64,000 nt of DNA from positions 716,001-780,000 of the forward strand of contig JABTUZ010000002.1 of assembly GCA_015075105.1 (NCBI GenBank), in the 5' to 3' direction. This stretch comes from Leptospiraceae bacterium (lineage in GTDB: Bacteria > Spirochaetota > Leptospiria > Leptospirales > Leptospiraceae). Numbering within the stretch: position 1 is the first letter of the stretch; every line of letters starts with the position of its first letter. The notes under the pieces are model-generated. The model was not told where the DNA came from and searched no databases. It saw nothing but the letters and a program-made list of their open reading frames with translations. This document shows positions 1 to 64,000 of this stretch, piece after piece. Made by a program: the position numbers and the translations under genes.

Positions 1-462
1 TTCGTCGGGTTTGTGTCTTATCAGCCTATTGTAGCGGGTCGTTTTTCTCTTGGAAAGATAAGATCCACCCGCAATCGTGGTTACCAGGGTGGGAACTCCA
101 CTCTCGAAGAACCGACTGGGGAGAATTATGTCCCATTCGGCAAGATCAAGCACCAAAAGAAGAGTAAAAAGAGCGGTCTTTGTGGTACCGAGCCAATCTG
201 CAAGAATGCCAAGCTCAATCCAGTCCTCGTTATTCGGGGTAAAATTCTTCTTCTGCAAATTTTGTCCGACTTCTTGATACGCTTTCTTTACTCTATCCAT
301 TTTCTCAAAAGTCCCCCAAAGAATCACATTTCTGTATCTGTTCAGCAATGCGTGCAAATATTTTCGTCTCGAAAAACCCGTTGTTCTTCTATTGAACTCG
401 TCCATATATTTTGCTGGAACAAGCAAACTCGATTGGGTTTCTACATATTTTTGTGGATTCAT
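1..462 (-). CDS. DUF1564-like protein, left copy (3' end cut by window edge)
   Basis: The first 154 codons are open from an ATG at 460-462 with a strong AAGGAG just upstream; the stop lies outside the window. The product resembles the DUF1564 family, which is known as a set of paralogues in Leptospira and has no established function. Recognisable blocks are NRRTTGFSRRKYLHALLNRY near residues 24-43 and NNEDWIELGILADWLG in the middle. The helix-rich segment after LGTTKTALF looks like a small DNA-binding or ribbon-helix-helix type fold, but that is inference. By eye it differs from the copy at the right end at about 9 of 154 residues, and it is in the opposite orientation. A 231-bp repeat array lies directly upstream. 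Confidence 0.75.
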   Translation of the reverse strand, partial: MNPQKYVETQSSLLVPAKYMDEFNRRTTGFSRRKYLHALLNRYRNVILWGTFEKMDRVKKAYQEVGQNLQKKNFTPNNEDWIELGILADWLGTTKTALFTLLLVLDLAEWDIILPSRFFESGVPTLVTTIAGGSYLSKRKTTRYNRLIRHKPDE

Positions 463-589
463 AAATTTCTCCTTAAAGTAAATTTTTCTGCTCTTCTTTA
501 TAAGGTAAAAAAAGTTTGCTGTAGAAAAAAAATTTTATCGTTTTTTAGAAATTTTTTCTTCAGTTTTACATAAAAAATTCCAAATCTGC

Positions 590-973
590 ACTAAATGCGT
601 AATCCACCGAAAACTATGGAGTTCCCACATTTTTGCGTGAAAGGTGAACAATTGGTATAAAACATGCACTTTGCTTAAAAGAGTGGAGATCCCACATTTT
701 CACACGAAAAGTGCAAAATCTGCACTAAACGCGAAATTTCAAAAACTCTACTAAAGCTCAAAACCTCATCCTAAAAGATAAACGTATTTGCAAAGATTCT
801 ACCTCCACTATTTCCGACCTCAGACTTCCGTTATCAGTCCTCCGAATTGGAGTTTCCACATTTGTGCAGAAAAGGTGAACAATTGGTATAAAACATGCAC
901 TATACTGAAAAGAGTGGAGATCCCACATTTTAGCACGAAAAGTGTAAAGTCTGTACTAAATGCGAAAGCAAAA
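590..973 (-). repeat. 231-bp intergenic repeat, about 1.7 units, upstream of the left DUF1564 gene
   Basis: Two copies run head to tail. A first full unit starts at TGGAGTTCCCAC (617) and a second at TGGAGTTTCCAC (848), giving a period of 231 bp. Each unit holds one GGAGTTCCCAC-type and one GGAGATCCCAC-type motif, the shared stretch GGTGAACAATTGGTATAAAA, and a dyad of the form AGTGCA-N5-TGCACT. Read on the minus strand, it matches the repeats at 38479 and 62774. It fills most of the 517-bp gap between the DUF1564 gene and the TPR gene; no protein gene is supported there. Leptospira genomes carry similar GTGGGAACTCC intergenic motifs (recalled, not checked). Confidence 0.85.
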
Positions 974-979
974 AAACTA

Positions 980-1651
980 TCAGACACAATTGACTAATAT
1001 TTGAAAGGCTCTGTTATATTTTAATGAATGAAAATCAGAGTTATACTTTGCAGAATATATATACAAATTATCTAACTCAACAGATTCTTGTAAATATTCT
1101 AAAGATTTTTTTGAATTTCCGAGAAGTGAATGTATGCAAGCCAACCTGTAGCTGTTTTCTGCTTTATCCTCACAAGTAATTCTTTCATATTCTAAAATCT
1201 TCAAAGCTTCTTCAAGAAAAATTTTCCCTGTAGGCGAATCTCCAAGAAGACAATGCAGTTGCCCTTTTAAGTGCAAGAGGTACGGGTCTTTTTCTTCTCC
1301 AAATTGAAATGCCTTTTCTAAAAAATTCAAGGCTTCAAAATATTGCTTTTTATCTTTTTTTAAACCAGCAAGTTTTTCATAAACCTCGCTACACTTCGGA
1401 TCCAGCTCTAAACATTTCAGCCATGCTTTCTCGGCTTCATTTTTATCCTTTAAAATATAGTATGCGTTTCCCTTATTAATCCAAAGGCTGATTTCCTCTG
1501 GCTTTTGAGAAATCAAAAGTTCTAAAAGTTTTAAAGCTCTTTTAGGATCAAATTGCTCAAAGATTAAGGTTTGTACTTTTTCTAAATCTTCATAAAATTT
1601 TATATCTTCTATGGAGTTAATGTTTTCTTCAAATTCTTCAGATTGAGTCAT
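980..1651 (-). CDS. TPR-repeat protein coupled to the PAS histidine kinase
   Basis: This is a 223-residue soluble protein made of tetratricopeptide-like helices, for example LWINKGNAYYILKDKNEAEK and YLLHLKGQLHCLLGD. It has no signal peptide. The ORF is open further upstream (to 1729), but the ATG at 1651 sits one base after the TGA of the kinase gene. That arrangement is typical of translational coupling, so I chose it. TPR domains bind peptides or proteins. The position suggests a scaffold or partner for the kinase, but no function is proven. Its stop codon lies just beside the 231-bp repeat. Confidence 0.75.
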   Translation of the reverse strand: MTQSEEFEENINSIEDIKFYEDLEKVQTLIFEQFDPKRALKLLELLISQKPEEISLWINKGNAYYILKDKNEAEKAWLKCLELDPKCSEVYEKLAGLKKDKKQYFEALNFLEKAFQFGEEKDPYLLHLKGQLHCLLGDSPTGKIFLEEALKILEYERITCEDKAENSYRLACIHSLLGNSKKSLEYLQESVELDNLYIYSAKYNSDFHSLKYNRAFQILVNCV

Positions 1652-1652
1652 T

Positions 1653-4600
1653 TCATCGAACGTACTTTGAAAGTATATCAGACAATTCTCTTTTAGTAAA
1701 TGGCTTAGAAATACTTGCAGTAAATCCATATCCCCAAGGGTTAGTCATTACCATATCTTCTGTATAACCACTAATTATAAAAACAGGAATAATTTGATCT
1801 AATTTTCGTATTACAGGGATAACCTCTTTTCCACCCATTCCACCTGGGATCGTAATATCTAATATCATTCCTTTTATTTTTCTATCCCTGTTTAGGTCAT
1901 TTTGGAAGTAATCTATTATTTCTTGTCCATCTTTCTTACAAATTACAGTATAACCCAAGGAGCCGATCATATACGTCATGATTTCGCCTAACGTATCTTC
2001 ATCCTCCAAAATAAGTATTACACCGGCATCTGGTTTACTCTCATCGTCTTGTAACTTTTTCTCTGATTTGATGCTTTTTTCAGCAGGTAAGTAAATATGG
2101 AAAATCGAACCAACCCCAACTTCAGATTCTACATCAATACTTCCCTCGTGCTTGTTTATTATTGAATAACAAGTTGCAAGTCCAAGACCATGCCCACCCT
2201 CTTTAGTGGTATAGTAAGGATCAAATATTTTAGAGAGAGTTTTCTTGGACATTCCATGACCATAGTCCTTAATAGAAATTTTTACATACTCTCCCAATTC
2301 AATTTCTAAATTTCCCTTTTTTTCAGCGATTTTAATATTTTCTGCGATGACTTCAATTTTTCCTCCAAAAGGCATTGCCTGTTTTGCATTGATAACAATA
2401 TTATCAAATACTTGAGCAATCTGGTGTTTGTCGATATTGCAATTCCAAAGTCCTTCTTCGATTTGAAATAAGCAAGATACATTTGAGCCACTCAATGCAA
2501 AAAGGATTGTTTTTTTTAAAAAGGGGACAATTTGTGTAATCTCTCGTGCAGGGGAGCCTCCTTTTGCAAATGTCAATAATTGGGACGTTAGTCCCTTTGC
2601 TCGATCTATTGTACCTATGGCTTTATTCAAATATGCAATATTTCTTTTGTCGTTTGAATTTTCCAAAGCAAGATCAATATTTCCGTAAATTCCGCTTAAA
2701 AGATTATTAAAATCATGCGCAATTCCACCAGCCAATACACCGAGAGAATCTAACTTAGCTGATCTTTGAATTGTTGTTTGCATTTTATGTTTTTCGGTCA
2801 TATCTCTAAAAACAAGAACAACTCCGATAATTTCTGACTTCTGATTTCTAATCGGTGAACCGCTATCTGCTATCACTCTTTCTGTCCCATTCCTTGAAAT
2901 CAGCACTGTATGATTTTCTAACTCTACAATACTTCCGGTTTTCAAGACTCTACTAACCGGGCTTTCAAATACCTCACGGGTAAACTCATGAATAATACGA
3001 AATATTTCAGGAAGTGGTTTTCCTTTTGCTTCTTCTAGCGACCAACCGCATAACTCTTCGGCTACACTATTCATAAGAATTATATTTCCAGAAACGTCTG
3101 TAGTAATTACTCCATCACCAATACTTTTCAGTGTGACTAAAAGCCTTTCTCTTTCTTCTGCGAGCGATTCTTCTGCTTTTTTTCTGTCAGTAATATCTCT
3201 CCATACTGTGTACAGCTGCCTTTTATTTGGATCTTCTGAAATCGAAGTAAGCAGTACTTCAGTATAAACTGTTTCTCCATTTTTTCTTTTGTGAACCCAC
3301 TCAAAACGATGAGCACCTTTTTGAAATGTGAGCCTCATCATCTTTTGGGCTTTCTCGGAAGATAATTCTCCATCCGGTTGAAACTTGGGTGAGACCTGCG
3401 ATGGGTGCAAGGATATGATCTCTTCCTTGGTATTAAATCCTAATAGGTCAACTGTTGACTGATTGCAATCTATGAATGTTTCATTTTCCACAATAGTAAG
3501 AGCATCAGTAGATTTTTCAAATAGCCTTCTGAATTTTTTTTCACTTTTTTGTAGTTCGTCTTCTGCTTTTTTACGTTCGGAAATATCTACTCCAACTCCG
3601 ATAAGAAGTGGTAGATTGTCTATCACGGCGCGATAGCCTGTGAAGAAATACGGTATTGTATTTCCATTTTTCAACAACATATTTGCTTCTACATTCGATT
3701 TACCCTTTTCAAAAACTTCTTGAATCCTCTCTGTTAAAAGTTGCTTTTCACTATTTGTAAAAAAATCCAAAGGATGCATAAGATCGACTTCTTCTTCTGT
3801 GTATCCGGTGATATTTAAAAATTGATTGTTCACTCTTAAAAACTTTCCATTTTGATCGATTACATAGAAAATTCCCGGTAAGCTCGCAATTATAGACTCT
3901 GAAAAATTTTTAGCTTTTACAATCTCTTCTTCAATTTTTTTTCTATTTGTAATATCTTCTCCAGAACACAGAATCCCTATTATATTTTTTTTCTCGTCTC
4001 TTAAAACGATATTGTGCCATGCAATTAGTCTGATCTCTCCTGAACTATTAACTATTTGGTTTTCAAAATATTCCATCTGAATTTCTTTGCCGCTCGACAT
4101 AAACTCAAGAAATAAAGGATAAATTTTTTCCATTTCATCCGGTTTAGGCAAAAATTTTTGAAACCAAAATTCTCCAAGAATTTCTTCTTCAGGATAACCC
4201 AAGATAGCACAACCTTGTTTATTGATTGTAGTTACAATTCCATCTCGATCCAAAACTAATAAAATAGTTTCGACTGTATTGGCAAAATTTAACTGGGAAT
4301 CATTAATTTTAACGCTTTCTTCAATTTTTTTACGCTCAGTAATATCATAAATAAACCCATTCCATAACACATCACCATTAGTTTGAAAATTAGGGAAAGA
4401 CTCTACTTGAATCCAACGGGTCTTCTCATTTTTCAGAAGCCTTCCCTTCCAAAGAATGGTTTTTTTTTCAAGAATAGATTCTTTACTTTTTTCTAAAAAA
4501 TTATCATAGTCTTCAGGAAGTATGTATTGAAATAAATTCTTACCGTCTAACAATACTAATTCTGGATCGACCCCTGTAATCTCAATGCAACGCTTATTCA

Positions 4601-4805
4601 GATATTCAAAGTGGGAAGTTCCGTCTTTTTTTGTTCGGTATATAAATGAGCCATAAGAAACATTTTCGATTAGGTTGACAAGTGATTGGTTTTTCTCTTG
4701 AAGAGATTCTTTTTCTGATAAATATTGCTGTTCTTTCTTGAGGTAGAGATTTTCCAATTCTTCCCTTGTCAAAGAATTCAATCGACTAATGTTTTCCGTA
4801 TCCAT
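1653..4805 (-). CDS. Hybrid sensor histidine kinase with five PAS domains and a C-terminal receiver
   Basis: The protein has 1050 residues and no transmembrane segment, so it is probably cytoplasmic. A short coiled coil is followed by about five PAS modules (roughly residues 45-165, 168-290, 300-415, 422-545 and 552-675), each ending in an ITERKK- or ITDRKK-like PAC tail. The dimerisation helix has the phospho-acceptor His697 in GGIAHDFNN. The ATPase domain shows NIVINAKQAM (N box), DYGHGM (G1), FDPYYTTK (F box) and GLGLATC (G2). A receiver domain follows with Asp983 in MILDITIPGG. This is a complete phosphorelay sensor; the ligand cannot be told from sequence. It is followed by the coupled TPR gene. 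Confidence 0.93.
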   Translation of the reverse strand: MDTENISRLNSLTREELENLYLKKEQQYLSEKESLQEKNQSLVNLIENVSYGSFIYRTKKDGTSHFEYLNKRCIEITGVDPELVLLDGKNLFQYILPEDYDNFLEKSKESILEKKTILWKGRLLKNEKTRWIQVESFPNFQTNGDVLWNGFIYDITERKKIEESVKINDSQLNFANTVETILLVLDRDGIVTTINKQGCAILGYPEEEILGEFWFQKFLPKPDEMEKIYPLFLEFMSSGKEIQMEYFENQIVNSSGEIRLIAWHNIVLRDEKKNIIGILCSGEDITNRKKIEEEIVKAKNFSESIIASLPGIFYVIDQNGKFLRVNNQFLNITGYTEEEVDLMHPLDFFTNSEKQLLTERIQEVFEKGKSNVEANMLLKNGNTIPYFFTGYRAVIDNLPLLIGVGVDISERKKAEDELQKSEKKFRRLFEKSTDALTIVENETFIDCNQSTVDLLGFNTKEEIISLHPSQVSPKFQPDGELSSEKAQKMMRLTFQKGAHRFEWVHKRKNGETVYTEVLLTSISEDPNKRQLYTVWRDITDRKKAEESLAEERERLLVTLKSIGDGVITTDVSGNIILMNSVAEELCGWSLEEAKGKPLPEIFRIIHEFTREVFESPVSRVLKTGSIVELENHTVLISRNGTERVIADSGSPIRNQKSEIIGVVLVFRDMTEKHKMQTTIQRSAKLDSLGVLAGGIAHDFNNLLSGIYGNIDLALENSNDKRNIAYLNKAIGTIDRAKGLTSQLLTFAKGGSPAREITQIVPFLKKTILFALSGSNVSCLFQIEEGLWNCNIDKHQIAQVFDNIVINAKQAMPFGGKIEVIAENIKIAEKKGNLEIELGEYVKISIKDYGHGMSKKTLSKIFDPYYTTKEGGHGLGLATCYSIINKHEGSIDVESEVGVGSIFHIYLPAEKSIKSEKKLQDDESKPDAGVILILEDEDTLGEIMTYMIGSLGYTVICKKDGQEIIDYFQNDLNRDRKIKGMILDITIPGGMGGKEVIPVIRKLDQIIPVFIISGYTEDMVMTNPWGYGFTASISKPFTKRELSDILSKYVR

Positions 4806-4860
4806 TTTATATCCTTAGGATAACCCCTATCAGATGCTCTATAGCAAAAATAGTAAAGAC

Positions 4861-4896
4861 AAAGTAGTAGAAATCCTTAAAGATTACCACTACTTT
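4861..4896 (-). terminator. Stem-loop terminator after the feo group
   Basis: AAAGTAGTAGAAATCC pairs with GATTACCACTACTTT across a short loop, starting 2 bases beyond the stop codon of the hydrolase gene. The T-tract on the minus strand is weak. It separates the feoA-feoB-cytochrome-hydrolase group from the downstream kinase gene. Confidence 0.6.
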
Positions 4897-4898
4897 CT

Positions 4899-5726
4899 TT
4901 ATTTAGTCAACTTATTTTTATCAATTTCGAGAAAAATTTCATCAATTTTTTCACTTACAAACTTCCATGCATTTTTAAAAAAGTGGTCTTTGGCAGAAGA
5001 AATTGTATAATAGGGGAATTGAAAATTATTAGAATAGTTTACTCCTTCTTCAATCGGGTACCAAATATCTTTTGTAGGATAAATAAATACAATTTGTCCT
5101 TTTAACCTACCTATACAGGAATGTACTTCTTTAGTAGGGATGAATATATTTTCCAAAAAAGTTCCAAGCTCTGCCCCATTAATGATTTCGTTCGAATAAT
5201 CATTGATTAAATTTTTTAAATCATTCTCTTCCCAATAGTCTGGGTTTAGCCATTTGTCGTTAGAAAGAATAGAGAGTATTCTTGAGTCAGTGAGCCTGAG
5301 AGAATTAGTAAACTCTTGGATATTGTTTCTTATGTACAACTCTCTTAGAGAACGAACAGTATCCAAGATTGGAGAAAGTAAAATTAACTTTTTTAAATTG
5401 TAATCTGAATTCTCATAAAAGAATTTCATAAGGGTAGAGCCTCCACCGCTATGTCCGATTCCCGTTATAGGGATGTCTTTCCCGTATGTATTTAAAATTT
5501 TATCTAATTCGATTTTTAGTAATTCGCAGGTTTTTTCAAAATGAAAAACTCCATCAGACTTTCCATGTCCCGGAGGATTAAAATACAAAACTCCATAGCC
5601 CGACCTGTTCCAGTTTTTCACAGGGTACCTGTAAGTCATAATATTTCCTCCCATGCAAGGGAGTAGTACTATGAGGAGTTTCATGTCCCCGATAGGCTCT
5701 GTAAATTTTTTATCTATAAAACTCAA
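4899..5726 (-). CDS. Alpha/beta hydrolase
   Basis: A 275-residue alpha/beta hydrolase-fold protein. The nucleophile elbow is GHSGGGS, the oxyanion region is LPCMGGN, and NPPGHGKSDG is the typical strand-turn before the nucleophile. PTKDIWYP carries the likely acidic residue and AKDHFF the catalytic histidine. There is no signal peptide, so it is probably cytoplasmic; the substrate is unknown. It is the last gene of the feoA-feoB-cytochrome c' group, 23 bp after the cytochrome gene, and is followed by a stem-loop. A link to iron uptake rests only on that position. Confidence 0.8.
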   Translation of the reverse strand: MSFIDKKFTEPIGDMKLLIVLLPCMGGNIMTYRYPVKNWNRSGYGVLYFNPPGHGKSDGVFHFEKTCELLKIELDKILNTYGKDIPITGIGHSGGGSTLMKFFYENSDYNLKKLILLSPILDTVRSLRELYIRNNIQEFTNSLRLTDSRILSILSNDKWLNPDYWEENDLKNLINDYSNEIINGAELGTFLENIFIPTKEVHSCIGRLKGQIVFIYPTKDIWYPIEEGVNYSNNFQFPYYTISSAKDHFFKNAWKFVSEKIDEIFLEIDKNKLTK

Positions 5727-5749
5727 ATGCTTACGATTTTAAAAATCAA

Positions 5750-6223
5750 CTATTTTTCTAATTCTAACTTATACGCACTATGGCAAGCAACACACCTTGA
5801 AGTAAGCTCTCCCAATTCTTTCATCAAAATCGGATAAGGTTTTTTTTCTAGAATAGATTTTGAAAAATTATCAAATGCTTCATGGGTGCCAAAACCTAAT
5901 TTCTTAAACTCAATTGGTATTTTTAAAAGAATACTTTTTTCTGCTGCTGCAAGATTTTCTACTAAATCCATTCCACCTTCTTTAGATTTTTTTGCTGCAG
6001 CGTTATAATCTTCCTTAGACAATAAAATTAAAGTTTCATGTATTACAGTTAATAGAGTTCTCATTTCTGAAAGAACCAATTCTTTTTCACTTGGATTTAA
6101 TAATATTGCAATTCTCTTATCTTCGGAAATTACTTTTTTCCCACGAGCAAAGATGCTTATAAAAAAAATCACTGAAACAATCCAAAGAATCCATCCACTA
6201 AACATGAAAATTTTTTTATTCAT
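5750..6223 (-). CDS. Cytochrome c'-like monohaem protein, membrane-anchored
   Basis: A 157-residue protein with an N-terminal hydrophobic segment (about residues 8-27), then a helical domain. It ends in CVACHSAYKL, a CXXCH haem-binding motif near the C-terminus as in the cytochrome c'/c556 four-helix family. Length and motif position fit that family. It should act on the periplasmic side of the inner membrane. It sits 63 bp downstream of feoB and before a hydrolase, so a role with ferrous iron (for example redox handling near the transporter) is possible but inferred. Confidence 0.82.
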   Translation of the reverse strand: MNKKIFMFSGWILWIVSVIFFISIFARGKKVISEDKRIAILLNPSEKELVLSEMRTLLTVIHETLILLSKEDYNAAAKKSKEGGMDLVENLAAAEKSILLKIPIEFKKLGFGTHEAFDNFSKSILEKKPYPILMKELGELTSRCVACHSAYKLELEK

Positions 6224-6286
6224 TACTTATCTCCTATATTTTCTATGGTAACGATAATTTATTTCTAATTCATTAATTTTCATTTA

Positions 6287-8380
6287 TCAGCCAAAACCTA
6301 AAATCTTTCCGATTTGGTAAACAGCAAGAGAACTAACGTATGCAAGCACCAGCATATACGAAAATAGAAATATTGTCCACAGATAAGAATTAGTTTCTCT
6401 CCGAACTACAGCAAGTGTTGACATACACTGACAGGCGTAAGCAAAAAATACTAAAAGGCTTACTGCACTTAGAGAAGTCCAGACCGGTTTTTTAGTTTTT
6501 GGATTAATATCTTTTTGCATAGACTTTCTAAGATCGGGGGAATCTTCTTCTCCCTCCACACCGTATATAATCGCAAGCGTTGAAACCATGACTTCTCTTG
6601 CTGCAAAAGAAGTAATAAGAGAAATTCCTATTTTCCAGTCAAAGCCCAAAGGCTCAATTACCGGCTCAATAATTTTTCCGAGCTTTCCTGCATAAGTGTC
6701 TTGGATTTGAGTTTTTGGATATTCTGTAGGATGAATAACTGAAGTATCTTTGTGAGGATAATTTGCCAGAAACCAAAGTATAATAGATATAGACAAAATC
6801 ACAGTTCCGGCATTGAACACAAATACTTTTACTTTTTTGTAAACATTCATAAACAAATTTCTAAAAGAAGGAAATTTATATTCCGGAAGCTCTAATATAA
6901 AAAATGATTGTTCACTTTTAAAAAATGTTCTTCTAAAAACAAACGCAAAGAACATAGAAGTAAACATACCAAGTAAAAATAAACCAAAAAGGGCAAGTGC
7001 CTGTGAATTGATAAATCCAAATAGCATTTCTTTTGGAAAAACTGCACCAATCACCAATATGTACACCGGGTATCTTGCCGAACATGTAATCAAAGGAGAA
7101 ACTAAAATTGTTACCATTCTGTCCGATTTATTTTCTATAGTTCGTGCTCCCATGATTGCAGGGACAGCGCATGCAGCCGATGAAAGCAGAGGAATAAAAG
7201 ACTTCCCGGATAAACCTAGTTTTCCCATAAATTTGTCCATTAGAAGTGATGCCCTCGCCATATAACCTGTTTCTTCCATGATCCCTACAAATAAAAAAAG
7301 TAAAGCTATCTGTGGAATAAATATAATCACAGACCCAACTCCACCTATAATCCCATCGCTTACAATTCCTGAAATCGGACCCTTGGGAAAGGTCTCGACA
7401 GCTTTAGACGCTATGATTTTTATCGAAGAGTCGATCCAGTCCATTGGTATTTGTGACCAGTTAAACAAAGATTGAAAAACTAAACCCATTAGGATGAAAA
7501 AAAATATCAACCCGCTAACCGGATGAAGAAGAAATGAATCTATGCGAGAAGAAAAAGCTCCCTTTCCTTTCGATGCCCCAATCACAACATCAGATAAAAT
7601 TTTTTTTATTTGGATGGATTTTGTAATCAATTCTTCCTGATAGGTAAATTTTAATTTAGATTTTTTGAATTCACTTTCTATATAGTTTCTTATTTCATCA
7701 GAGAATAGTGAAAACCCCGGAATATCTTTTTGCAAAGATTCACCTGACAGTTGTTTCAGCGAATTTGACAAAATAAAAGATACAGATCCATAATCATCTG
7801 TTTTAATTTTTGCTTTAAGTTTTTTTATCAGAACTTCTCGATCCTTATCCCACCTCCAAAGTTGTTTCGGCACTAAAAATTTCTTTTCGTCAAAGAGTGC
7901 TCTTTTTAATTCTTCTACACCTTCTCCATTTTTGGCATTTACAAGTACTATGTTCAAAGAAAGTTTTTTCTTTAGTTTTTCTATTTCAATAGAGATATTT
8001 TTCTTTTCCAGAATATCTTTCATTGTAAGAATAAGTAGAATCGGTACACCAAGATCTGAAATCTGAAATAGAAATTGAAGACTTCTTTCTAATAGAAGTC
8101 CGTCTATTACAAAAAGTATCTTGTCCGTTTTTTCTCGCTTCATCAAAAATCTGGATAGGACAGCCTTGTCTTCGGAGATACCACTAAGACTGAACGCGCC
8201 CGGCAGGTCGATCAATTCAATCTCATTACCCAAATAGCTCATAGTGCCGCTGAGTTTTTCAACGGTTACTCCTTGAAAATTTCCTGTTTTCTGATGAAGC
8301 CCCGTGAGCTTATTGAAAAGAGAAGATTTTCCACTGTTTGGATTCCCTACAAAAAGACAGCGATAAGGCATAGCACTCAT
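6287..8380 (-). CDS. feoB: Ferrous iron transport protein B
   Basis: 697 residues, normal for FeoB. The N-terminal GTPase domain has GNPNSGKSS (G1), DLPGAFSL (G3) and LTMKD (G4). A GDI-like helical region follows, then a polytopic membrane domain with Gate motifs such as EETGYMARAS and SAACAVPAIM. It imports Fe2+ across the inner membrane, controlled by GTP hydrolysis. The ATG directly follows the TAA of feoA, so the two are co-translated. A cytochrome c' and a hydrolase gene follow on the same strand. Confidence 0.96.
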   Translation of the reverse strand: MSAMPYRCLFVGNPNSGKSSLFNKLTGLHQKTGNFQGVTVEKLSGTMSYLGNEIELIDLPGAFSLSGISEDKAVLSRFLMKREKTDKILFVIDGLLLERSLQFLFQISDLGVPILLILTMKDILEKKNISIEIEKLKKKLSLNIVLVNAKNGEGVEELKRALFDEKKFLVPKQLWRWDKDREVLIKKLKAKIKTDDYGSVSFILSNSLKQLSGESLQKDIPGFSLFSDEIRNYIESEFKKSKLKFTYQEELITKSIQIKKILSDVVIGASKGKGAFSSRIDSFLLHPVSGLIFFFILMGLVFQSLFNWSQIPMDWIDSSIKIIASKAVETFPKGPISGIVSDGIIGGVGSVIIFIPQIALLFLFVGIMEETGYMARASLLMDKFMGKLGLSGKSFIPLLSSAACAVPAIMGARTIENKSDRMVTILVSPLITCSARYPVYILVIGAVFPKEMLFGFINSQALALFGLFLLGMFTSMFFAFVFRRTFFKSEQSFFILELPEYKFPSFRNLFMNVYKKVKVFVFNAGTVILSISIILWFLANYPHKDTSVIHPTEYPKTQIQDTYAGKLGKIIEPVIEPLGFDWKIGISLITSFAAREVMVSTLAIIYGVEGEEDSPDLRKSMQKDINPKTKKPVWTSLSAVSLLVFFAYACQCMSTLAVVRRETNSYLWTIFLFSYMLVLAYVSSLAVYQIGKILGFG

Positions 8381-8671
8381 TTAACATGCCCTCACTAAAA
8401 TATGGTCTGCGGTTTCATCACGAAGGGCTATCTCTGCAGACCCAACCGCTACAGTAAGTTTTTTTTGTCCTTTTATTTTATGTAAAATTTTAATCTGAGT
8501 GCCGGGTATCAACCCATAGTCCAAAAGATCATATACTATATTGATGGGAAAATACCTTAAGTCAAGGGACTCAATTATTGCAAATTTGCCTTGAGCCAAC
8601 TCACTCAAAGAATTCGTCGAAGGCTTAGTTTTGTATTTTGTATTTTTAGTAAATATCATCCTATAAGACAT
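8381..8671 (-). CDS. feoA: FeoA-domain protein, partner of FeoB
   Basis: A 96-residue protein with the small SH3-like FeoA fold: DYGLIPGTQIKILHK and VAVGSAEIALRDE correspond to the usual GLxPGxxv and G..iALr..eA blocks. It carries about 20 extra residues at the N-terminus. FeoA is thought to bind and tune FeoB. It is the first gene of the feo group. The start could be the Met at 8671 or the one at 8659; neither has a clear ribosome-binding site. A Fur-like dyad lies 26 bp upstream. Confidence 0.9.
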   Translation of the reverse strand: MSYRMIFTKNTKYKTKPSTNSLSELAQGKFAIIESLDLRYFPINIVYDLLDYGLIPGTQIKILHKIKGQKKLTVAVGSAEIALRDETADHILVRAC

Positions 8672-8696
8672 TATTCAAGATTCCAAACTAACTGCA

Positions 8697-8715
8697 ATTG
8701 ATTTTTATTCTCAAT
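8697..8715. promoter_or_regulatory. Fur-like 19-bp dyad upstream of feoA
   Basis: ATTGA-N9-TCAAT is a 19-bp inverted repeat, the same length as a Fur box, AT-rich, and placed 26 bp before feoA in the gap shared with the divergent ATE-like gene. The match to the classical Fur consensus is weak and the assignment rests on position and symmetry. Confidence 0.3.
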
Positions 8716-8939
8716 AACGAACTTTGCTCGATTTTTATAGGTTTTCCTTTCACAGAATTGTTTCATGAATTGACCTTATGCAAAATATAAGATCCACACA
8801 GGGATTTAGAAATTCAAAAATATTCCAAATTTTAAAGATTTTCTAAAATAGGGGGAAAAATGCTCCAAAAATAGGTCAAATTCACAGAAAATACTTGTCA
8901 AAAAATTTCTATCTGATAGAAAAACTATAAGGTTTTATT

Positions 8940-9593
8940 TTGCATAGTATGATATACGATAGATTGATAGCTGCCAAAGTAAGCCCAACAGAACTTGATG
9001 AATTTCTTCGACAAGGATTTCGTCACTTTGGGGTTAATTTTTTCAGATACAGCAGTTCCTATCTTGACGAAGAATTAGAAGATATTCTCCCTCTCAGGAT
9101 TAATTTGACAACATTTCAATTTTCAGACTCTCAAAAGAAAATTTTAAAAAAGAATAAAGACCTATTGGTAAGTATAAGAGATTCGTTTATAGACCCAGAA
9201 AAAGAAAAATTATTTTCTTTGCATAAGAAACGTTTTAAAGAAAATGAACCGGAGTCGATTTACACTTTTTTATCTGAAGAGCCATCTGTAATACCTTGTG
9301 AAAATAAAGAAGTTGCAGTGTTTTATGATGATAGACTTGTCGCAGTCAGTTTTCTTGATATAGGGAAAATTTCTACTTCCAGTATTTACGCAATATTCGA
9401 TCCACTCTACTCAAAAAGAAGTCTTGGAATATTCACACTTCTCAAAGAGATTGAATATTCTATCGAAACCAAAAAAAAGTATTTCTATCATGGTTATGCT
9501 TTCAAAAAACCTTCGTTCTATGACTATAAAAAAAATTTTCATTCGTTAGAATATTTTGACTGGGACAAAAAATGGATCGCATTCTCAAAATAA
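8940..9593 (+). CDS. Arginyl/leucyl-tRNA-protein transferase (ATE/Bpt)-like protein
   Basis: 217 residues that align by eye along most of the ATE/Bpt family: LRQGFRHFGVNFFRY, PLRINLTTFQFS and KKILKKNKDL from the N-terminal domain, then YAIFDPLYSKRSLGIF and YHGYAFKKPSFYDYKK from the C-terminal acyltransferase domain. Such enzymes transfer an amino acid from tRNA to protein N-termini. The start chosen is TTG at 8940, with TAAGG 8 bases upstream; the ATG at 8949 is too far from it. Oddity: the Cys residues usually found before PLRI (CxxCxxC-like cluster) are missing and only one Cys remains in the protein. Activity may therefore differ from classical ATE. Confidence 0.75.
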   Translation: MHSMIYDRLIAAKVSPTELDEFLRQGFRHFGVNFFRYSSSYLDEELEDILPLRINLTTFQFSDSQKKILKKNKDLLVSIRDSFIDPEKEKLFSLHKKRFKENEPESIYTFLSEEPSVIPCENKEVAVFYDDRLVAVSFLDIGKISTSSIYAIFDPLYSKRSLGIFTLLKEIEYSIETKKKYFYHGYAFKKPSFYDYKKNFHSLEYFDWDKKWIAFSK

Positions 9594-9594
9594 T

Positions 9595-10470
9595 TTAATG
9601 CTTTTCTAACCAAACTCTAAGATCAGAAAGCACTCGATCTCTATCCTTGGGGTATTCATTCATCGTTTCATGAAAAAGATTTTCGTAAATATTTAGCTTT
9701 CTATCTGCAATTACAAGATTATTGTAAAAAGCTATAGACCCGGAAGGGTCTGCAATTCGATCTTCTTGTCCGTGAAATAAATATGTAGGGACTCGTATAA
9801 CGTCCGCACTATTAATACAAGGCTCACCAATTTCTAAAAATACTTTTCCGAGTGCCATTGAAATTTCTCCATGAACCAGAGGGTCTGCCTTGTATGCCTC
9901 TATGACTTCAGGATCATGGCTCAAGTCTTCGATATTCAAGCCTGCCGGAACAGTTACCTCAGGCAATACATTAGCCAAAAATTGACCTACAAATTTTTTT
10001 ACTCTCATAACTACATTCAAATGAACCCTAAGTGCCGACCCGCTTGCGATAAGTGTGACCAAATTTCCTTGGTTTGTTCCCATAGCAGCGTAACACAAGA
10101 CTACAAGCCCACCCATGGAATGCCCCATCAAATATACCTTTGGAACTTTTTCTGTTTTAGTGGCTATTCGGATCAACCTGTCCAAGTCGTCTAAAAATTC
10201 TAAAAAATTATTTACGTGTCCTCGTTTCCCGCCAGATCTACCGTGGCCTCTTGCGTCATGAATATATATTATAAATCCTGATTCTTTTAACGCTTCAGTC
10301 AAATTCTCATAGCGACCTCCATGCTCACCAAACCCATGGTGGACTACCAATACTTTGGGCTTTCTTTTTATAAGATTGGGACGAAAAACTCGATAAAATA
10401 TCATAGTTCCATCCTCTCCTTCAAATACATTTTCTTCTACAGTGTAATCAGGTACGACTCGTTTTGACAT
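9595..10470 (-). CDS. Monoacylglycerol lipase-like alpha/beta hydrolase
   Basis: 291 residues from the ATG at 10470. The ORF is open further upstream, but the extension overlaps the divergent small gene at 10572 and is not conserved-looking, while AAGGAA precedes 10470. Motifs: HHGFGEHGGRY (oxyanion), DARGHGRSGG, GHSMGGLV (nucleophile Ser), HGQEDRIADP (Asp) and NLFHETMNE (His). This is the pattern of serine aquaporin/monoacylglycerol lipase-type lysophospholipases, which release fatty acids from monoglycerides or lysolipids. It converges tail to tail, 1 bp apart, with the ATE-like gene. Confidence 0.85.
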   Translation of the reverse strand: MSKRVVPDYTVEENVFEGEDGTMIFYRVFRPNLIKRKPKVLVVHHGFGEHGGRYENLTEALKESGFIIYIHDARGHGRSGGKRGHVNNFLEFLDDLDRLIRIATKTEKVPKVYLMGHSMGGLVVLCYAAMGTNQGNLVTLIASGSALRVHLNVVMRVKKFVGQFLANVLPEVTVPAGLNIEDLSHDPEVIEAYKADPLVHGEISMALGKVFLEIGEPCINSADVIRVPTYLFHGQEDRIADPSGSIAFYNNLVIADRKLNIYENLFHETMNEYPKDRDRVLSDLRVWLEKH

Positions 10471-10571
10471 AGTACTTGAAGTTTTCCTTACCCCAAGATT
10501 TTGAGTAGTAAAAATTAAAGAATTCCTTGAAAAAAAAAAGGTTTTTTTTATAAGTCTATAAGAGGCGAAAA

Positions 10572-10739
10572 ATGAAAGAAAACATTCCAAACAAAATCAG
10601 TCCAGAAATGCTTACAAAAATTTTACGAGAGCACAAGGAAATGCTCGCTTTGATTTCCAATTATCCTGAAAATTCCGGAGACTTAAACGATTGGAAAACT
10701 AAAAGATTGGAAATTTTAGAAAAAGTTCAAAAAAAATAG
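10572..10739 (+). CDS. Small hypothetical protein, 55 residues
   Basis: An ATG at 10572 preceded by AAGAGG opens a 55-codon frame ending in TAG at 10737-10739. The product begins MKENIPNKISPEMLTKI and is rich in Lys and Glu, with predicted helices and no signal peptide or Cys. I do not recognise a family. Support comes from the ribosome-binding site, the intergenic position and the codon use, which resembles that of its neighbours. It is divergent from the lipase gene and 94 bp before the sulfatase-like lipoprotein. Confidence 0.6.
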   Translation: MKENIPNKISPEMLTKILREHKEMLALISNYPENSGDLNDWKTKRLEILEKVQKK

Positions 10740-10833
10740 TATATTTCATTAAATTTAAGAAAGATTTTATCTGACCTACTGGAAAAACTGTAAATAACTT
10801 GACAATTCAAAAAATTTTGCAGGGAAGATATTT

Positions 10834-13101
10834 GTGAAGTTTACTTTTACGGTACTCTTTTGTGTTATTTTTCAATTTTTTTCTTGTAAAGGGAATTATG
10901 CGAAAAATTCAAAATACAGACAATTTGAGGTGTCTGTTGATCTTTCAAGAGAACTAAATTCATCAGAATTTACGGGAGAAATTCCTGACGAAAAAATTTT
11001 TCCTCCCGATTTCTGGAAAAAAAATCCAGGTAGATATTCTAACTTAAATCAAGGTGAAAAATGGAAAAATTCACAAGTTACTTTTAAAACAAGTGAGGAG
11101 TTTTTATTAAACCACTCTCTTGATTCGGTTGTATTCTCAAAAAATTCAATCTACAAATTTCAAAATTTACACGGGGATTTTTTATTTTCTGGAAAATTTG
11201 GAATCTTGTCCAATGAAAATATCCGCTCAAGCGGTATTTTGAAAATTTATTCTGACGATAAAATTATTGGAGAGTTTCAAATAGATTCCATGAAGTCAGA
11301 AACATGGAAAGAATTTTCCTTTCCTATCAAAATTCTTAATCGCTTGCAGTTAGAGTGGATTTCTGAAAATTCTTCTCTTATACTCGGCGCACCGATTCTA
11401 TCAAAAATTGCTTCTAAGAAAAAATACAATATCTTATTTATAGTGATTGACGCAGTGAGAAAAGATGCAATGGGGTACTCAGGATTTCCTATACCAGTAT
11501 CTCCTAACTTAGACAAACTATCTAAAGAATCTGTTGTGTTTGAAAACGCCTTTGTAAATGCAAATTGGACAAAGCCTTCGATGATTTCTATGCTGTATTC
11601 GGATTACTCTTCTGCCTTAGGACTCGGCAATATTGGATTTCAGGTAGAAAATTACAGGAAAAAAATTTTTTACTCTCCAAATAAAAAAAATATCGTAGAA
11701 GTTTTAAGAAACAACGGATACTATACGGCAGCAATTATGAACAATGTTTTTTTCTTGGATTACACAGGAGTCGGAGTCGATCTTGGTTTCCATGAAATTT
11801 TTCAAATAGGAAAAGAAGTTAAAGATACAAAAAAAATCATAGATGAGGCAATTGAATTTTCCGAAAAAAATAAAAATAGAAACTATTTTCTACATCTGAA
11901 TTTGAATACACCTCATACACCTTACCTGCCTCCTAAAAGGATTTTAGAAAACCTAAAAGAAAATTCCCCTTCTTCTCAATTTTCCAAACTTCATGAGTAT
12001 GAAAAGAAATACCTAGGAGAAATACGTTACGCTGATGAAGAGCTTGGAAGATTATTTTCGTATTTGAAACAAATTCATCAATTCGATGATTCTTTTATCG
12101 TAGTCACGAGTGACCATGGTGAATTGCTCAACGAATATCACGACTCTAAAAATCACTCTAATGGTGGAGTACGGTTTGGACACGGAGAGTCTCTATTTGA
12201 CGAAGAGCTAAATGTTCCATACCTAATCAAACTTCCCAAAGACATTCAGAGTATTGCTAAGGTGAAACAAATCCCTGATCAAGTTTCTCTTCTTTCGTTT
12301 GCTCCTACAGTCTTGTCTCTCGCAAAAATTCATTACGATAAAGAAAAATGGAAAGGGAAAGACTATTCAGAATTTATTTTATACGAAAAAGATTTTCCAA
12401 AAGAAGAAGTGATTTTATCAGAAGGAAGACTTTCCGAAGCAATCAGAACCAATCAATTCAAATACGTTAGACGCTATCCTGGTTACTATTCTAACAAGAA
12501 AATTTCATCACACATAGAACAACTTTATGATTTTACAAAAGACCCGAATGAAAAGACCAATATCGCAGAAGAAAATATTGAACTACTAAAAAAAGCAAGG
12601 TCTTTCATGGACAGTTTTTCTATAAAAAGAAACCAGTACAGAATTCATTTTCCTGTCTGTAGCGATTCCCCTTGTCAATACTTTGGAGAAATTTCTCTAA
12701 AAGGAAGTATTTACCGAGTTTTAGAAAATCCGAATATTCAGTTACAGGAATTAAGCAAGAAGCACGTTTCTTTTTCAGTACAGCCTTCAACAAATATTTC
12801 TGAGTTAATAATTGAAACCGTTAACCCGGAGTTTGAATTTTCACTTAATATAAATAGAAACAATCAAAAAATTGGATATAGAATTGGCAGGTTTGGACTT
12901 TCTAAGGGAATTGACACAGAGCAAAAAGAGCACTCAATTCTATTCACTTCTGAAAGACCACCTTATGGCTATGAAAGCTCTAAAGATGTATGGATCTACA
13001 ATGACTCTCAATTCTCTAAAGTAAACTCCTCAAAAGAAGAAGTCGGAATGGGAGAAGAAGTTAGAAGTATTTTAAAAAGCTGGGGTTATATTCACGAATA
13101 A
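10834..13101 (+). CDS. Sulfatase-fold lipoprotein
   Basis: 755 residues. It starts at GTG 10834 (AGGGAAG upstream) with a signal peptide ending in FFSCKG, so it is probably a lipoprotein. After an N-terminal beta-rich domain (about 20-200), the alkaline phosphatase/sulfatase domain runs from KYNILFIVIDAVRKDAMG (metal Asp) through NWTKPSM to TSDHGE and FGHGES (metal site). At the place of the CxPSR sulfatase nucleophile it has Thr246 in TKPS, as in phosphotransfer members of the superfamily, so it may act on phosphate or phosphoglycerol esters rather than sulfate. An extra domain follows after about 600. The substrate is unknown; an envelope location is likely. Confidence 0.82.
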   Translation: MKFTFTVLFCVIFQFFSCKGNYAKNSKYRQFEVSVDLSRELNSSEFTGEIPDEKIFPPDFWKKNPGRYSNLNQGEKWKNSQVTFKTSEEFLLNHSLDSVVFSKNSIYKFQNLHGDFLFSGKFGILSNENIRSSGILKIYSDDKIIGEFQIDSMKSETWKEFSFPIKILNRLQLEWISENSSLILGAPILSKIASKKKYNILFIVIDAVRKDAMGYSGFPIPVSPNLDKLSKESVVFENAFVNANWTKPSMISMLYSDYSSALGLGNIGFQVENYRKKIFYSPNKKNIVEVLRNNGYYTAAIMNNVFFLDYTGVGVDLGFHEIFQIGKEVKDTKKIIDEAIEFSEKNKNRNYFLHLNLNTPHTPYLPPKRILENLKENSPSSQFSKLHEYEKKYLGEIRYADEELGRLFSYLKQIHQFDDSFIVVTSDHGELLNEYHDSKNHSNGGVRFGHGESLFDEELNVPYLIKLPKDIQSIAKVKQIPDQVSLLSFAPTVLSLAKIHYDKEKWKGKDYSEFILYEKDFPKEEVILSEGRLSEAIRTNQFKYVRRYPGYYSNKKISSHIEQLYDFTKDPNEKTNIAEENIELLKKARSFMDSFSIKRNQYRIHFPVCSDSPCQYFGEISLKGSIYRVLENPNIQLQELSKKHVSFSVQPSTNISELIIETVNPEFEFSLNINRNNQKIGYRIGRFGLSKGIDTEQKEHSILFTSERPPYGYESSKDVWIYNDSQFSKVNSSKEEVGMGEEVRSILKSWGYIHE

Positions 13102-13155
13102 TTCTTGCAGATTCGCAATATGAAAAAATCATCAAACTTAAAATTGGAGTAAACT

Positions 13156-14124
13156 ATGAAAGCCTATTTTGTCGATAAATGGTGTGAGCCGGAAGAATTG
13201 CAATTTAAAGAAGTTCCTGATCCTAAGCCGGAGAAAGATCAAGTTGTGGTTGATATACGAGCTTGTGGAATGAATTTTCCTGACATGCTCCTAATTCAAG
13301 GAAAATACCAGATTCGACCTACACGTCCATTTATTCCCGGAACAGAAATTTCAGGTGTAGTAAGTGCACTTGGTGAGAATGTAAATAATTTTAAGATAGG
13401 CGACAGGGTGATGGGGCTTAGTTGGCTCGGAGGCTATGCCGAAAAAATTGCAATCCCTGTAAAAAATCTATTTGTAATTCCTGAGAAAATGAGTTTTGAA
13501 GAAGCGGCAGGATTCAATGTCACTTATCAGTCTTCTTATTTTGCAGTTGTAGTCAGAGGAAAATTGCAGAAAAACGAAACCCTTCTCGTACACGCCGGAG
13601 CCGGTGGAATAGGGACGGCTGCAATTCAAATCGGTAAAGCAATCGGATCCAAAGTTTATGCCACAGTAGGCTCGGATGAAAAAATCGAAATCGCTAAAAA
13701 GGCAGGTGCTGATTTAGTTTTAAATTATTCTGATTCGATGTGGTCTAAAAAACTTAGAAAAGAATATGGGGGAGTCGATGTAGTAATTGATCCGGTTGGA
13801 GGAGAGATTTTTAACAAGACCATTCTTTCCGTAAACTTTGAAGGTAGAATTGTGGTAGTCGGATTTACAAGCGGCACTATCCCAAAAGTTCCGACAAATC
13901 TTTTGCTGTTAGGGAATATTAGCGTTGTAGGTCTATTCTGGAATCTCTATCAAGACAATCACCCGATGAAAATTCAAGGTGCAATGAATGATCTAATTGC
14001 TTGGTACAATGAAGGAAAAATCAAACCTATGATCTCTAAAAGTGTTCCACTAATCGATGCGCCAAAAGCTCTAATGGATATAGGAACAAGAAAAAGTTAC
14101 GGAAAAGTAGTTCTTATTCCTTAA
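13156..14124 (+). CDS. NADPH:quinone oxidoreductase-type MDR enzyme
   Basis: 322 residues, zinc-independent medium-chain dehydrogenase/reductase. GMNFPDMLLIQGKYQ, FIPGTEISGVV and the nucleotide-binding HAGAGGIGTAAIQIGK are typical of the QOR branch, and the catalytic zinc ligands are absent. It would reduce quinones or enoyl-type substrates with NADPH in the cytoplasm. The start ATG has a TTGGAG ribosome site. It follows the sulfatase gene by 54 bp and may be read with it. Confidence 0.9.
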   Translation: MKAYFVDKWCEPEELQFKEVPDPKPEKDQVVVDIRACGMNFPDMLLIQGKYQIRPTRPFIPGTEISGVVSALGENVNNFKIGDRVMGLSWLGGYAEKIAIPVKNLFVIPEKMSFEEAAGFNVTYQSSYFAVVVRGKLQKNETLLVHAGAGGIGTAAIQIGKAIGSKVYATVGSDEKIEIAKKAGADLVLNYSDSMWSKKLRKEYGGVDVVIDPVGGEIFNKTILSVNFEGRIVVVGFTSGTIPKVPTNLLLLGNISVVGLFWNLYQDNHPMKIQGAMNDLIAWYNEGKIKPMISKSVPLIDAPKALMDIGTRKSYGKVVLIP

Positions 14125-14143
14125 AATTAAAGTCAACTATTTT

Positions 14144-16342
14144 CTATTGCTTTTTTAAAATCGAAATTAGTTCAGAAAACCCTTTTTTTTCAGCATAGTC
14201 GATCGGCGACTTGTCTTTGTTGTCTTTTAACTCTGCATTTGCTCCATTGTTCATTGCAAGTCTCGCAGCTTCTAAAGCTCTGGGTTTATTTTCTTCACTT
14301 ATATTCAAAGCAATATCAGAAAGTACAGTTTTTCCGGATTTATCTTTTGAATTTAAATCTGCTTTTTTTTCTACAGTAAGGTAGAGAATTTTTCGTATTA
14401 CCTCTTGGTCTTTCGGATTGTTTGAGCCGAGAAACTTTAAGATTGCTTTTTTCAAAACGGTAAATCCATTGTTGTCAGCAAGATTTACATCTGCACCTGA
14501 GGAGATTAATGCAAACATCAAATCATAATTGATTCTATTCACGGCGAAATGCAGTGCAGATATACCGCCTTGGTTTTTTGCGTTCAAGTCAGCACCCTTT
14601 GATACTAAAAGTTTTACAAGCTCTGAGGTAAATTTTCCATCCTTTCCTCCACTTTCAGATTTTGCAACTTCCATGAGTAGAGTCCCGTTTTCAGAATTTT
14701 TTTCGTTTGGATTTGCACCTGCACTAATCAAAGCTCTTACGATTTCAATATTTTTCTTAGATACTGCATTGTAGAGAGGAGATACACCATCTTTGTTTTT
14801 TAATTCTACGTCTGCCTTTTTTAAAATTAAAAACTGAACTGTTTTCACTTGAGTCTTGTCAACTGCGCGAAATAAAGATGTTGTTTCGTCTTCTCCTCCT
14901 TTTGCATTAATCTCAGCTCCATTTTCTAATAACATGGTCAACACTTCTAAGTTTCCCTTGCTACTTGCGATATGAAGAGGTGTATCTCCACTGCCATTTT
15001 TTTCGTTTACGTTAACTCCCTTGGAAATCAGAATTTTTACAATCTTCGAGTATCCTTTGTCACTGACAATGTGGATGAGTGAATTTTTCTCTGAGTCTTT
15101 AGTATTTATATCTGCATTTTTTTCTAATAATAGCTCAGTCAGCTTAGGACTGTTCGCTTTTAAAGCGATTAAAATAAGTGGAACTTTTTTAGCATTTTTC
15201 TCATTCGCATTTGCACCCTTGTCCAAGAGAGACTGAACGATTGTGTTATTTCCTTTTTCAACTGCGATTACAATCGGCAGATTATCGTCTTCGTTTTTAA
15301 TTTGGAGATTGGCGTTATTTTCAATAAGTAATTTTGCAATATCTGTTCTATTATTTTCAATAGCAAGATGAAGAGGATATTTTTTATTTGAAAATTTTTC
15401 GTCCAGAGTAACACTTTTTTCAACAAGCAATTTTGCTAAATTCAACTCATTTTTTTCGATTGAAAGCTGTAGAAGAGTTTTCTCGTCATTATTTTTTGAT
15501 TGAATATCGGCACCCTTTTCAAGAAGCAGTTTGACTGCGGGTAGATTTCTTTTTTCGTGTGCCGTAAACAGCAACTTTTGTCCTTTCTCGTCTGTATCGT
15601 TTGCATTCCCACCATTCTGCAATAGCAACTCTATAGTTTGAATTCTTCCTGAAAGTGAATACGCTAAAGGACTTTGCCCTTTGTTGTCTTTTTTATTTAC
15701 GTCTGCTTTTTTTTCTAATAACAAACTTATGAGCTTAATGTTTCCTGACTTCACAATAGGAAATAACCCAGTTTGTCCGGTAATGTCCTGAATATTCGGG
15801 TTTGCTCCTTTTTCAAGAAGTAGTTTGATTGGTTCAGTACTGTTTTTTTCGGATGATAAAAAAAGAGGTGTTTTCCCTATTTTATTTTTAGAATCAATCT
15901 CTGCTCCTTTATCTAATAGAGCTTGTAAAATCTTTATATTCCCTTTCAGGCTTGCAAGATGGAGTGGCGTATTTCCGTCTCTATCTTTCGTGTTTATGTC
16001 GGCATTTTTTTCAAGGAGATTTTTAAAATACTCCATTGATGATCTTTCAACACAAATATGCAAGGGAGATTTGCCTGTGCTGCCATCTTTTGCATTCAAG
16101 TCTGCGCCTTTTTCTAAAAGCAACTGAAACTGTTTTGTTTTTCCTTTCTCGATAGCGATGATCAGAAGCGGCTTTCCTGTTTCGTCTGACGCATTTATAT
16201 TGGCTCCATTTTGAATTTCAGCTTCAAATTGTTTAGGATTCCCTTTTATAAGAGTTTTTACAATATCTGTTTCTTGCGAAAATATACTGAAAAATGGAAA
16301 AAGCAATACGCATATATTTGTTGTCTTGAAAAAAAATTTCAT
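14144..16342 (-). CDS. Exported ankyrin-repeat protein
   Basis: 732 residues: a signal peptide (MKFFFKTTNIC... ending near FSIFSQ) followed by about 20 ankyrin repeats to the very C-terminus. The repeat core reads LLLEKGADxNxKDxxGxTPL with the usual 33-residue spacing, for example at GNTPLHLASLKGN and GDTPLHIASSKGN. There is no other domain. Ankyrin arrays bind proteins; the signal peptide puts this one in the periplasm or outside, not in a host cell by itself. It starts 27 bp after the M23 peptidase gene with a good AAAGGAAAG site, so the two are probably one transcript. Confidence 0.9.
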   Translation of the reverse strand: MKFFFKTTNICVLLFPFFSIFSQETDIVKTLIKGNPKQFEAEIQNGANINASDETGKPLLIIAIEKGKTKQFQLLLEKGADLNAKDGSTGKSPLHICVERSSMEYFKNLLEKNADINTKDRDGNTPLHLASLKGNIKILQALLDKGAEIDSKNKIGKTPLFLSSEKNSTEPIKLLLEKGANPNIQDITGQTGLFPIVKSGNIKLISLLLEKKADVNKKDNKGQSPLAYSLSGRIQTIELLLQNGGNANDTDEKGQKLLFTAHEKRNLPAVKLLLEKGADIQSKNNDEKTLLQLSIEKNELNLAKLLVEKSVTLDEKFSNKKYPLHLAIENNRTDIAKLLIENNANLQIKNEDDNLPIVIAVEKGNNTIVQSLLDKGANANEKNAKKVPLILIALKANSPKLTELLLEKNADINTKDSEKNSLIHIVSDKGYSKIVKILISKGVNVNEKNGSGDTPLHIASSKGNLEVLTMLLENGAEINAKGGEDETTSLFRAVDKTQVKTVQFLILKKADVELKNKDGVSPLYNAVSKKNIEIVRALISAGANPNEKNSENGTLLMEVAKSESGGKDGKFTSELVKLLVSKGADLNAKNQGGISALHFAVNRINYDLMFALISSGADVNLADNNGFTVLKKAILKFLGSNNPKDQEVIRKILYLTVEKKADLNSKDKSGKTVLSDIALNISEENKPRALEAARLAMNNGANAELKDNKDKSPIDYAEKKGFSELISILKKQ

Positions 16343-16369
16343 CGTCTTTCCTTTGTTTTGTTTACTAAC

Positions 16370-17986
16370 TTATTTTGGTAAATATAAATTCGGATTTAAA
16401 ACTTCCATGTTACTGCCTCGTCTTACTTCAAAGTGTAGGTGTGGGCCTGTTGATTTTCCTGTACTGCCTACTTCTCCAAGAGTCTCTCCGGTTTTTAGTT
16501 TATCTCCTTCCTTTACCTTTTGAACACTTTGATGAGCGTAGTAAGTATAAATATTATTTTTATGTTCTAGGATCGTAAGCATTCCATAAGCTACATGGTT
16601 TGGATCAACTCTATAAACTTTTCCGTCACTCACTACACGGATTGGAGTTCCGATCACAGCAGGAATATCTAAACCGGCATGGAAGGCGTTCTTCTTTCCG
16701 GTAACAGGGTCTACTCTGGGTCCAAACTTACTACTGACACTTCTAAACCCGTCGATAGGAGCTTGAAAGTATTTGGCAATATCGTCACTATCTATGAGCA
16801 TTCCTTTTTTCTTGCTTACAAATCCCCCAAAAACCCACCCTTCAAAATCTTCAGCTTCAATATAAATCCACTTCGATCGTATCCCGCCTAACGTCTCAAC
16901 TTCGGATTTTGCATCTTTGATTTTCACTTTAGTTTGTCCTTCTAAGGTGGTGATCACGGTTGCTTGCTCGCTTGGCTCATCTCTCACCCTAAGAGATACA
17001 GATTTCACGTATCTCGATTCTCCGGATTTCAACTCATCGGGATTTTCTTCTTCCTCTTGAGGTTTTAAATACCCTCCAAATACCCATCCCGAATAATCAT
17101 CACTCTTAATTTTCAACCAACGTCCGTTGATTCCGTCTATACTTTCTTCATTTCCGACATCTTTTACATTTACGACAGTGCCTCTGGAAATAGAGCCGAT
17201 TTCTTCCGATTCGATTCCTTGATTTTCTCTAATCTTTAGAATATCTGCCGTCACAATCATTGGCGGGTAATCAGAAGCATTTTTGGGCATGGATTGAGCG
17301 ACTTGAAAAATGTATTCTTCCGAATGATTAAAAAATAAACCGTCTCTATTCAAGTTGCTTTCAAAGTCTGTAAAACCCACAAGGCTCGATAGAAAATTCG
17401 GTAAATGATTTTCATTGCCTACTTTTTTCCTTTGTTTTTTTCTATCCTCTACAGGAGGATTATTGGAAATCAAATCAGACGGGATGTAGCCTTCCTTTTT
17501 GTTATTCATTCTAATTAAACACCACTTAGAAAAACTTTGATTATTCTTCTCGTCCGGAGTGAGGATCATAACTACTTCAATTTTTTCACCCTTTTTCACC
17601 TTTCCTATGTATTCTTTATTTTTAGGATTTGGTTCTGCTCTCAAATTATAAGGATCTAACACGAATGCAAAAATTTGCTTTTCTTTAATTTTCTCATCCC
17701 CCGGTCTATCGTTATGCTCTATGACTCCTGTTGCAAGAGAAGGATCGATGGGAATCTCCTGAATGTCTAACTCCGGAAATCTTGCCTTGGCTTTGCTAAC
17801 AAAAGAATAAAATTTCTGCAATATAGCTTCTCTGTGTTTTTCGTCTTTTTCTTTTAGTTTTTGCAGTTTTTCTTGTGCTTTTTTATTTAACTGCTCTGTG
17901 CTGTCCGCAATCAATAAATTTATAGAAAATAAAAGTGCTATAGATATAAGATATTTTAATATATTTAAAATATGTGTTTTCTTCAT
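16370..17986 (-). CDS. Exported SH3-domain M23 (LytM) peptidase
   Basis: 538 residues. A signal peptide (about 1-27) and a short coiled coil are followed by three bacterial SH3 domains (about 95-170, 243-312, 326-395) with the LRAEP, LKIREN and LRVRDEP starts. The M23 metallopeptidase domain is C-terminal: FHAGLDIP supplies the first His and Asp, YYAHQS another His, and GPHLHFE the last zinc His. All zinc and catalytic positions are present, so it should be an active endopeptidase acting on peptidoglycan cross-links in the periplasm. It lies between the GNAT gene and the ankyrin gene. Confidence 0.92.
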   Translation of the reverse strand: MKKTHILNILKYLISIALLFSINLLIADSTEQLNKKAQEKLQKLKEKDEKHREAILQKFYSFVSKAKARFPELDIQEIPIDPSLATGVIEHNDRPGDEKIKEKQIFAFVLDPYNLRAEPNPKNKEYIGKVKKGEKIEVVMILTPDEKNNQSFSKWCLIRMNNKKEGYIPSDLISNNPPVEDRKKQRKKVGNENHLPNFLSSLVGFTDFESNLNRDGLFFNHSEEYIFQVAQSMPKNASDYPPMIVTADILKIRENQGIESEEIGSISRGTVVNVKDVGNEESIDGINGRWLKIKSDDYSGWVFGGYLKPQEEEENPDELKSGESRYVKSVSLRVRDEPSEQATVITTLEGQTKVKIKDAKSEVETLGGIRSKWIYIEAEDFEGWVFGGFVSKKKGMLIDSDDIAKYFQAPIDGFRSVSSKFGPRVDPVTGKKNAFHAGLDIPAVIGTPIRVVSDGKVYRVDPNHVAYGMLTILEHKNNIYTYYAHQSVQKVKEGDKLKTGETLGEVGSTGKSTGPHLHFEVRRGSNMEVLNPNLYLPK

Positions 17987-18008
17987 TTTTTATCCCATCC
18001 TATAAATG

Positions 18009-18051
18009 GCGTACCTGCAAAAAGCCCTGAAAGGGGAATTTGCAGTAGCGT
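18009..18051 (-). other. Stem-loop in the leader of the M23 peptidase gene
   Basis: CTGCAAA (18015-18021) pairs perfectly with TTTGCAG (18039-18045), with a nested CCCT/AGGG stem inside and partial pairing outside (GGCGTA with TAGCGTC). No T-tract follows, so it is not an ordinary terminator of the GNAT gene. It could be an attenuator or an mRNA leader structure 23 bp before the M23 start. Confidence 0.4.
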
Positions 18052-18075
18052 CATAAATATAGTTATGCAAAAAAT

Positions 18076-18564
18076 TCAAAATTTTGACAAGTTTTTTCTA
18101 AATCGAATATAAAAATCCGTAAAACCTCTTTTTTTCCAATACTCGACAGCTTCACTATTTTCTGTAATTGCTCTAAGCTCGATAGACTGTATATTTTTTT
18201 GCAATGCCCACTTTTCAGCATAACTAACCAAGGACTTCATGTACCCTCTTTTTTTTGCTCCATTTTTAGTCACTGCTAAATCAATAAACAAAACTTTCCC
18301 CTCCTTCAAGTAGGGCTTTTCTTCCACACGAGCTATTAACAAAGATAAAAGCTCATTTGAGGTGTCGTCTAACGCACCAATAAGTAAAATTTTTTCCGAG
18401 CCGGAAAGTTTTAGATAAATATCTGTCATCTTAACTGCTGCTCTGTGGCGTATCTGGAAAACTCCGTCCAATTGCATTGAGTTCACCTTTCTGAAAAATT
18501 GATTGGTCAATTCAATGATCTCGACTCTTTTGTCAAAGTCAAGATGCTCTACATGAAAACTCAT
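18076..18564 (-). CDS. GNAT-family acetyltransferase
   Basis: 162 residues with the GNAT core: DLAVTKNGAKKRGYMKSLVSYAEKWA is the strand 4 / acetyl-CoA loop and SIELRAITENSEAVEYWKKRGF is motif B. The acceptor is unknown. Its ATG overlaps the TGA of the long TPR lipoprotein gene (ATGA at 18561-18564), so it is translated as part of the envelope block. Confidence 0.85.
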   Translation of the reverse strand: MSFHVEHLDFDKRVEIIELTNQFFRKVNSMQLDGVFQIRHRAAVKMTDIYLKLSGSEKILLIGALDDTSNELLSLLIARVEEKPYLKEGKVLFIDLAVTKNGAKKRGYMKSLVSYAEKWALQKNIQSIELRAITENSEAVEYWKKRGFTDFYIRFRKNLSKF

Positions 18565-21500
18565 TCTCTATACAATACAGAATAAATTTCTATTGGATTT
18601 GTTGCCTTGTCTTCTTTTACTTTTTGAATTTTTAAGATTTCTCCTGTTAGTTTCATAATAGACAATTCCCCATCCTTACTCACTACTACAGGTTTTCCTT
18701 CATTCAACCGAATTGCAGATACATCTTTCATATTAGAGTTTTGAAATTCGGTAGAGTTGCCATCATTAGAAATTTTAGTGATTTTTTTATCGGATACAAC
18801 ATAAATATCTTCATCTTCTGAAAAAATTGAGCGTATATTTTCTCCCGTTTTGAAGTATTCTGTAAATTTTCCATTATCTCGTAATTCAAAAAATCTACTT
18901 CCTTTCAAAACTCCTAGGCTGTCATTTTTAACGACTGCAATTTTAATATTTCCTTCACCTTTTATAGATTCACCTTTTGCAATTCTTTCAAGGTTGGAAT
19001 CATAAACACTCCATTCCAATTGAGTATTTTTTCCATAAAGAAAGAGTATCTTACCGTTTCCAAACAAATCCCATTGAATGTCTCTTTTAATACCAAGAGT
19101 TTTTGTATCTTTTCCGTTTAAGTTATAAGAAGTTATTTGAGTTTTCCCTTGTTTGTCAAGCGTGGTCAAAAAAGCCTTTGACTTTACTTTAAGTCCTGTG
19201 GGAGTTTTATCTTCTAAAGAATTGACTTGAAGAATTTTTCCGGTTTGAATATCAAGCTCATCTAAGGAGTTTTTAGATGCGGCAAAGATTCTTGTAGATG
19301 CCTCTAAGAAAATATAAGGCTCTTTTACCTCTCTTCTCCATGCAATAGATTTTGTGCCTGAGTCAATTGCAACAACTGAGTACCCATAATTAATAATCAT
19401 CTTACCGTTCACAAACACAGGAGTTGAAACAGGTTTCCCGGTAAGTGTATATTTCTGAAAAATTATAGAGTCGGTGCTTGCTTTTACTAATCTTGATTCT
19501 GCGAGTCTTGAATATTCGCTATTTGGAAATTTTTCAACTAATTCTCTGTTTAATTCAGATTGCAAATCGGCAATTTCTCCATCCGTACTTTTTGCATACA
19601 TTGCTTCTAAGATTCGAATATATGCGTACAAAGAAGCCGGAGACCTTTCAATTTTCAAAGCAGACTTGATAAACTTTTCTGCATTTGTGAAATCATTTTT
19701 TTGAAATGCGATATAAGAAAGGTAGTAAAAAGAATCCGAAAAGTCGGGATATTCTTTGGTCAATTTGGTAAAAATCTTTTCGGCTTCCTGGGTTGAGTTT
19801 TCGTTGAAGTAAAGAATTCCGATATTGTAAGGTGCAAGCTCTAATTCAGAATCTTTCTTCATGGCTTCTTCAAATTCTTCTTTTGCTTTCTGTTTATTGT
19901 TCTGCTTGTAATAAATAAGCCCTCGTGCGATATGCGATGCAGCAAATTCTGGATTCAACGAAACTGCACGATCTAAATATTTTAACGATTCACCATAATT
20001 ATTTTTTTCTAAATAAATCAAACCAAGTTGATATAAGCTATAATAAGATTCTGGTCTTGTTTTTAAAATGTCTCTAAACCCTTCTTCGGCTTTATCTGTT
20101 TGTCCTTTTCTAAAAAAGTAAGCATTGATAGCTTCTTGGATTTCGATTTTTCCTTCTTTTACTTTTTCAATCGAATCTTGTAAAATCCTTATCCCTTTTT
20201 CTTCTTCTCCAAGTGCAATATGGCACTCTGCAATTTTAATCAATATAGAAGGTCTCTCTATTTTTTTATAAGCCAGCATAAATGGCTCGATAGCTTCTCT
20301 GTAATTTTTAGAATTAAAAAGTTTGTTTCCTTTTTTCACTAAAGGCAGGACTTCACCAAACTTCATATTCCCTTGAATGATTTTTTTAGTTTCTTCAATT
20401 TCAGAAATTTCAGACTTTTGGTCTTTGGCTTTTTCTAAATAGGAAAGAGCCGATTGGAATTCTTCTTTTTTGTTTTTTTCCAGAGCCAGTTTGTAATACA
20501 GATTTCCGAGTCTATATCGAACAGTTTCGCTATCTGGAAATTTTTTTAGTAATTCTTTATAAATATCTTCGGCTTTGCCAAACTCTTTTTTGTCTTCATA
20601 AATTCTGCCGGTGATTATCCCGGAAAGTGGATTTCCTTTAGTGAGTGATTCTAATTTTTCTGTATAGATTTTTTGTTCTTTTTTATTTTGTGCCGAATAC
20701 AACCGAATGAGTCCCTGGATTGCGGGTATGTTTTCTTTATCTATTGCAAGGCTCGCCTTAAATGAATTTTCTGATTCTTTGTATTTTTTAGAAATAAATT
20801 CCGCCCTTCCGATTGCGTTAAAAACCATAGGCTCGTCTGATTTGATTTTTTTTGCTTTTAAAAATTCTTTTATCCCTTCTTCAATTTTTCCTTTTACAAG
20901 TAGTTTGTCTCCCTTATCAACCAAGATAGAAATTTCTGTAAGGGTCAATGCTTCCTTTGCTTGTTTTTCAAAAGATAATTTTGACGCTTCCAAGAACTCT
21001 CTTTTTGAATCTGAAAATCTTTTTTCATTCAAATAAAAAAATCCAAGGTTGAGTCTTGCCTGCCCAAATTTCGGATCTAATTCAATCGACTTAGTAAAAG
21101 ACAAAAGTGCTTTTTTGGAATCGCCCAGATTTTGATAACTCAAACCCAATTTATTATAGATTTGTGCATCCGACGGAAATAGCTCCACTGCTCTTTTTAG
21201 GATTTTAATTGCTTCTGAATTTTTTCCAGTTTTAATATAAATTGTCCCTAAGGCAGAATACCCTTCTATACTATTGGGATCCATTTGCAACGCTCTTTTA
21301 AAAGAGTCTTCCGCTTCTTTATCCTTTTTCAAAAGTATATAGGCGTTACCCAGAAAGATTAAAGGTGCAGAAGTTTTAGGAGAAAGATTCACAGCGTCTT
21401 GGAAAAATTCAAGAGACTTCTCATAATTTTTTTCTTTGATTGCCGAGTTTCCTTTTTCAATCAATTTCGCCAATTTGGTTGATTGAGAAGAATCTGAAGC

Positions 21501-22190
21501 TGATTTAAAATTTGGATCGAGAGACTTGGCTTTAGCAAAATACTCTTCTGCTTCATCGTATTTTTTCAATTGCAACGATACGTCACCTAACTGCATGTAC
21601 AACTGCAATTTTTGTTTAAAAGAAGAATCATCAGCTCTTTTTAAAGAAGTGTAAGATTCTTCGTATCGCTTTAAAGATTTTAAAAGAACGCCTTGCTTAA
21701 ATGGGTACACTTTTTCTTTAGGGTAATACTCTTCCAAACTCTTATAAATCTCAATGGCTTTTTCATCTTCACCGAGTGTGGTAAGGACAAGTGAGTATGT
21801 AAGTAAAATCTGCTCTGACTTTGGAGAGACTGCAAGAGCTTTTTCAAAAGATTCTCTTGCTTTTTTGTGTTGCCCTTGCTTAAATTCGGAAGAGCCGAGA
21901 AGATAAAACCCTTCTGCTGTAGGGTAAACCTCTATTGATTTCTCTGCTATATTTTTTGACTCGTCAAATTTATTCTTTTGAAAAAATTCATTTCCTCTAT
22001 TTAGGATTTTCTTTGCAGATGAGATTTTTTGTCTTACATCTTCCGATTCTTTCGCGTTTGTGTCTTTGGCGTTTGAAGGCTTTAATTCTTTGGATGAGGC
22101 ACAATTGGTTAGTAAAAAAGTATTTATGGATACAATGGTTATGAATAAAAATAGTGCGTAAAATTTATTTATTTTCAAGGGACACCTCAT
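18561..22190 (-). CDS. Very long TPR lipoprotein with C-terminal beta-propeller
   Basis: 1209 residues from ATG 22190, which overlaps the TGA of the upstream gene (ATGA); the ORF runs on to 22289 but that extension is inside the previous gene. The N-terminus is a signal peptide ending LLTNCASS, a lipoprotein box. More than 20 TPR-like units follow (for example AYILLKKDKEAEDSFKRAL). The last ~300 residues look like a PQQ-type beta-propeller: VFVNGKMIINYGYSVVAIDS, then SLDELDIQTGKILQV. It is probably a periplasmic or outer-membrane scaffold. Flanking genes encode FecR and PEGA lipoproteins. Confidence 0.85.
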   Translation of the reverse strand: MRCPLKINKFYALFLFITIVSINTFLLTNCASSKELKPSNAKDTNAKESEDVRQKISSAKKILNRGNEFFQKNKFDESKNIAEKSIEVYPTAEGFYLLGSSEFKQGQHKKARESFEKALAVSPKSEQILLTYSLVLTTLGEDEKAIEIYKSLEEYYPKEKVYPFKQGVLLKSLKRYEESYTSLKRADDSSFKQKLQLYMQLGDVSLQLKKYDEAEEYFAKAKSLDPNFKSASDSSQSTKLAKLIEKGNSAIKEKNYEKSLEFFQDAVNLSPKTSAPLIFLGNAYILLKKDKEAEDSFKRALQMDPNSIEGYSALGTIYIKTGKNSEAIKILKRAVELFPSDAQIYNKLGLSYQNLGDSKKALLSFTKSIELDPKFGQARLNLGFFYLNEKRFSDSKREFLEASKLSFEKQAKEALTLTEISILVDKGDKLLVKGKIEEGIKEFLKAKKIKSDEPMVFNAIGRAEFISKKYKESENSFKASLAIDKENIPAIQGLIRLYSAQNKKEQKIYTEKLESLTKGNPLSGIITGRIYEDKKEFGKAEDIYKELLKKFPDSETVRYRLGNLYYKLALEKNKKEEFQSALSYLEKAKDQKSEISEIEETKKIIQGNMKFGEVLPLVKKGNKLFNSKNYREAIEPFMLAYKKIERPSILIKIAECHIALGEEEKGIRILQDSIEKVKEGKIEIQEAINAYFFRKGQTDKAEEGFRDILKTRPESYYSLYQLGLIYLEKNNYGESLKYLDRAVSLNPEFAASHIARGLIYYKQNNKQKAKEEFEEAMKKDSELELAPYNIGILYFNENSTQEAEKIFTKLTKEYPDFSDSFYYLSYIAFQKNDFTNAEKFIKSALKIERSPASLYAYIRILEAMYAKSTDGEIADLQSELNRELVEKFPNSEYSRLAESRLVKASTDSIIFQKYTLTGKPVSTPVFVNGKMIINYGYSVVAIDSGTKSIAWRREVKEPYIFLEASTRIFAASKNSLDELDIQTGKILQVNSLEDKTPTGLKVKSKAFLTTLDKQGKTQITSYNLNGKDTKTLGIKRDIQWDLFGNGKILFLYGKNTQLEWSVYDSNLERIAKGESIKGEGNIKIAVVKNDSLGVLKGSRFFELRDNGKFTEYFKTGENIRSIFSEDEDIYVVSDKKITKISNDGNSTEFQNSNMKDVSAIRLNEGKPVVVSKDGELSIMKLTGEILKIQKVKEDKATNPIEIYSVLYRE

Positions 22191-23848
22191 TTTTCCGGAA
22201 GAGCAATTTTTGGATATGTGATAGAAAAAGATCGAAAAGTTTTTGACTTGGGTGGAGAATCGCTTTTTATCCAAAGAGCGATTCTCCATAGGTTATGAAA
22301 ACTTTCTTCTGTTTCAAAAACTTTCTTATTTCCGAAATAAATTTTTAATTGTTGTTTGTCTTTGTCTGTAACGAATCTGACAGGTCTTCCTTTTTCGGGA
22401 TCATTATTTTTAAATTCATAGTTGGCAATTGACACGCCATCAGAAGGAAACTTATAGAGAGAAATTCTGGAATTTTCTAACTCAACTGTATAATTGTCTT
22501 TTTCATTTTGAAAAAATGTAATAGCCATTTTTCCATTACCGACTTCTTCCTGACTGTATGCTGTAATTGTTGCATCCAAGCTACCTGAAATTAGAGGATG
22601 GGTGGAAATTCCATGCCATCCGGGAATAGGCTCGCTTAGCTTTTGAAAAATTAATTCTTTTCCAAATTGAGGGTAAATTCCACCTTCGCCCGCATTCACC
22701 CAAATACTTTCATTAGCCGGGTCTAAACCATTCAGTAATTTTACGGGAAAAGCAACAGTAGAAATTTTCTTAGCCTCTACTTTTACGATTTCTTCATCGA
22801 GAATATAAGATGTATTTTCTTCTCCTTGCTTTTGTTTTGAAAATTCTATTTTATAGTTTCCGGGGCTCATGTCATTTGAAAATAGTGGAGTCTCGCCTTT
22901 TAAATAATCATCCCAAGAAATTTTTAGACCAGAAGGATAGCTCAATACATTTAAAGCGCCCAGTGTGTAATCATCGTCCCATTCTTGAAAAATTTCTCTT
23001 GTCTCTCCTGCTCTAAGCCAAACTTCTTTTGCAATTGGAGTTTTCCCCGGCTTGGAAAATTCCAAAGTATGTATCCCGTCGGAAATCAAAAAATTGGTAA
23101 CGGGAAGTTTTCCCAAGTCCTTGCCGTCCACCGTTATTATCGTGTCTCCCGAAGTAGAGGAAACGGATAAATTGCCCGAAATAGATTTTTTTAATACTTC
23201 TGCAATTTCTGATTTATCGGGCTTTTTAGAAAATTCAATTTGTGGAGAAAGTATTTCTTTTAAGAATTTGTAATTGGAGCCGGCTCTATACAATTCTACT
23301 CGTTTTAGCTTTCCTTTTGTTTTCGGTTTTTTGGGTAGAATGAATTTACCGATTGCTTGAAAATTTCCAAATTCTTTCTGATTGATCGGATCAATAATTT
23401 TAAAATCTACCTGAAAAGAATTGGAATCCATGCTAAGCGTGAGATTCGGTATAATTATCGCATCTATATCTTCTTTTTGAAATTCAGTTAAAGGAGGGTT
23501 TTCTATTGTCCAAGGCTCACTGATATAGGTTCTTTTCCCTACAGTTTTCGGTACAATCAAATCAATTTCCTGCAGCAGCAAGGCTCGCAAATCAGGCTGA
23601 ATAGAATCTTCCGAGACAGAAACAGGAGAAATGATATAGAAGGGAATTTGCTTTGCCTTTTTTCGGATTTTGTAATCCTCTGGTTTTTCACTATTTCTAA
23701 GGTCTTCTTTTGGTGGAGGGGCCTCTTTAAAATAGGGAGAAGAAATCTGAAAAGACTGCCCTTCGAGAACTCGAACAGTAGAGCATCCCATGAAAAGAAA
23801 AATTATCCCAATAACAAATACGATGAAATACGTCGGCTTATGTTTCAT
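22187..23848 (-). CDS. PEGA-domain lipoprotein
   Basis: 553 residues. The N-terminus is a lipoprotein signal (IIFLFMGCSTV). In the middle are two PEGA-type beta domains: GDTIITVDGKDLGKLPVTNF, then LNVLSYPSGLKISWDDYLKG with GETP. PEGA domains are thought to bind cell-surface or cell-wall components. The last ~180 residues look like a lectin/LamG-like jelly roll (GWHGISTHPLISGSLDATI...), an inference from the strand pattern. It is followed by the TPR lipoprotein through an ATGA overlap and comes 42 bp after the FecR gene. Confidence 0.78.
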   Translation of the reverse strand: MKHKPTYFIVFVIGIIFLFMGCSTVRVLEGQSFQISSPYFKEAPPPKEDLRNSEKPEDYKIRKKAKQIPFYIISPVSVSEDSIQPDLRALLLQEIDLIVPKTVGKRTYISEPWTIENPPLTEFQKEDIDAIIIPNLTLSMDSNSFQVDFKIIDPINQKEFGNFQAIGKFILPKKPKTKGKLKRVELYRAGSNYKFLKEILSPQIEFSKKPDKSEIAEVLKKSISGNLSVSSTSGDTIITVDGKDLGKLPVTNFLISDGIHTLEFSKPGKTPIAKEVWLRAGETREIFQEWDDDYTLGALNVLSYPSGLKISWDDYLKGETPLFSNDMSPGNYKIEFSKQKQGEENTSYILDEEIVKVEAKKISTVAFPVKLLNGLDPANESIWVNAGEGGIYPQFGKELIFQKLSEPIPGWHGISTHPLISGSLDATITAYSQEEVGNGKMAITFFQNEKDNYTVELENSRISLYKFPSDGVSIANYEFKNNDPEKGRPVRFVTDKDKQQLKIYFGNKKVFETEESFHNLWRIALWIKSDSPPKSKTFRSFSITYPKIALPEK

Positions 23849-23890
23849 ATTATACTCAAATGAATTCTTGATTGTTAAACAATATAGTAA

Positions 23891-24829
23891 TTAATATGTT
23901 TTGTTGGAATCCAATTTTAACCTATCCTTATCTATATCTTTTTTAATGTATTTTCCTTCGTCTATTTTTTCGGCAGTTTTTCTGATTTCATCCGACGAAT
24001 TGGAAGACTCTTTCTTCGATAGCTTTTGCATAGCTTCTTCGACAGAGCCTGATGACTCTAATTTTCTCAACTCTTCACTACCTTCTTTTAACTCTTCAAC
24101 TAATTTGGAAAACCCCATCAAACTATTTTTATGGAATACAATCATACTCTTCAAATCGTTTAAAGATTCTTTGTTCAGAGTCTTGATCATCTGATTGGTT
24201 AGTTTTTTTTCTTTGGATACAGTAATCTCTGTATTTCTGTCTAAAATCAATTCTTCTTTTTCGTTGGATTTTTTTACACTGATTGAGCCTTCGATTACTG
24301 CAAATTTTGTATCACAGCCTTTTTTGCCGCAAGGATTTTTTTCATTTTTCAATATTTCTTTTTCAGGAGCTTCTACGATAGTGAGAAATGTAGTTCCTCT
24401 TACCCCAGCTATTGCAGTCGGTGTAGTTATGTTGAAGGACTCGTCTTTCTTTTCTTTCTTTAATACGGTTACAATCTTTCCGTAATTTACATGGACGTTG
24501 GTTTCACCCTTGCCTTCTGACAACAAAATACTGCTGATGGAAATTCTTGTATTTTTTGAAACTTTGATTGCTCCTTTGTCGGAGATCATGATTTCTATGC
24601 TGCCGCTCTTTTTAGTAAGAATCTCATCTCTTTCTGTAAGCTCCATCCCAAGCTCAGGTTTGATTTCCTTATCCAATCTTAAAATAAAAGCATCTCCCAT
24701 AATCCATGCTACTCGAACTGATTGAGGGTTGGGTTTGGAATCCATAACTTCTGTTAAGCCGGTTTCTTTTTTGGAACTGCAAAAACTTACCAATAGTGCC
24801 AAAGTTAAAAAAATAAGAATCTTTTTCAT
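23891..24829 (-). CDS. FecR-domain lipoprotein
   Basis: 312 residues with a lipoprotein signal (ALLVSFCSSK). The FecR beta domain covers about 38-150: GMELTERDEILTKKSGSIEI, VSKNTRISISS, then ITTPTAIAGVRGTTF, the characteristic end motif. A Lys/Glu-rich helical tail follows. There is no FecI sigma factor or TonB receptor next to it, so it is not a classical FecIR system; such FecR lipoproteins in spirochaetes have no settled function. It is the first gene of the minus-strand envelope block that continues to 14144. Confidence 0.85.
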   Translation of the reverse strand: MKKILIFLTLALLVSFCSSKKETGLTEVMDSKPNPQSVRVAWIMGDAFILRLDKEIKPELGMELTERDEILTKKSGSIEIMISDKGAIKVSKNTRISISSILLSEGKGETNVHVNYGKIVTVLKKEKKDESFNITTPTAIAGVRGTTFLTIVEAPEKEILKNEKNPCGKKGCDTKFAVIEGSISVKKSNEKEELILDRNTEITVSKEKKLTNQMIKTLNKESLNDLKSMIVFHKNSLMGFSKLVEELKEGSEELRKLESSGSVEEAMQKLSKKESSNSSDEIRKTAEKIDEGKYIKKDIDKDRLKLDSNKTY

Positions 24830-25042
24830 TTCATTTCTCCAGTTATACTTTCTATTAAATCGTTTCTACCATCTGAGTGATTTGCTTTAAAATATTCAAG
24901 CGAGATAATCCGCCGTGAATCCGCAGGGTTACTATCACTATAAATATAAACATTTGAAAATCAAAACTTTTTTCTATATAGCCCTAAAAAAATAGAAAAT
25001 TAATGAAATTTTTCAATTTTATGGATAAAAATTTTCATTGAG

Positions 25043-26956
25043 GTGCAACCTTTTGCTATAATTTTCTTTCTAATTGGTATAACTATGTATTTTTCAACAA
25101 TTTTTTCGGCATCCATTCTTTCCTTGGTGGTGCTTTCAATTGACTTTATATTTCGATTTTCCAGAATTCAGAAATTTTCCTCCGAAAACCTAGTGTTTTA
25201 TTCCATATCAGTATTTTTGTCCTTCTTATTTTGGGTAATAAGGATAGATATTTTATTCTATTTGAATCGGTTGAAAAAGCCTCTCTATTTTTTGGTGCTT
25301 GGCTCCTTTTCACTGTTTTATTCATTTTTGATTATAGGAAGCTATTCTTATTTTCAGTTTTCAAAAATTTTACCCAATTACTTTTCTATTTCCTATATTT
25401 TTCAAGAGCCGAAAAACAGTTTTACCTTAGTGCGGGATAGTACCAATTTTTTTGGGTTGGGTCTTATTGTATTATTTGCAATCTTACTCTTTCTTTTCTT
25501 AAATTTTATTATTGACCAGAAAAAAAAAGTTTCCAATTGGAAATTTTTAGTTGCAATAGTTCTTTTTTTTGTTCTATTTCCCTTTTTAGTCCATAACACA
25601 AGGTATAGAGACCAAGTATATATCGCAGATACAAACGGATATTCATTTATTGTAAAAATTTTGTACAATGAATTAACCGGAGACAAACTTGGTTCAGCAG
25701 GTCTTCAATCCAGAACTCCTTATACGTTAGGTGATACCCAAGATCTTGCGCCAAAATACAATGTACTGCTTATCGTGGCAGAAAGTCTTAGAAGAAAAAG
25801 TATGGGATTGTATGGATACGATAGAAATACTACTCCAAACCTAAATAAATTTCGTTTATCGAATCCGAATAATTTTTTTCTATTTCAGAAAGCCTATTCC
25901 AATGCGACAAGCACATTGATTTCATTTCCGTCCATTCTTACAGGGGTGTTGCCAAATGAGCCTACTACGAAGACTCACAACTCTCCGATATTTTGGGAAT
26001 TTGGAAAAGCAAAAGGGTATTCTACTTTTTATATCACATCACACGATTTAAAGTGGAACAATCTAAACGGGTATTTTGCAAATGCGGGAATTGATTATCT
26101 TTGGAGTAGAGACTCTTATCCGGGATTGTTGTTCAATGATTTAGGGATTGATGATAGAGAAACTTTCAAAGAATTGAAACACCATCTTAGCAAATTAAAA
26201 AATACTAATAAAAATTTTTTTGGAGTTTTTCATCTAAATACAAATCATTTTCCCTATTACCACCCCGATGAATTTGAAGTTTGGAAAAAAGGAAAACCTT
26301 ACGACTACTACGACAACTCTGTTTTATTCATGGATAGCATAATGGGAGAATTTTTAAAATATTTAAAGTCTTCCGGTTTAGATAAAAATACAATTGTAAT
26401 TTTTACGTCCGATCACGGAGAATCAGTCGGTGAGCACGGATATTTTGGACATATTGAATCTAACTATATTGAAACTATTTCTATTCCGCTATTTTTTTAT
26501 ATTCCTTCCCAAATTCAAAAAACTTTAAAATTACCAAGAAAAGATCTAACTCAAAATTTAGAAAATAATGTTATGAATGGAGATATTATTCCTACCGTCA
26601 TAGAGCTATTAAATAGAAAAACTAAAAATAGTTGGAATAAAAATAATTTGAGACTGGAAGGCATGGACTTATTTGGAAATATTCCAGATGACCGAGAATT
26701 GTTTATTGTAAACAATAACGAAATTTCTTTATACAAAGTCGGATTCAGTCAAATCAAAAAGAACTGGCACTATATCTACAATTATCTTGGGTACCCTGAG
26801 TATGAAGAGCTTTACGATTTGAGTAATGACCCGGGCGAATTAAAAAATATTTGGAACATTGGCTCCAATGAATTCAAAACAAACACAACGAATAGTTTTC
26901 AAAAATGTCAAATTTGTATGAATGTTCGAGGTGACAGAGATAAAATGAAATTATGA
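25043..26956 (+). CDS. Membrane phosphoethanolamine-transferase/sulfatase-family enzyme
   Basis: 637 residues. About five N-terminal membrane helices (to ~170) are followed by a periplasmic alkaline phosphatase-fold domain: NVLLIVAESLRRKSMGLYGY (metal Glu), NATSTLISFPSILTG with the likely nucleophile Thr289 or Thr291, TSDHGESVGEHGYFGH and late metal ligands. This matches EptA-type phosphoethanolamine transferases and related LTA-synthase enzymes, which decorate lipid A or glycans from phospholipid donors. The start is uncertain: GTG 25043, or ATG 25085. The 213-bp gap before it holds no gene; a GC-rich patch at about 24905-24935 has no clear fold. Confidence 0.82.
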   Translation: MQPFAIIFFLIGITMYFSTIFSASILSLVVLSIDFIFRFSRIQKFSSENLVFYSISVFLSFLFWVIRIDILFYLNRLKKPLYFLVLGSFSLFYSFLIIGSYSYFQFSKILPNYFSISYIFQEPKNSFTLVRDSTNFFGLGLIVLFAILLFLFLNFIIDQKKKVSNWKFLVAIVLFFVLFPFLVHNTRYRDQVYIADTNGYSFIVKILYNELTGDKLGSAGLQSRTPYTLGDTQDLAPKYNVLLIVAESLRRKSMGLYGYDRNTTPNLNKFRLSNPNNFFLFQKAYSNATSTLISFPSILTGVLPNEPTTKTHNSPIFWEFGKAKGYSTFYITSHDLKWNNLNGYFANAGIDYLWSRDSYPGLLFNDLGIDDRETFKELKHHLSKLKNTNKNFFGVFHLNTNHFPYYHPDEFEVWKKGKPYDYYDNSVLFMDSIMGEFLKYLKSSGLDKNTIVIFTSDHGESVGEHGYFGHIESNYIETISIPLFFYIPSQIQKTLKLPRKDLTQNLENNVMNGDIIPTVIELLNRKTKNSWNKNNLRLEGMDLFGNIPDDRELFIVNNNEISLYKVGFSQIKKNWHYIYNYLGYPEYEELYDLSNDPGELKNIWNIGSNEFKTNTTNSFQKCQICMNVRGDRDKMKL

Positions 26957-27010
26957 CTCTACTTAAAAAAATCCTAAGACAGATTTCGTATTGACAAACG
27001 GCAAGCTCGC

Positions 27011-27742
27011 TTGAAATACAGGTTTATTTGCAGAAAGGTTTTTTTCTCTAAATATAAAATATTTTTTATGCTAATTGGACTCATTTTACAAGGAGGGTGC
27101 AAAGTGACTGACCCCTACTATAAAGAAAGAGAAAAAATGATAAAGTATCAAATGGAATGGAGGGGGATTAAGGATGCGAGAGTCTTAGAGGCGATAAGAA
27201 AAGTTCCAAGGCATGTTTTTATTCCCAGCTCACATAGTTCTCTTTCATACCAGGATAGTCCAGTTCCAATAGGTTTTGGTCAAACTATTTCTCAACCCTA
27301 TATGGTGGCTTATATGACAGAGCTTCTGAATTTGCAAGGGATTGAAAAAGTTTTAGAAATTGGCACTGGTTGTGGTTATCAAACTGCAATTTTAGCTGAG
27401 CTTTCAAAAGTAGTTTTTTCTATAGAAATTGTAAAAGAGCTTTGTGAAATTTCTAAAAAAAATCTGGAGATTTTAAATTATAAAAATATTGGTTTAAGGT
27501 GCGGGGATGGATATTTTGGTTGGAAAGAAGAGTCTCCCTTTGATGTAATCCTAGTAACCGCAGCACCCAAAAAAATTCCCGAAGCATTAAAAGAGCAATT
27601 AAAAATAGGCGGGATCTTAGTCATACCTGTTGGCAAAGAAGAGCAATACCTATATGTTTACAAAAAAACAAAAGCCGGCTTTCTAGAAGAAAATAAATTT
27701 AGAGTGGTTTTTGTTCCCATGACAGGAAAGATTCAAGATTAG
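27011..27742 (+). CDS. pcm: Protein-L-isoaspartate O-methyltransferase with an N-terminal signal-like segment
   Basis: The methyltransferase core (about 40-240) matches Pcm: MEWRGIKDARVLEAIRKVPRH, QTISQPYMVAYMTELL and the AdoMet loop VLEIGTGCGYQTAIL. It methylates isoaspartate residues to repair aged proteins. Unusually, it is preceded by a basic and hydrophobic stretch ending in LILQGGCKVTD, which looks like a weak lipoprotein signal, so the enzyme may be exported. The start is uncertain (TTG 27011 or ATG 27068), with no clear ribosome-binding site. It converges with the YkgJ-type gene with no gap. Confidence 0.85.
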   Translation: MKYRFICRKVFFSKYKIFFMLIGLILQGGCKVTDPYYKEREKMIKYQMEWRGIKDARVLEAIRKVPRHVFIPSSHSSLSYQDSPVPIGFGQTISQPYMVAYMTELLNLQGIEKVLEIGTGCGYQTAILAELSKVVFSIEIVKELCEISKKNLEILNYKNIGLRCGDGYFGWKEESPFDVILVTAAPKKIPEALKEQLKIGGILVIPVGKEEQYLYVYKKTKAGFLEENKFRVVFVPMTGKIQD

Positions 27743-28177
27743 CTATTTCTTTTTAGCTTTCTTTTTCTTTTCCTTTAGCTCTTTTAAATAATCCAACATA
27801 GCATCAGGAGTTTCAAATAAAAATTTATGATCCTTGCCTGTTCTGGAGCAAGACTTTGCAGAATACTCTCTACATAGGTTGGGTCTTGTCTCATAAATGC
27901 TGCACATTCCATTGGGTTGAAGCTGAACACAGGGAGTGATGAACAATAAATTCCAAGCATTATCGTTATCAATATATATTTGTACATTTTTGTGGTGCAA
28001 ATACCAAGTGTAGTGATCTAAAGTTTCTTTATTTTTTGGAAATTCAATCTCCACAGAAACATAATTGCAGCAACCATGACAGGCAAGGCAAATTTCTGTC
28101 TCTGTCATTTTGTCTTCATTCGGAAATTTTGGAAATACTAAGGGAGTATCGCCTTTGGAATATTTATCCATATTCAC
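27743..28177 (-). CDS. YkgJ-family Zn/Fe-chelating cysteine-cluster protein
   Basis: 144 residues with the cluster signature CLACHGCCNY early on, then CVQLQPNGMCSIYETRPNLCREY and a final Cys. This is the CxxCxxCC...C...C pattern of the YkgJ/UPF0153 family, assumed to bind zinc or an iron-sulfur cluster. It has a Lys-rich tail and no signal peptide. Function unknown. It stops exactly where pcm stops on the other strand. Confidence 0.85.
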   Translation of the reverse strand: MNMDKYSKGDTPLVFPKFPNEDKMTETEICLACHGCCNYVSVEIEFPKNKETLDHYTWYLHHKNVQIYIDNDNAWNLLFITPCVQLQPNGMCSIYETRPNLCREYSAKSCSRTGKDHKFLFETPDAMLDYLKELKEKKKKAKKK

Positions 28178-28193
28178 TTACCTTTGCACTATC

Positions 28194-29240
28194 CTATTTT
28201 TTAGGGAGGGCTTTTACATAAACTTCTGCAGTCGAAATATTATCAAAGGTATTTTCAATATTTTTCATAAATTCATCTGAAATATAGCTCGCCGACTCTG
28301 TAATGTTTTGAATCTTGCGAACAACAGGTCTTAGTTTTACCTCTTTTATATTCGTCACCGGAAAAACTTTCAATGAAATCTGGATATTGTTTGAAAGGGA
28401 AATTTGAATTTCCTTGGTTTCTTTTGTTTTGATTAATTCTTCTGCGACTAAAAATCCTTCTCCATTCAAACTATCTGGATAGCGATCTACTTTCAAGTCT
28501 CTTAATCCTGTAAATAATAAATCCCCCAAAGCAGGGTCTAATAAAATCTTTTTTTGAGACAATCGAATGTAAGAATTTCTTTCAGAATTATTTTCTATTA
28601 CAGGGTTTACCACCAATTGAACTTTTTTTTCTTCTGAGATCAACTCGATTTTTTTTATTTTAGAAATGCCTAAAGGAAATACGTTTAGCTCTCTAAAGCC
28701 AATCGGATTCTCCAAAAATTTATTGAATATGTAAGAGTGTGTAGAATAGATTTTTCCACCTGTCTCAAAAAATCTTCTTGATTTATCTCGGGATTCATTT
28801 CCTAAATAAAACTCTTTCAAAACTTTATTATTTTTCGATAGAGAGATTGCGGGAGAATTTTCAAAACTAATACTAAGATTTTTTCTGTACCCGTCCTCGG
28901 CGAACGCAGCAGATAAAATTTTTAAGACCGACAGTTCCATAAAAAGATTCTTGCATTGATAGTTGCACTCATACAAGATTCGCTTCTCGGATTCTTTGTC
29001 GTCAGATTCTACAGTAAAAAAAGCAGTATCTTGAAACCAATTCGCATAACGCATAAAAATCAATTCTGAGTCCTGCATTTTTTCAAAAATCTTTTTGGAT
29101 CTTGGAGGACTAAATACAATTTTGTCAGGGCTCTCTTTCCACAAAATTTCTTCTTTTAGGTTTTCCCGATCTTCATCTACAAAAAGAAATAAAACTAATA
29201 GGAAAGTAAATACTACAACCGCGATAAATATTTTTTTCAT
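28194..29240 (-). CDS. DUF4340-like anchored protein of the Gld-type ABC operon
   Basis: 348 residues from ATG 29240, which overlaps the TGA of the GldG-like gene (ATGA); the longer ORF lies inside that gene. One N-terminal transmembrane helix (FIAVVVFTFLLVLFLFV) is followed by an extracytoplasmic beta-rich domain with repeated strands such as ISLSKNNKVLKEFYLGNESRDK, typical of DUF4340 proteins that accompany GldF/GldG transporters. Its molecular role is unknown. The gene ends the operon, 16 bp before the YkgJ gene. Confidence 0.75.
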   Translation of the reverse strand: MKKIFIAVVVFTFLLVLFLFVDEDRENLKEEILWKESPDKIVFSPPRSKKIFEKMQDSELIFMRYANWFQDTAFFTVESDDKESEKRILYECNYQCKNLFMELSVLKILSAAFAEDGYRKNLSISFENSPAISLSKNNKVLKEFYLGNESRDKSRRFFETGGKIYSTHSYIFNKFLENPIGFRELNVFPLGISKIKKIELISEEKKVQLVVNPVIENNSERNSYIRLSQKKILLDPALGDLLFTGLRDLKVDRYPDSLNGEGFLVAEELIKTKETKEIQISLSNNIQISLKVFPVTNIKEVKLRPVVRKIQNITESASYISDEFMKNIENTFDNISTAEVYVKALPKK

Positions 29241-31087
29241 AATAACCTTGTTTTTTTTCTTAGAATTACAAATCCGAGTCCAGCGAGGATTATAAGCCCG
29301 GGAAAAGCAAACATTCCAATCACCCACACTATTTGCTTTTCTTTATCTGTTAAGTTTACAATTTCTATGTCAGTTTTTTTGAGTACGATTCCGCTTAGAA
29401 TTTCTCTTTGCAAAACCCAATTCACTGAGTTTACGGAAAAGTTGGAATTCAAATTTAATGAAAAGTATTGATCGGTCAGCCATGATGTTCCTGAAAAAAT
29501 TATGACCCTTGGGTTTTCGCCTTCTTTTTTATTTTTTAATTGAAGTGCATAACCCAGCTGATAGTTATTTTTTGTTTCTTTACCGTCTAACTTCCCATTT
29601 TTATTTGAATCAATAAAAGTATCAAATCCCGACTCCAAAAGAATATTCGATTCCATTTCAGTTGGTTTGTCTCCCTTTTTCTCAAAGTATCCTGAATAAG
29701 GATACACTATGCCTAAATTTTTTTTCTCCAAAACAGTTTCGATTGGATGGCTTCCAAAATTTTTTGCTATTAAAATACCAAATCGTCCGTTTCCTTGAGA
29801 CAGGATTTCTTTTTTAAAAGTTAAATTTGCTCTCTCCAATATCCAATCAAAATTTTCAGAGCCGAGGGGGTCTATGGATATGAAAAGACTTCCTCTTTTT
29901 TCTGTTACGTATTTCCAAATAGTATCTCTTGCTTCCTTGGAAAATGGAATAGAAGGTCCGATGATCACAATTGCATCAGCGTCTTTCGGAATCTCGCCTG
30001 GCCATTTTTCTTCAAATCCGAGAGGCTTCACCTTAAAATTAAAAAAATTTAAGCCAGAAATAAATTTATTGACTTGCTCGTTTGGAATGCTTTGAAATCC
30101 CGTACTGAATCTTTCGCCATTGGACGTGGTCATATAAATTGTTTTTTCACTTGTTGAAATATTTAGAATTGCCTGAATAATTTTTCTTTCAATACCTTCC
30201 AAGTCGCTGGAATCTTGCACTAAAATTCTTTGCTCTGCAAAAATATTCTTTCCGATAAAAGAATCTTTTTGTGTCCTAAATAAAATTGTTCCGTTTGAAG
30301 CTTGCCCTATATTTCCGAGAAGGTCAGTCTCTACATCTGCATTAATAAATTTTACAGAAACATACGGACTAAGCGATCTTAACTCATCCAATATAATTTC
30401 AATATCAGGTCGAATCACACTAAGCGCAAAAGTATTCTCAGGTCCTGAAGACTCTAAGGGTCTTGGGTAAAAAGCAAAAATTTGAACTTCCTTCTTCAAC
30501 CCTTTTAGTATATTTCGAGAAGTTGTAGAAAAAGAATATTTTCCGATAGAGGTTAAGTCTATGTTAAAATTTTTTAATGAAGCAATATAATTCACACCGA
30601 TTAAAATAGTTAAAGCTAGTGAAATATTCATCACAGAACTTTGCAGAAGTCCGTATTTTCTGATTGAGAGTGCGTTAGACGACTGCATGGACTTTCTAAC
30701 GTTCTCAAGGAGAATGGTGTATATAAAAAAAGAAAAAGACAAAATGACAATTGCAGCGAGTAAGAAATTTCTAAGTTTAGGGTAGATTGTAGTCTCTTCC
30801 GAAACTCCGGGTGCCAAAGGAAAATCCAAGAACATTCTAAGGTGGTATAATAAAAATGCACTTATTCCCAAAGAATACAAAAGCAATTTCTGATTTCTTA
30901 CTTCCCTTGGTGTAGATTTCTTTGTTAAGTAAGAATAAAAAAAATCAGACGAAATCAAAATAAAAGAAAAAAATATCCAAATTCCTCGAATTGTAGATTT
31001 TGTGATCACGGAATCAAATACAAAAAATAGTAAAAGTGAAGCTAAAGAGACAAATGGAAGAAGGTTTTCTTTTTTAAAAAAATCCAT
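29237..31087 (-). CDS. GldG-like ABC transporter auxiliary protein
   Basis: 616 residues. Four N-terminal helices, one more at about 155-175, then a large extracytoplasmic domain (SLKNFNIDLTSIGKYSFS, VQIFAFYPRPLESSG, DADAIVIIGPSIPFSKE, GSLFISIDPLG) and a final membrane helix before RKKTRLL. The order fits the GldG/ABC_transp_aux family, found with GldA/GldF in Bacteroidetes gliding and in many non-gliding bacteria. It starts 1 bp after the permease gene and overlaps the DUF4340 gene. The cargo is unknown. Confidence 0.85.
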   Translation of the reverse strand: MDFFKKENLLPFVSLASLLLFFVFDSVITKSTIRGIWIFFSFILISSDFFYSYLTKKSTPREVRNQKLLLYSLGISAFLLYHLRMFLDFPLAPGVSEETTIYPKLRNFLLAAIVILSFSFFIYTILLENVRKSMQSSNALSIRKYGLLQSSVMNISLALTILIGVNYIASLKNFNIDLTSIGKYSFSTTSRNILKGLKKEVQIFAFYPRPLESSGPENTFALSVIRPDIEIILDELRSLSPYVSVKFINADVETDLLGNIGQASNGTILFRTQKDSFIGKNIFAEQRILVQDSSDLEGIERKIIQAILNISTSEKTIYMTTSNGERFSTGFQSIPNEQVNKFISGLNFFNFKVKPLGFEEKWPGEIPKDADAIVIIGPSIPFSKEARDTIWKYVTEKRGSLFISIDPLGSENFDWILERANLTFKKEILSQGNGRFGILIAKNFGSHPIETVLEKKNLGIVYPYSGYFEKKGDKPTEMESNILLESGFDTFIDSNKNGKLDGKETKNNYQLGYALQLKNKKEGENPRVIIFSGTSWLTDQYFSLNLNSNFSVNSVNWVLQREILSGIVLKKTDIEIVNLTDKEKQIVWVIGMFAFPGLIILAGLGFVILRKKTRLL

Positions 31088-31088
31088 A

Positions 31089-31814
31089 CTAACCCCTCCA
31101 CCTTCTTGATTCGAGTACCTTGATTGTCAGATATACAAAAAATGAAGCACCCGAAACAAAAAATACCATTCCCGAAAATGGAAGCACCCCTCTCGCAAAA
31201 CTAATAAAGTGCGAAAAAATATGAAGATGAAAAAGAATGGTTCTGGTTGTAGATTGGAATAGATGAGAAAAAAATCCAATCACCCATAATGTCATAATAA
31301 TCACGATTGAAATTAAAAGAGAGACCATCTGATTTTTGCCCAATACGCTCCCGAAAATTCCTATGGAATATGTAAAAACTCCTAACAGGAAAACGCCTAA
31401 CGTACCCGAAAAAACTAAGTACATTGGCGCTTTCCAAAAAGAATATAAGAATAAAGGAAAAAGTGCATTTATAAAAAAGGAGATAATGAAACATACAAAC
31501 ACACCAAATAAAAATTTTCCGATTACGATTTCTGAATCTGTTACAGGGCTTGTGTACAAAAGCTCAAGAGTGCCTTTGTTTTTTTCTTCTACAATACTTC
31601 CCATAGCAAGAATAAGCATTGCTACTACAATCGTTGACATAAAAGAAATAAATGTTACCATTGTAGCATCTGCATAGTTTGACCTGCCGTTAAAATTTAA
31701 AATCAAAACAAACAACGCATTTAAAAAAGCAGTGCCACCTAAAATCATAGGAGAAAGATAAGTCCCGAAAAACAGTCTTACTTCTTTTAAAAAAATCCAT
31801 TTTATATTATTCAT
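31089..31814 (-). CDS. ABC-2 type permease (GldF-like)
   Basis: 241 residues with six hydrophobic segments; [15 protein letters not shown] and [20 protein letters not shown] are the conserved ABC-2 permease blocks. It is the membrane channel subunit for the ATPase just upstream. The ATG is 8 bp after that gene's stop. Confidence 0.9.
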
Positions 31815-31822
31815 ATTATTTA

Positions 31823-32545
31823 TTACAACTTACTCAAAAAAAATTCTTCTAAATTAAAAAAATTGTTTGGCTCTTTTTCAATTTCTTTTTCCAATTCACT
31901 AAAGGTAAATTCTCCCTTTAGCCTACCTTCGTGCAAAAATAAGAATCTATCACAAGTTTTGTAAATCTCGGAAAGTATGTGACTGGAAATAAGTACAGTG
32001 TGATCTTCCTTTAAATTTTTAATCAGACTTCGCATTTCTATAATCTGTTTTGGATCCAGACCGGAAATCGGTTCATCCATGATTATAAGAGAAGGGCTAC
32101 CGAGTAGGGCTTGTGCTATTCCGACTCTTTTTCTATACCCAAGAGACAAGTGTCCGATAATCTTGTTCAATTGAGGAAAAATATCTGTCTTCTTGGAAAC
32201 TCTTTCTATTTCGCTTGGAATATTTTCTGTTGAGATTCCTTTAATCTGAGATACAAATTCTAAATATTCCTGTATTGAAAAATCCTCGTATAAAGGAGGC
32301 GTTTCAGGCAAGTAACCGATCTTCTTTTTTACCTCCAAAGGAGAATCAAAAATATTCAGAGAATCAATTTCTACCTCTCCCTCGCTCGGTATCAAAAAAC
32401 AAGTTAAGATTCTAATCGTGGTAGTCTTTCCTGATCCGTTTAAACCCAGAAGCCCTACGATTTCTTTGCTCTTTAATTCAAAACTCAGATTCTCAACTGC
32501 TTTTTTATTTCCAAAATTTTTGGTAATATTTTTGACTTTTACCAT
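31823..32545 (-). CDS. ABC transporter ATP-binding protein (GldA-like)
   Basis: 240 residues: Walker [12 protein letters not shown] loop [10 protein letters not shown], signature [11 protein letters not shown] (Leu-Ser-Leu-Gly in place of LSGGQ, common in this class), Walker [13 protein letters not shown] and H loop SSHILSE. It powers the permease and GldG-like partner downstream. The ATG is 6 bp after the acyl-CoA dehydrogenase gene, so that enzyme may head the same transcript. Confidence 0.92.
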
Positions 32546-32551
32546 AACGCT

Positions 32552-34252
32552 TTAAGGGTTCATTTTGTATTTATCTTTTAAACTGAATACGTGGTTTTTC
32601 CAGACTCTTTCAAATCTAGAATCATCCGTAAATGGTTTTTTAATAATTTTTAGACAGTTCTCCATTTGCTTTGGAGTAGTACTCGATTTAGAATATACTT
32701 GTATAATATATTTGGAAAAATCTTTTACAAGGTACTCAAAAATTTGATCTAACAAATCTTTGTCTAATTTTTCAAATTTAGAATTTTCAATAATGAGCTG
32801 ACCGTAAGGAATCAAACAAAACGCCTCACCGAGTGATAGCATAAAATCAATATCCCGAGACTGAAGTTTGTCCAAGGGAGAATCAGTCAGAAAATATTTG
32901 AAAGCCTCAATCTGCTCTTTAAAAATTTTTAAATTTGGAGAATCTACACTATCATAAACTGATTTGTAATCATGGAACTGGATTTTTTTTAGTCCCTTTG
33001 TGGTAGAGCCTTGGTTGAATATAAAACTATCATCAGAAAAATCGTTCCTTTTAGGGAGTTCAGGGTAATTCTTAGACTCAAAAAGATAAGTTTGTATAAA
33101 ATTTGTAACAAGCATCATATTGATATGAGCGGTTCCTTCCAATTTAGGTAGTGCTCGAATATCTCTTGCTGCCATTTCAAAAAACATATTCTTTTCAAAA
33201 CCTTTTGCAGCTACGACATCCCATATACAATTAATCACTTCCTCTCCCTGCATGGTTACCTTGACTTTTACCATTGGGTTGAATAGCAGGTATCGCCTAT
33301 CGTCTACAGAAGAATTCCTCATGTAGTCAGATGAACGAATAGTAAAAAATCTCATAGACACAAGTCTGGAATAGGCTTCTACAAATAATTTTTGAATATG
33401 AGGAAAGTCTGTTACGTGTTGATTGAAAATATTTCGATTGGCAGCGTGGTCGATAGATTCATACAAAGCGTGGGTGCACATTCCGATTGAAGCCCAGCCG
33501 AGGTTGTACTTACAAAACGCTATAGTCGCAAGAGAAGCATCCCAAGCCTCTCTCCCCTTAGACAAAATATCGTCTTCGGTAAGCGGGTAGTCGTGAAGAG
33601 CATACTCACCAACATAGTTTTGGGAATTGGTTACGTTCTGAATGCACTCGTAGTTCTTGTGAGAAGACTCTACCGCAAAAAACATAAAGTCTCCTGTTCC
33701 GTCTAACTTCCCAAAGGTAGATACTAAGGCAGCTTTGTTTGCGTTCCCGATATAGTATTTGTCTCCGTTGGCGATATACTTCCCTTCACCCTTTGGAAAA
33801 ACCATCATATCACTGGAAATCAGATCCGCTCCGTGCTCTTTTTCTGAAAGGCCAAATGCAAAAATCCCACCTTCTTCTAATAGTTTTGCGGTCTTATTTT
33901 TAATTTTTTCATTCTTGCTCATCCAAATAGGTCCAAGCCCGAGCATGGACACCTGCCAAATATACCAATACGCAAGTCCGTAAAAACCGGTGATCTCGCT
34001 AAACATACAATTTCTGTAAGAGTCCCATCTGGAGTCACTCGCACCATAACCCTTTGGAGTCATTAGCACAGAAAATATTTTTTCTTTCTTTATAAAATCT
34101 GCAAAGTCCTGATACCAAACCCTTTCGTGATCGTCGTGCTTTAATTTTTTCAAGCCCTTGTTCTCAAAAAAATCTATAACTTTTTTTAATAAAGCTCTGG
34201 ATTTTTCGTCCAAGTCGCTGTAGTCAGGATTTTTTGGGTTTAATAATAGCAT
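32552..34252 (-). CDS. Acyl-CoA dehydrogenase family protein
   Basis: 566 residues, longer than the usual 380-400, with a C-terminal extension of about 150. FAFGLSEKEHGADLIS corresponds to the FAD-binding G(M/L)TE.. block, YIANGDKYYIGNANKAA to the middle strand, and WDVVAAKGFEKN plus RDIRALPKLEGTAHIN to the second FAD/dimer region (Leu-Glu-Gly-Thr). It should oxidise an acyl-CoA in the cytoplasm. The catalytic base cannot be placed safely by eye. Substrate unknown. Confidence 0.85.
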   Translation of the reverse strand: MLLLNPKNPDYSDLDEKSRALLKKVIDFFENKGLKKLKHDDHERVWYQDFADFIKKEKIFSVLMTPKGYGASDSRWDSYRNCMFSEITGFYGLAYWYIWQVSMLGLGPIWMSKNEKIKNKTAKLLEEGGIFAFGLSEKEHGADLISSDMMVFPKGEGKYIANGDKYYIGNANKAALVSTFGKLDGTGDFMFFAVESSHKNYECIQNVTNSQNYVGEYALHDYPLTEDDILSKGREAWDASLATIAFCKYNLGWASIGMCTHALYESIDHAANRNIFNQHVTDFPHIQKLFVEAYSRLVSMRFFTIRSSDYMRNSSVDDRRYLLFNPMVKVKVTMQGEEVINCIWDVVAAKGFEKNMFFEMAARDIRALPKLEGTAHINMMLVTNFIQTYLFESKNYPELPKRNDFSDDSFIFNQGSTTKGLKKIQFHDYKSVYDSVDSPNLKIFKEQIEAFKYFLTDSPLDKLQSRDIDFMLSLGEAFCLIPYGQLIIENSKFEKLDKDLLDQIFEYLVKDFSKYIIQVYSKSSTTPKQMENCLKIIKKPFTDDSRFERVWKNHVFSLKDKYKMNP

Positions 34253-34342
34253 TCTCTATCTCCGTGCAATTCAGGATAAAAATCTAAGTTTTTCGTGTAA
34301 AGAAATATTCAAAAAAATATGGCTTGCCCATTTCCGTGAAAT

Positions 34343-35179
34343 CTATTTTAAAATAGCTGAAAGTTTTTTGTAATTTTCTATAACTTCCTTTGTTTTTTCT
34401 AATCCAAACTTATTCAAATCGGGGTGGTATTTTTTTAATAACTCTTTGTATTTTTTTCTCAAGTCTGTACGATTTGAATTTTCGTCCAATTGAAAAAATT
34501 GAATGAGTGAGAGAGTTTCTTTGTTGTGTGTTTGAAGACGAATGTCTCTGCCATAAACTTCATAATAGGCTCTTTCTTTGGCTTCTCTTGAGATTTTTTG
34601 CATATCAATTTTTTTGTCAGAATAAAGAGAAAGCAGATATTTTTTTAGAAAAGAGTCAGCTCCATAAGAAATATCAATATGCTTAATTTCGACATAATAA
34701 CTGACATATCTGTCGATCATAATTTCTTTATCAAATTTTTCGTCAATATAAGAATCAAAAGCATCATCAAACTTCAAAGTTGCAGAAGAAAGAAGCAAGA
34801 TTAGCTCTTTGTCTAATTTATGGCTTTCCACACTTGCAGTCAAATAGCGAAAAAAATACTCTACTATTTCGTCTAACGTTTCTTTTGAAAAATACAACCC
34901 TCCCTCCATAAATACTTTTTCGGTATTTTCTATCCCTAAGAAATTCGATAAAAACTTGCAGAGCACCTCACAGTCTGTTTCATGAAACCCGCCCAATACG
35001 TCATAATTTAACAGAGGGTTATTTGCAGAATAGACCATCCTGTAGTAGATTTCTTTTCTGATTTCCAATAACTCGGAAAGACGAGTCGAAGACAAAAACC
35101 ATTTTCCTTCAACTGAAATAGACTGTATTTCTGTGATTATATCGAAAAGTGTTGCCTCTGCCTTGTTGTTCTCGTTCAT
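34343..35179 (-). CDS. Protein with C-terminal J domain
   Basis: 278 residues. The last ~55 are a J domain (LRKKYKELLKKYHPDLNK) with the HPD tripeptide that stimulates Hsp70. The first 220 residues are helical and acidic, with no recognised family, no zinc fingers and no Gly/Phe region, so this is a specialised (type III) co-chaperone rather than DnaJ. It stands alone on the minus strand. Confidence 0.82.
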   Translation of the reverse strand: MNENNKAEATLFDIITEIQSISVEGKWFLSSTRLSELLEIRKEIYYRMVYSANNPLLNYDVLGGFHETDCEVLCKFLSNFLGIENTEKVFMEGGLYFSKETLDEIVEYFFRYLTASVESHKLDKELILLLSSATLKFDDAFDSYIDEKFDKEIMIDRYVSYYVEIKHIDISYGADSFLKKYLLSLYSDKKIDMQKISREAKERAYYEVYGRDIRLQTHNKETLSLIQFFQLDENSNRTDLRKKYKELLKKYHPDLNKFGLEKTKEVIENYKKLSAILK

Positions 35180-35375
35180 GATTTATTCTAAAAACTATAC
35201 AAAAAAAATCAGGCAATAGATTACAAGAAAGTATTTTGAAACTAACCTATCTCGCTTTGTTTTTCTATTGATATATTTTGATAGAAGAGCAAATTTTAAA
35301 TAGAGGCAGTACTTTGGTTATTATAAAAATAATTTTTGAATTGAACAAAATGGCAGTAATAAAAAGATTTTTTAA

Positions 35376-36539
35376 ATGAAGCATTTTGCACTGATTCTAT
35401 TTTTATTTTGTTATCCTGTATTTTCTCAAAGTAGCTCAAACGATCCAAACATCGTTCAACCTAAAAATGAAAATCAAAATAACAAAGAAGCCCAACCTAT
35501 AATCAAAGAAAATGATTCAATTGCAATAAAACCCAAAAAGCCTCCGAATCCTCATTTTGTAGCCCTTCTCGGAATTGTTCCTGGACTTGGACAAGCGTAT
35601 ATCGGGAATACATGGTCTGGAGTTTTTCAGTTTGGTTTATTTTATACATTGTCAGGATTAGAGTACCATTTTTCTAAACAACCAGATTATATAGAATACA
35701 ATGAAAGAGAAGTAAAATTTGAAATAGGAAGGACTTTGGCGGCAGAAGAGTTTCAAAGAAATAATCTGCTCTATAGAAGCATTCCTGCTTTCACAGAGTC
35801 TCGATACCAAAGAGACTTGCGACTCTACGAAGAAAGAAAACTCTATGAAATAAACCCACTCTTGAAATACGGAGAATACCAAAGAACTTCCAGAAGCACT
35901 TTTTATTCCGATACACTCAATAACCCGGTGTTGAGTGTTATGCTGTACTCCATATACTCCGGGTTTCGGGACGCAGGTGGATTAGGCGAGTTCAAAAAAG
36001 ACGAAAAAATTGAAGCGCTTTTACTTGCACCGTTCAAGCCAGTGTACTTCACCAATATTAAAATATTTTTACCTATTGCTTTTTTGAGTGCAATGCTTTT
36101 GACAGACAACTCTTCTACAAAAATATTAGCACCACCCAGTCTTGTAAGAGACGGCTCCTTAGTGGGTGGCGCTTTTATCACAGGGATAAGCCCTGCTATA
36201 GGAGAAGAAGCATTCTTTAGGGGGTATGTAAATTACTCATTAATGCAATCCTACGGTCCAATAATTGGTGGTGGAGTTTCCGGGTTGCTTTTTTCTATGG
36301 CACACGCAGGAAACCAAGACGCAAAAGAAGGATTTCTCGGAAGAGCACTACTTGGTTTTTATTTTGCCTATCTACACTATTCTTCAGGATACGATCTGGG
36401 CCCTTCCATTGCAATGCACTTCTGGTGGAATTTTCTTATGGGTCTTGCACAAATCAAATACTACAAACCCGATCCGAATTACAACAAGTCTCAACAAGAA
36501 GTTCATTTTATGCCTGTGTTCTATCAGATGAGATTTTGA
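35376..36539 (+). CDS. CPBP-family intramembrane protease with N-terminal PGLGQ domain
   Basis: 387 residues with a signal peptide (FLFCYPVFSQ). Then comes a membrane segment of DUF5683 type (VALLGIVPGLGQAYIG) and, near the C-terminus, the CPBP/ABI protease motifs: Glu277-Glu278 in GEEAFFRGY, SMAHAGN and AMHFWWNF. These are the metal and catalytic residues of Rce1-like glutamic proteases. It should act in the inner membrane; its substrate is unknown. Confidence 0.85.
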   Translation: MKHFALILFLFCYPVFSQSSSNDPNIVQPKNENQNNKEAQPIIKENDSIAIKPKKPPNPHFVALLGIVPGLGQAYIGNTWSGVFQFGLFYTLSGLEYHFSKQPDYIEYNEREVKFEIGRTLAAEEFQRNNLLYRSIPAFTESRYQRDLRLYEERKLYEINPLLKYGEYQRTSRSTFYSDTLNNPVLSVMLYSIYSGFRDAGGLGEFKKDEKIEALLLAPFKPVYFTNIKIFLPIAFLSAMLLTDNSSTKILAPPSLVRDGSLVGGAFITGISPAIGEEAFFRGYVNYSLMQSYGPIIGGGVSGLLFSMAHAGNQDAKEGFLGRALLGFYFAYLHYSSGYDLGPSIAMHFWWNFLMGLAQIKYYKPDPNYNKSQQEVHFMPVFYQMRF

Positions 36540-36630
36540 GATTTGCTTTGGAATACATTCTATATTATTAATCCTCTTGACACGAAAGTTTTCCAAGAAT
36601 TTCTTTATTTACATCGTAAGGAGGGCTTAG

Positions 36631-37329
36631 ATGAAAAAATTATTTGACCTAATATCTAAATTGACCAAAGGCACGGCAGTAATTTTCCTTTGTGTATTTT
36701 TTTTGTTTTGCAATCGATACACCACAGTTACAGAAATAGATTCAAACAAAGACGGTAAAATAGACCAATACATGATCTCACTAAAAGATAAAAATCTGGG
36801 GATTGCCATGGTCGTAGATGAAAGTAAAGAAGGAAATTTTGACGATATATCTTGGATTCACGGAGAGCCGGGAAATACAAAGGAGAGCTTTGTAGTATTT
36901 AACAAGATTTATAAAAACGGAAAGGTAAAATCAAAAACATGGTACGGTCCAAACACTATTAAATTAATAGAATTTAGTGATGAAGATGGAGACGGGTTTT
37001 TGGAAACTAAAATCTATTATAATAAACTTGCTTTGCCAAAAATAATCAACGGTCATATTGCAAGAATTGAAATTGATACAGACAAAGACGATAAAACAGA
37101 CGTATGGCTATTTCCAGCAGATAGAGTAGAAATTGACTCAAACAAGGATGGTGTTCCTGACAGGTATTCTACAGACACCAAAAAAGTCCAAGAGGCTTAT
37201 AAACAATTTACTACCAGCAGGAAATTTGAATTAACAACACTTCCACTTGAAAAACCAAGATCGTTTGTAATTCACCCTGAGCTGATTCAAATAGACAGAT
37301 GGAAGGCAAATCTAAATATTCATTTTTAA
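36631..37329 (+). CDS. Lipoprotein with calcium-binding DxNxDG loops
   Basis: 232 residues. A long N-terminal signal ends in FFLFCNRY, a likely lipobox. Several EF-hand/thrombospondin-3-like loops follow: DSNKDGKIDQY, DEDGDGFLETK, DTDKDDKTDVW and DSNKDGVPDRY, each with Asp/Asn spacing suited to Ca2+. It is probably a surface or periplasmic lipoprotein stabilised by calcium; the role is unknown. The start has a near-perfect TAAGGAGG site. A bidirectional terminator follows. Confidence 0.8.
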   Translation: MKKLFDLISKLTKGTAVIFLCVFFLFCNRYTTVTEIDSNKDGKIDQYMISLKDKNLGIAMVVDESKEGNFDDISWIHGEPGNTKESFVVFNKIYKNGKVKSKTWYGPNTIKLIEFSDEDGDGFLETKIYYNKLALPKIINGHIARIEIDTDKDDKTDVWLFPADRVEIDSNKDGVPDRYSTDTKKVQEAYKQFTTSRKFELTTLPLEKPRSFVIHPELIQIDRWKANLNIHF

Positions 37330-37335
37330 ATAAAA

Positions 37336-37361
37336 AAAGCCGCCCCAAAATGGACGGCTTT
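37336..37361. terminator. Bidirectional terminator between two convergent lipoprotein genes
   Basis: AAAGCCG (37336-37342) pairs with CGGCTTT (37355-37361), extended by CC/GG. An A-tract lies to the left and T-rich sequence to the right, so it can serve both the plus-strand gene ending at 37329 and the minus-strand gene ending at 37389. Confidence 0.8.
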
Positions 37362-37388
37362 CCACTAATTACACAAATCTAAAATAAA

Positions 37389-38336
37389 TTAGAATGTTGG
37401 GTAAGTAGTAGGGCAAGTTCCAGATGCTGTTCCAAAAGATGAAGAAGTGGTAGCTGTAAAGCCTGCACCATATCCACACTTCAACGAAGCAGTAACAACA
37501 GCAGAAACAGAAGCCGCATCGGTTTTAGAAATACCATAAGTTGAATAAGAACCACCACTCATGCTTGTTAGAACTGATTTTAAAGCTGAGTCAGAGGCTA
37601 CAATAGCTGATGCACATGCAGGAACTGAAAAAGCAGCATTCATGAAAGCAAGATAGTTTGTAGCAGACAAGGTAGTCATTTCAGTTTGTCCATAAGGCTT
37701 TAAGAGTGCAATTGCAGCAGCAGTAAATCCTGTTACAGACATTGCAGTAGTCTGATAAGCTTTTAGATCCGCAAGGCTCACAGACATATCTGTAGAAACA
37801 CTTCCAACTCCAGAGTAATTTGTAAGAGCTTTTACTGCAGTGATACTTGCATCATCCTTACAAATCATAACAGCAGACGATTTTCCGCTCACAATTCTAT
37901 ACCCTGCCATTGAACATCCCTGGTTTCCACTTGTTAAAGAAGATTGAGCAGTTGTTATTGTAGCAGTTGTAGTGTTGGTTTTGCTCAAGGTTATTGCTGA
38001 ACTCAAGGTTGAACAACCAGTGGTTGCATCATAAACAGTTTTTAGACCATCAAACCCGGTATCAACAGCAGTTTTAGCTTCGCTTGGGCTTGTAGTGTAA
38101 AGTGATGTATTTAAAGTAGCTGCATTGCAACCGCCTTTTGGAATTGCAGAGCCTGTAGCAGAGTAGGTTGTGGTTCCAGTTGCACTCTTAGTGATAGTAG
38201 CACATTTACCGCTTGTTTGATCCAAGAGATAAAACATTAGTGCTGAATTGTTGTCATCCTCTTTCTTTTTTGCACAATTTACGAAAAGACCAAGAGCCAA
38301 TGCAATTGCTGCAATACTTATTAAATTTTTATTCAT
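37389..38336 (-). CDS. Ser/Thr/Ala-rich lipoprotein with eight further cysteines
   Basis: 315 residues. The signal peptide ends in LGLFVNCAKKK, a lipobox. The mature part is low-complexity (Thr, Ser, Ala) and holds eight other Cys (GKCAT, GGCNA, TGCST, QGCSM, ICKDD, PACAS, LKCGY, GTCPT), enough for four disulfides. No family is recognised. Location is probably the outer membrane surface. The upstream gap (38337-38478) is T-rich; the 231-bp repeat lies behind it. Confidence 0.78.
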   Translation of the reverse strand: MNKNLISIAAIALALGLFVNCAKKKEDDNNSALMFYLLDQTSGKCATITKSATGTTTYSATGSAIPKGGCNAATLNTSLYTTSPSEAKTAVDTGFDGLKTVYDATTGCSTLSSAITLSKTNTTTATITTAQSSLTSGNQGCSMAGYRIVSGKSSAVMICKDDASITAVKALTNYSGVGSVSTDMSVSLADLKAYQTTAMSVTGFTAAAIALLKPYGQTEMTTLSATNYLAFMNAAFSVPACASAIVASDSALKSVLTSMSGGSYSTYGISKTDAASVSAVVTASLKCGYGAGFTATTSSSFGTASGTCPTTYPTF

Positions 38337-38478
38337 TTTTAATCCCCTTTTTTAGATTTAGCTTTATTCTTAGTTTTCTCTTTTTTTTGTCAATATCTTT
38401 TACAGTATTTTTTTTAGCTTTTTATTTTTGTTTTACTTATATTATGTCTCATTAGCTTAGATTGTTTTGACCGACAAT

Positions 38479-38722
38479 GTGGGATCTCCAATTCGGAGGA
38501 CTGATGACGGAGGTCTGAGGTCGGGGGAATAGTGTAGGTGAGAATCTTTTGTAAATAGGTTTATCTTTTAGGATGAGGTTTTGAGCTTTAGTAGAGTTTT
38601 TGAAATTTCGTATTTAGTGCAGATTTTACACTTTTCGTGTGAAAATGTGGGATCTCCAATTTTTTAGAGGATTTCAAAAGATTTCGTATTTAGTGCAGAT
38701 TGGGGATTTTTTCTGTAAAACT
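38479..38722 (+). repeat. 231-bp repeat unit upstream of the phasin gene
   Basis: The copy starts at GTGGGATCTCCAATTCGGAGG and carries the TTTATCTTTTAGGATGAGG and TTGAGCTTTAGTAGAG blocks seen at the right end. A second GTGGGATCTCC (38647) is followed by a leader, AGTGCAGATT then TTTTTCTGTAAAACT. The leader is nearly the same as the one in front of both DUF1564 genes. With the T-rich part before it and the promoter after it, this fills the 503-bp gap 38337-38839; no protein gene is seen there. Confidence 0.85.
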
Positions 38723-38773
38723 TAAGAAAAAATCAAAAAAATAAAAAATTGCAAAAAAAAATAGAAAAAAAGA

Positions 38774-38820
38774 TTGACTAATTTTGTGCATTGCACAAAT
38801 TTGATTTAGTGCGATGCACT
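38774..38820 (+). promoter_or_regulatory. Promoter with two palindromic operator-like sites before the phasin gene
   Basis: A TTGACT -35-like box (38774-38779) is followed by the perfect palindrome TTGTGCA-T-TGCACAA (38784-38798) in the spacer. AGTGC-GAT-GCACT (38808-38820) lies near the expected transcription start. Two dyads at these positions suggest a repressor. In proteobacteria the PhaR regulator binds TGC-rich dyads before phasin genes; the parallel is inference. The -10 box is weak. Confidence 0.5.
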
Positions 38821-38839
38821 ATTTGAAAGGAGAATATAA

Positions 38840-39202
38840 ATGGAAAAACAAATCATGGACATACTGAACGCAGGAATCGGTCTTTTTCAATCTGGAAAAG
38901 AAGGATTAGTAAAAGCAAGAGCTGATCTTGAAAAAGCTTACTCTGAACTTGCATCAAAAGGCGCTCAGGACAACTCCGAAACTGCTGTAAAACTCAGACA
39001 ATCTGTTGATAAAATCATCAGTGATATCAAAGAATTTACAAGTGTTGCTGGGAAAAACTATGAAGACACAAGAGCAAAAATCATAGAAAACTACAACAAA
39101 ATCACTGACGAAATCAAAAACAGGATGCCTGAAGGAAAAGTTGAAGCTGTAAAAGCAAAAATCAACGAAGTAGCAGAAAGTATCAAAAAGCCAAAAGCTT
39201 AA
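38840..39202 (+). CDS. Phasin-like protein
   Basis: 120 residues, almost wholly helical and rich in Lys, Ala and Glu: [36 protein letters not shown], then [16 protein letters not shown]. It resembles the phasin-related proteins annotated in Leptospira. Phasins coat polyhydroxyalkanoate granules, though no PHA synthase is in this window. The start has AAGGAG at good spacing. Strong dyads upstream and a classical terminator downstream suggest a single, regulated, highly expressed gene. Confidence 0.82.
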
Positions 39203-39217
39203 ATTTTCAATTCTATC

Positions 39218-39250
39218 GGGGGCAATTTTGCCCCCTCTTTCTTTTTTTAA
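39218..39250 (+). terminator. Rho-independent terminator after the phasin gene
   Basis: GGGGGCA (39218-39224) and TGCCCCC (39229-39235) form a GC-rich hairpin with a 4-base loop. A T-tract (TCTTTCTTTTTTT) follows, 15 bp after the stop codon. Confidence 0.92.
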
Positions 39251-39312
39251 ATTTTCTTTGTAATTAAAACTAACTTAAAAATACTGCATTTATACTTTTT
39301 GGATGGGGATTT

Positions 39313-40305
39313 ATGAAAAAATATGATGTATTCGGCGTAGGCAATGCGTTAGTTGACACTCTGGTAAATATAGATAAAAAATTTTTGGAAGATAGCAATA
39401 TTGTCAAAGGGGTAATGACGTTAGTTGATTCCGAAAAACAAGGAGAGTTGTTAGCTTCTCTACACGAGCATAAGTTGGAATTGAGGTCTGGTGGAAGTGC
39501 TGCCAATACGATGATCGCTTTAGCTAATTCAGGTGGAACAGGATGTTATACCGGAAAAGTTGCAAACGATGCAAATGGGGAGTTCTACAAGAAAGATATG
39601 GAGAATGCAGGTATAAATTTTGAAATGGAGCCTGCAAATACCGGGCACACAGGAACTTGTGTAGTTCTAATGACACCGGATGCAGATAGAACGATGCTCA
39701 CTCATCTTGGAATCTCTATTACCCTTACGTCAGGCGACATAGGTATCGAGAATTTAAAGAAATCTAAAGTGTCTTATATAGAAGGGTATCTATGGGATGG
39801 GGAAGATACGAAAAATGCTTCACTTCATGCAATGGATATTTCTAAAAAAAATGGAGTCAAGGTCGCTTTCACGTATAGCGATCCTTTTTGTGTGAAAAGA
39901 GCGAAAGCTGACTTTATTCAAATTACAAAAGAGAAAGCTGATTATATTTTCTGCAACCATGATGAAGCTATGTCATTGAGCGAAAAAAACGATCCTAAAG
40001 AAGCCCTTGCTTATATAGGAAGTCTTTGTCAAACTGCATTTATGACTTGGGGAAAAGAAGGTGCTTATTTTGTAGATAAAGGAATTATCACCCACGTTCC
40101 CGGATTTCCTGTGAACCCGATTGATACGAATGGAGCCGGTGATGCGTTTGCTGCCGGAGTATTGTATGGAATCACTCAAGGCTATTCTCTTGCAAAGGCT
40201 TGCCGATGGGGAAATTATGTTGCCTCCAGAATTATAATGGAGATTGGTGCAAGACTATCTGTCAAATTAATGGGTCGTCAGGAAGAAATTTTAGTCGGCT
40301 ACTAA
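39313..40305 (+). CDS. PfkB-family carbohydrate/nucleoside kinase (adenosine kinase-like)
   Basis: 330 residues, the usual length. GVGNALVDTLV at the N-terminus, LRSGGSAANTMIALA (first PfkB signature) and DTNGAGDAFAAGVLYG (second signature, catalytic Asp277) are all present. The ribokinase family phosphorylates sugars or nucleosides; the N-terminal GNALVD and overall pattern favour adenosine kinase-like members, but the substrate is not certain. Cytoplasmic. Its own promoter region follows the phasin terminator. Confidence 0.88.
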   Translation: MKKYDVFGVGNALVDTLVNIDKKFLEDSNIVKGVMTLVDSEKQGELLASLHEHKLELRSGGSAANTMIALANSGGTGCYTGKVANDANGEFYKKDMENAGINFEMEPANTGHTGTCVVLMTPDADRTMLTHLGISITLTSGDIGIENLKKSKVSYIEGYLWDGEDTKNASLHAMDISKKNGVKVAFTYSDPFCVKRAKADFIQITKEKADYIFCNHDEAMSLSEKNDPKEALAYIGSLCQTAFMTWGKEGAYFVDKGIITHVPGFPVNPIDTNGAGDAFAAGVLYGITQGYSLAKACRWGNYVASRIIMEIGARLSVKLMGRQEEILVGY

Positions 40306-40344
40306 TTTAACCAAAATTCTTTCTGACACTATTTCTGAGTAAGT

Positions 40345-40917
40345 TTATTTTTTAAGCATAGATTGAAAATTTTCTGATAAGGTGGACAAATTTTTTAAAC
40401 GAATTTGCAACTCTTCAGATTCTACTTCACCAGCTATTACTTGGTGGGCAGCACCTCTTGCGCTATGGTAGGCAGATTCCAGCTTTGCTACATATTCTTC
40501 CAGACTTGATGCAGAAACTTTTTGTTTTCTCTTATATATTTTGATTAAATACTGTAAAATAAATCCAAAAATAGAAAAACAATAAACTGGAATTAAAACA
40601 TACAGGCTAGTTTTAAAAACCCAAAAAATCTTGTATTCACTTGTTATGGATTTATTCAGATAAACCCATATTAAACAAAGTAAACCAACTGAAAAAGTCA
40701 AGTTTGCCCTCGGTGTAGAAGGGGATAAATTATTAATAAGAATCAAAAGAAGTACCGAAAAAATAAATAGCAAAATGACCTCAGGAGGTATCCAGCTAAA
40801 AAAATTGTCAAAAAAAAGTATTGTCTTTTGATAAGCAGTTGTAATTGTCTTAAGGGAGTTTTCTAATGACTCATAGTTTCGTTTTATGTCTTCAAATAAT
40901 CCTGTGAAATTGGGCAT
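40345..40917 (-). CDS. Hypothetical membrane protein
   Basis: 190 residues: a helical N-terminus, about four hydrophobic segments (for example VILLFIFSVLLLILI and YVLIPVYCFSIFGFIL) and a C-terminal coiled-coil-like tail (YVAKLESAYHSARGAAHQ). No family recognised. AAGGTAAGA precedes the ATG. The 5' end overlaps the start of the divergent membrane protein gene if the longest frame of that gene is used. Confidence 0.65.
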   Translation of the reverse strand: MPNFTGLFEDIKRNYESLENSLKTITTAYQKTILFFDNFFSWIPPEVILLFIFSVLLLILINNLSPSTPRANLTFSVGLLCLIWVYLNKSITSEYKIFWVFKTSLYVLIPVYCFSIFGFILQYLIKIYKRKQKVSASSLEEYVAKLESAYHSARGAAHQVIAGEVESEELQIRLKNLSTLSENFQSMLKK

Positions 40918-41953
40918 TGTTCTTACCTTGAAAAATAAAATTTGGAGAATATTCTCTCCTTTTGTTCAGAGATTTCATAGATTTAGCCTATTGAAAAAAA
41001 TTTCAATAGTTTATCTATTCATTGTTTTTATTTTTATATTTTACCATGAGAGCCACCTCCCTTGGTTTATTATTCTACTGCTTGCATTTTCAACACTAAT
41101 TTTTACTCTATTACTTTTTTTATTCGGTTATGGTTTATTTCGTTTTCTATTCGGAAACAAAGGGAATCTATTTTTTGAAATTTTATTTCTTAGCGTATTG
41201 TCTGTAGTATTATACACCTTAGGTTTTTTGGAATATAGCGGTGGAAATTTATTTCTATTAATTGTTATTGCGATTGCGTTTTTTTTTAAATTCACTAACT
41301 CTATATTGTATTATAGAATTTCTCTAATTGGTCTTTCAATTTTATCTGTCGGGTTGGTTACGTTTTACTATTTGCAAGCAAACGAAAAATTTTTGTTCTA
41401 CTACTTTAATCAGTCTAAATACGGAGAAATCGAAAAAGATTTTACAAAGTGGAAATTTAACGAATCAACAAAAGAGCTTTCTAATTCAGAAATTCCAATA
41501 AAGTTCAAACTACCGGAAAGTTTCCAATTTTACAATCCCAAGGACTTAGACTTAAAGGAAAAAACAGGAGCCGGGCAAATTGCAGGAATCATTTCTATTG
41601 GGGCTGTAGATCCAAATCTATATCCTTTTGTTCGTATTTTTTTCTTACCAAAATCAATAAATATGAGTGAGGAACAAATATATTCTGAATTTTCTAAACT
41701 ATTGGAAGTTGGAGTAAACAGAGGAGAATTTGAAGAATTAAAGGAGTTGGGAAAAAAACCTTTTCTTAAAAAAAACTGGAACGGATATTTTTGGGCGTAC
41801 TTTGATCCACTTAGGCCCCGCTACGCAAAAACAGGTTTTTATTTTGCTCCTCTACCTTCGGGAGATGCATTACTTTTACACCTTACTGAAAATGTTACAA
41901 AAGATTTTCATGAGCCTAAGATTTTAGAAATTTTAGAAAGTATTCAGTTTTAA
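40886..41953 (+). CDS. Hypothetical membrane protein with C-terminal soluble domain
   Basis: Up to 355 residues: about five N-terminal membrane helices (to ~170), then a soluble domain with NSEIPIKFKLPESFQFYNP and KKNWNGYFWAYFDP. No family recognised. The start is uncertain: ATG 40886 overlaps the divergent gene by 32 bp, and a later TTG (about 40928) would avoid the overlap. The pair with 40345 may work together, inferred only from the shared promoter region. Confidence 0.65.
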   Translation: MSSNNPVKLGIVLTLKNKIWRIFSPFVQRFHRFSLLKKISIVYLFIVFIFIFYHESHLPWFIILLLAFSTLIFTLLLFLFGYGLFRFLFGNKGNLFFEILFLSVLSVVLYTLGFLEYSGGNLFLLIVIAIAFFFKFTNSILYYRISLIGLSILSVGLVTFYYLQANEKFLFYYFNQSKYGEIEKDFTKWKFNESTKELSNSEIPIKFKLPESFQFYNPKDLDLKEKTGAGQIAGIISIGAVDPNLYPFVRIFFLPKSINMSEEQIYSEFSKLLEVGVNRGEFEELKELGKKPFLKKNWNGYFWAYFDPLRPRYAKTGFYFAPLPSGDALLLHLTENVTKDFHEPKILEILESIQF

Positions 41954-41959
41954 AAATAC

Positions 41960-42826
41960 TTAAACACAGTTTGGTAATAGCGCATGAATTTTTTCTAATT
42001 GTGCTTTGTTTCTTTTTTCAGGAGAAGTTAGTATAGAAAATTTAGTCGAACCAACAAGACTTAAATCATCTCCATTTCCAATAAACTCAATTAGACAGGA
42101 TACTAACTTTTTTGCATTCTCTCCATTCTTAGTAAGGTTTCCAATTATAAATTCAGTTGTAACAGGCTCTTCGTGCTCTTTCCAAGAATCATAGTCGGTT
42201 GACATGCAAACCATCTGATAGGCAATTTCAGCTTCACGAGCAAGTTTTGCTTCCGGTAATACACTCATGTTGATGATGTCTCCACCAAGCATTCTATACA
42301 TGTTGGACTCGGCTCTAGTTGAAAACAAAGGCCCTTCCATACAAACTACAGTCTTTTTCGTGTGGATTGTTATTCCTAGATTTTTTCCACAGGCTTCAAT
42401 TCGATCAGATAGGTTTTTAGAAAACGGATCTCCAAAACTTGCATGAGCTACTATCCCATTTCCAAAAAATGTAGAAGGACGATTTCCTTTGGTTCTATCA
42501 ATTATTTGATCTGGTAAAACAAAATCAAGAGGTTTGATTTCTTCTCTAAGACTTCCAACTGAACTAAATGCTACAATTTCTTCTACACCGATATTTTTCA
42601 ATGCACATATATTCGCTTGATTTGGAATTTCGGTCGGTGATATAAAATGCCCTTTACCGTGTCTTGGGAGAAATGCGACTAACTTCCCTTTGTATTTACC
42701 TATTGTGATTTTATCTGAGGGCTTGCCCCAAGGAGTGTCGGGATGTATCTCTTCTATAATCTCCATACCATCTAATCCATAAAGCCCTGTTCCACCAATG
42801 ATTGCAGCTTTTACTTTTTCTTTCAT
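41960..42826 (-). CDS. mtnP: S-methyl-5'-thioadenosine phosphorylase
   Basis: 288 residues. AIIGGTGLYGLDGM, LPRHGKGHFISPTEIPNQAN, EGPLFSTRAES, INMSVLPEAKLAREAEI and VCMSTDYDSW are the family signatures (phosphate, ribose and purine sites). It cleaves methylthioadenosine, the by-product of polyamine and quorum-signal synthesis, to adenine and methylthioribose-1-phosphate for methionine salvage. It converges closely with the preceding plus-strand gene. Confidence 0.95.
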   Translation of the reverse strand: MKEKVKAAIIGGTGLYGLDGMEIIEEIHPDTPWGKPSDKITIGKYKGKLVAFLPRHGKGHFISPTEIPNQANICALKNIGVEEIVAFSSVGSLREEIKPLDFVLPDQIIDRTKGNRPSTFFGNGIVAHASFGDPFSKNLSDRIEACGKNLGITIHTKKTVVCMEGPLFSTRAESNMYRMLGGDIINMSVLPEAKLAREAEIAYQMVCMSTDYDSWKEHEEPVTTEFIIGNLTKNGENAKKLVSCLIEFIGNGDDLSLVGSTKFSILTSPEKRNKAQLEKIHALLPNCV

Positions 42827-42948
42827 ACTTGTCTTATTTCAATGGCTACAAGTTTCAAGCAAGAGAAAAAATAATTCATTCAATTTTACTTAAAAGAAAT
42901 CATAATCAACCAAGTTTTATCAGAAAAAAAACTTTTTATATAGTCTCA

Positions 42949-42992
42949 TTTATCCCCTTTTTTCGTATTCCATTTTTCGGAGAAAGACCAAA
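42949..42992. repeat. Decayed copy of one IS3-element end
   Basis: TTTATCCCCTTTTTTCGTATTCC followed by ATTTTTCGGAGAAAGACCAA closely matches the right end of the IS at 45292-45338, including six bases beyond its terminal repeat. No transposase remains beside it. It looks like a solo remnant or a recombination scar at the island border. Confidence 0.5.
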
Positions 42993-43042
42993 TCTGACAA
43001 TCTTGCAATTAACTTGTCGAGTTCTACATTTTGCTTTTCCAC

Positions 43043-44110
43043 TTAAAACTCCCTCTCGATTGTTTCGATTTGAACATTTGTTAAATCATAAACATTGTAA
43101 ACAAAAATATCTAATTCGGTCATGTCGATAATCTCACAGCATCGATTATAAATATCTTTGAATTTAATATGCTGGTTATTTTCAATAATTGGCAATGGCA
43201 AAGATTCAATATGAGAGCGTAAAATCTTTTTTGAATGAAACATTTTCCTGTAAATAAAACTATATAACTTTGAATTAAAAAGACAAACAATAGTTTCGAT
43301 TGGATAGTCAATTTTTGGAATAAACAAATTCGCACTGTTAAGCAATAATCTGCCTTGATTGTCGAAAGCACAGATAATTCTATCGTTAATAAATCTATAT
43401 GTGATTTTGGGTTGACGATATTTCTCAACTGACGCTATTTGCTGATACCGTTCTGGATGAAACTCAATAAAACATTCAGCAGGAAGAAAACGGAAAGGGT
43501 CTATATCCTTCCCTCTGTATATAGGTTCCATATTCTTCTTGCTTTTTGTTTTTGATATATGTTTAGCATTATTGCCTGTTACAATGCCAAGTGCAAATTC
43601 TGCATTATTTTTTAATGTTAAATATTTTCGAGAGAAAACATGGGAAAGTATTTCTTTCTCTAAAGAATTCGCTGTAGCTTGAATTATATAATCTGGAGGT
43701 GAAATTTCTTTATGATTAAGATGATACACTTGCTCGCTATTAAATATCTCAATAGAATCCGAAATTATCTCGTTACAGAATGTGAATCGTATAGCCTCAG
43801 ATACTACACCTTGAAATGCGTTTCCTAACAAGTCAATTTTGATTGCTCTATTTTTAGATAGTAAAAATTTGCGAATATTTTTATGTGTTCCAACATTTAA
43901 AATTGAATGAGGTAAAAAAAAGGTTAGTGTTCCTTTGGAAGTAAGGTTATTGATGCAGTTATATAATGCTATTGAGAATGATTCCGATGTAGATATTTCA
44001 TCATACATTTTAATGAGTGTTTCTTTTTCTTTAAAGTCAAGTTTACTTCCCCACGGCGGGTTTGTGACAATATTATCATAGCATATTTGATTATCTGAAA
44101 TGTCAAACAA
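43043..44110 (-). pseudogene. N6-adenine DNA methylase/restriction enzyme, C-terminal fragment cut by IS3
   Basis: 355 residues remain. NIVTNPPWGSK is catalytic motif IV (NPPW) of gamma-class N6-adenine methylases of the Eco57I/TaqI type. A target-recognition-like region follows (GIVTGNNAKHI, PIYRGKDIDPFRF, LFNSKLYSFIYRK) as in TaqI-like specificity domains. The AdoMet-binding motif I, which should precede NPPW, is absent. The open frame continues upstream (EISLFD) into the IS end, so the listed TTG start is not a true start. The N-terminal part appears on the far side of the IS at 45331. Confidence 0.82.
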
Positions 44111-44152
44111 TGAAATCTCTGAAGTGCCCCCCTAAAACTGTAAAGAAAAAAA

Positions 44153-44932
44153 TCATATTTTTTGTTTATTTTTAAATTGCAGAGGAGATAGTCCTCCTAA
44201 AGCTGAATGAGGTCTGATTGAATTGTACCGATCAATAAATTGAAAAATACTTTTGGCTGCTTCAATTTTATCAGCATAACAGGAGATATTTATCTCTTGA
44301 TACTTGATAGTTTTATTAAAAGATTCTGCGTGTGCATTTTCATATGCATTACCAAGACACATTGAAATTTGTATTTTGGAATTGTTCAGAAGTTCTATAT
44401 ATTCATGCGAACAATATCTTCTATCAGAATCAGTATGATGAATGTAACCTTCGAGACTTCCTCTGTTCATGAGAGCCGACTCAAATGCAGACCTGACAAG
44501 TTCACTATTAAGTTTATCAGAAACAGCTCGTCCGATGACCTCTCTGTTTTCCATATCCATTAGTGATGCCAGATAATGATTTTTCCCCTGAACATCAAAA
44601 AAAGTAACATCACCAACTATTACTCGTGCATGATTAATTGACTTGTCCTTAAGAAGATTTGGATATTTTTTCAGGTTATGTTTTGAATCCGTGGTCGCAT
44701 GATGATAAGCCCTCTTCGGACTGCATTTTAAAAGGTTTTCATGCATGATCCTGTAAACTCGCTTATGATTGATTTTCATATCATTTCTCAGAAAATAAGT
44801 GACAGACCTGTAACCTGATTGAGGCATTAAATCCAGATATGCTTCAATCTTTTCTATTAGTTGCTTATCCTCCTGTTTTCTTTTAATCTTTGCATCCGAT
44901 TGGTAATAAAAGGAAGAGATACTGATCTCCAA
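44153..44932 (-). CDS. IS3-family transposase OrfB (DDE integrase domain)
   Basis: 259 residues in the listed frame, open further upstream in the same frame (ARLEAKREII, KYLAPEFGIVKSC) to the slippery run at 45024-45031. HTH_21-like block SGYRSVTYFLR, then the rve/DDE domain: VGDVTFFDV (Asp), HHTDSDRRY (Asp) and ENAHAESFNKTIK (Glu), ending RPHSALGGLSPLQF. All three catalytic residues are present, so it is probably active. It is made as an OrfAB fusion by -1 frameshifting. Confidence 0.93.
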   Translation of the reverse strand: MEISISSFYYQSDAKIKRKQEDKQLIEKIEAYLDLMPQSGYRSVTYFLRNDMKINHKRVYRIMHENLLKCSPKRAYHHATTDSKHNLKKYPNLLKDKSINHARVIVGDVTFFDVQGKNHYLASLMDMENREVIGRAVSDKLNSELVRSAFESALMNRGSLEGYIHHTDSDRRYCSHEYIELLNNSKIQISMCLGNAYENAHAESFNKTIKYQEINISCYADKIEAAKSIFQFIDRYNSIRPHSALGGLSPLQFKNKQKI

Positions 44933-44946
44933 AGCTTTACAGCTTT

Positions 44947-45279
44947 TTACAATTCCAAATTCTGGTGCGAGATACTTCCTGATAATTTCTCTTTTTGCTT
45001 CCAGTCTTGCAGATATTTTTGGGCTTTTTTTAAAATGTGATTATCTAACGCAAGGTTGGCAAGTGCACCTTCCAATTCTGCGACTCGTTTCCTTAAAGCA
45101 AATTCGGTTTGATTATTTTGTTCAAACTTTCCTGTATCTATCTCATTTCTCCAATTTCGGATTGTTTGAGGATTTACCTTTTCCCTTTGAGCTATTTGCG
45201 AAACGGAACTCTGCCCGGACAAAATTTCCATTACTATTTTTTCCTTAAATTCTTTGCCATAGTTATTTCTTCTTATCAT
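44947..45279 (-). CDS. IS3-family transposase OrfA (HTH protein)
   Basis: 110 residues. KEKIVMEILSGQSSVSQIAQ and VNPQTIRNWRNEID form the helix-turn-helix that binds the inverted repeats; a leucine-zipper-like helix follows (RVAELEGALANLALD). The run of seven T on the plus strand at 45025-45031 (A7G in the message, TTA-AAA-AAA-GCC) is a good -1 slip site leading into OrfB. Confidence 0.92.
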   Translation of the reverse strand: MIRRNNYGKEFKEKIVMEILSGQSSVSQIAQREKVNPQTIRNWRNEIDTGKFEQNNQTEFALRKRVAELEGALANLALDNHILKKAQKYLQDWKQKEKLSGSISHQNLEL

Positions 45280-45330
45280 ATTATCAAGTCTCCTTTATCC
45301 CCTTTTTTTGTATTCCAGTTTTAGGGGGCA

Positions 45331-45602
45331 AGACCAATTTCAACTGCTTGTTCAAGCAAACGTTTTCTATTCCCATCTGTTATTCCAAGATAGCAAATAT
45401 AGGAATCGCTCGCATGCAGGCGGTTTGCTCTACCTTTCAGTTTGTCTGAATTATTTAAAATATTGTTTTTTATTTTAAGATATTCTTGCTCTGTATAGTG
45501 CGTTCCATTGGATGGGGCATCAATAGTTTCAGTTCGATACCAATTATTTAATGTGGCTGTTGAAATAGTAAACTCTTTTCTCAAATCTTCACGAGTTGTC
45601 AT
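45331..45602 (-). pseudogene. N-terminal fragment of the IS-split N6 methylase
   Basis: About 90 residues, beginning MTTREDLRKEFTISTATLNN, an HTH-like start, with KLKGRANRLHASDSYICYLG later. The frame runs into the IS end and stops there (GLAP). The strand is the same as the C-terminal part beyond the IS. N-terminal regions of this look precede Eco57I-type methylases, so both pieces are taken as one broken gene. The pairing is inference. Confidence 0.6.
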
Positions 45603-45617
45603 CCTTTTATACTCCTA

Positions 45618-46772
45618 TCAATTCGCCCGACACGGACGGCGGAGTATTTTTGTTTTCAGATTAATGATAGACAAAACAGAATCTTTAAAAATCACTCTTA
45701 ATCCGTAATCGTGGGCGTTAAAAATTGCTTGACGATTGTTCCACCATAACCCAACTACATTAATAATGCCGTCCAATACTTCAATCCAATCTATCATATA
45801 CATCGGTTTGTGTTGCATAGCATTGATTTCTGCAATATCCAAATAAGCTGAAACTAAACGATTCAAAACTGCCAGTTCTTCTTCTGAAAGATAATTTTTG
45901 GCAACGGCTATTTCTTGCTTGGTGGGTTTTTTGCCTTTGAAATCCGTTAATCCCATAAAGGGTAACTTTGCATTGGCACGTTGATAAATTATTTCGGCAG
46001 CTGTATGTCCGTGGGCTGCCCAATGCAATTTGTTTTGAACGGTTTGGAAAAATTGTTGGGTAAAACTTGCCCTCGGGTCATAGTCTATACTGGTTGCATA
46101 GATTTCTAATACTTTCCTGTAAAATACTTTTTCGGAAGAACGAATGTCCCGAATCCGGTTGAGCAGCTCTTCAAAATATCCTCCACCTTGTTTCAGTAAA
46201 TCATCATTCATGGTGAAACCTTTGATCAGATACTCCCGCAAACGCTCTGTTGCCCACATACGAAATTGCGTACCGCGAAGCGATTTTACCCGATAACCCA
46301 CCGAGATGATTACATCAAGATTGTAGTGATTTACTTCATAATTTTTACCATCGGTAGCAGTTGTTCGGAAATTCCGAATAACTGAATTTTCATTCAGCTC
46401 GCCTTCTTCAAAAATATGTTTTATATGTTCGCTGATATTGGCTTTTGATGATTGAAACAATTCCACCATACCCGCCTGCGTCAGCCAAACGGTTTCGTTT
46501 TCCAAACGCACCTGGATTTTTATTTGTCCGTCATCGGATTGGTAGATCAGTATATCGCTATTGTTTTTTTCCGGCAGCACGTTTCTTTTTATGATTGGTA
46601 AAAATTCCTTGTTACTCTTTTTCTTCTTTGCTACAAGCAAAGTCGGCATCATTTCGGCTAATTTTACCTCTTCTACAATTTCTTTCAATCGTAAATCAGG
46701 ATTCTGGTATTTTTTTGTTTCGTAATTGTAACTCAAATCACCAAACATTCCTATTCCAAATTTCATATTCAA
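45618..46772 (-). CDS. RhuM-family protein fused to the start of a luciferase-like oxidoreductase
   Basis: 384 residues in one frame. Residues 1-40 (MKFGIGMFGDLSYNYETK..., RLKEIVEEVKLAE) match the beginning of LLM-class flavin oxidoreductases. From about residue 70 the protein is RhuM-like: ILIYQSDDGQIKIQVRLENE, VWLTQAGMVELF, HIFEEGELNENSVIRNF, YNLDVIISVGYRVKS, YFEELLNRIRDIRSSE and YATSIDYDPRASF. RhuM genes lie in pathogenicity and mobile islands, function unclear. The last ~50 residues after DWIEVLD differ from the usual end. A native start could be Met 41 or 42 (46652/46649). Confidence 0.8.
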   Translation of the reverse strand: MNMKFGIGMFGDLSYNYETKKYQNPDLRLKEIVEEVKLAEMMPTLLVAKKKKSNKEFLPIIKRNVLPEKNNSDILIYQSDDGQIKIQVRLENETVWLTQAGMVELFQSSKANISEHIKHIFEEGELNENSVIRNFRTTATDGKNYEVNHYNLDVIISVGYRVKSLRGTQFRMWATERLREYLIKGFTMNDDLLKQGGGYFEELLNRIRDIRSSEKVFYRKVLEIYATSIDYDPRASFTQQFFQTVQNKLHWAAHGHTAAEIIYQRANAKLPFMGLTDFKGKKPTKQEIAVAKNYLSEEELAVLNRLVSAYLDIAEINAMQHKPMYMIDWIEVLDGIINVVGLWWNNRQAIFNAHDYGLRVIFKDSVLSIINLKTKILRRPCRAN

Positions 46773-46998
46773 TATTTTTATTGCAAAGATCGATATTGGA
46801 ACTGAGAAGAAAATTGATGTAAGTCACAAAGATATAATTTATAACTCGAAACCAAAAGCATAAATCGGTGTTGTTGATTTTCGAAGATGCAACATGCAAA
46901 TGCAACATATTCATAAAATACTTTATTGTGAGATTACGATTATAGTACCCTTTGATACTTTCTACTGATTGATTATAGCCTTTGTTATAGTGCGTATT

Positions 46999-47268
46999 TC
47001 ATTCATGGTCAAACAATTCTGCTGGATTTATTTTAAATTGCAACATCTTTGCAGTATCTCTGCCTCCATCACCACCTTTTCTTTGCATTGTAATTCTTCC
47101 TAATTTAAAATTCCCTCTTTTTGTAATTTCAATTTCTCCGTTTCCGAAATAATTCATACAGAAATTCATTGGTTTGAGTATCCACCTTGATTTTTCTCAA
47201 CTTTTTGAGCAACCAACATCCATTCTGATGCAAATTTTCCCTGTCCTTTCAATAAATAAATTATTCAT
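46999..47268 (-). pseudogene. Frameshifted small ORF, possibly a restriction endonuclease remnant
   Basis: Reading from ATG 47266-47268 needs about three frame changes to give one coherent peptide: MNNLFIERTGK, then FASEWMLVAQKVEKNQGGYS, then TNEFLYELF, then GNGEIEITKRGNF and GRITMQRKGGDGG, ending FKINPAELFDHE. The QRKGGD...LQFKINP pattern recalls C-termini of some type II restriction enzymes (recalled, unchecked). It directly follows, and overlaps, the DNA methyltransferase. Damage in homopolymer runs could be real decay or sequencing error. From 46773 to 46998 I see no gene. Confidence 0.4.
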
Positions 47269-48030
47269 TGTATGTTCCTTTAATCTTTTTTCTGAAATTT
47301 CAACGTATTCTTTTGAGATTTCAGAACCAATCCACTTTCGTTTTAATAAATGTGCAATTTTTGCAGTAGTACCACTTCCCATAAAAGGGTCATAAACTAG
47401 GTCGTTTTCGTTAGTCCATGTATTAATTTGGTCTGCAACAAGTCTTTCTGAGAAAATAGCAGGATGGTTATATGCAATCTTATCTTTTGTTGAAATTCCA
47501 CCGCCAATTGAATAAAAAAACACATTACCTACTTTCTTTTCTTTTGTTCTTTCAACTTTTTCATAATCAAGAGTACCATTTTTTCCTCTATTTTTCATGT
47601 TCGCAAGTCCTCGATATTTAGTAGATTCTGTTATTGGATTAAATGTTTTTGGACTTCCTTTTGAAAAAGCAAACATATACTCAAAATGTTGATGATACCT
47701 ATTCCCTGTTTGAGGCATTGGATTATTTTTATAATATATCATGGTATCATGTAATCTAAACCCTATTTCTTTAAAATATAATGCCTGTTTAAAAGAAGTT
47801 CCTGTTTCACTTCCATCAATTGTTGCATCAGCTACAACCCAAATAATAACTCCTCCTTGTTTAATAATACGAAATAATTCTTTTGCTATTTTTTCAAATT
47901 CAAATTGATAGCCATTATAATTTCTTATATCGTCATAAGGTGGTGATGTGATTACAAAGTCAACATAGTTGTCTGACATATTTTTCATTGTAATCAAACA
48001 ATTTTCGTTATATATTTTTTCAAGTTCCAT
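47197..48030 (-). CDS. Beta-class DNA methyltransferase (N4-cytosine or N6-adenine)
   Basis: 277 residues. VITSPPYDDIRNY is the catalytic motif IV (SPPY type) and, at the C-terminus, VYDPFMGSGTTAKIA is the AdoMet motif I; this IV-then-I order defines the beta class. GNRYHQHFEYMFAFSKG lies between. It methylates an exocyclic amino group in a short DNA target. The final ~17 residues (from MNNLFIERTG) overlap the damaged small ORF and may be a read-through tail. It is likely part of a restriction-modification unit brought in with the island. Confidence 0.9.
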   Translation of the reverse strand: MELEKIYNENCLITMKNMSDNYVDFVITSPPYDDIRNYNGYQFEFEKIAKELFRIIKQGGVIIWVVADATIDGSETGTSFKQALYFKEIGFRLHDTMIYYKNNPMPQTGNRYHQHFEYMFAFSKGSPKTFNPITESTKYRGLANMKNRGKNGTLDYEKVERTKEKKVGNVFFYSIGGGISTKDKIAYNHPAIFSERLVADQINTWTNENDLVYDPFMGSGTTAKIAHLLKRKWIGSEISKEYVEISEKRLKEHTMNNLFIERTGKICIRMDVGCSKS

Positions 48031-48247
48031 GTTGCAAATTTAATCAATTATTTTCAATAAGCTCTGCTGTTTTTGTCTTTTTATAAGTATTATAACGTTT
48101 TCGACTAAACGATGTCCAGCAACTTTTAGCTCGCTTGCGAGTGTAAAAAAGATGATGGGGTGACAGAAGTCCAAACCCATCTTCTCAGTTTCAAAAAAAC
48201 TGATAGGCTGGTCACTGTGGTTCATACTTTATTGACCGAAGTCAACG

Positions 48248-48318
48248 CACGAAAACTCTCAAAACTGCACTAAACGCAAAATACTAAAAACTATTCTAAA
48301 GCTCAAAACCTCTACCTT
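48248..48318 (-). repeat. Remnant of the 231-bp repeat overlapping a methyltransferase 3' end
   Basis: CTGCACTAAACGCAAAATAC, TCTAAAGCTCAAAACCTC and surrounding bases match part of the 231-bp unit (compare 63295-63340 on the other strand). The copy is short and decayed. It overlaps the last codons and the stop of the methyltransferase gene at 48296. The rest of the 265-bp gap (48031-48295) holds small hairpins (CTCGC/GCGAG near 48130; TTGAC/GTCAA near 48233) and no gene. Confidence 0.65.
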
Positions 48319-49183
48319 CCGATTTCTCAAAACTGAGAGCCATCATGTCGCCTTGGTTAAATAGCTTCACAATTCTGTCTGCAAAAAATTTATTTGTTTT
48401 AAAAAGAAATCCCGAATTCGGTTTGTTGGTCATCCCACTACCGTAAGAAACTTTTGAAATTAATTTTAACCCTAAACTTTCTGCTAATTTTATAAGACCG
48501 CCCATTGAATAATAATACAAATGTTCAGGTACATTCATATACCTCCAATTTTTACCAAAAAGTTTTGCTAATAATCCATATCTGCAAGTTGAGATAATCA
48601 CCCTAGATTTTGGTTTTAGGTGAAGAAAAATTTTTTCTAAAGTTTCTCTTGGTTTGTGTAAATGTTCTATTGAAGCCCAAAGTGTGATTAGATCAAATTT
48701 TTCTTTGTGAGTTTTGTCCCACTCTAAAAAATCACAAATCTCGATATTTAGTTCAAGTGATTTTTTTCCATATTCTGCGGGAGCCTTAGCGACTTCTATT
48801 CCCTTGGAGTTCCAACCTTTTTGTTTTAAGTAGTCCACAAAATAGCCGGCAGCACACCCTACGTCGATTGAAGATCTCGTATCGGGTAATTTTTTCTCCC
48901 ATTCAAAAAATTTTAAATCTTTTAAGTTTAATTCAAACACCCTCGAAATTTCTTTTCTGATTTTTTCAGAATAATAATTGTCGTAACCTCTATCGGTTCT
49001 TTTTGTAAAATATTCATCTGAGTAGTATTTTGAAACTTCAGAAAAATCCGGTTGGGGGTTGACTTGAACAAGTTTACAATTTGTGCACTTTACAACACGA
49101 AAGGTTTCCTTTAAAGAGCTCCCTTTTTCAAATAAAAACTCAAATTCATTAGAGCCACAAGTATTGCAAGAAATAGATTTCAT
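48296..49183 (-). CDS. Class I SAM-dependent methyltransferase with N-terminal zinc ribbon
   Basis: 295 residues. CNTCGSNEFEFL and KCTNCKLVQVNPQP form a CxxC...CxxC zinc ribbon, as in methyltransferases of sugar and O-antigen clusters. The AdoMet loop is IDVGCAAGYFVDYLK and the Asp/Ile-bearing strand follows (FDLITLWASIEHLHKP). The ATGA overlap at 49180 ties it to the hydrolase upstream. Its last residues, GRGFEL, and the stop come from a 231-bp repeat remnant, so the original C-terminus was probably replaced. Confidence 0.85.
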   Translation of the reverse strand: MKSISCNTCGSNEFEFLFEKGSSLKETFRVVKCTNCKLVQVNPQPDFSEVSKYYSDEYFTKRTDRGYDNYYSEKIRKEISRVFELNLKDLKFFEWEKKLPDTRSSIDVGCAAGYFVDYLKQKGWNSKGIEVAKAPAEYGKKSLELNIEICDFLEWDKTHKEKFDLITLWASIEHLHKPRETLEKIFLHLKPKSRVIISTCRYGLLAKLFGKNWRYMNVPEHLYYYSMGGLIKLAESLGLKLISKVSYGSGMTNKPNSGFLFKTNKFFADRIVKLFNQGDMMALSFEKSEGRGFEL

Positions 49184-49959
49184 TTTGGATAATCCGAAAT
49201 AAAGTTTTTTACTATTTGAATAAACTCTTTTTGGTGGGTATAATGCAAATAGTGACCTGCACCTTTTATAATAGAAATTTCTGCATTTGAAAAAAATTTT
49301 TTTATTATAGAAGATTCATCTTTTTTTACATATTCACTAACTTCCCCGAGTATAAAAAGAGCCTTATTGGGATATATGATATTTTCATCTAAATTGAGCT
49401 TAAAGGCATCCCTTGAGTTTTCGAGTGTCTCTACATTCAGTTTCCATTTATAGCCAGTATCTATTTTTTCTAAATTCATCTGCAAAAATTGTCGAATAAA
49501 AGAATCTGTATAAATTTTCTCCATATCTCTGTCGATCAACTCTCTTGAGGTATATCCACTAACGTCCATTTTTAAACAAGCAAATTCATTTTTATAATCT
49601 AAAGGATAATTTTTTGGAGCAATATCTACCACGATCGGAAGAAGAATTTTTTTAGGATAAAGAAGTGAAAAAATAATTGTAACAAGTCCACCCATAGAAT
49701 GACCGATTAGAATAGGATTTTGGATAGAGTTTATTTCCATTAGACGTAAAATATCATCTGCCATGTCTCGTAAATTATGTGTTTTAGAATGAAAAGAATC
49801 CCCATGGTTGCGAAGGTCAGGAGTGTAAACACGATTTGTGATACTTAACTCTTTTGCAATACTCACCCAATTTTTTGACGAGCCGAAAAGACCGTGTAAA
49901 ATAATAATCTCTTGACCTGAGTCTCCATACTTTCTAAAAAAAAGATTTGGTTCAGCCAT
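49180..49959 (-). CDS. Alpha/beta hydrolase
   Basis: 259 residues: ILHGLFGSSKNW (oxyanion), DLRNHGDS, GHSMGGLVT (nucleophile Ser) and, near the end, KGAGHYLHYTHQ with the catalytic His. This is the YbfF-like esterase pattern. Cytoplasmic, substrate unknown. It overlaps the phosphatase gene upstream by 8 bp and the methyltransferase gene downstream by 4 bp, so the three form one translated unit. Confidence 0.85.
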   Translation of the reverse strand: MAEPNLFFRKYGDSGQEIIILHGLFGSSKNWVSIAKELSITNRVYTPDLRNHGDSFHSKTHNLRDMADDILRLMEINSIQNPILIGHSMGGLVTIIFSLLYPKKILLPIVVDIAPKNYPLDYKNEFACLKMDVSGYTSRELIDRDMEKIYTDSFIRQFLQMNLEKIDTGYKWKLNVETLENSRDAFKLNLDENIIYPNKALFILGEVSEYVKKDESSIIKKFFSNAEISIIKGAGHYLHYTHQKEFIQIVKNFISDYPK

Positions 49960-51937
49960 TTCTTTCCAATAGCACTATTGTTATGTCATCTTTTAAACTT
50001 AAAAATTCATTGAATTCGTTTACAGAGTGCATAATTTTTTTTATAAATAAATTACCACTAAGGTGGTGATTTTCAATAATCAGTTTTTTTAACCTTTCTT
50101 CTCCAAATAATTCTTTTTTACCTGTTTCTATTACGCCATCGGTAAGAAGTATCAACCTGTCTTTATTTTCTAAACTAAACTCGTGGTCATGCCAAACAGT
50201 TTCAGGAAAAGCTCCTAGTAATTTTCCCTTCACTTCCACTTCGATTAACTTATTTTTCAAAGGAGAATAAATAAACGGGTAGGCATGTCCTCCATTGGCA
50301 CAAATAATTTTTCCGTCTTTTTTTAATATTAGATAAAACATCGTAAGAAAATTTCCAAAAAACTTTTTACAAATATTTTGATTCAAATACGTTAGTATTT
50401 CTGCCGGCGAAGAAATCAGAGGAGCAATAGAATCAAACTCTTGCTTTACTATAGATGCAATAAATGCCGACGCAATTCCATGACCTGAAACATCTGCAAT
50501 AAAAATTCCCAGATCTCCATTGTGAAATTCTAAAAATCCATAAAGATCCCCTCCAACCTTATCCATGGGTTGATAAAAAGAATATATTTTATAGTTTTCT
50601 AAGGTAGGGGTTTTTTGAGGTAGAAGAGATTTTTGGATTTTTCTCGCTCTATCCAGGTCTTGTTCGATGATTGCATTTCTTTTTTGAAGTTCGTTCATTG
50701 CTTTATCAACAATCATTTTTTCGATTTCTAAATCTTCCGTTCTTTCTTTGATTCTTTTTTCTAATTGAGAATTAAATTGTTGAAGCTCTTCATTCAAACG
50801 CAAGGTTTCTCTTTGGGATACGTTTAACCTTCTACTCATCCAATTAAAATTTCTTGCGAGAGTAGAAAACTCATCCTTCCCTTTGAATTTTACCCGGTAC
50901 AATAAATTTCCCTCGGATATAGATTTTATTCCTCGCTTCAATTCCTGAATTGGAGTTGTTATCATCTTTGCTAAAAAATGCGCTCCAATCCCCATCACGA
51001 TAAGAATTAAAATTCCTGCTTTCAAAGAAACTATATAGATTAAGTTTTGAAAAGCTCTTAACTCTTTTTGCGAAACATCAACTTCTACAAATCCTATCGG
51101 TTGCGAATTGGAATCTCTGATAATAGCTATTGCCGACATAAAAGTTCCGTAATTACTTTTCCTGAATTTTGTTTCAATGTAATCAGTTTTAGAATGAATT
51201 GCGCCTTTGTAGAGTTTCATAAATTCCTGATTGGACACAACTTTTTGTCCGGGAACAGAAAGAGGAAAATTTTTCAAATTTAAGAATACTTGATATCTTA
51301 ATTCTTTCAAATTATAAATAATAAATCCTTTGCAACCGGTGTGGTCTTTTTCAAAAGTATTTCCATTGCACATCATCTGGATTGGTTTTTTTTCTGTAAA
51401 AGTAAACAGAGTTTTGTTGTTGACTTGTACAGATTTATTTAAATCGTTTATAGAAACTTTGAAAACATAATCCTCAATTGCAATTTCAAAATCTGAAGAG
51501 TAAACTATTGAATCGTATTCAATTACAATCTTGCCTGTAGAATCTAAATACGTTAGGAATGCAAATTCGTTAGATTCAAACCATACTGAATCTTCTTTTG
51601 CAGAAATTCCATCTACTGCATAATAAAAATTTTGACTTACCGGATCAAAATTTACGCTAAAAATATAAGCAATATAACTTTCTGCAAGAAAGGCTTTCAT
51701 TACGCTTTGGTAGTATGTGTAGTCTTGATTCTGAATTGTTTCTGGAGTCTTGAATTCTTTATGTTTTGCGGGATCAATAATTTTTGCGACTGAGGTAGCT
51801 ATCCGTAATTTGTTGCGTAAAAATTTTTCTAGAAATAAATCACTGACTGCTTGGTACGTGAAGACTCCCATAACGAGTACGGCAGAAATACCAATTATCA
51901 AAAAAGTAGAAAATAATTTTAAACGTATTGTTGTCAT
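49952..51937 (-). CDS. Membrane HAMP-SpoIIE serine phosphatase
   Basis: 661 residues. TM1 (about 8-28), an extracytoplasmic sensor domain (about 30-300) and TM2 (ILILIVMGIGAHFLA). A HAMP domain follows (TTPIQELKRGIKSISEGN...), then a coiled coil and a SpoIIE/PP2C phosphatase with DRARKIQKSLLP, KVGGDLYGF, FIADVSGHG, LTDGVIE and KDDITIVLL; the metal-binding Asp residues are present. These RsbU-like enzymes dephosphorylate anti-sigma antagonists in response to signals. No antagonist gene is adjacent. Confidence 0.92.
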   Translation of the reverse strand: MTTIRLKLFSTFLIIGISAVLVMGVFTYQAVSDLFLEKFLRNKLRIATSVAKIIDPAKHKEFKTPETIQNQDYTYYQSVMKAFLAESYIAYIFSVNFDPVSQNFYYAVDGISAKEDSVWFESNEFAFLTYLDSTGKIVIEYDSIVYSSDFEIAIEDYVFKVSINDLNKSVQVNNKTLFTFTEKKPIQMMCNGNTFEKDHTGCKGFIIYNLKELRYQVFLNLKNFPLSVPGQKVVSNQEFMKLYKGAIHSKTDYIETKFRKSNYGTFMSAIAIIRDSNSQPIGFVEVDVSQKELRAFQNLIYIVSLKAGILILIVMGIGAHFLAKMITTPIQELKRGIKSISEGNLLYRVKFKGKDEFSTLARNFNWMSRRLNVSQRETLRLNEELQQFNSQLEKRIKERTEDLEIEKMIVDKAMNELQKRNAIIEQDLDRARKIQKSLLPQKTPTLENYKIYSFYQPMDKVGGDLYGFLEFHNGDLGIFIADVSGHGIASAFIASIVKQEFDSIAPLISSPAEILTYLNQNICKKFFGNFLTMFYLILKKDGKIICANGGHAYPFIYSPLKNKLIEVEVKGKLLGAFPETVWHDHEFSLENKDRLILLTDGVIETGKKELFGEERLKKLIIENHHLSGNLFIKKIMHSVNEFNEFLSLKDDITIVLLERNG

Positions 51938-52029
51938 TTATCTCCTACTTTTTAGTTTGTTTCCTTTAGAATGGTTTGAACTCTTGACCATACATAAATT
52001 GAATTGTTGTAGTTTCATTCAAACACACC

Positions 52030-52944
52030 CTAATGATAGCTTTCTATAATATCTTTTAAAGATTGCTCTATATCAAATTTTTTTGCCCAGCCTAATTTTT
52101 GCAATTTTTCCGAGGTTCCGAAAAGTCTTGGTGTGTCTGCCTTTCTGAATCTTGCCGGATCAACAGCAATTTCTATATTTGCGTTTGTAATCTGAATGAT
52201 TTTATCAAGAATTTCTCGAATTGAAATATCTTCTCCAGAGCAAATATTATAAATTTCACCACTTTGCCCACGTTCCGCTAAAATCGAATAGGCTCGAACA
52301 ACATCCCTAACGTCCAAAAAGTCTCTTTTAGAAGAAAGATTCCCGACAATAATTTCTTTTTTCGTTTTCTTAGCCTCCAGTACTTGTGTTATAAAACTCG
52401 GGACTACAAAAATTTCTCTTTGACCTACACCAATATGATTGAAAGGTCTTGCGATTATAATTTGTAAATTTTCGTATTGCAAAGCAAATTGTCTGCAAAA
52501 AATTTCTGCTGAAAGTTTACTCGCCGAATATGGGTTTACAGGATTGGGAAGAATTGTTTCATTCAAGGGATAGGATTTCTCTTCTTGTTTTCCGTAAACA
52601 TCTGCACTGGATATATATATAAGTTTCGTTGTTTTGTTTAAATTTTTCATAGAGGATAAAATATTTAGCGTACCCTTTACGTTGATTTCTAAAGTTTCTT
52701 GCGGGTTTTCTATAGAAATTGGTACTGAGGCTTGGGCTGCAAGATGAAAAATTACGTCCGGCTGAATGGATTGTATCAGAGAATTTACAGACTTCTCGTT
52801 TCTAATATCTATTGGAATTAAATCCGGATCTGCTTCAATCGTATTTTCAAGCCCTGATCGATAGATTTTTTGAAAAGTATTTTTTAGCTCTGAAACTAAA
52901 TATTTTCCTACAAATCCATTGGCACCGGTTATAAGACAATTCAT
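52030..52944 (-). CDS. GDP-4-dehydro-6-deoxy-D-mannose reductase-like SDR epimerase
   Basis: 304 residues from ATG 52944; a TTG three codons earlier is possible. TGANGFVGKYL binds NAD(P), ISSADVYG carries the Ser, and PYSASKLSAE is the YxxxK active site. RPFNHIGVGQ, VGNLSSKRDFLDVRDVVRAY and EIYNICSGEDISI are characteristic of the RMD branch, which reduces GDP-4-keto-6-deoxymannose to GDP-D-rhamnose. It fits the glycan genes nearby. A UDP-sugar epimerase is the alternative. Confidence 0.82.
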   Translation of the reverse strand: MNCLITGANGFVGKYLVSELKNTFQKIYRSGLENTIEADPDLIPIDIRNEKSVNSLIQSIQPDVIFHLAAQASVPISIENPQETLEINVKGTLNILSSMKNLNKTTKLIYISSADVYGKQEEKSYPLNETILPNPVNPYSASKLSAEIFCRQFALQYENLQIIIARPFNHIGVGQREIFVVPSFITQVLEAKKTKKEIIVGNLSSKRDFLDVRDVVRAYSILAERGQSGEIYNICSGEDISIREILDKIIQITNANIEIAVDPARFRKADTPRLFGTSEKLQKLGWAKKFDIEQSLKDIIESYH

Positions 52945-53056
52945 CAAGTTCAAATAAAAAAAACCTGTGAAAATTAGGAAGGAAAATTCGTAACGGTTGA
53001 CAAATTAAAAAATTCTGAATTCAATGGATTTTTCTTATTAATAATTTGGGAAATTA

Positions 53057-54085
53057 GTGAAAGTATTGGAAATTCAGAAGAAATCAGAAGATTTTGTAAT
53101 CGAAATAAAAGATTCCTCCATTAATGTAGAAGACATTATGAGAGAGTTGGAATCTTCTTTAAGCAAACGAAATGTATCAAAAGATGAAATAGAACGAATT
53201 TCGGGTTTTCGATTTTCACCTAAGTCGCTTGCCGGGTTTAGAGAATTTGATCCATCGTTCACTGCCAATTTATTTGAAAAAGGAATCTCGGTTCCAAAAT
53301 TCACCAACCCTTCTCTTTGGTTTATCAAAGGTCCACTCAAATGGATTGTAGTTAAACTGGTAGAGGTCTATTCCTTTGTGGATAAGAAACTTTCAGAAAA
53401 TAGAATACGAGCTTTTTACAATGTGCTCCATGAATTGATTTTGCTTCGTTCCAAGCACGAGGCTTTGATGCAAAGGTACGAAAAATTTTACAAAGACTTT
53501 TTAGAACTACAGGCTCTCATTAATGAAAAAGTCCAACCCGATTTTGAAATTTCTGTCGTTCGGTATCAAAATTCAAAACACATCGATGAAAGTGATGAGA
53601 TGATTTTAAAAGAGCTTTCTTCTAATACAAAAAAAACATTGATTCTATTTCCTGAATGGGGAGATTTTTTATTAAAATTAAGAGCTGAAAAAATTTCTTT
53701 TGAATCGGTAAGTTTTTCTAAGCATCAATTTGAATATATCAAAAAAGAAATTACCGACAATGTACAATTTTCAGAGGATCTTGTGTCTATTGATTTCTCT
53801 GAATTCGATTCCATCGTATTTCAGTGCAATGCAAATTTAATTCCAAATTGGAAAATAGAGCTCCTATTAAAAACAATTCTTGAAAAATCTAAGAAAAATA
53901 CAAAAGTATTTTTACGATTTTCCGAAAAAGAAATTTCTTGCAATTCTCCGTTTCAACCATCTCATCCTACAAAAATTGTATTTTCAGAAGTCAGACCTTA
54001 TTTAAAAAATCTTGGCTACAAAGAAATTGTCGAATATGAAAAAAAAGAAGATGGGTTTTATCTATTTTCTTTTTACACTGATTAA
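53057..54085 (+). CDS. Degenerate methyltransferase-like protein heading the glycosyltransferase row
   Basis: 342 residues, GTG start. A helical middle (RAFYNVLHELILLRSKHEAL, QRYEKFYKDFLELQAL) resembles the linker before methyltransferase domains in some O-antigen proteins. The C-terminal ~170 residues have a Rossmann-like strand/helix rhythm, but where GxGxG should be there is TLILFPEWGDFLLKLR, so AdoMet binding is doubtful. No firm family. It lies 3 bp before the first of three glycosyltransferases, so it probably serves the same glycan. Confidence 0.6.
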   Translation: MKVLEIQKKSEDFVIEIKDSSINVEDIMRELESSLSKRNVSKDEIERISGFRFSPKSLAGFREFDPSFTANLFEKGISVPKFTNPSLWFIKGPLKWIVVKLVEVYSFVDKKLSENRIRAFYNVLHELILLRSKHEALMQRYEKFYKDFLELQALINEKVQPDFEISVVRYQNSKHIDESDEMILKELSSNTKKTLILFPEWGDFLLKLRAEKISFESVSFSKHQFEYIKKEITDNVQFSEDLVSIDFSEFDSIVFQCNANLIPNWKIELLLKTILEKSKKNTKVFLRFSEKEISCNSPFQPSHPTKIVFSEVRPYLKNLGYKEIVEYEKKEDGFYLFSFYTD

Positions 54086-54088
54086 AAA

Positions 54089-55141
54089 GTGAGAGTATTT
54101 CAACACGTCGATGAATTGAATCCTGCGGATGGAATAGGGAATGATGTTCGCGGTATTCACAATTTACTAACTTCTATTGGAGTGCAGTCTTTTATTGTAT
54201 GTCAAAAAAACAATTCTGAATTAAAAAAAAATGTTTTGGTTACTACAGAAAATTTTGATTATCAAAAAAAGGATTTGCATATTTTGCATTACGGAGGTGA
54301 AGGATACCCTCTAAATTATTTTCTCGATATAAAAGGATGGAAATCGCTTCGGTTTCATAATATAACTCCATCGTATTTTTTTTCAAACTTAGATGTTTAC
54401 GAATCTTTACAAACAAGTGAGTTAAAATCCATATTCGAACTTAGCTCAATGAAAAATAAAATTGAATTCACTCTGTGTGATTCCAAATGCAATAAAATTT
54501 TTTTAGAAACGTTGAGATTTTCCAATTTAAGAGTTGTCCCTATTTTAAAGAATTACGACCAAGCAGCTTCCACAAAAGAAAGTTTAGGTTTTACGATAGG
54601 ATTTACAGGGAGGTTTGCTCCAAATAAAAAAATTGAAGACTTATTTTTATTATTGTATTTTTTAAAAAAAATCAATCCAAGCTATTCATTAAAATTAATA
54701 GGCAAGACTATCTCAGCATTTTCTGATTATAATTTCTATTTAAAGCATCTTGCTACAGAATTTCAGTTAGAGGATAGTATTTTTTATTCTGAAAATTTAA
54801 GTGATGAGAGAATGAATTCAGAGTTTTCTAAGTTTGATTTTTATATTTCCATGAGCGAGCACGAAGGTTTTGGAATTCCTTTGTTGGAAGCATTTTCTTT
54901 GGGTATTCCTGTAATTGCTTTTGATACAAAGTTAAGCGCAGTTGCCGAAACAATGAATGGAGGAGGGATTTTATTTCAAAAAAAAAGTTTTGCATTAATA
55001 GCAGAATTTATTGAATTGATTCGCACTCAAAATGACTTACGAGATAAAATTATTACTTCACAAAATCAGGCATTAAAATATTACAATAATTTTCCGTATG
55101 AAAAATATTTCAGAGAAATTGTAAAGAATTATGAGAATTAA
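54089..55141 (+). CDS. GT4-family glycosyltransferase 1 of 3
   Basis: 350 residues, GTG start 3 bp after the previous gene. The N-terminal HVDELNPADGIGNDVRGIHN carries the acceptor-side glycine loop. GFTGRFAPNKKIEDLFLLL starts the GT-B donor domain, and MSEHEGFGIPLLEAFSLGIPVIA is the EX7E nucleotide-sugar motif. It is a retaining enzyme adding a sugar to a cytoplasmic lipid-linked glycan. It overlaps the next gene by 11 bp and resembles it closely, which suggests gene duplication. Confidence 0.88.
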   Translation: MRVFQHVDELNPADGIGNDVRGIHNLLTSIGVQSFIVCQKNNSELKKNVLVTTENFDYQKKDLHILHYGGEGYPLNYFLDIKGWKSLRFHNITPSYFFSNLDVYESLQTSELKSIFELSSMKNKIEFTLCDSKCNKIFLETLRFSNLRVVPILKNYDQAASTKESLGFTIGFTGRFAPNKKIEDLFLLLYFLKKINPSYSLKLIGKTISAFSDYNFYLKHLATEFQLEDSIFYSENLSDERMNSEFSKFDFYISMSEHEGFGIPLLEAFSLGIPVIAFDTKLSAVAETMNGGGILFQKKSFALIAEFIELIRTQNDLRDKIITSQNQALKYYNNFPYEKYFREIVKNYEN

Positions 55142-56192
55142 AAATATTCACCAATTTTCTGCGGGATTCAACCCCGGCGATGCGATCAGTAACGAAATGC
55201 TTGCAATTCAAAAATATTTTTCTACGCTTGGAATCGGAGGAAATTTATATTCTGAAAATATCGGCAAAGATAAGAAATTTTGTAAAAAGTTTAAAACTTA
55301 TTCTGAAAAGAAAAGTGACCTCATCATCTATCATCACTCCATTCATTCTAATGTGTTGGACTTTGTTTTGAAAGCCAATGCGCCAAAAATTTTGATCTAT
55401 CACAACGTGACTCCTTATCAATTTTTTCAATCGTACGATTTGAAGCTTACTCATTATTTGAAAAAAGGAAGAGAGGAGTTATCTGAGATTCGAGAAAAAT
55501 TTTTGATTCATTTCAGTGATTCAAAATACAATTGTGATGAATTGTCTTCTTTGGGATTTGAGAATGTGATAGAACTTCCGATTGTGATTGATTTTTCAAA
55601 ATTTTCTGCCAAAGTAGTATCAAAAAAAACATCAGAAAAGAAAAAAATAATTTTTGTAGGAAGGCTTGCTCCAAATAAAAAGCAAGATGATCTTATTCGA
55701 TTTGCAAAAATTTATAAGGACTCATTCAATCGGGATTTTCAATTATGGATTCTCGGAAATTCATCCCATGAGTTGAAAAGCTATAAAGAGGAGCTTGAAC
55801 TTATGATTAGATTTTATGACCTAAAGGAAAACGTATTTTTATCTAATTTTATTTCTGATGAAAAACTTATCGAGCATTACTCTACTGCAGATTTATTTCT
55901 TTCTTTGAGCGAGCACGAAGGATTTTGTGTTCCGTTAATCGAGTCAATGTTTTTTTCTGTTCCGATTTTGGCATATTCATCCTCAGCAGTTCCTGATACG
56001 TTAGGCGATAGTGGAATTCTTTTTAACAAGAAAGATTTTCTAAAGGTTTCTGTCTTAGCAGATAGATTGTTGTTTGATAGAAAATTAAAAGAACAAGTCA
56101 TCGAAAAAGAAAGAGAAAGGTTAAAGTATTTTCAGATGATTCGTCCTGAAAAAATATTGCAAGAAGAGATAAGAAAATATTTTGAACTCTAA
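55131..56192 (+). CDS. GT4-family glycosyltransferase 2 of 3
   Basis: 353 residues. FSAGFNPGDAISNEMLAIQ matches the paralogue upstream at the same place; FVGRLAPNKKQDDLIRFAK and LSEHEGFCVPLIESMFFSVPIL (EX7E) mark the GT-B donor half. Probably a duplicated sister of the preceding enzyme with a different donor or linkage. It overlaps both neighbours by 11 bp. Confidence 0.88.
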   Translation: MRIKNIHQFSAGFNPGDAISNEMLAIQKYFSTLGIGGNLYSENIGKDKKFCKKFKTYSEKKSDLIIYHHSIHSNVLDFVLKANAPKILIYHNVTPYQFFQSYDLKLTHYLKKGREELSEIREKFLIHFSDSKYNCDELSSLGFENVIELPIVIDFSKFSAKVVSKKTSEKKKIIFVGRLAPNKKQDDLIRFAKIYKDSFNRDFQLWILGNSSHELKSYKEELELMIRFYDLKENVFLSNFISDEKLIEHYSTADLFLSLSEHEGFCVPLIESMFFSVPILAYSSSAVPDTLGDSGILFNKKDFLKVSVLADRLLFDRKLKEQVIEKERERLKYFQMIRPEKILQEEIRKYFEL

Positions 56193-57372
56193 AAAAAAAA
56201 TAGCTATTGTTTCTACAAGATTTTCTGACCGTATAGCTGGAGGAGCTGAGAGACATGCCTTGAAGTTTGCTCTTCTAATGAGCGAAAAGTATGAAGTTAC
56301 AGTGTTGACAACAACCGCTTTGGATTATAAAACTTGGAAAAATGAAATTGAAAGTGGCGAATCATTTATTCAAGATATAAAAATTATCCGATTTCGTGTG
56401 GATAAATCCCGAAATATTAAAAAATTCAATCGTCTATTGGATAAGATTCATCAAAAAAAAATTTCTTGGAATTCAAAAACAACTGATCTATGGTTGCAAA
56501 AGCAAGGACCTTTTTCTGAAAAATTGGTACAGTTTATCGACAAAAATCAGAATCAATTTGATTTATTTTTTTTTGTTTCTTATTTATATTATCCAACTGT
56601 TAAAGGCATTCAAAAAATAAAAAATAAATCTATTTGTTTACCTACATTGCACGATGAGATTCCGGCTTACTTCCCTATTTATAAAGAATCATTCACAAAC
56701 GAAATTGTGTATTCGTTTAATACCATAGAAGAGCTTTTATTATTCAAAAGAATTTTTGGATTTCAACCGGATAGATTTTCAGTGATTGGTGTCAATGTAG
56801 ATAAAGATATCCAATGCAACCCTGAAGAATTTTACCTATTGGAAAACAGTATTTTGGATTCTGATGTTAAAGACTATGCAGTGTACATAGGTAGATTTGA
56901 TGCGGGTAAGGGAATTTATGAATTAGTAGAGTTTTTTAGAGAATGGAAAAATAATTCTGCTATTGATATGAAACTTATTTTTATAGGAGATGATTCTTTT
57001 CGAGACAGAGATATAATTTCCGTAGGGTATGTCTCTGAGAATGAAAAATCTTGTTTATTACAGAAAGCGAAATTTCTGATCAACCCATCTTCTTTGGAAA
57101 GTTTTTCGATTGTTCTCATGGAGGCATGGATAAATAAAACCCCCGTAGTGGTTAATGCGAAATCAGAAGTTATGGTGGGTCATTGCATTCGGAGTAATGG
57201 TGGGTTGTACTACAGCGATAAGGAAAGTTTTTGTAAAATTTTAGACTATCTAACAGAAAATGAATCTATCCGAAAAAAATTAGGAGAGAATGGGGAAAAA
57301 TACGTTTTAAAGAATTATTCAACCGAGACAGTAAAAGAAAAACTTTTTTGTCTAATTGACAGTTGCATCTAA
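56182..57372 (+). CDS. GT4-family glycosyltransferase 3 of 3
   Basis: 396 residues, probable TTG start inside the previous gene. IAGGAERHALKFALLM is the usual GT4 N-terminal glycine loop; AVYIGRFDAGKGIYELVEFF and NPSSLESFSIVLMEAWINKTPVVV give the donor-binding half with the EX7E motif. It is less like the two preceding enzymes. Its 3' end overlaps the convergent membrane protein by 21 bp. Confidence 0.87.
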   Translation: MNSKKKIAIVSTRFSDRIAGGAERHALKFALLMSEKYEVTVLTTTALDYKTWKNEIESGESFIQDIKIIRFRVDKSRNIKKFNRLLDKIHQKKISWNSKTTDLWLQKQGPFSEKLVQFIDKNQNQFDLFFFVSYLYYPTVKGIQKIKNKSICLPTLHDEIPAYFPIYKESFTNEIVYSFNTIEELLLFKRIFGFQPDRFSVIGVNVDKDIQCNPEEFYLLENSILDSDVKDYAVYIGRFDAGKGIYELVEFFREWKNNSAIDMKLIFIGDDSFRDRDIISVGYVSENEKSCLLQKAKFLINPSSLESFSIVLMEAWINKTPVVVNAKSEVMVGHCIRSNGGLYYSDKESFCKILDYLTENESIRKKLGENGEKYVLKNYSTETVKEKLFCLIDSCI

Positions 57373-59181
57373 CTTTTGTAAGTTATAACGGACAAGACAA
57401 TAATCTTCATCAAAAGATTTTTCAATTATCGTTATTGTATATTTTTTATCGGAAATTTTTCGGAAATTTTTCATTTCTTCTTTTTCAGTGCAATCATTTC
57501 CGATAGAATCTACTTCCTGAAATTTATCTATCTTATTAATATTTTTTGGATTGGTGATAATATTTTTTTTATTTTTATATCCTTCTAAATTAAAAATAAA
57601 CTCAACATCTGCGCGATTGACATGAAGAGGATTGATGTTATTTATTAAAATTGTATCTTGTTTGGGAAGACTTTTTGATTGTAGGAAATTTCGTACTTTA
57701 ATCGGTAGGTTATATGCCTGCCTGTCTTTTCCGGAAAAACAAAGATTGGCAGAACTTACAAAACTATTTACTAAATTTGTAGAGTATAAAGCATAAGAAA
57801 ATGCGATTATCAGAAAAATTATTTGTATATATTTTGGTAAATTTTTTGAAATTTCAGAAAAAAACAATAAAGCACACAATACAAAAGCAGGAATGATATG
57901 GTAGATGTGTCTTGCCTGATGATTCGATGTCAAAAATGTCAAGAAAAGTATAGGTGTTAAAATAAAAAATGAAAGAACGAAGCTGGATCGAAATTCAGAA
58001 TGCTTTTTGTAATAATAGTATCCTACAAGAAATGATAAAATTGTACATAGAAAAATAACCCACCCAATGAAGGGAATTTGAAATACGTTAGTGGAAATCT
58101 CTCTGAAAAAAAGTGTGTAATACGAAAAATCTTTTGCAATAGTTTGCCCAATAACAACGCCTTCAGTTTGTTGATGAGCAATGGTGCTCCCTGAGCTGGA
58201 GAATCTATCGGGGTGGATCATCACCCATAAAAGTATTGGAAGCAAAATCCACTGAAAAAGAAAAACAATCTTTTCAAAGCTATCTTTTAAAAGGGTCTTT
58301 TTGTTTTTAAAAATATATAAAATACAATCTAAAGATAAGAATATAAATATAAAAAATTTCAAATAGTTTTTTGTCTTGCCCGGAAAAGACATGATCGGAA
58401 GAAGATAGAGTGCAAGGAATACCATTGCAATAATTATTCTGTACATATTTCTGAAAGACGAAAATATATAGATAAAGTATTTTTTCACAAATAGGAAGAA
58501 ATTTTTCGGATTCAATAAAAATTGAAACGTGATTACGGATAAAGCCAACATATACCCATAAGGGTATTTTGTATGAAACAATAAAAGGGTAGAAAAAAGT
58601 ACCAACCATTTACTTTTCTTGTGATTTTCTTTATAATACAGAGTGATCGAATATATCGCAAACATGAAAAATACAGCACCCTGTATCTCAAGCATCCCCG
58701 TAAAAGAATATATTAATATAGGGTAAGACTGAAAAATTAATACTAAAACTAAAAAAAACAAAATTATAAAAAACCAATTCTTTAGCTTCCCTGAGATTTC
58801 TTTGTAAAGATAGTACCCGGAAAAAAAGAGAAGAATTATTAAGAAGGCAAATGTAATCTGAATATCTGCAATTTGATCTATTCCATACAGAAAAAATACA
58901 GGAATTTGAATCAAGTTTCTTAGTACAGGCCAAGTTGGAGAGTCTAATATCTGAAATAGAAAGTGAAAAAATCTAAAATTCCTTAGATTATCCATCATTT
59001 GTAAGGTTTGTATAAATCGTAGAGAAGGATCCCAAGTCAAAAAATCTTTATTTGGGCATGACCGGAAAAAATTCTCTTGTAGTAATACAAGCACATTACC
59101 AAGATAGAAAAAAATAATACTTAAGAAAATGAGAATGAAAACAAAAGAAAAAATTTGGTATTTATTTGATTTTATCTCCAC
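57352..59181 (-). CDS. Polytopic membrane protein, GT-C glycosyltransferase-like
   Basis: 609 residues with a GTG start and about 11-13 membrane helices, then a ~130-residue C-terminal domain outside the membrane. WDPSLRFIQTLQMMDNLRNF in the first loop supplies an acidic residue where GT-C enzymes (ArnT, dolichyl-mannosyltransferase types) bind polyprenyl-phosphate sugars. HQARHIYHIIPAFVLCALLFF resembles a later conserved part. It would move a sugar from a lipid carrier on the periplasmic face. Assignment is by topology and context. Confidence 0.65.
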   Translation of the reverse strand: MEIKSNKYQIFSFVFILIFLSIIFFYLGNVLVLLQENFFRSCPNKDFLTWDPSLRFIQTLQMMDNLRNFRFFHFLFQILDSPTWPVLRNLIQIPVFFLYGIDQIADIQITFAFLIILLFFSGYYLYKEISGKLKNWFFIILFFLVLVLIFQSYPILIYSFTGMLEIQGAVFFMFAIYSITLYYKENHKKSKWLVLFSTLLLFHTKYPYGYMLALSVITFQFLLNPKNFFLFVKKYFIYIFSSFRNMYRIIIAMVFLALYLLPIMSFPGKTKNYLKFFIFIFLSLDCILYIFKNKKTLLKDSFEKIVFLFQWILLPILLWVMIHPDRFSSSGSTIAHQQTEGVVIGQTIAKDFSYYTLFFREISTNVFQIPFIGWVIFLCTILSFLVGYYYYKKHSEFRSSFVLSFFILTPILFLTFLTSNHQARHIYHIIPAFVLCALLFFSEISKNLPKYIQIIFLIIAFSYALYSTNLVNSFVSSANLCFSGKDRQAYNLPIKVRNFLQSKSLPKQDTILINNINPLHVNRADVEFIFNLEGYKNKKNIITNPKNINKIDKFQEVDSIGNDCTEKEEMKNFRKISDKKYTITIIEKSFDEDYCLVRYNLQKLDATVN

Positions 59182-59210
59182 TGATTTTCAGTATAGTTCT
59201 ATATCCAGTT

Positions 59211-61265
59211 ATGTCAAATCCAAAAGTTCTAAAACCTGAATCCGAGCTTAGTATTTTTGCTCCTGAAATTTCAGCGAGAAGAGTTGCGATTCTTCTTAGT
59301 CTGTTTAGCAAGCAAAAAGAAGATTTTTTAATTGGAAATCCGATTAAGCATATCGTATCTGATGAAATATTCAAAAGAATTCTCGGCGATTCTAATTTTT
59401 GGATTTCTATAGATATAGAATTCCAAATCATAAATTATTTATCAACACTTAGCGATATTTCCAATATTCTTTTTCATTCAGGCAGAGAATCTTTCTTAGC
59501 CGGTGCTTACGATTTGTTACCCAACGATGATACCCAAATTTCTTTTCTTGAAATGATTGTAAAAATTCCTATCTTAGCAGGAAAATTTTCAAGAGTATTT
59601 TGGTTGAATCCAAAAATTCATTCTGAGAATTCGTGTACCTACGAATTTGATTATTTAGGAGGGAATAAAGAAAGATGGTATGATATTCTTTATATGAAAG
59701 GAATTTTAGAAGGTGCAGCAATTTTGTTTCAGGTAAGCAATTGCTCCATCGAACTCCTCGAAACAAGATTGAGCGGAATTTTAATAGATCATTCTGAGCT
59801 TGGAAAGAATATCAAGTTTGGTGCTAATAAAAATTACATGAAAATTTCTTGGAAGGAGTCCCCCACCAAGGTCGGGAAGACAAACCTCGACAAAGAGTTA
59901 AAGTTGATTCAACCAAAAACATTTTTTATTTCCACTATTGATGAAGCCGAAAAAGAAAAATTTTCATTTGTAGATTTGTCCACAGTTCTTGAAAAATCCA
60001 GACAGCTAATGATAGACAATAGAGAATTAGAAACTATTGTTGAAGTGTTAAACAATCTAAAAATCGAATTAGAAACAAAACAAAAATCATTTACGAAAGA
60101 TTTAAGAATGGCGAGAAATATTCAGAGAGGAATTATTCCTCAGAGAATTCCTGATTGGAAAGGCCTTCAATTTTGGGTGAAATTTTTCCCGCTCCAAGAA
60201 GTTAGTGGAGATTACTATGACTATTTTAATTTTGGATCTAATAAAATCGGACTACTTGTTTCGGATGTATCAGGGCATGGAGTGCCTGCGGCTTTTATTA
60301 CTGCTATTTCTAAATTATTATTTTCTCAACACAAATTAGACAGCCCTTCAGAAATTTTTTCAATTGTCAATCGTGAGTTGTTAGAGCTTGTCAAGCAGCA
60401 AGGTTACCTAACGTCCTTTTATGCTTTAATCAATTCCGATTACGAGGTATTGTATTCAATTGCAGGTCATCCGAGACCAATTCTGGCAAAATATAAAACC
60501 AAGGAAGTAATCCTTCTTGAAGGAGAGGGAACGTATTTAGGAATGTTTCCGGACGCAAGAGAATTTTATAAAGACTATAAAATCAAATTAGAACCTGGAG
60601 ATAAACTCTATATATACACGGATGGAATTATCGAAGGCCAAAATGTAGATGGAGAAAGATTTGAAATAGAAAGACTCATCTCTTCAATTCAAGACAGTAT
60701 TGAAATGGGAGTGAAAGAATCAACCGAATATATAATTTCTAAGTTCAATCATTTTTGCCGTGGCACAGATCCGAGTGATGACCAGACTCTACTCGCAATC
60801 GGAGTCAGTCCACATTTAGACGAATATAAGTTGTATGTTCAGACGGCAGAAAAATTTTATCGCAATAAGAATTATTCTGAAGCTTGCAAAAATCTGATTA
60901 AGGCTAACGAAATTTTACCAAGAGACCTTTGGACATTATTCTCTCTCGGTAAATATTTTGCCAAAAATAAAGAATACGAAAACGCAATCCGATTCTTGGA
61001 CGAATACAATAATTTAAAAACGTATAACGCAGACGCATTTTTAATTCAGGGGTATTGTTATTATAAATTAGGAAACTATGAAAAAGCGGAAGAATCTTTA
61101 CAGTCATCCATTTCCCTAAGAGCCGAAAATATTCCTGCAATGTATAACCTTTCAAAAACACAAGTCAAGTTGTCCAAGATAAATGAAGCAAAAAATACTC
61201 TTCAAAAAATTCTTGTAATTAAAGAAGATTTTGAGCCAGCTATTAATTTATTAAAAAAAATATAA
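59211..61265 (+). CDS. SpoIIE-type phosphatase with C-terminal TPR repeats
   Basis: 684 residues from ATG 59211; the frame is open to 59166 but would overlap the divergent gene. An N-terminal domain of about 300 residues has no recognised family. A short coiled coil leads to the SpoIIE domain (MARNIQRGIIPQRIPDWKGL, VSGDYYDYF, VSDVSGHGVPAAF, IYTDGIIEGQ, SDDQTLLAIG; metal Asp residues present). At least three TPR units complete the protein (LIQGYCYYKLGNYEKAEESL). It is cytoplasmic. TPRs may dock the substrate anti-sigma antagonist. Confidence 0.9.
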   Translation: MSNPKVLKPESELSIFAPEISARRVAILLSLFSKQKEDFLIGNPIKHIVSDEIFKRILGDSNFWISIDIEFQIINYLSTLSDISNILFHSGRESFLAGAYDLLPNDDTQISFLEMIVKIPILAGKFSRVFWLNPKIHSENSCTYEFDYLGGNKERWYDILYMKGILEGAAILFQVSNCSIELLETRLSGILIDHSELGKNIKFGANKNYMKISWKESPTKVGKTNLDKELKLIQPKTFFISTIDEAEKEKFSFVDLSTVLEKSRQLMIDNRELETIVEVLNNLKIELETKQKSFTKDLRMARNIQRGIIPQRIPDWKGLQFWVKFFPLQEVSGDYYDYFNFGSNKIGLLVSDVSGHGVPAAFITAISKLLFSQHKLDSPSEIFSIVNRELLELVKQQGYLTSFYALINSDYEVLYSIAGHPRPILAKYKTKEVILLEGEGTYLGMFPDAREFYKDYKIKLEPGDKLYIYTDGIIEGQNVDGERFEIERLISSIQDSIEMGVKESTEYIISKFNHFCRGTDPSDDQTLLAIGVSPHLDEYKLYVQTAEKFYRNKNYSEACKNLIKANEILPRDLWTLFSLGKYFAKNKEYENAIRFLDEYNNLKTYNADAFLIQGYCYYKLGNYEKAEESLQSSISLRAENIPAMYNLSKTQVKLSKINEAKNTLQKILVIKEDFEPAINLLKKI

Positions 61266-61285
61266 AATCTATTAAAGAAGAATTT

Positions 61286-62296
61286 ATGGAAAGAATATTA
61301 AAAAATATTTTAGTCACCGGTGGAGCTGGTTTTATTGGAGCTAATTTTTTGCACTATCTCGCAAAAATTGGATTTAAGGGAAGGGTTGTGAATTTAGACT
61401 CGTTGACTTATGCAGGAGATTTAGATAATATCAAGGGCATTGAAAATAAAATTAACTATAGATTTGTGAAAGGTGATATAAGAGATAGTAATTTATTGCA
61501 AACAATTTTTGAAGAAGAAAAATTTGATACAGTTGTTCACTTCGCTGCAGAAAGCCATGTGGACAATTCTATAAAAGGTCCAAAAATTTTTTTAGAAACA
61601 AACGTAATCGGAACTTATGAATTACTTGCAACGGCTAAAAATTTTTGGGAAAAGAATCAAAACATTTCATCTGGTGTTTTGTTTCATCATATTTCAACAG
61701 ATGAAGTTTATGGCTCTCTCGGTGAAACCGGGTATTTTACAGAAGACACTCCTTACGATCCATCCTCACCTTATTCAGCTTCTAAAGCTTCATCAGACCA
61801 TTTTGTTATGGCATACCACAGAACGTATAATTTACCAGTTACAATTTCTAATTGCTCGAACAATTATGGGCCTTTTCAAAATAAAGAAAAGCTAATTCCT
61901 CTAATGATTACAAATGCTATTTCTGGAAATAAGCTACCGGTTTATGGAGATGGAAAAAATATTCGTGATTGGTTGTATGTCGAAGATCATTGTGATGCGA
62001 TTTGGGCAATTTTACAAAAAGGAGAAACGGGCAGGACTTATAATATTGGTGGGAACAACGAGTGGAAAAATATTGACATTGTGAAATATATTTGCAAGGT
62101 ATTGGGAAATCTTACAGAAAATCCTGTTCAATATTATGAAAATTTAATTTCTTATGTAAATGATCGCCCCGGGCACGATAGGCGTTATGCGATAGATTCA
62201 TCAAGAATTCAAAAAGAAATAAACTGGTTTCCAAAAGAAACTTTTGAAACCGGAATTGAAAAAACTGTTCGATTTTATTTAAAAAATATAAATTGA
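61286..62296 (+). CDS. rfbB: dTDP-glucose 4,6-dehydratase
   Basis: 336 residues, the family length. ILVTGGAGFIGANFLHYL binds NAD, HFAAESHVDNSI and STDEVYGSLGE hold catalytic residues, PYSASKASSDHFV has the YxxxK pair, and NCSNNYGPFQNKEKLIPLMI is diagnostic of RfbB. It makes dTDP-4-keto-6-deoxyglucose for rhamnose-type sugars. No rfbA, rfbC or rfbD is in the window, so the rest of the pathway is elsewhere. Confidence 0.94.
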   Translation: MERILKNILVTGGAGFIGANFLHYLAKIGFKGRVVNLDSLTYAGDLDNIKGIENKINYRFVKGDIRDSNLLQTIFEEEKFDTVVHFAAESHVDNSIKGPKIFLETNVIGTYELLATAKNFWEKNQNISSGVLFHHISTDEVYGSLGETGYFTEDTPYDPSSPYSASKASSDHFVMAYHRTYNLPVTISNCSNNYGPFQNKEKLIPLMITNAISGNKLPVYGDGKNIRDWLYVEDHCDAIWAILQKGETGRTYNIGGNNEWKNIDIVKYICKVLGNLTENPVQYYENLISYVNDRPGHDRRYAIDSSRIQKEINWFPKETFETGIEKTVRFYLKNIN

Positions 62297-62333
62297 CAAT
62301 ATTTCCTAATAGAATAATTTAATTGTGATATCT

Positions 62334-62362
62334 TTGACATTCAATTGCCAAGGGTATTTATT
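62334..62362 (+). promoter_or_regulatory. Candidate sigma70-type promoter of the Cys-rich protein gene
   Basis: TTGACA at 62334-62339 is a perfect -35 box. Seventeen bases later TTTATT (62357-62362) is a fair -10 box, with TATTTA as an overlapping alternative. It lies 22 bp before the ATG, which is preceded by AGAGGAT. Confidence 0.4.
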
Positions 62363-62384
62363 TTTATTGAAAAGAGGATAACGA

Positions 62385-62669
62385 ATGAAAAAATTTTTTG
62401 CTATAGTATTCACTCTAACATTATTTGTAACTGTTAGTTCTCAAGTTTATGCAGATGGTTGCTATATCTGTGCATCAGGTTCCAGCTGCCAACAATGCAA
62501 ATACAAAGGCTCCGATACTTTTGACCAAAGAAAAAAGTGTGAAGCAGCTGGCTGTAAAGTTACAGGTACTGCATCTTGTTCAACCGCAGCTAATGTAAAA
62601 GTTTGCTCTGCAAAACTTGATAAGTTAAAAATTGATGAGATGTTAGCTCAAGGCGAAATAAAAAAGTAA
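62385..62669 (+). CDS. Small secreted cysteine-rich protein
   Basis: 94 residues. The signal peptide ends at VSSQVYADG (Ala-Asp cleavage type). The mature ~70 residues hold eight Cys: DGCYICASGSSCQQC, KKCEAAGCK, ASCS and VCSAK, so a disulfide-knotted periplasmic or secreted protein is likely; similar small proteins are common and uncharacterised in Leptospira. It has its own promoter-like site and terminator, so it is probably monocistronic. Confidence 0.78.
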   Translation: MKKFFAIVFTLTLFVTVSSQVYADGCYICASGSSCQQCKYKGSDTFDQRKKCEAAGCKVTGTASCSTAANVKVCSAKLDKLKIDEMLAQGEIKK

Positions 62670-62686
62670 AATTTTTCTCAATTCAA

Positions 62687-62713
62687 TTACCACATTCAAA
62701 AAGAATGTGGTAA
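62687..62713 (+). terminator. Perfect 11-bp stem-loop after the Cys-rich protein gene
   Basis: TTACCACATTC and GAATGTGGTAA pair fully around an AAAAA loop, 17 bp after the stop. The T-tract is weak (TCACACTT), so termination may be partial or the hairpin may protect the mRNA end. Confidence 0.65.
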
Positions 62714-62773
62714 TCACACTTAAATTCATCTTTCTATACAATCGCATGTCTTTCCCTTCAACCTTTAAACTTC

Positions 62774-63435
62774 AATTCAGAGGACTGAGAACGGTAGTAG
62801 AGTAGTTAGAATTCTTTTTTAAATTGGTTTATCTTTTAATTTAAGGTTTTGATCTTTCGCTTTTAGTGCAGTTTTTGCACTTTTCGTGCAAAAATGTGGG
62901 ATCTCCACTCTTTTCAGTAAAGTGCATGTTTTATACCAATTGTTCACCTTTTATGCAAAAATGTGGGAACTCCAATTCAGAGGACTGATAACGGAAGTCT
63001 GAGGTCGGAAATAGTGGAGGTAGAATCTTTGCATATAGGTTTATCTTTTAGGATGAGGTTTTGAGCTTTAGTAGAGTTTTTGAAATTTCGCTTTTAGTTC
63101 AGTTTTTGCACTTTTTGTGCTAAAATGTGGGATCTCCACTCTTTTCAGTAAAGTGCATGTTTTATACCAATTGTTCACCTTTCACGCAAAAATGTGGGAA
63201 CTCCAATTCGGAGAACAGGAGACTGAAACCTGAGGGCTGAAATAGAGGAGCTATGATTTTTTTAATTTGGTTTATCTTGTAGATAGAGATTTTGAGCTTT
63301 AGTATAGTTTTTAGTATTTCGCTTTTAGTTCAGATTTTGCTCTTTTCGTGCAAAAATGTGGGATCTCCATCGTTTTCGGGGATTAAAAAAAATTACGCAT
63401 TTAATACAGATTTGGGACTTTTTCTGTAAAAACTA
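62774..63435 (+). repeat. 231-bp repeat array, three units, upstream of the right DUF1564 gene
   Basis: Units start with AATTC(A/G)GAGGAC-like sequence at 62774, 62974 and 63205, spaced 200 and 231 bp. Each contains GTGGGATCTCC and, in complete units, GTGGGAACTCC, the CAATTGTTCACC block and the AGTGCA/TGCACT dyad. The last unit ends in the leader (GATTTGGGACTTTTTCTGTAAA) that also precedes the phasin and left DUF1564 genes. The 860-bp gap 62670-63530 holds this array and no protein gene. Confidence 0.88.
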
Positions 63436-63530
63436 AAAAAATTTTCCTAAAATTGCAAAAATTTTATTTCTATCGTGATATTTTTTACCTTATAAAGGAG
63501 AGTAGAAAATTTTACTTTAAGGAGAAATTT

Positions 63531-64000
63531 ATGAACCCACAAAAATATGCAGAAACCCAATCGAGTTTGCTTGTTCCAGCAAAATATATGGACGAGTTCA
63601 ATAGAAGAACGACAGGTTTATCAAGGAGGAAATATTTGCACGCACTGTTGAACAGATATAGAAATGTGATTCTTTGGGAACTTTTTGAGAAGATGGAGAG
63701 GGTAAAAAAGGCGTATCAAGAAGTCGGACAAAATTTGCAGAAGAAGAATTTTACCCCAAATAACGAAGACTGGATTGAGCTTGGTATTCTTGCAGACTGG
63801 CTTGGCACCACAAAGACCGCTCTTTTTACTCTTTTGTTGGTGCTTGACCTTGCCGAATGGGACATAATTCTCCCCAGCAGATTCTTCGAGAATGGAGTTC
63901 CCACCCCGGTGACCACGATTGCGGGGGGAGCTTACCTTTCCAAGAGAAAAACAACCCGATACAATAGACTAAAACGACACAAACCCGACGAAAAGAAAAC
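63531..64000 (+). CDS. DUF1564-like protein, right copy (3' end cut by window edge)
   Basis: 156 full codons are open to the window edge; the ATG at 63531 has TTAAGGAG upstream. The product is nearly the same as the left copy: NRRTTGLSRRKYLHALLNRY, NNEDWIELGILADWLG and SRFFENGVPTPVTTIAGG. Conserved upstream bases include TTATAAAGGAGAG and the repeat leader, so gene and leader were copied together. The family's function is unknown; the fold may be a small DNA-binding one (inference). Confidence 0.75.
   Translation, partial: MNPQKYAETQSSLLVPAKYMDEFNRRTTGLSRRKYLHALLNRYRNVILWELFEKMERVKKAYQEVGQNLQKKNFTPNNEDWIELGILADWLGTTKTALFTLLLVLDLAEWDIILPSRFFENGVPTPVTTIAGGAYLSKRKTTRYNRLKRHKPDEKK

Follow-up and report, generated by a model that had tools for sequence, protein, structure and literature searches.

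The window analysed here, that is, the whole 64 kb stretch of DNA, carries a gene for a phasin-related protein, which is preceded by a TTGACT hexamer, two palindromic dyads and a ribosome-binding site (Table 1). The protein scored 83.6 bits with the NCBIfam model NF047773 (phas_rel_Lepto, 'phasin-related'), over the cut-off of 35, and did not reach the classical Pfam phasin model PF05597 (12.5 bits, E 0.16); its predicted structure is all-helical at low confidence (pLDDT 65). Because a terminator-like hairpin lies 3' of the gene, it probably forms a single-gene unit, and the next gene encodes a PfkB-type sugar kinase. A lipoprotein-like gene (window 37389-38336, - strand), with a partial LipL36 match of 52.4 bits (cut-off 400), is divergent from the phasin gene.

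Table 1. Features at the phasin promoter (window positions) and candidate sites elsewhere in this genome (G000; C1 and C2 positions)
Feature	Coordinates	Strand	Remarks
Candidate -35 hexamer, TTGACT	38774..38779	+	from sequence
Candidate PhaR box 1, TTGTGCATTGCACAA	38784..38798	.	in expected -35/-10 spacer
Candidate PhaR box 2, TAGTGCGATGCACTA	38807..38821	.	core TGCRNYGCA
Ribosome-binding site, AAAGGAG	38826..38832	+	from sequence; 7 bp 5' of ATG (38840)
Phasin-related protein gene, 120 aa	38840..39202	+	regulated gene in the reading proposed here
Intrinsic-terminator-like hairpin with T-rich tail	39218..39245	+	7-pair stem, 3' of phasin gene
Two WTRTGCRNYGCAYWW sites	5' of gene at C2:178566		before second phasin-like gene (84 aa)
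One WTRTGCRNYGCAYWW site	C2:517601		before phaR (ATG at 517650)
PhaR gene, 183 aa	C2:517650-518201		single PhaR gene detected in the genome
Two WTRTGCRNYGCAYWW sites	C1:226063 and 226097		before lytic transglycosylase gene
Small SLT-domain protein gene	C1:225381-226111 (L013 3382-4112)		two candidate PhaR boxes, 34 bp apart
One WTRTGCRNYGCAYWW site	C2:202019		inside 7TM sensor/cyclase-like protein gene, near its start
One WTRTGCRNYGCAYWW site	C1:1726886		inside gene of no assigned function

The initial annotation had described two GTGC/GCAC-type dyads just after TTGACT, and both are present within 38774-38821. The first, TTGTGCATTGCACAA, is a perfect palindrome about a central T and starts four bases 3' of TTGACT, and the second, AGTGCGATGCACT at 38808-38820, is contained in TAGTGCGATGCACTA. 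Both boxes contain the core TGCRNYGCA, with 23 bp from start to start; the two boxes stand as first described, except that AGTGCG follows the first 15-mer after 9 bases and not after the ten given. At 39 of the 62 boxed phasin-like genes in PhaR-bearing genomes of the class, the 18 bp preceding the first dyad hold a TTGACA-like hexamer (at most one mismatch), with a gap of 0-5 bp (commonest 2), whereas 100 permuted hexamers gave a mean of 4.1 and a maximum of 28 in the same test. Such a hexamer precedes the first box at phaR in 2 of 24 cases, and this layout therefore belongs to phasin promoters. At the window promoter no consensus -10 was found and a strict scan gave no sigma-70 site, which counts against the hexamer as a -35; when the best -35/-10 pair was sought without constraint, it overlapped a dyad in 47 of 66 genes, but at the window gene the best pair lay elsewhere.

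The scan also reports a TTTGTGCATTGCACAAA stem followed by a T-containing tail, so that box 1 could be thought of as an RNA hairpin, either an attenuator or a terminator, and not as a protein site. If TTGACT is the -35, however, box 1 precedes the transcription start, and the R-N-Y conservation of the core and the 19-23 bp pairing of the boxes suit dimer sites rather than a terminator, which makes an RNA element extremely improbable.

GTGCRNYGCAC occurs exactly twice in the window, both times at the phasin promoter, against a mean of 0.005 per shuffle in 200 dinucleotide shuffles, none of which held two or more; with up to one mismatch there are 4 matches against 0.77 expected, and four or more were reached in 0 of 100 shuffles. 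The core TGCRNYGCA is found 7 times in the window, compared with 1.21 per shuffle and 0-1 for each of five permuted counterparts. Genome-wide, WTRTGCRNYGCAYWW gave 7 forward and 5 reverse matches at 8 distinct places, while its reversed control gave none; box 2 is not among these places, because WTRTGCRNYGCAYWW is stricter and box 2 does not fit it. The motif is thus rare in the genome, and it recurs before phaR and before two further phasin-like genes, one of which (C1:289716) has one core match upstream. A fourth phasin-like gene (C2:520260, downstream of phaR) has no box upstream, which counts against the proposal, and the two sites inside genes are weaker and may be chance matches. We regard the double dyad as genuine and a tandem PhaR operator as its most likely identity.

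A dispersed repeat is also present in several copies (window 38473-38720; about 592-726, - strand; L016 6690-7060); it contains GTGGGATCTCC (or GTGGGAACTCC) together with segments of the TTTAGTGCAGATTTTGCACTTTTCGTGC type and is not a PhaR box. The initial annotation had ascribed to it a dyad similar in type to those of the operator and had suggested that one protein might bind both, and neither idea was upheld: AGTGCA-N5-TGCACT occurs in some copies, TGCRNYGCA in none of the copies listed, and because its half-sites are spaced differently, the repeat is not supported as a PhaR target. It was also rejected as a second PhaR site; the two copies nearest to the phasin gene have no intact second arm. 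Farther along the window, two adjoining frames (44153-45279, - strand) resemble by eye an IS3-type transposase pair, namely a helix-turn-helix protein and an integrase, and a methyltransferase-like frame, also assigned by eye (43043-44110), adjoins them.

The regulator that would read these boxes, a PhaR homologue proposed on the analogy of phasin genes elsewhere, is encoded by a single detected gene. Its N-terminal PHB_acc_N DNA-binding domain (PF07879) scored 80.8-82.3 bits, above the cut-off of 25. With the full-length equivalog model TIGR01848 (cut-off 109.45), it reached 73.8 bits and the PhaR proteins of five relatives 65.6-79.2 bits; as the cut-off is not reached, the protein is called PhaR-type and not an equivalog.

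PhaR was detected in 31 of the 48 genomes of the class set, which includes this genome and contains no named Leptospira genomes, and the phasin-related domain in 41 of the 48, with 114 matches. Upstream boxes were examined for 95 of these matches, the other 19 being three at contig edges, frame pieces already counted, PhaR's own tails, sub-cut-off matches and a few weak ones. In PhaR-bearing genomes, the core lies within 200 bp upstream of 62 of 75 phasin-like genes, in 87 copies, whereas five permuted dyads gave 2, 0, 0, 1 and 0 at the same genes; the remaining 13 genes have no box, which counts against the proposal. At least one phasin-like gene is boxed in each of the 29 PhaR-bearing genomes represented, and of 25 pairs of neighbouring phasin boxes, 21 have a distance of 19-23 bp. 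The phaR gene itself carries the core upstream in 24 of 31 cases (permuted dyads, 0 of 31), and one of the seven boxless phaR genes has only 23 bp of upstream DNA. The comparison of relatives, in short, found the dyads conserved before phasin-like genes.

Genomes without detected PhaR have the core upstream of 4 of 20 phasin-like genes (Fisher's test of 62/13 versus 4/16, p = 3e-7, with kinship ignored). These four genes all come from the incomplete genomes G020, G040 and G043 (78, 54 and 84% complete), whose assemblies may merely lack the PhaR gene, and the other seven genomes without detected PhaR, among them the 75% complete G023, have 0 of 15 phasin-like genes boxed. A natural control is formed by G026-G029 (one genus), G023 and G025, all of the window's own family, in which no PhaR was detected and 0 of 14 phasin-like genes are boxed; the orthologues of the window phasin from G023, G025, G026 and G027 are 67-78% identical to it. 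Across the phylum, PhaR occurs in 39 of 392 genomes, 31 of 48 inside the class and 8 of 344 outside. The eight outside carriers of the PhaR-type DNA-binding domain (G049, G060, G071, G088, G106, G125, G129 and G153) mostly have lower scores. A contig scan gave 7 loci, all from Leptospiraceae or Leptospirales MAGs and none from the genus Leptospira.

Palindromes of the GTGC/GCAC general type serve several regulator families, and the dyads might accordingly be sites of another regulator with this preference. Against such a regulator speak the boxes at phaR itself, their absence from all 15 phasin genes of the seven genomes without PhaR and the exact match of box 1 to the measured PhaR consensus, so that we find it very unlikely. 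By contrast, the dedicated PhaR-like repressor suggested at the outset is supported, as far as sequence comparison goes, by the PhaR homologue, the rare motif and the class-wide conservation, and the assignment of the boxes as a PhaR operator is strong.

Small lytic transglycosylases are an unexpected third conserved target of the candidate PhaR boxes. Paired sites were seen before small SLT-domain proteins in four genomes, and a profile built from these four proteins and run on the 48 class genomes gave 34 matches in 29 of them. The core was found in the upstream region at 26 of the 30 loci examined (permuted dyads, 0, 1, 0, 0 and 0); since the four founders had been picked for their boxes, the figure without them is 22 of 26. 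The scanned region comprised 250 bp before the open frame up to the match, which is always over 200 bp and is short at two contig edges. No core was found at the loci of G045, of G015, of G042, which lies at a contig edge, and of G033, where an 808-aa frame is weakly matched. In 14 of 18 cases the paired sites are separated by 29-34 bp, a wider spacing than at phasins. The transglycosylase is present in 25 of 31 PhaR-bearing genomes versus 4 of 17 others (p = 1.7e-4, with kinship ignored). Inspection by eye of 30 more sites outside this genome revealed no target that recurs across genera, except the transglycosylase, among the matches listed; the listing of such orphan sites covers genomes up to G031, with later ones (family f6 among them) left out, and several weaker sites inside genes of other genomes are probably due to chance. 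In G017 and G018 (one genus; L194 and L195), a PhaR-box-like site lies 131 bp upstream of a gene that looks by eye like an outer-membrane-protein gene.

The C-terminal half of PhaR gives no match to a Pfam tail domain of PhaR, which, like the TIGR01848 score below its cut-off, counts against the proposal. PF05233, which we take to be the Pfam C-terminal PHB_acc domain of classical PhaR, is absent from the matches of six class PhaR proteins (at E up to 0.01 for that of this genome and up to 1 for those of five relatives), and the C-terminal parts of some relatives' PhaR give weak phasin-like matches instead. One relative's tail scored 31.7 bits with NF047773 (cut-off 35), and another's 20.9 bits with the granule-protein model TIGR01837; PhaR of this genome matched neither model at E 0.01. 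When a profile of 31 PhaR C-terminal parts was compared with one of 83 phasin-like proteins, the two aligned at a probability of 95.1 (E 3.2e-8), against 3.3 for the reversed-tail control. There is thus moderate evidence, drawn from these profiles, that the PhaR tail and the phasins share ancestry, and helical sequence may add to the similarity. A PDB sequence search with PhaR returned a single match at E 0.29, which is of no use.

Among the 48 genomes, the PHA synthase model PF07167 matches one, G023, in which no PhaR was detected, and none of the 31 that bear PhaR, this one included. TIGR01836 (cut-off 365.3) is over its cut-off in 0 of the 48 genomes. G023, which is 75% complete, carries a class III-like PHA synthase on C20 (L256 1363-2403) that scored 272.9-273.7 bits, below the cut-off; because it reached 273.7 bits, the search does see class III-like synthases. 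The best stretches after it scored 76.8 bits (G045) and, in this genome, 26.5 bits, and among 14 control genomes there was one match, in Caulobacter, below the cut-off. The idea that a wax-ester or triglyceride synthase supplies the hydrophobic surface was rejected: PF03007 matches weakly in 2 of 48 genomes and not in this one, but it matched 0 of the 14 controls as well, so that its sensitivity is not demonstrated.

Phasins and PhaR usually accompany PHA, and it is conceivable that the same operator belongs to an ordinary PhaR-phasin-PHA circuit, with PHA made by a synthase that has diverged beyond the reach of the models. Weak scores with the synthase models are seen for many alpha/beta hydrolases of the class; TIGR01836 is the best NCBIfam match of a 355-aa hydrolase of the PhaR-bearing G045 (80.0 bits over the whole frame), and the best candidate of this genome, a 425-aa frame at C2:356938, obtains 41.4 bits with it. 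These two whole-frame scores make the alternative slightly more likely, and that of G045 speaks against our own reading. These proteins, however, score higher as general hydrolases in Pfam PF00561 (81.0 bits for that of G045 and 71.5 bits for the 425-aa frame), and the second candidate of this genome likewise belongs with the general hydrolases (89.4 bits). The genome has a completeness of 99.97%, and the one PF07167 match and the one high TIGR01836 score both fall in G023, where PhaR was not detected, which further argues against a hidden synthase. We therefore regard a divergent synthase as unlikely, though worth keeping in mind. The initial analogy with PhaR on phasin genes holds for the operator, while its PHA-granule mechanism does not transfer directly to bacteria in which no PHA synthase was recognised.

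As a whole, the observations are best explained by dyads that form a tandem PhaR operator, through which the phasin gene would be repressed until PhaR is released at a hydrophobic surface that is probably not PHA; we give this reading a probability of about 0.87. PhaR would occupy box 1 within the promoter spacer and, roughly two helical turns further along the same face of the DNA, box 2, and would block transcription of the phasin-related gene. It would exclude polymerase, as box 1 occupies the expected -35/-10 spacer and box 2 falls close to where transcription should start, and it would also control its own gene and the small lytic transglycosylase. Attraction of the phasin-like C-terminal half of PhaR to a hydrophobic surface would take the repressor off its operator; phasin would then be produced and cover the surface, after which PhaR would bind the DNA again. 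Release most likely proceeds as in classical PhaR, from which, together with the phasin-like tail, the role of a hydrophobic surface is taken. Since no PHA synthase was recognised, this surface is unlikely to be a PHA granule; our guess is an inclusion derived from fatty acids or an inner membrane in an altered state. Repression rather than activation is uncertain, because PhaR activates some genes in other bacteria, according to excerpts of PMC12849132.

With no synthase over the cut-off in PhaR-bearing genomes and a phasin-like PhaR tail, this looks like a PhaR circuit without PHA, and the PHA-free sensing step would rest on the non-recognition of a synthase. A broader and clearly tentative proposal, which we would not yet favour, is that PhaR has been uncoupled from PHA throughout the class: its DNA-binding head and phasin-like tail might sense some other hydrophobic surface, for instance a disturbed inner membrane or inclusions derived from fatty acids, and induce amphipathic coat proteins along with a lytic transglycosylase.

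Operators of this kind are known; the setting is new, as no PHA synthase was recognised, the tail of PhaR resembles phasins and a lytic transglycosylase is a conserved target. In the titles and abstract openings of the matches listed for Leptospira or spirochaete phasin, PHA or PhaR, and for transglycosylase with phasin, such a circuit is undescribed, and the text of a phasin review (PMC5658603) contains neither 'spiroch' nor 'Leptospira'. PhaR is known as a storage-polyester sensor. A highly conserved circuit of PhaR, phasin and transglycosylase without recognisable synthase would point either to another, perhaps older, role of phasins and PhaR at hydrophobic surfaces or to a polymer from an unrecognised enzyme; if the PHA-uncoupled version is true, an envelope or lipid-surface response has been assembled from storage-granule parts. 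As well, the boxes offer a ready list of candidate regulated genes in uncultured or little-studied spirochaetes.

Among known systems, the granule-associated phasins of TIGR01837 and PF05597, which we take to be of the PhaF-PhaI type, share a weak profile similarity with the phasin-like protein and with some relatives' PhaR tails; they differ in that the scores here are far below the curated cut-offs and that there is no recognised synthase partner.

For PhaR of R. eutropha, the excerpted part of PMC12849132 gives a deduced 17-mer, YTKNTGCRNYGCANMAR, which is fitted in full by 38783-38799 (box 1), the sole such place in the window. The same excerpts describe degenerate palindromes with a single central base and sites around -35 and -10, which are common to both systems, whereas PHB granules, three sites per phasin promoter and activation of phaP3 set R. 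eutropha apart. Autoregulation is described there (PMC3570403, in part), and here phaR is also boxed. In S. meliloti, as far as the excerpts of PMC12542648 go, the phaP1 and phaP2 promoters have two palindromes each, flanking the -35, and one PhaR site contains TTGTGCGGCGCACAA, which recurs in several class genomes. PhaR (AniA) of that species has in common with the present system a YGCRNYGCR-core palindrome, AT-rich arms and paired copies at phasin promoters, and phasins are among its most strongly repressed targets (PMC12542648, same excerpts). It is titrated by PHB there, whereas here no synthase was recognised and the PhaR tail is phasin-like.

A further comparison is with B. diazoefficiens PhaR, whose consensus TGCRNYGCASMA was obtained from footprints and gel-shifted promoters and which bound the phaP and phaR promoters in gel shifts, according to the part of PMC6201568 available. 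Box 1 agrees with TGCRNYGCASMA at 12 of 12 positions and box 2 has one mismatch, and elsewhere in the window the consensus occurs once, at 19933. Unlike here, the B. diazoefficiens regulon is described in that part of PMC6201568 as large and metabolic, including depolymerases and central carbon genes, while the recurring targets of the candidate boxes in this class are phasins, phaR and one lytic transglycosylase.
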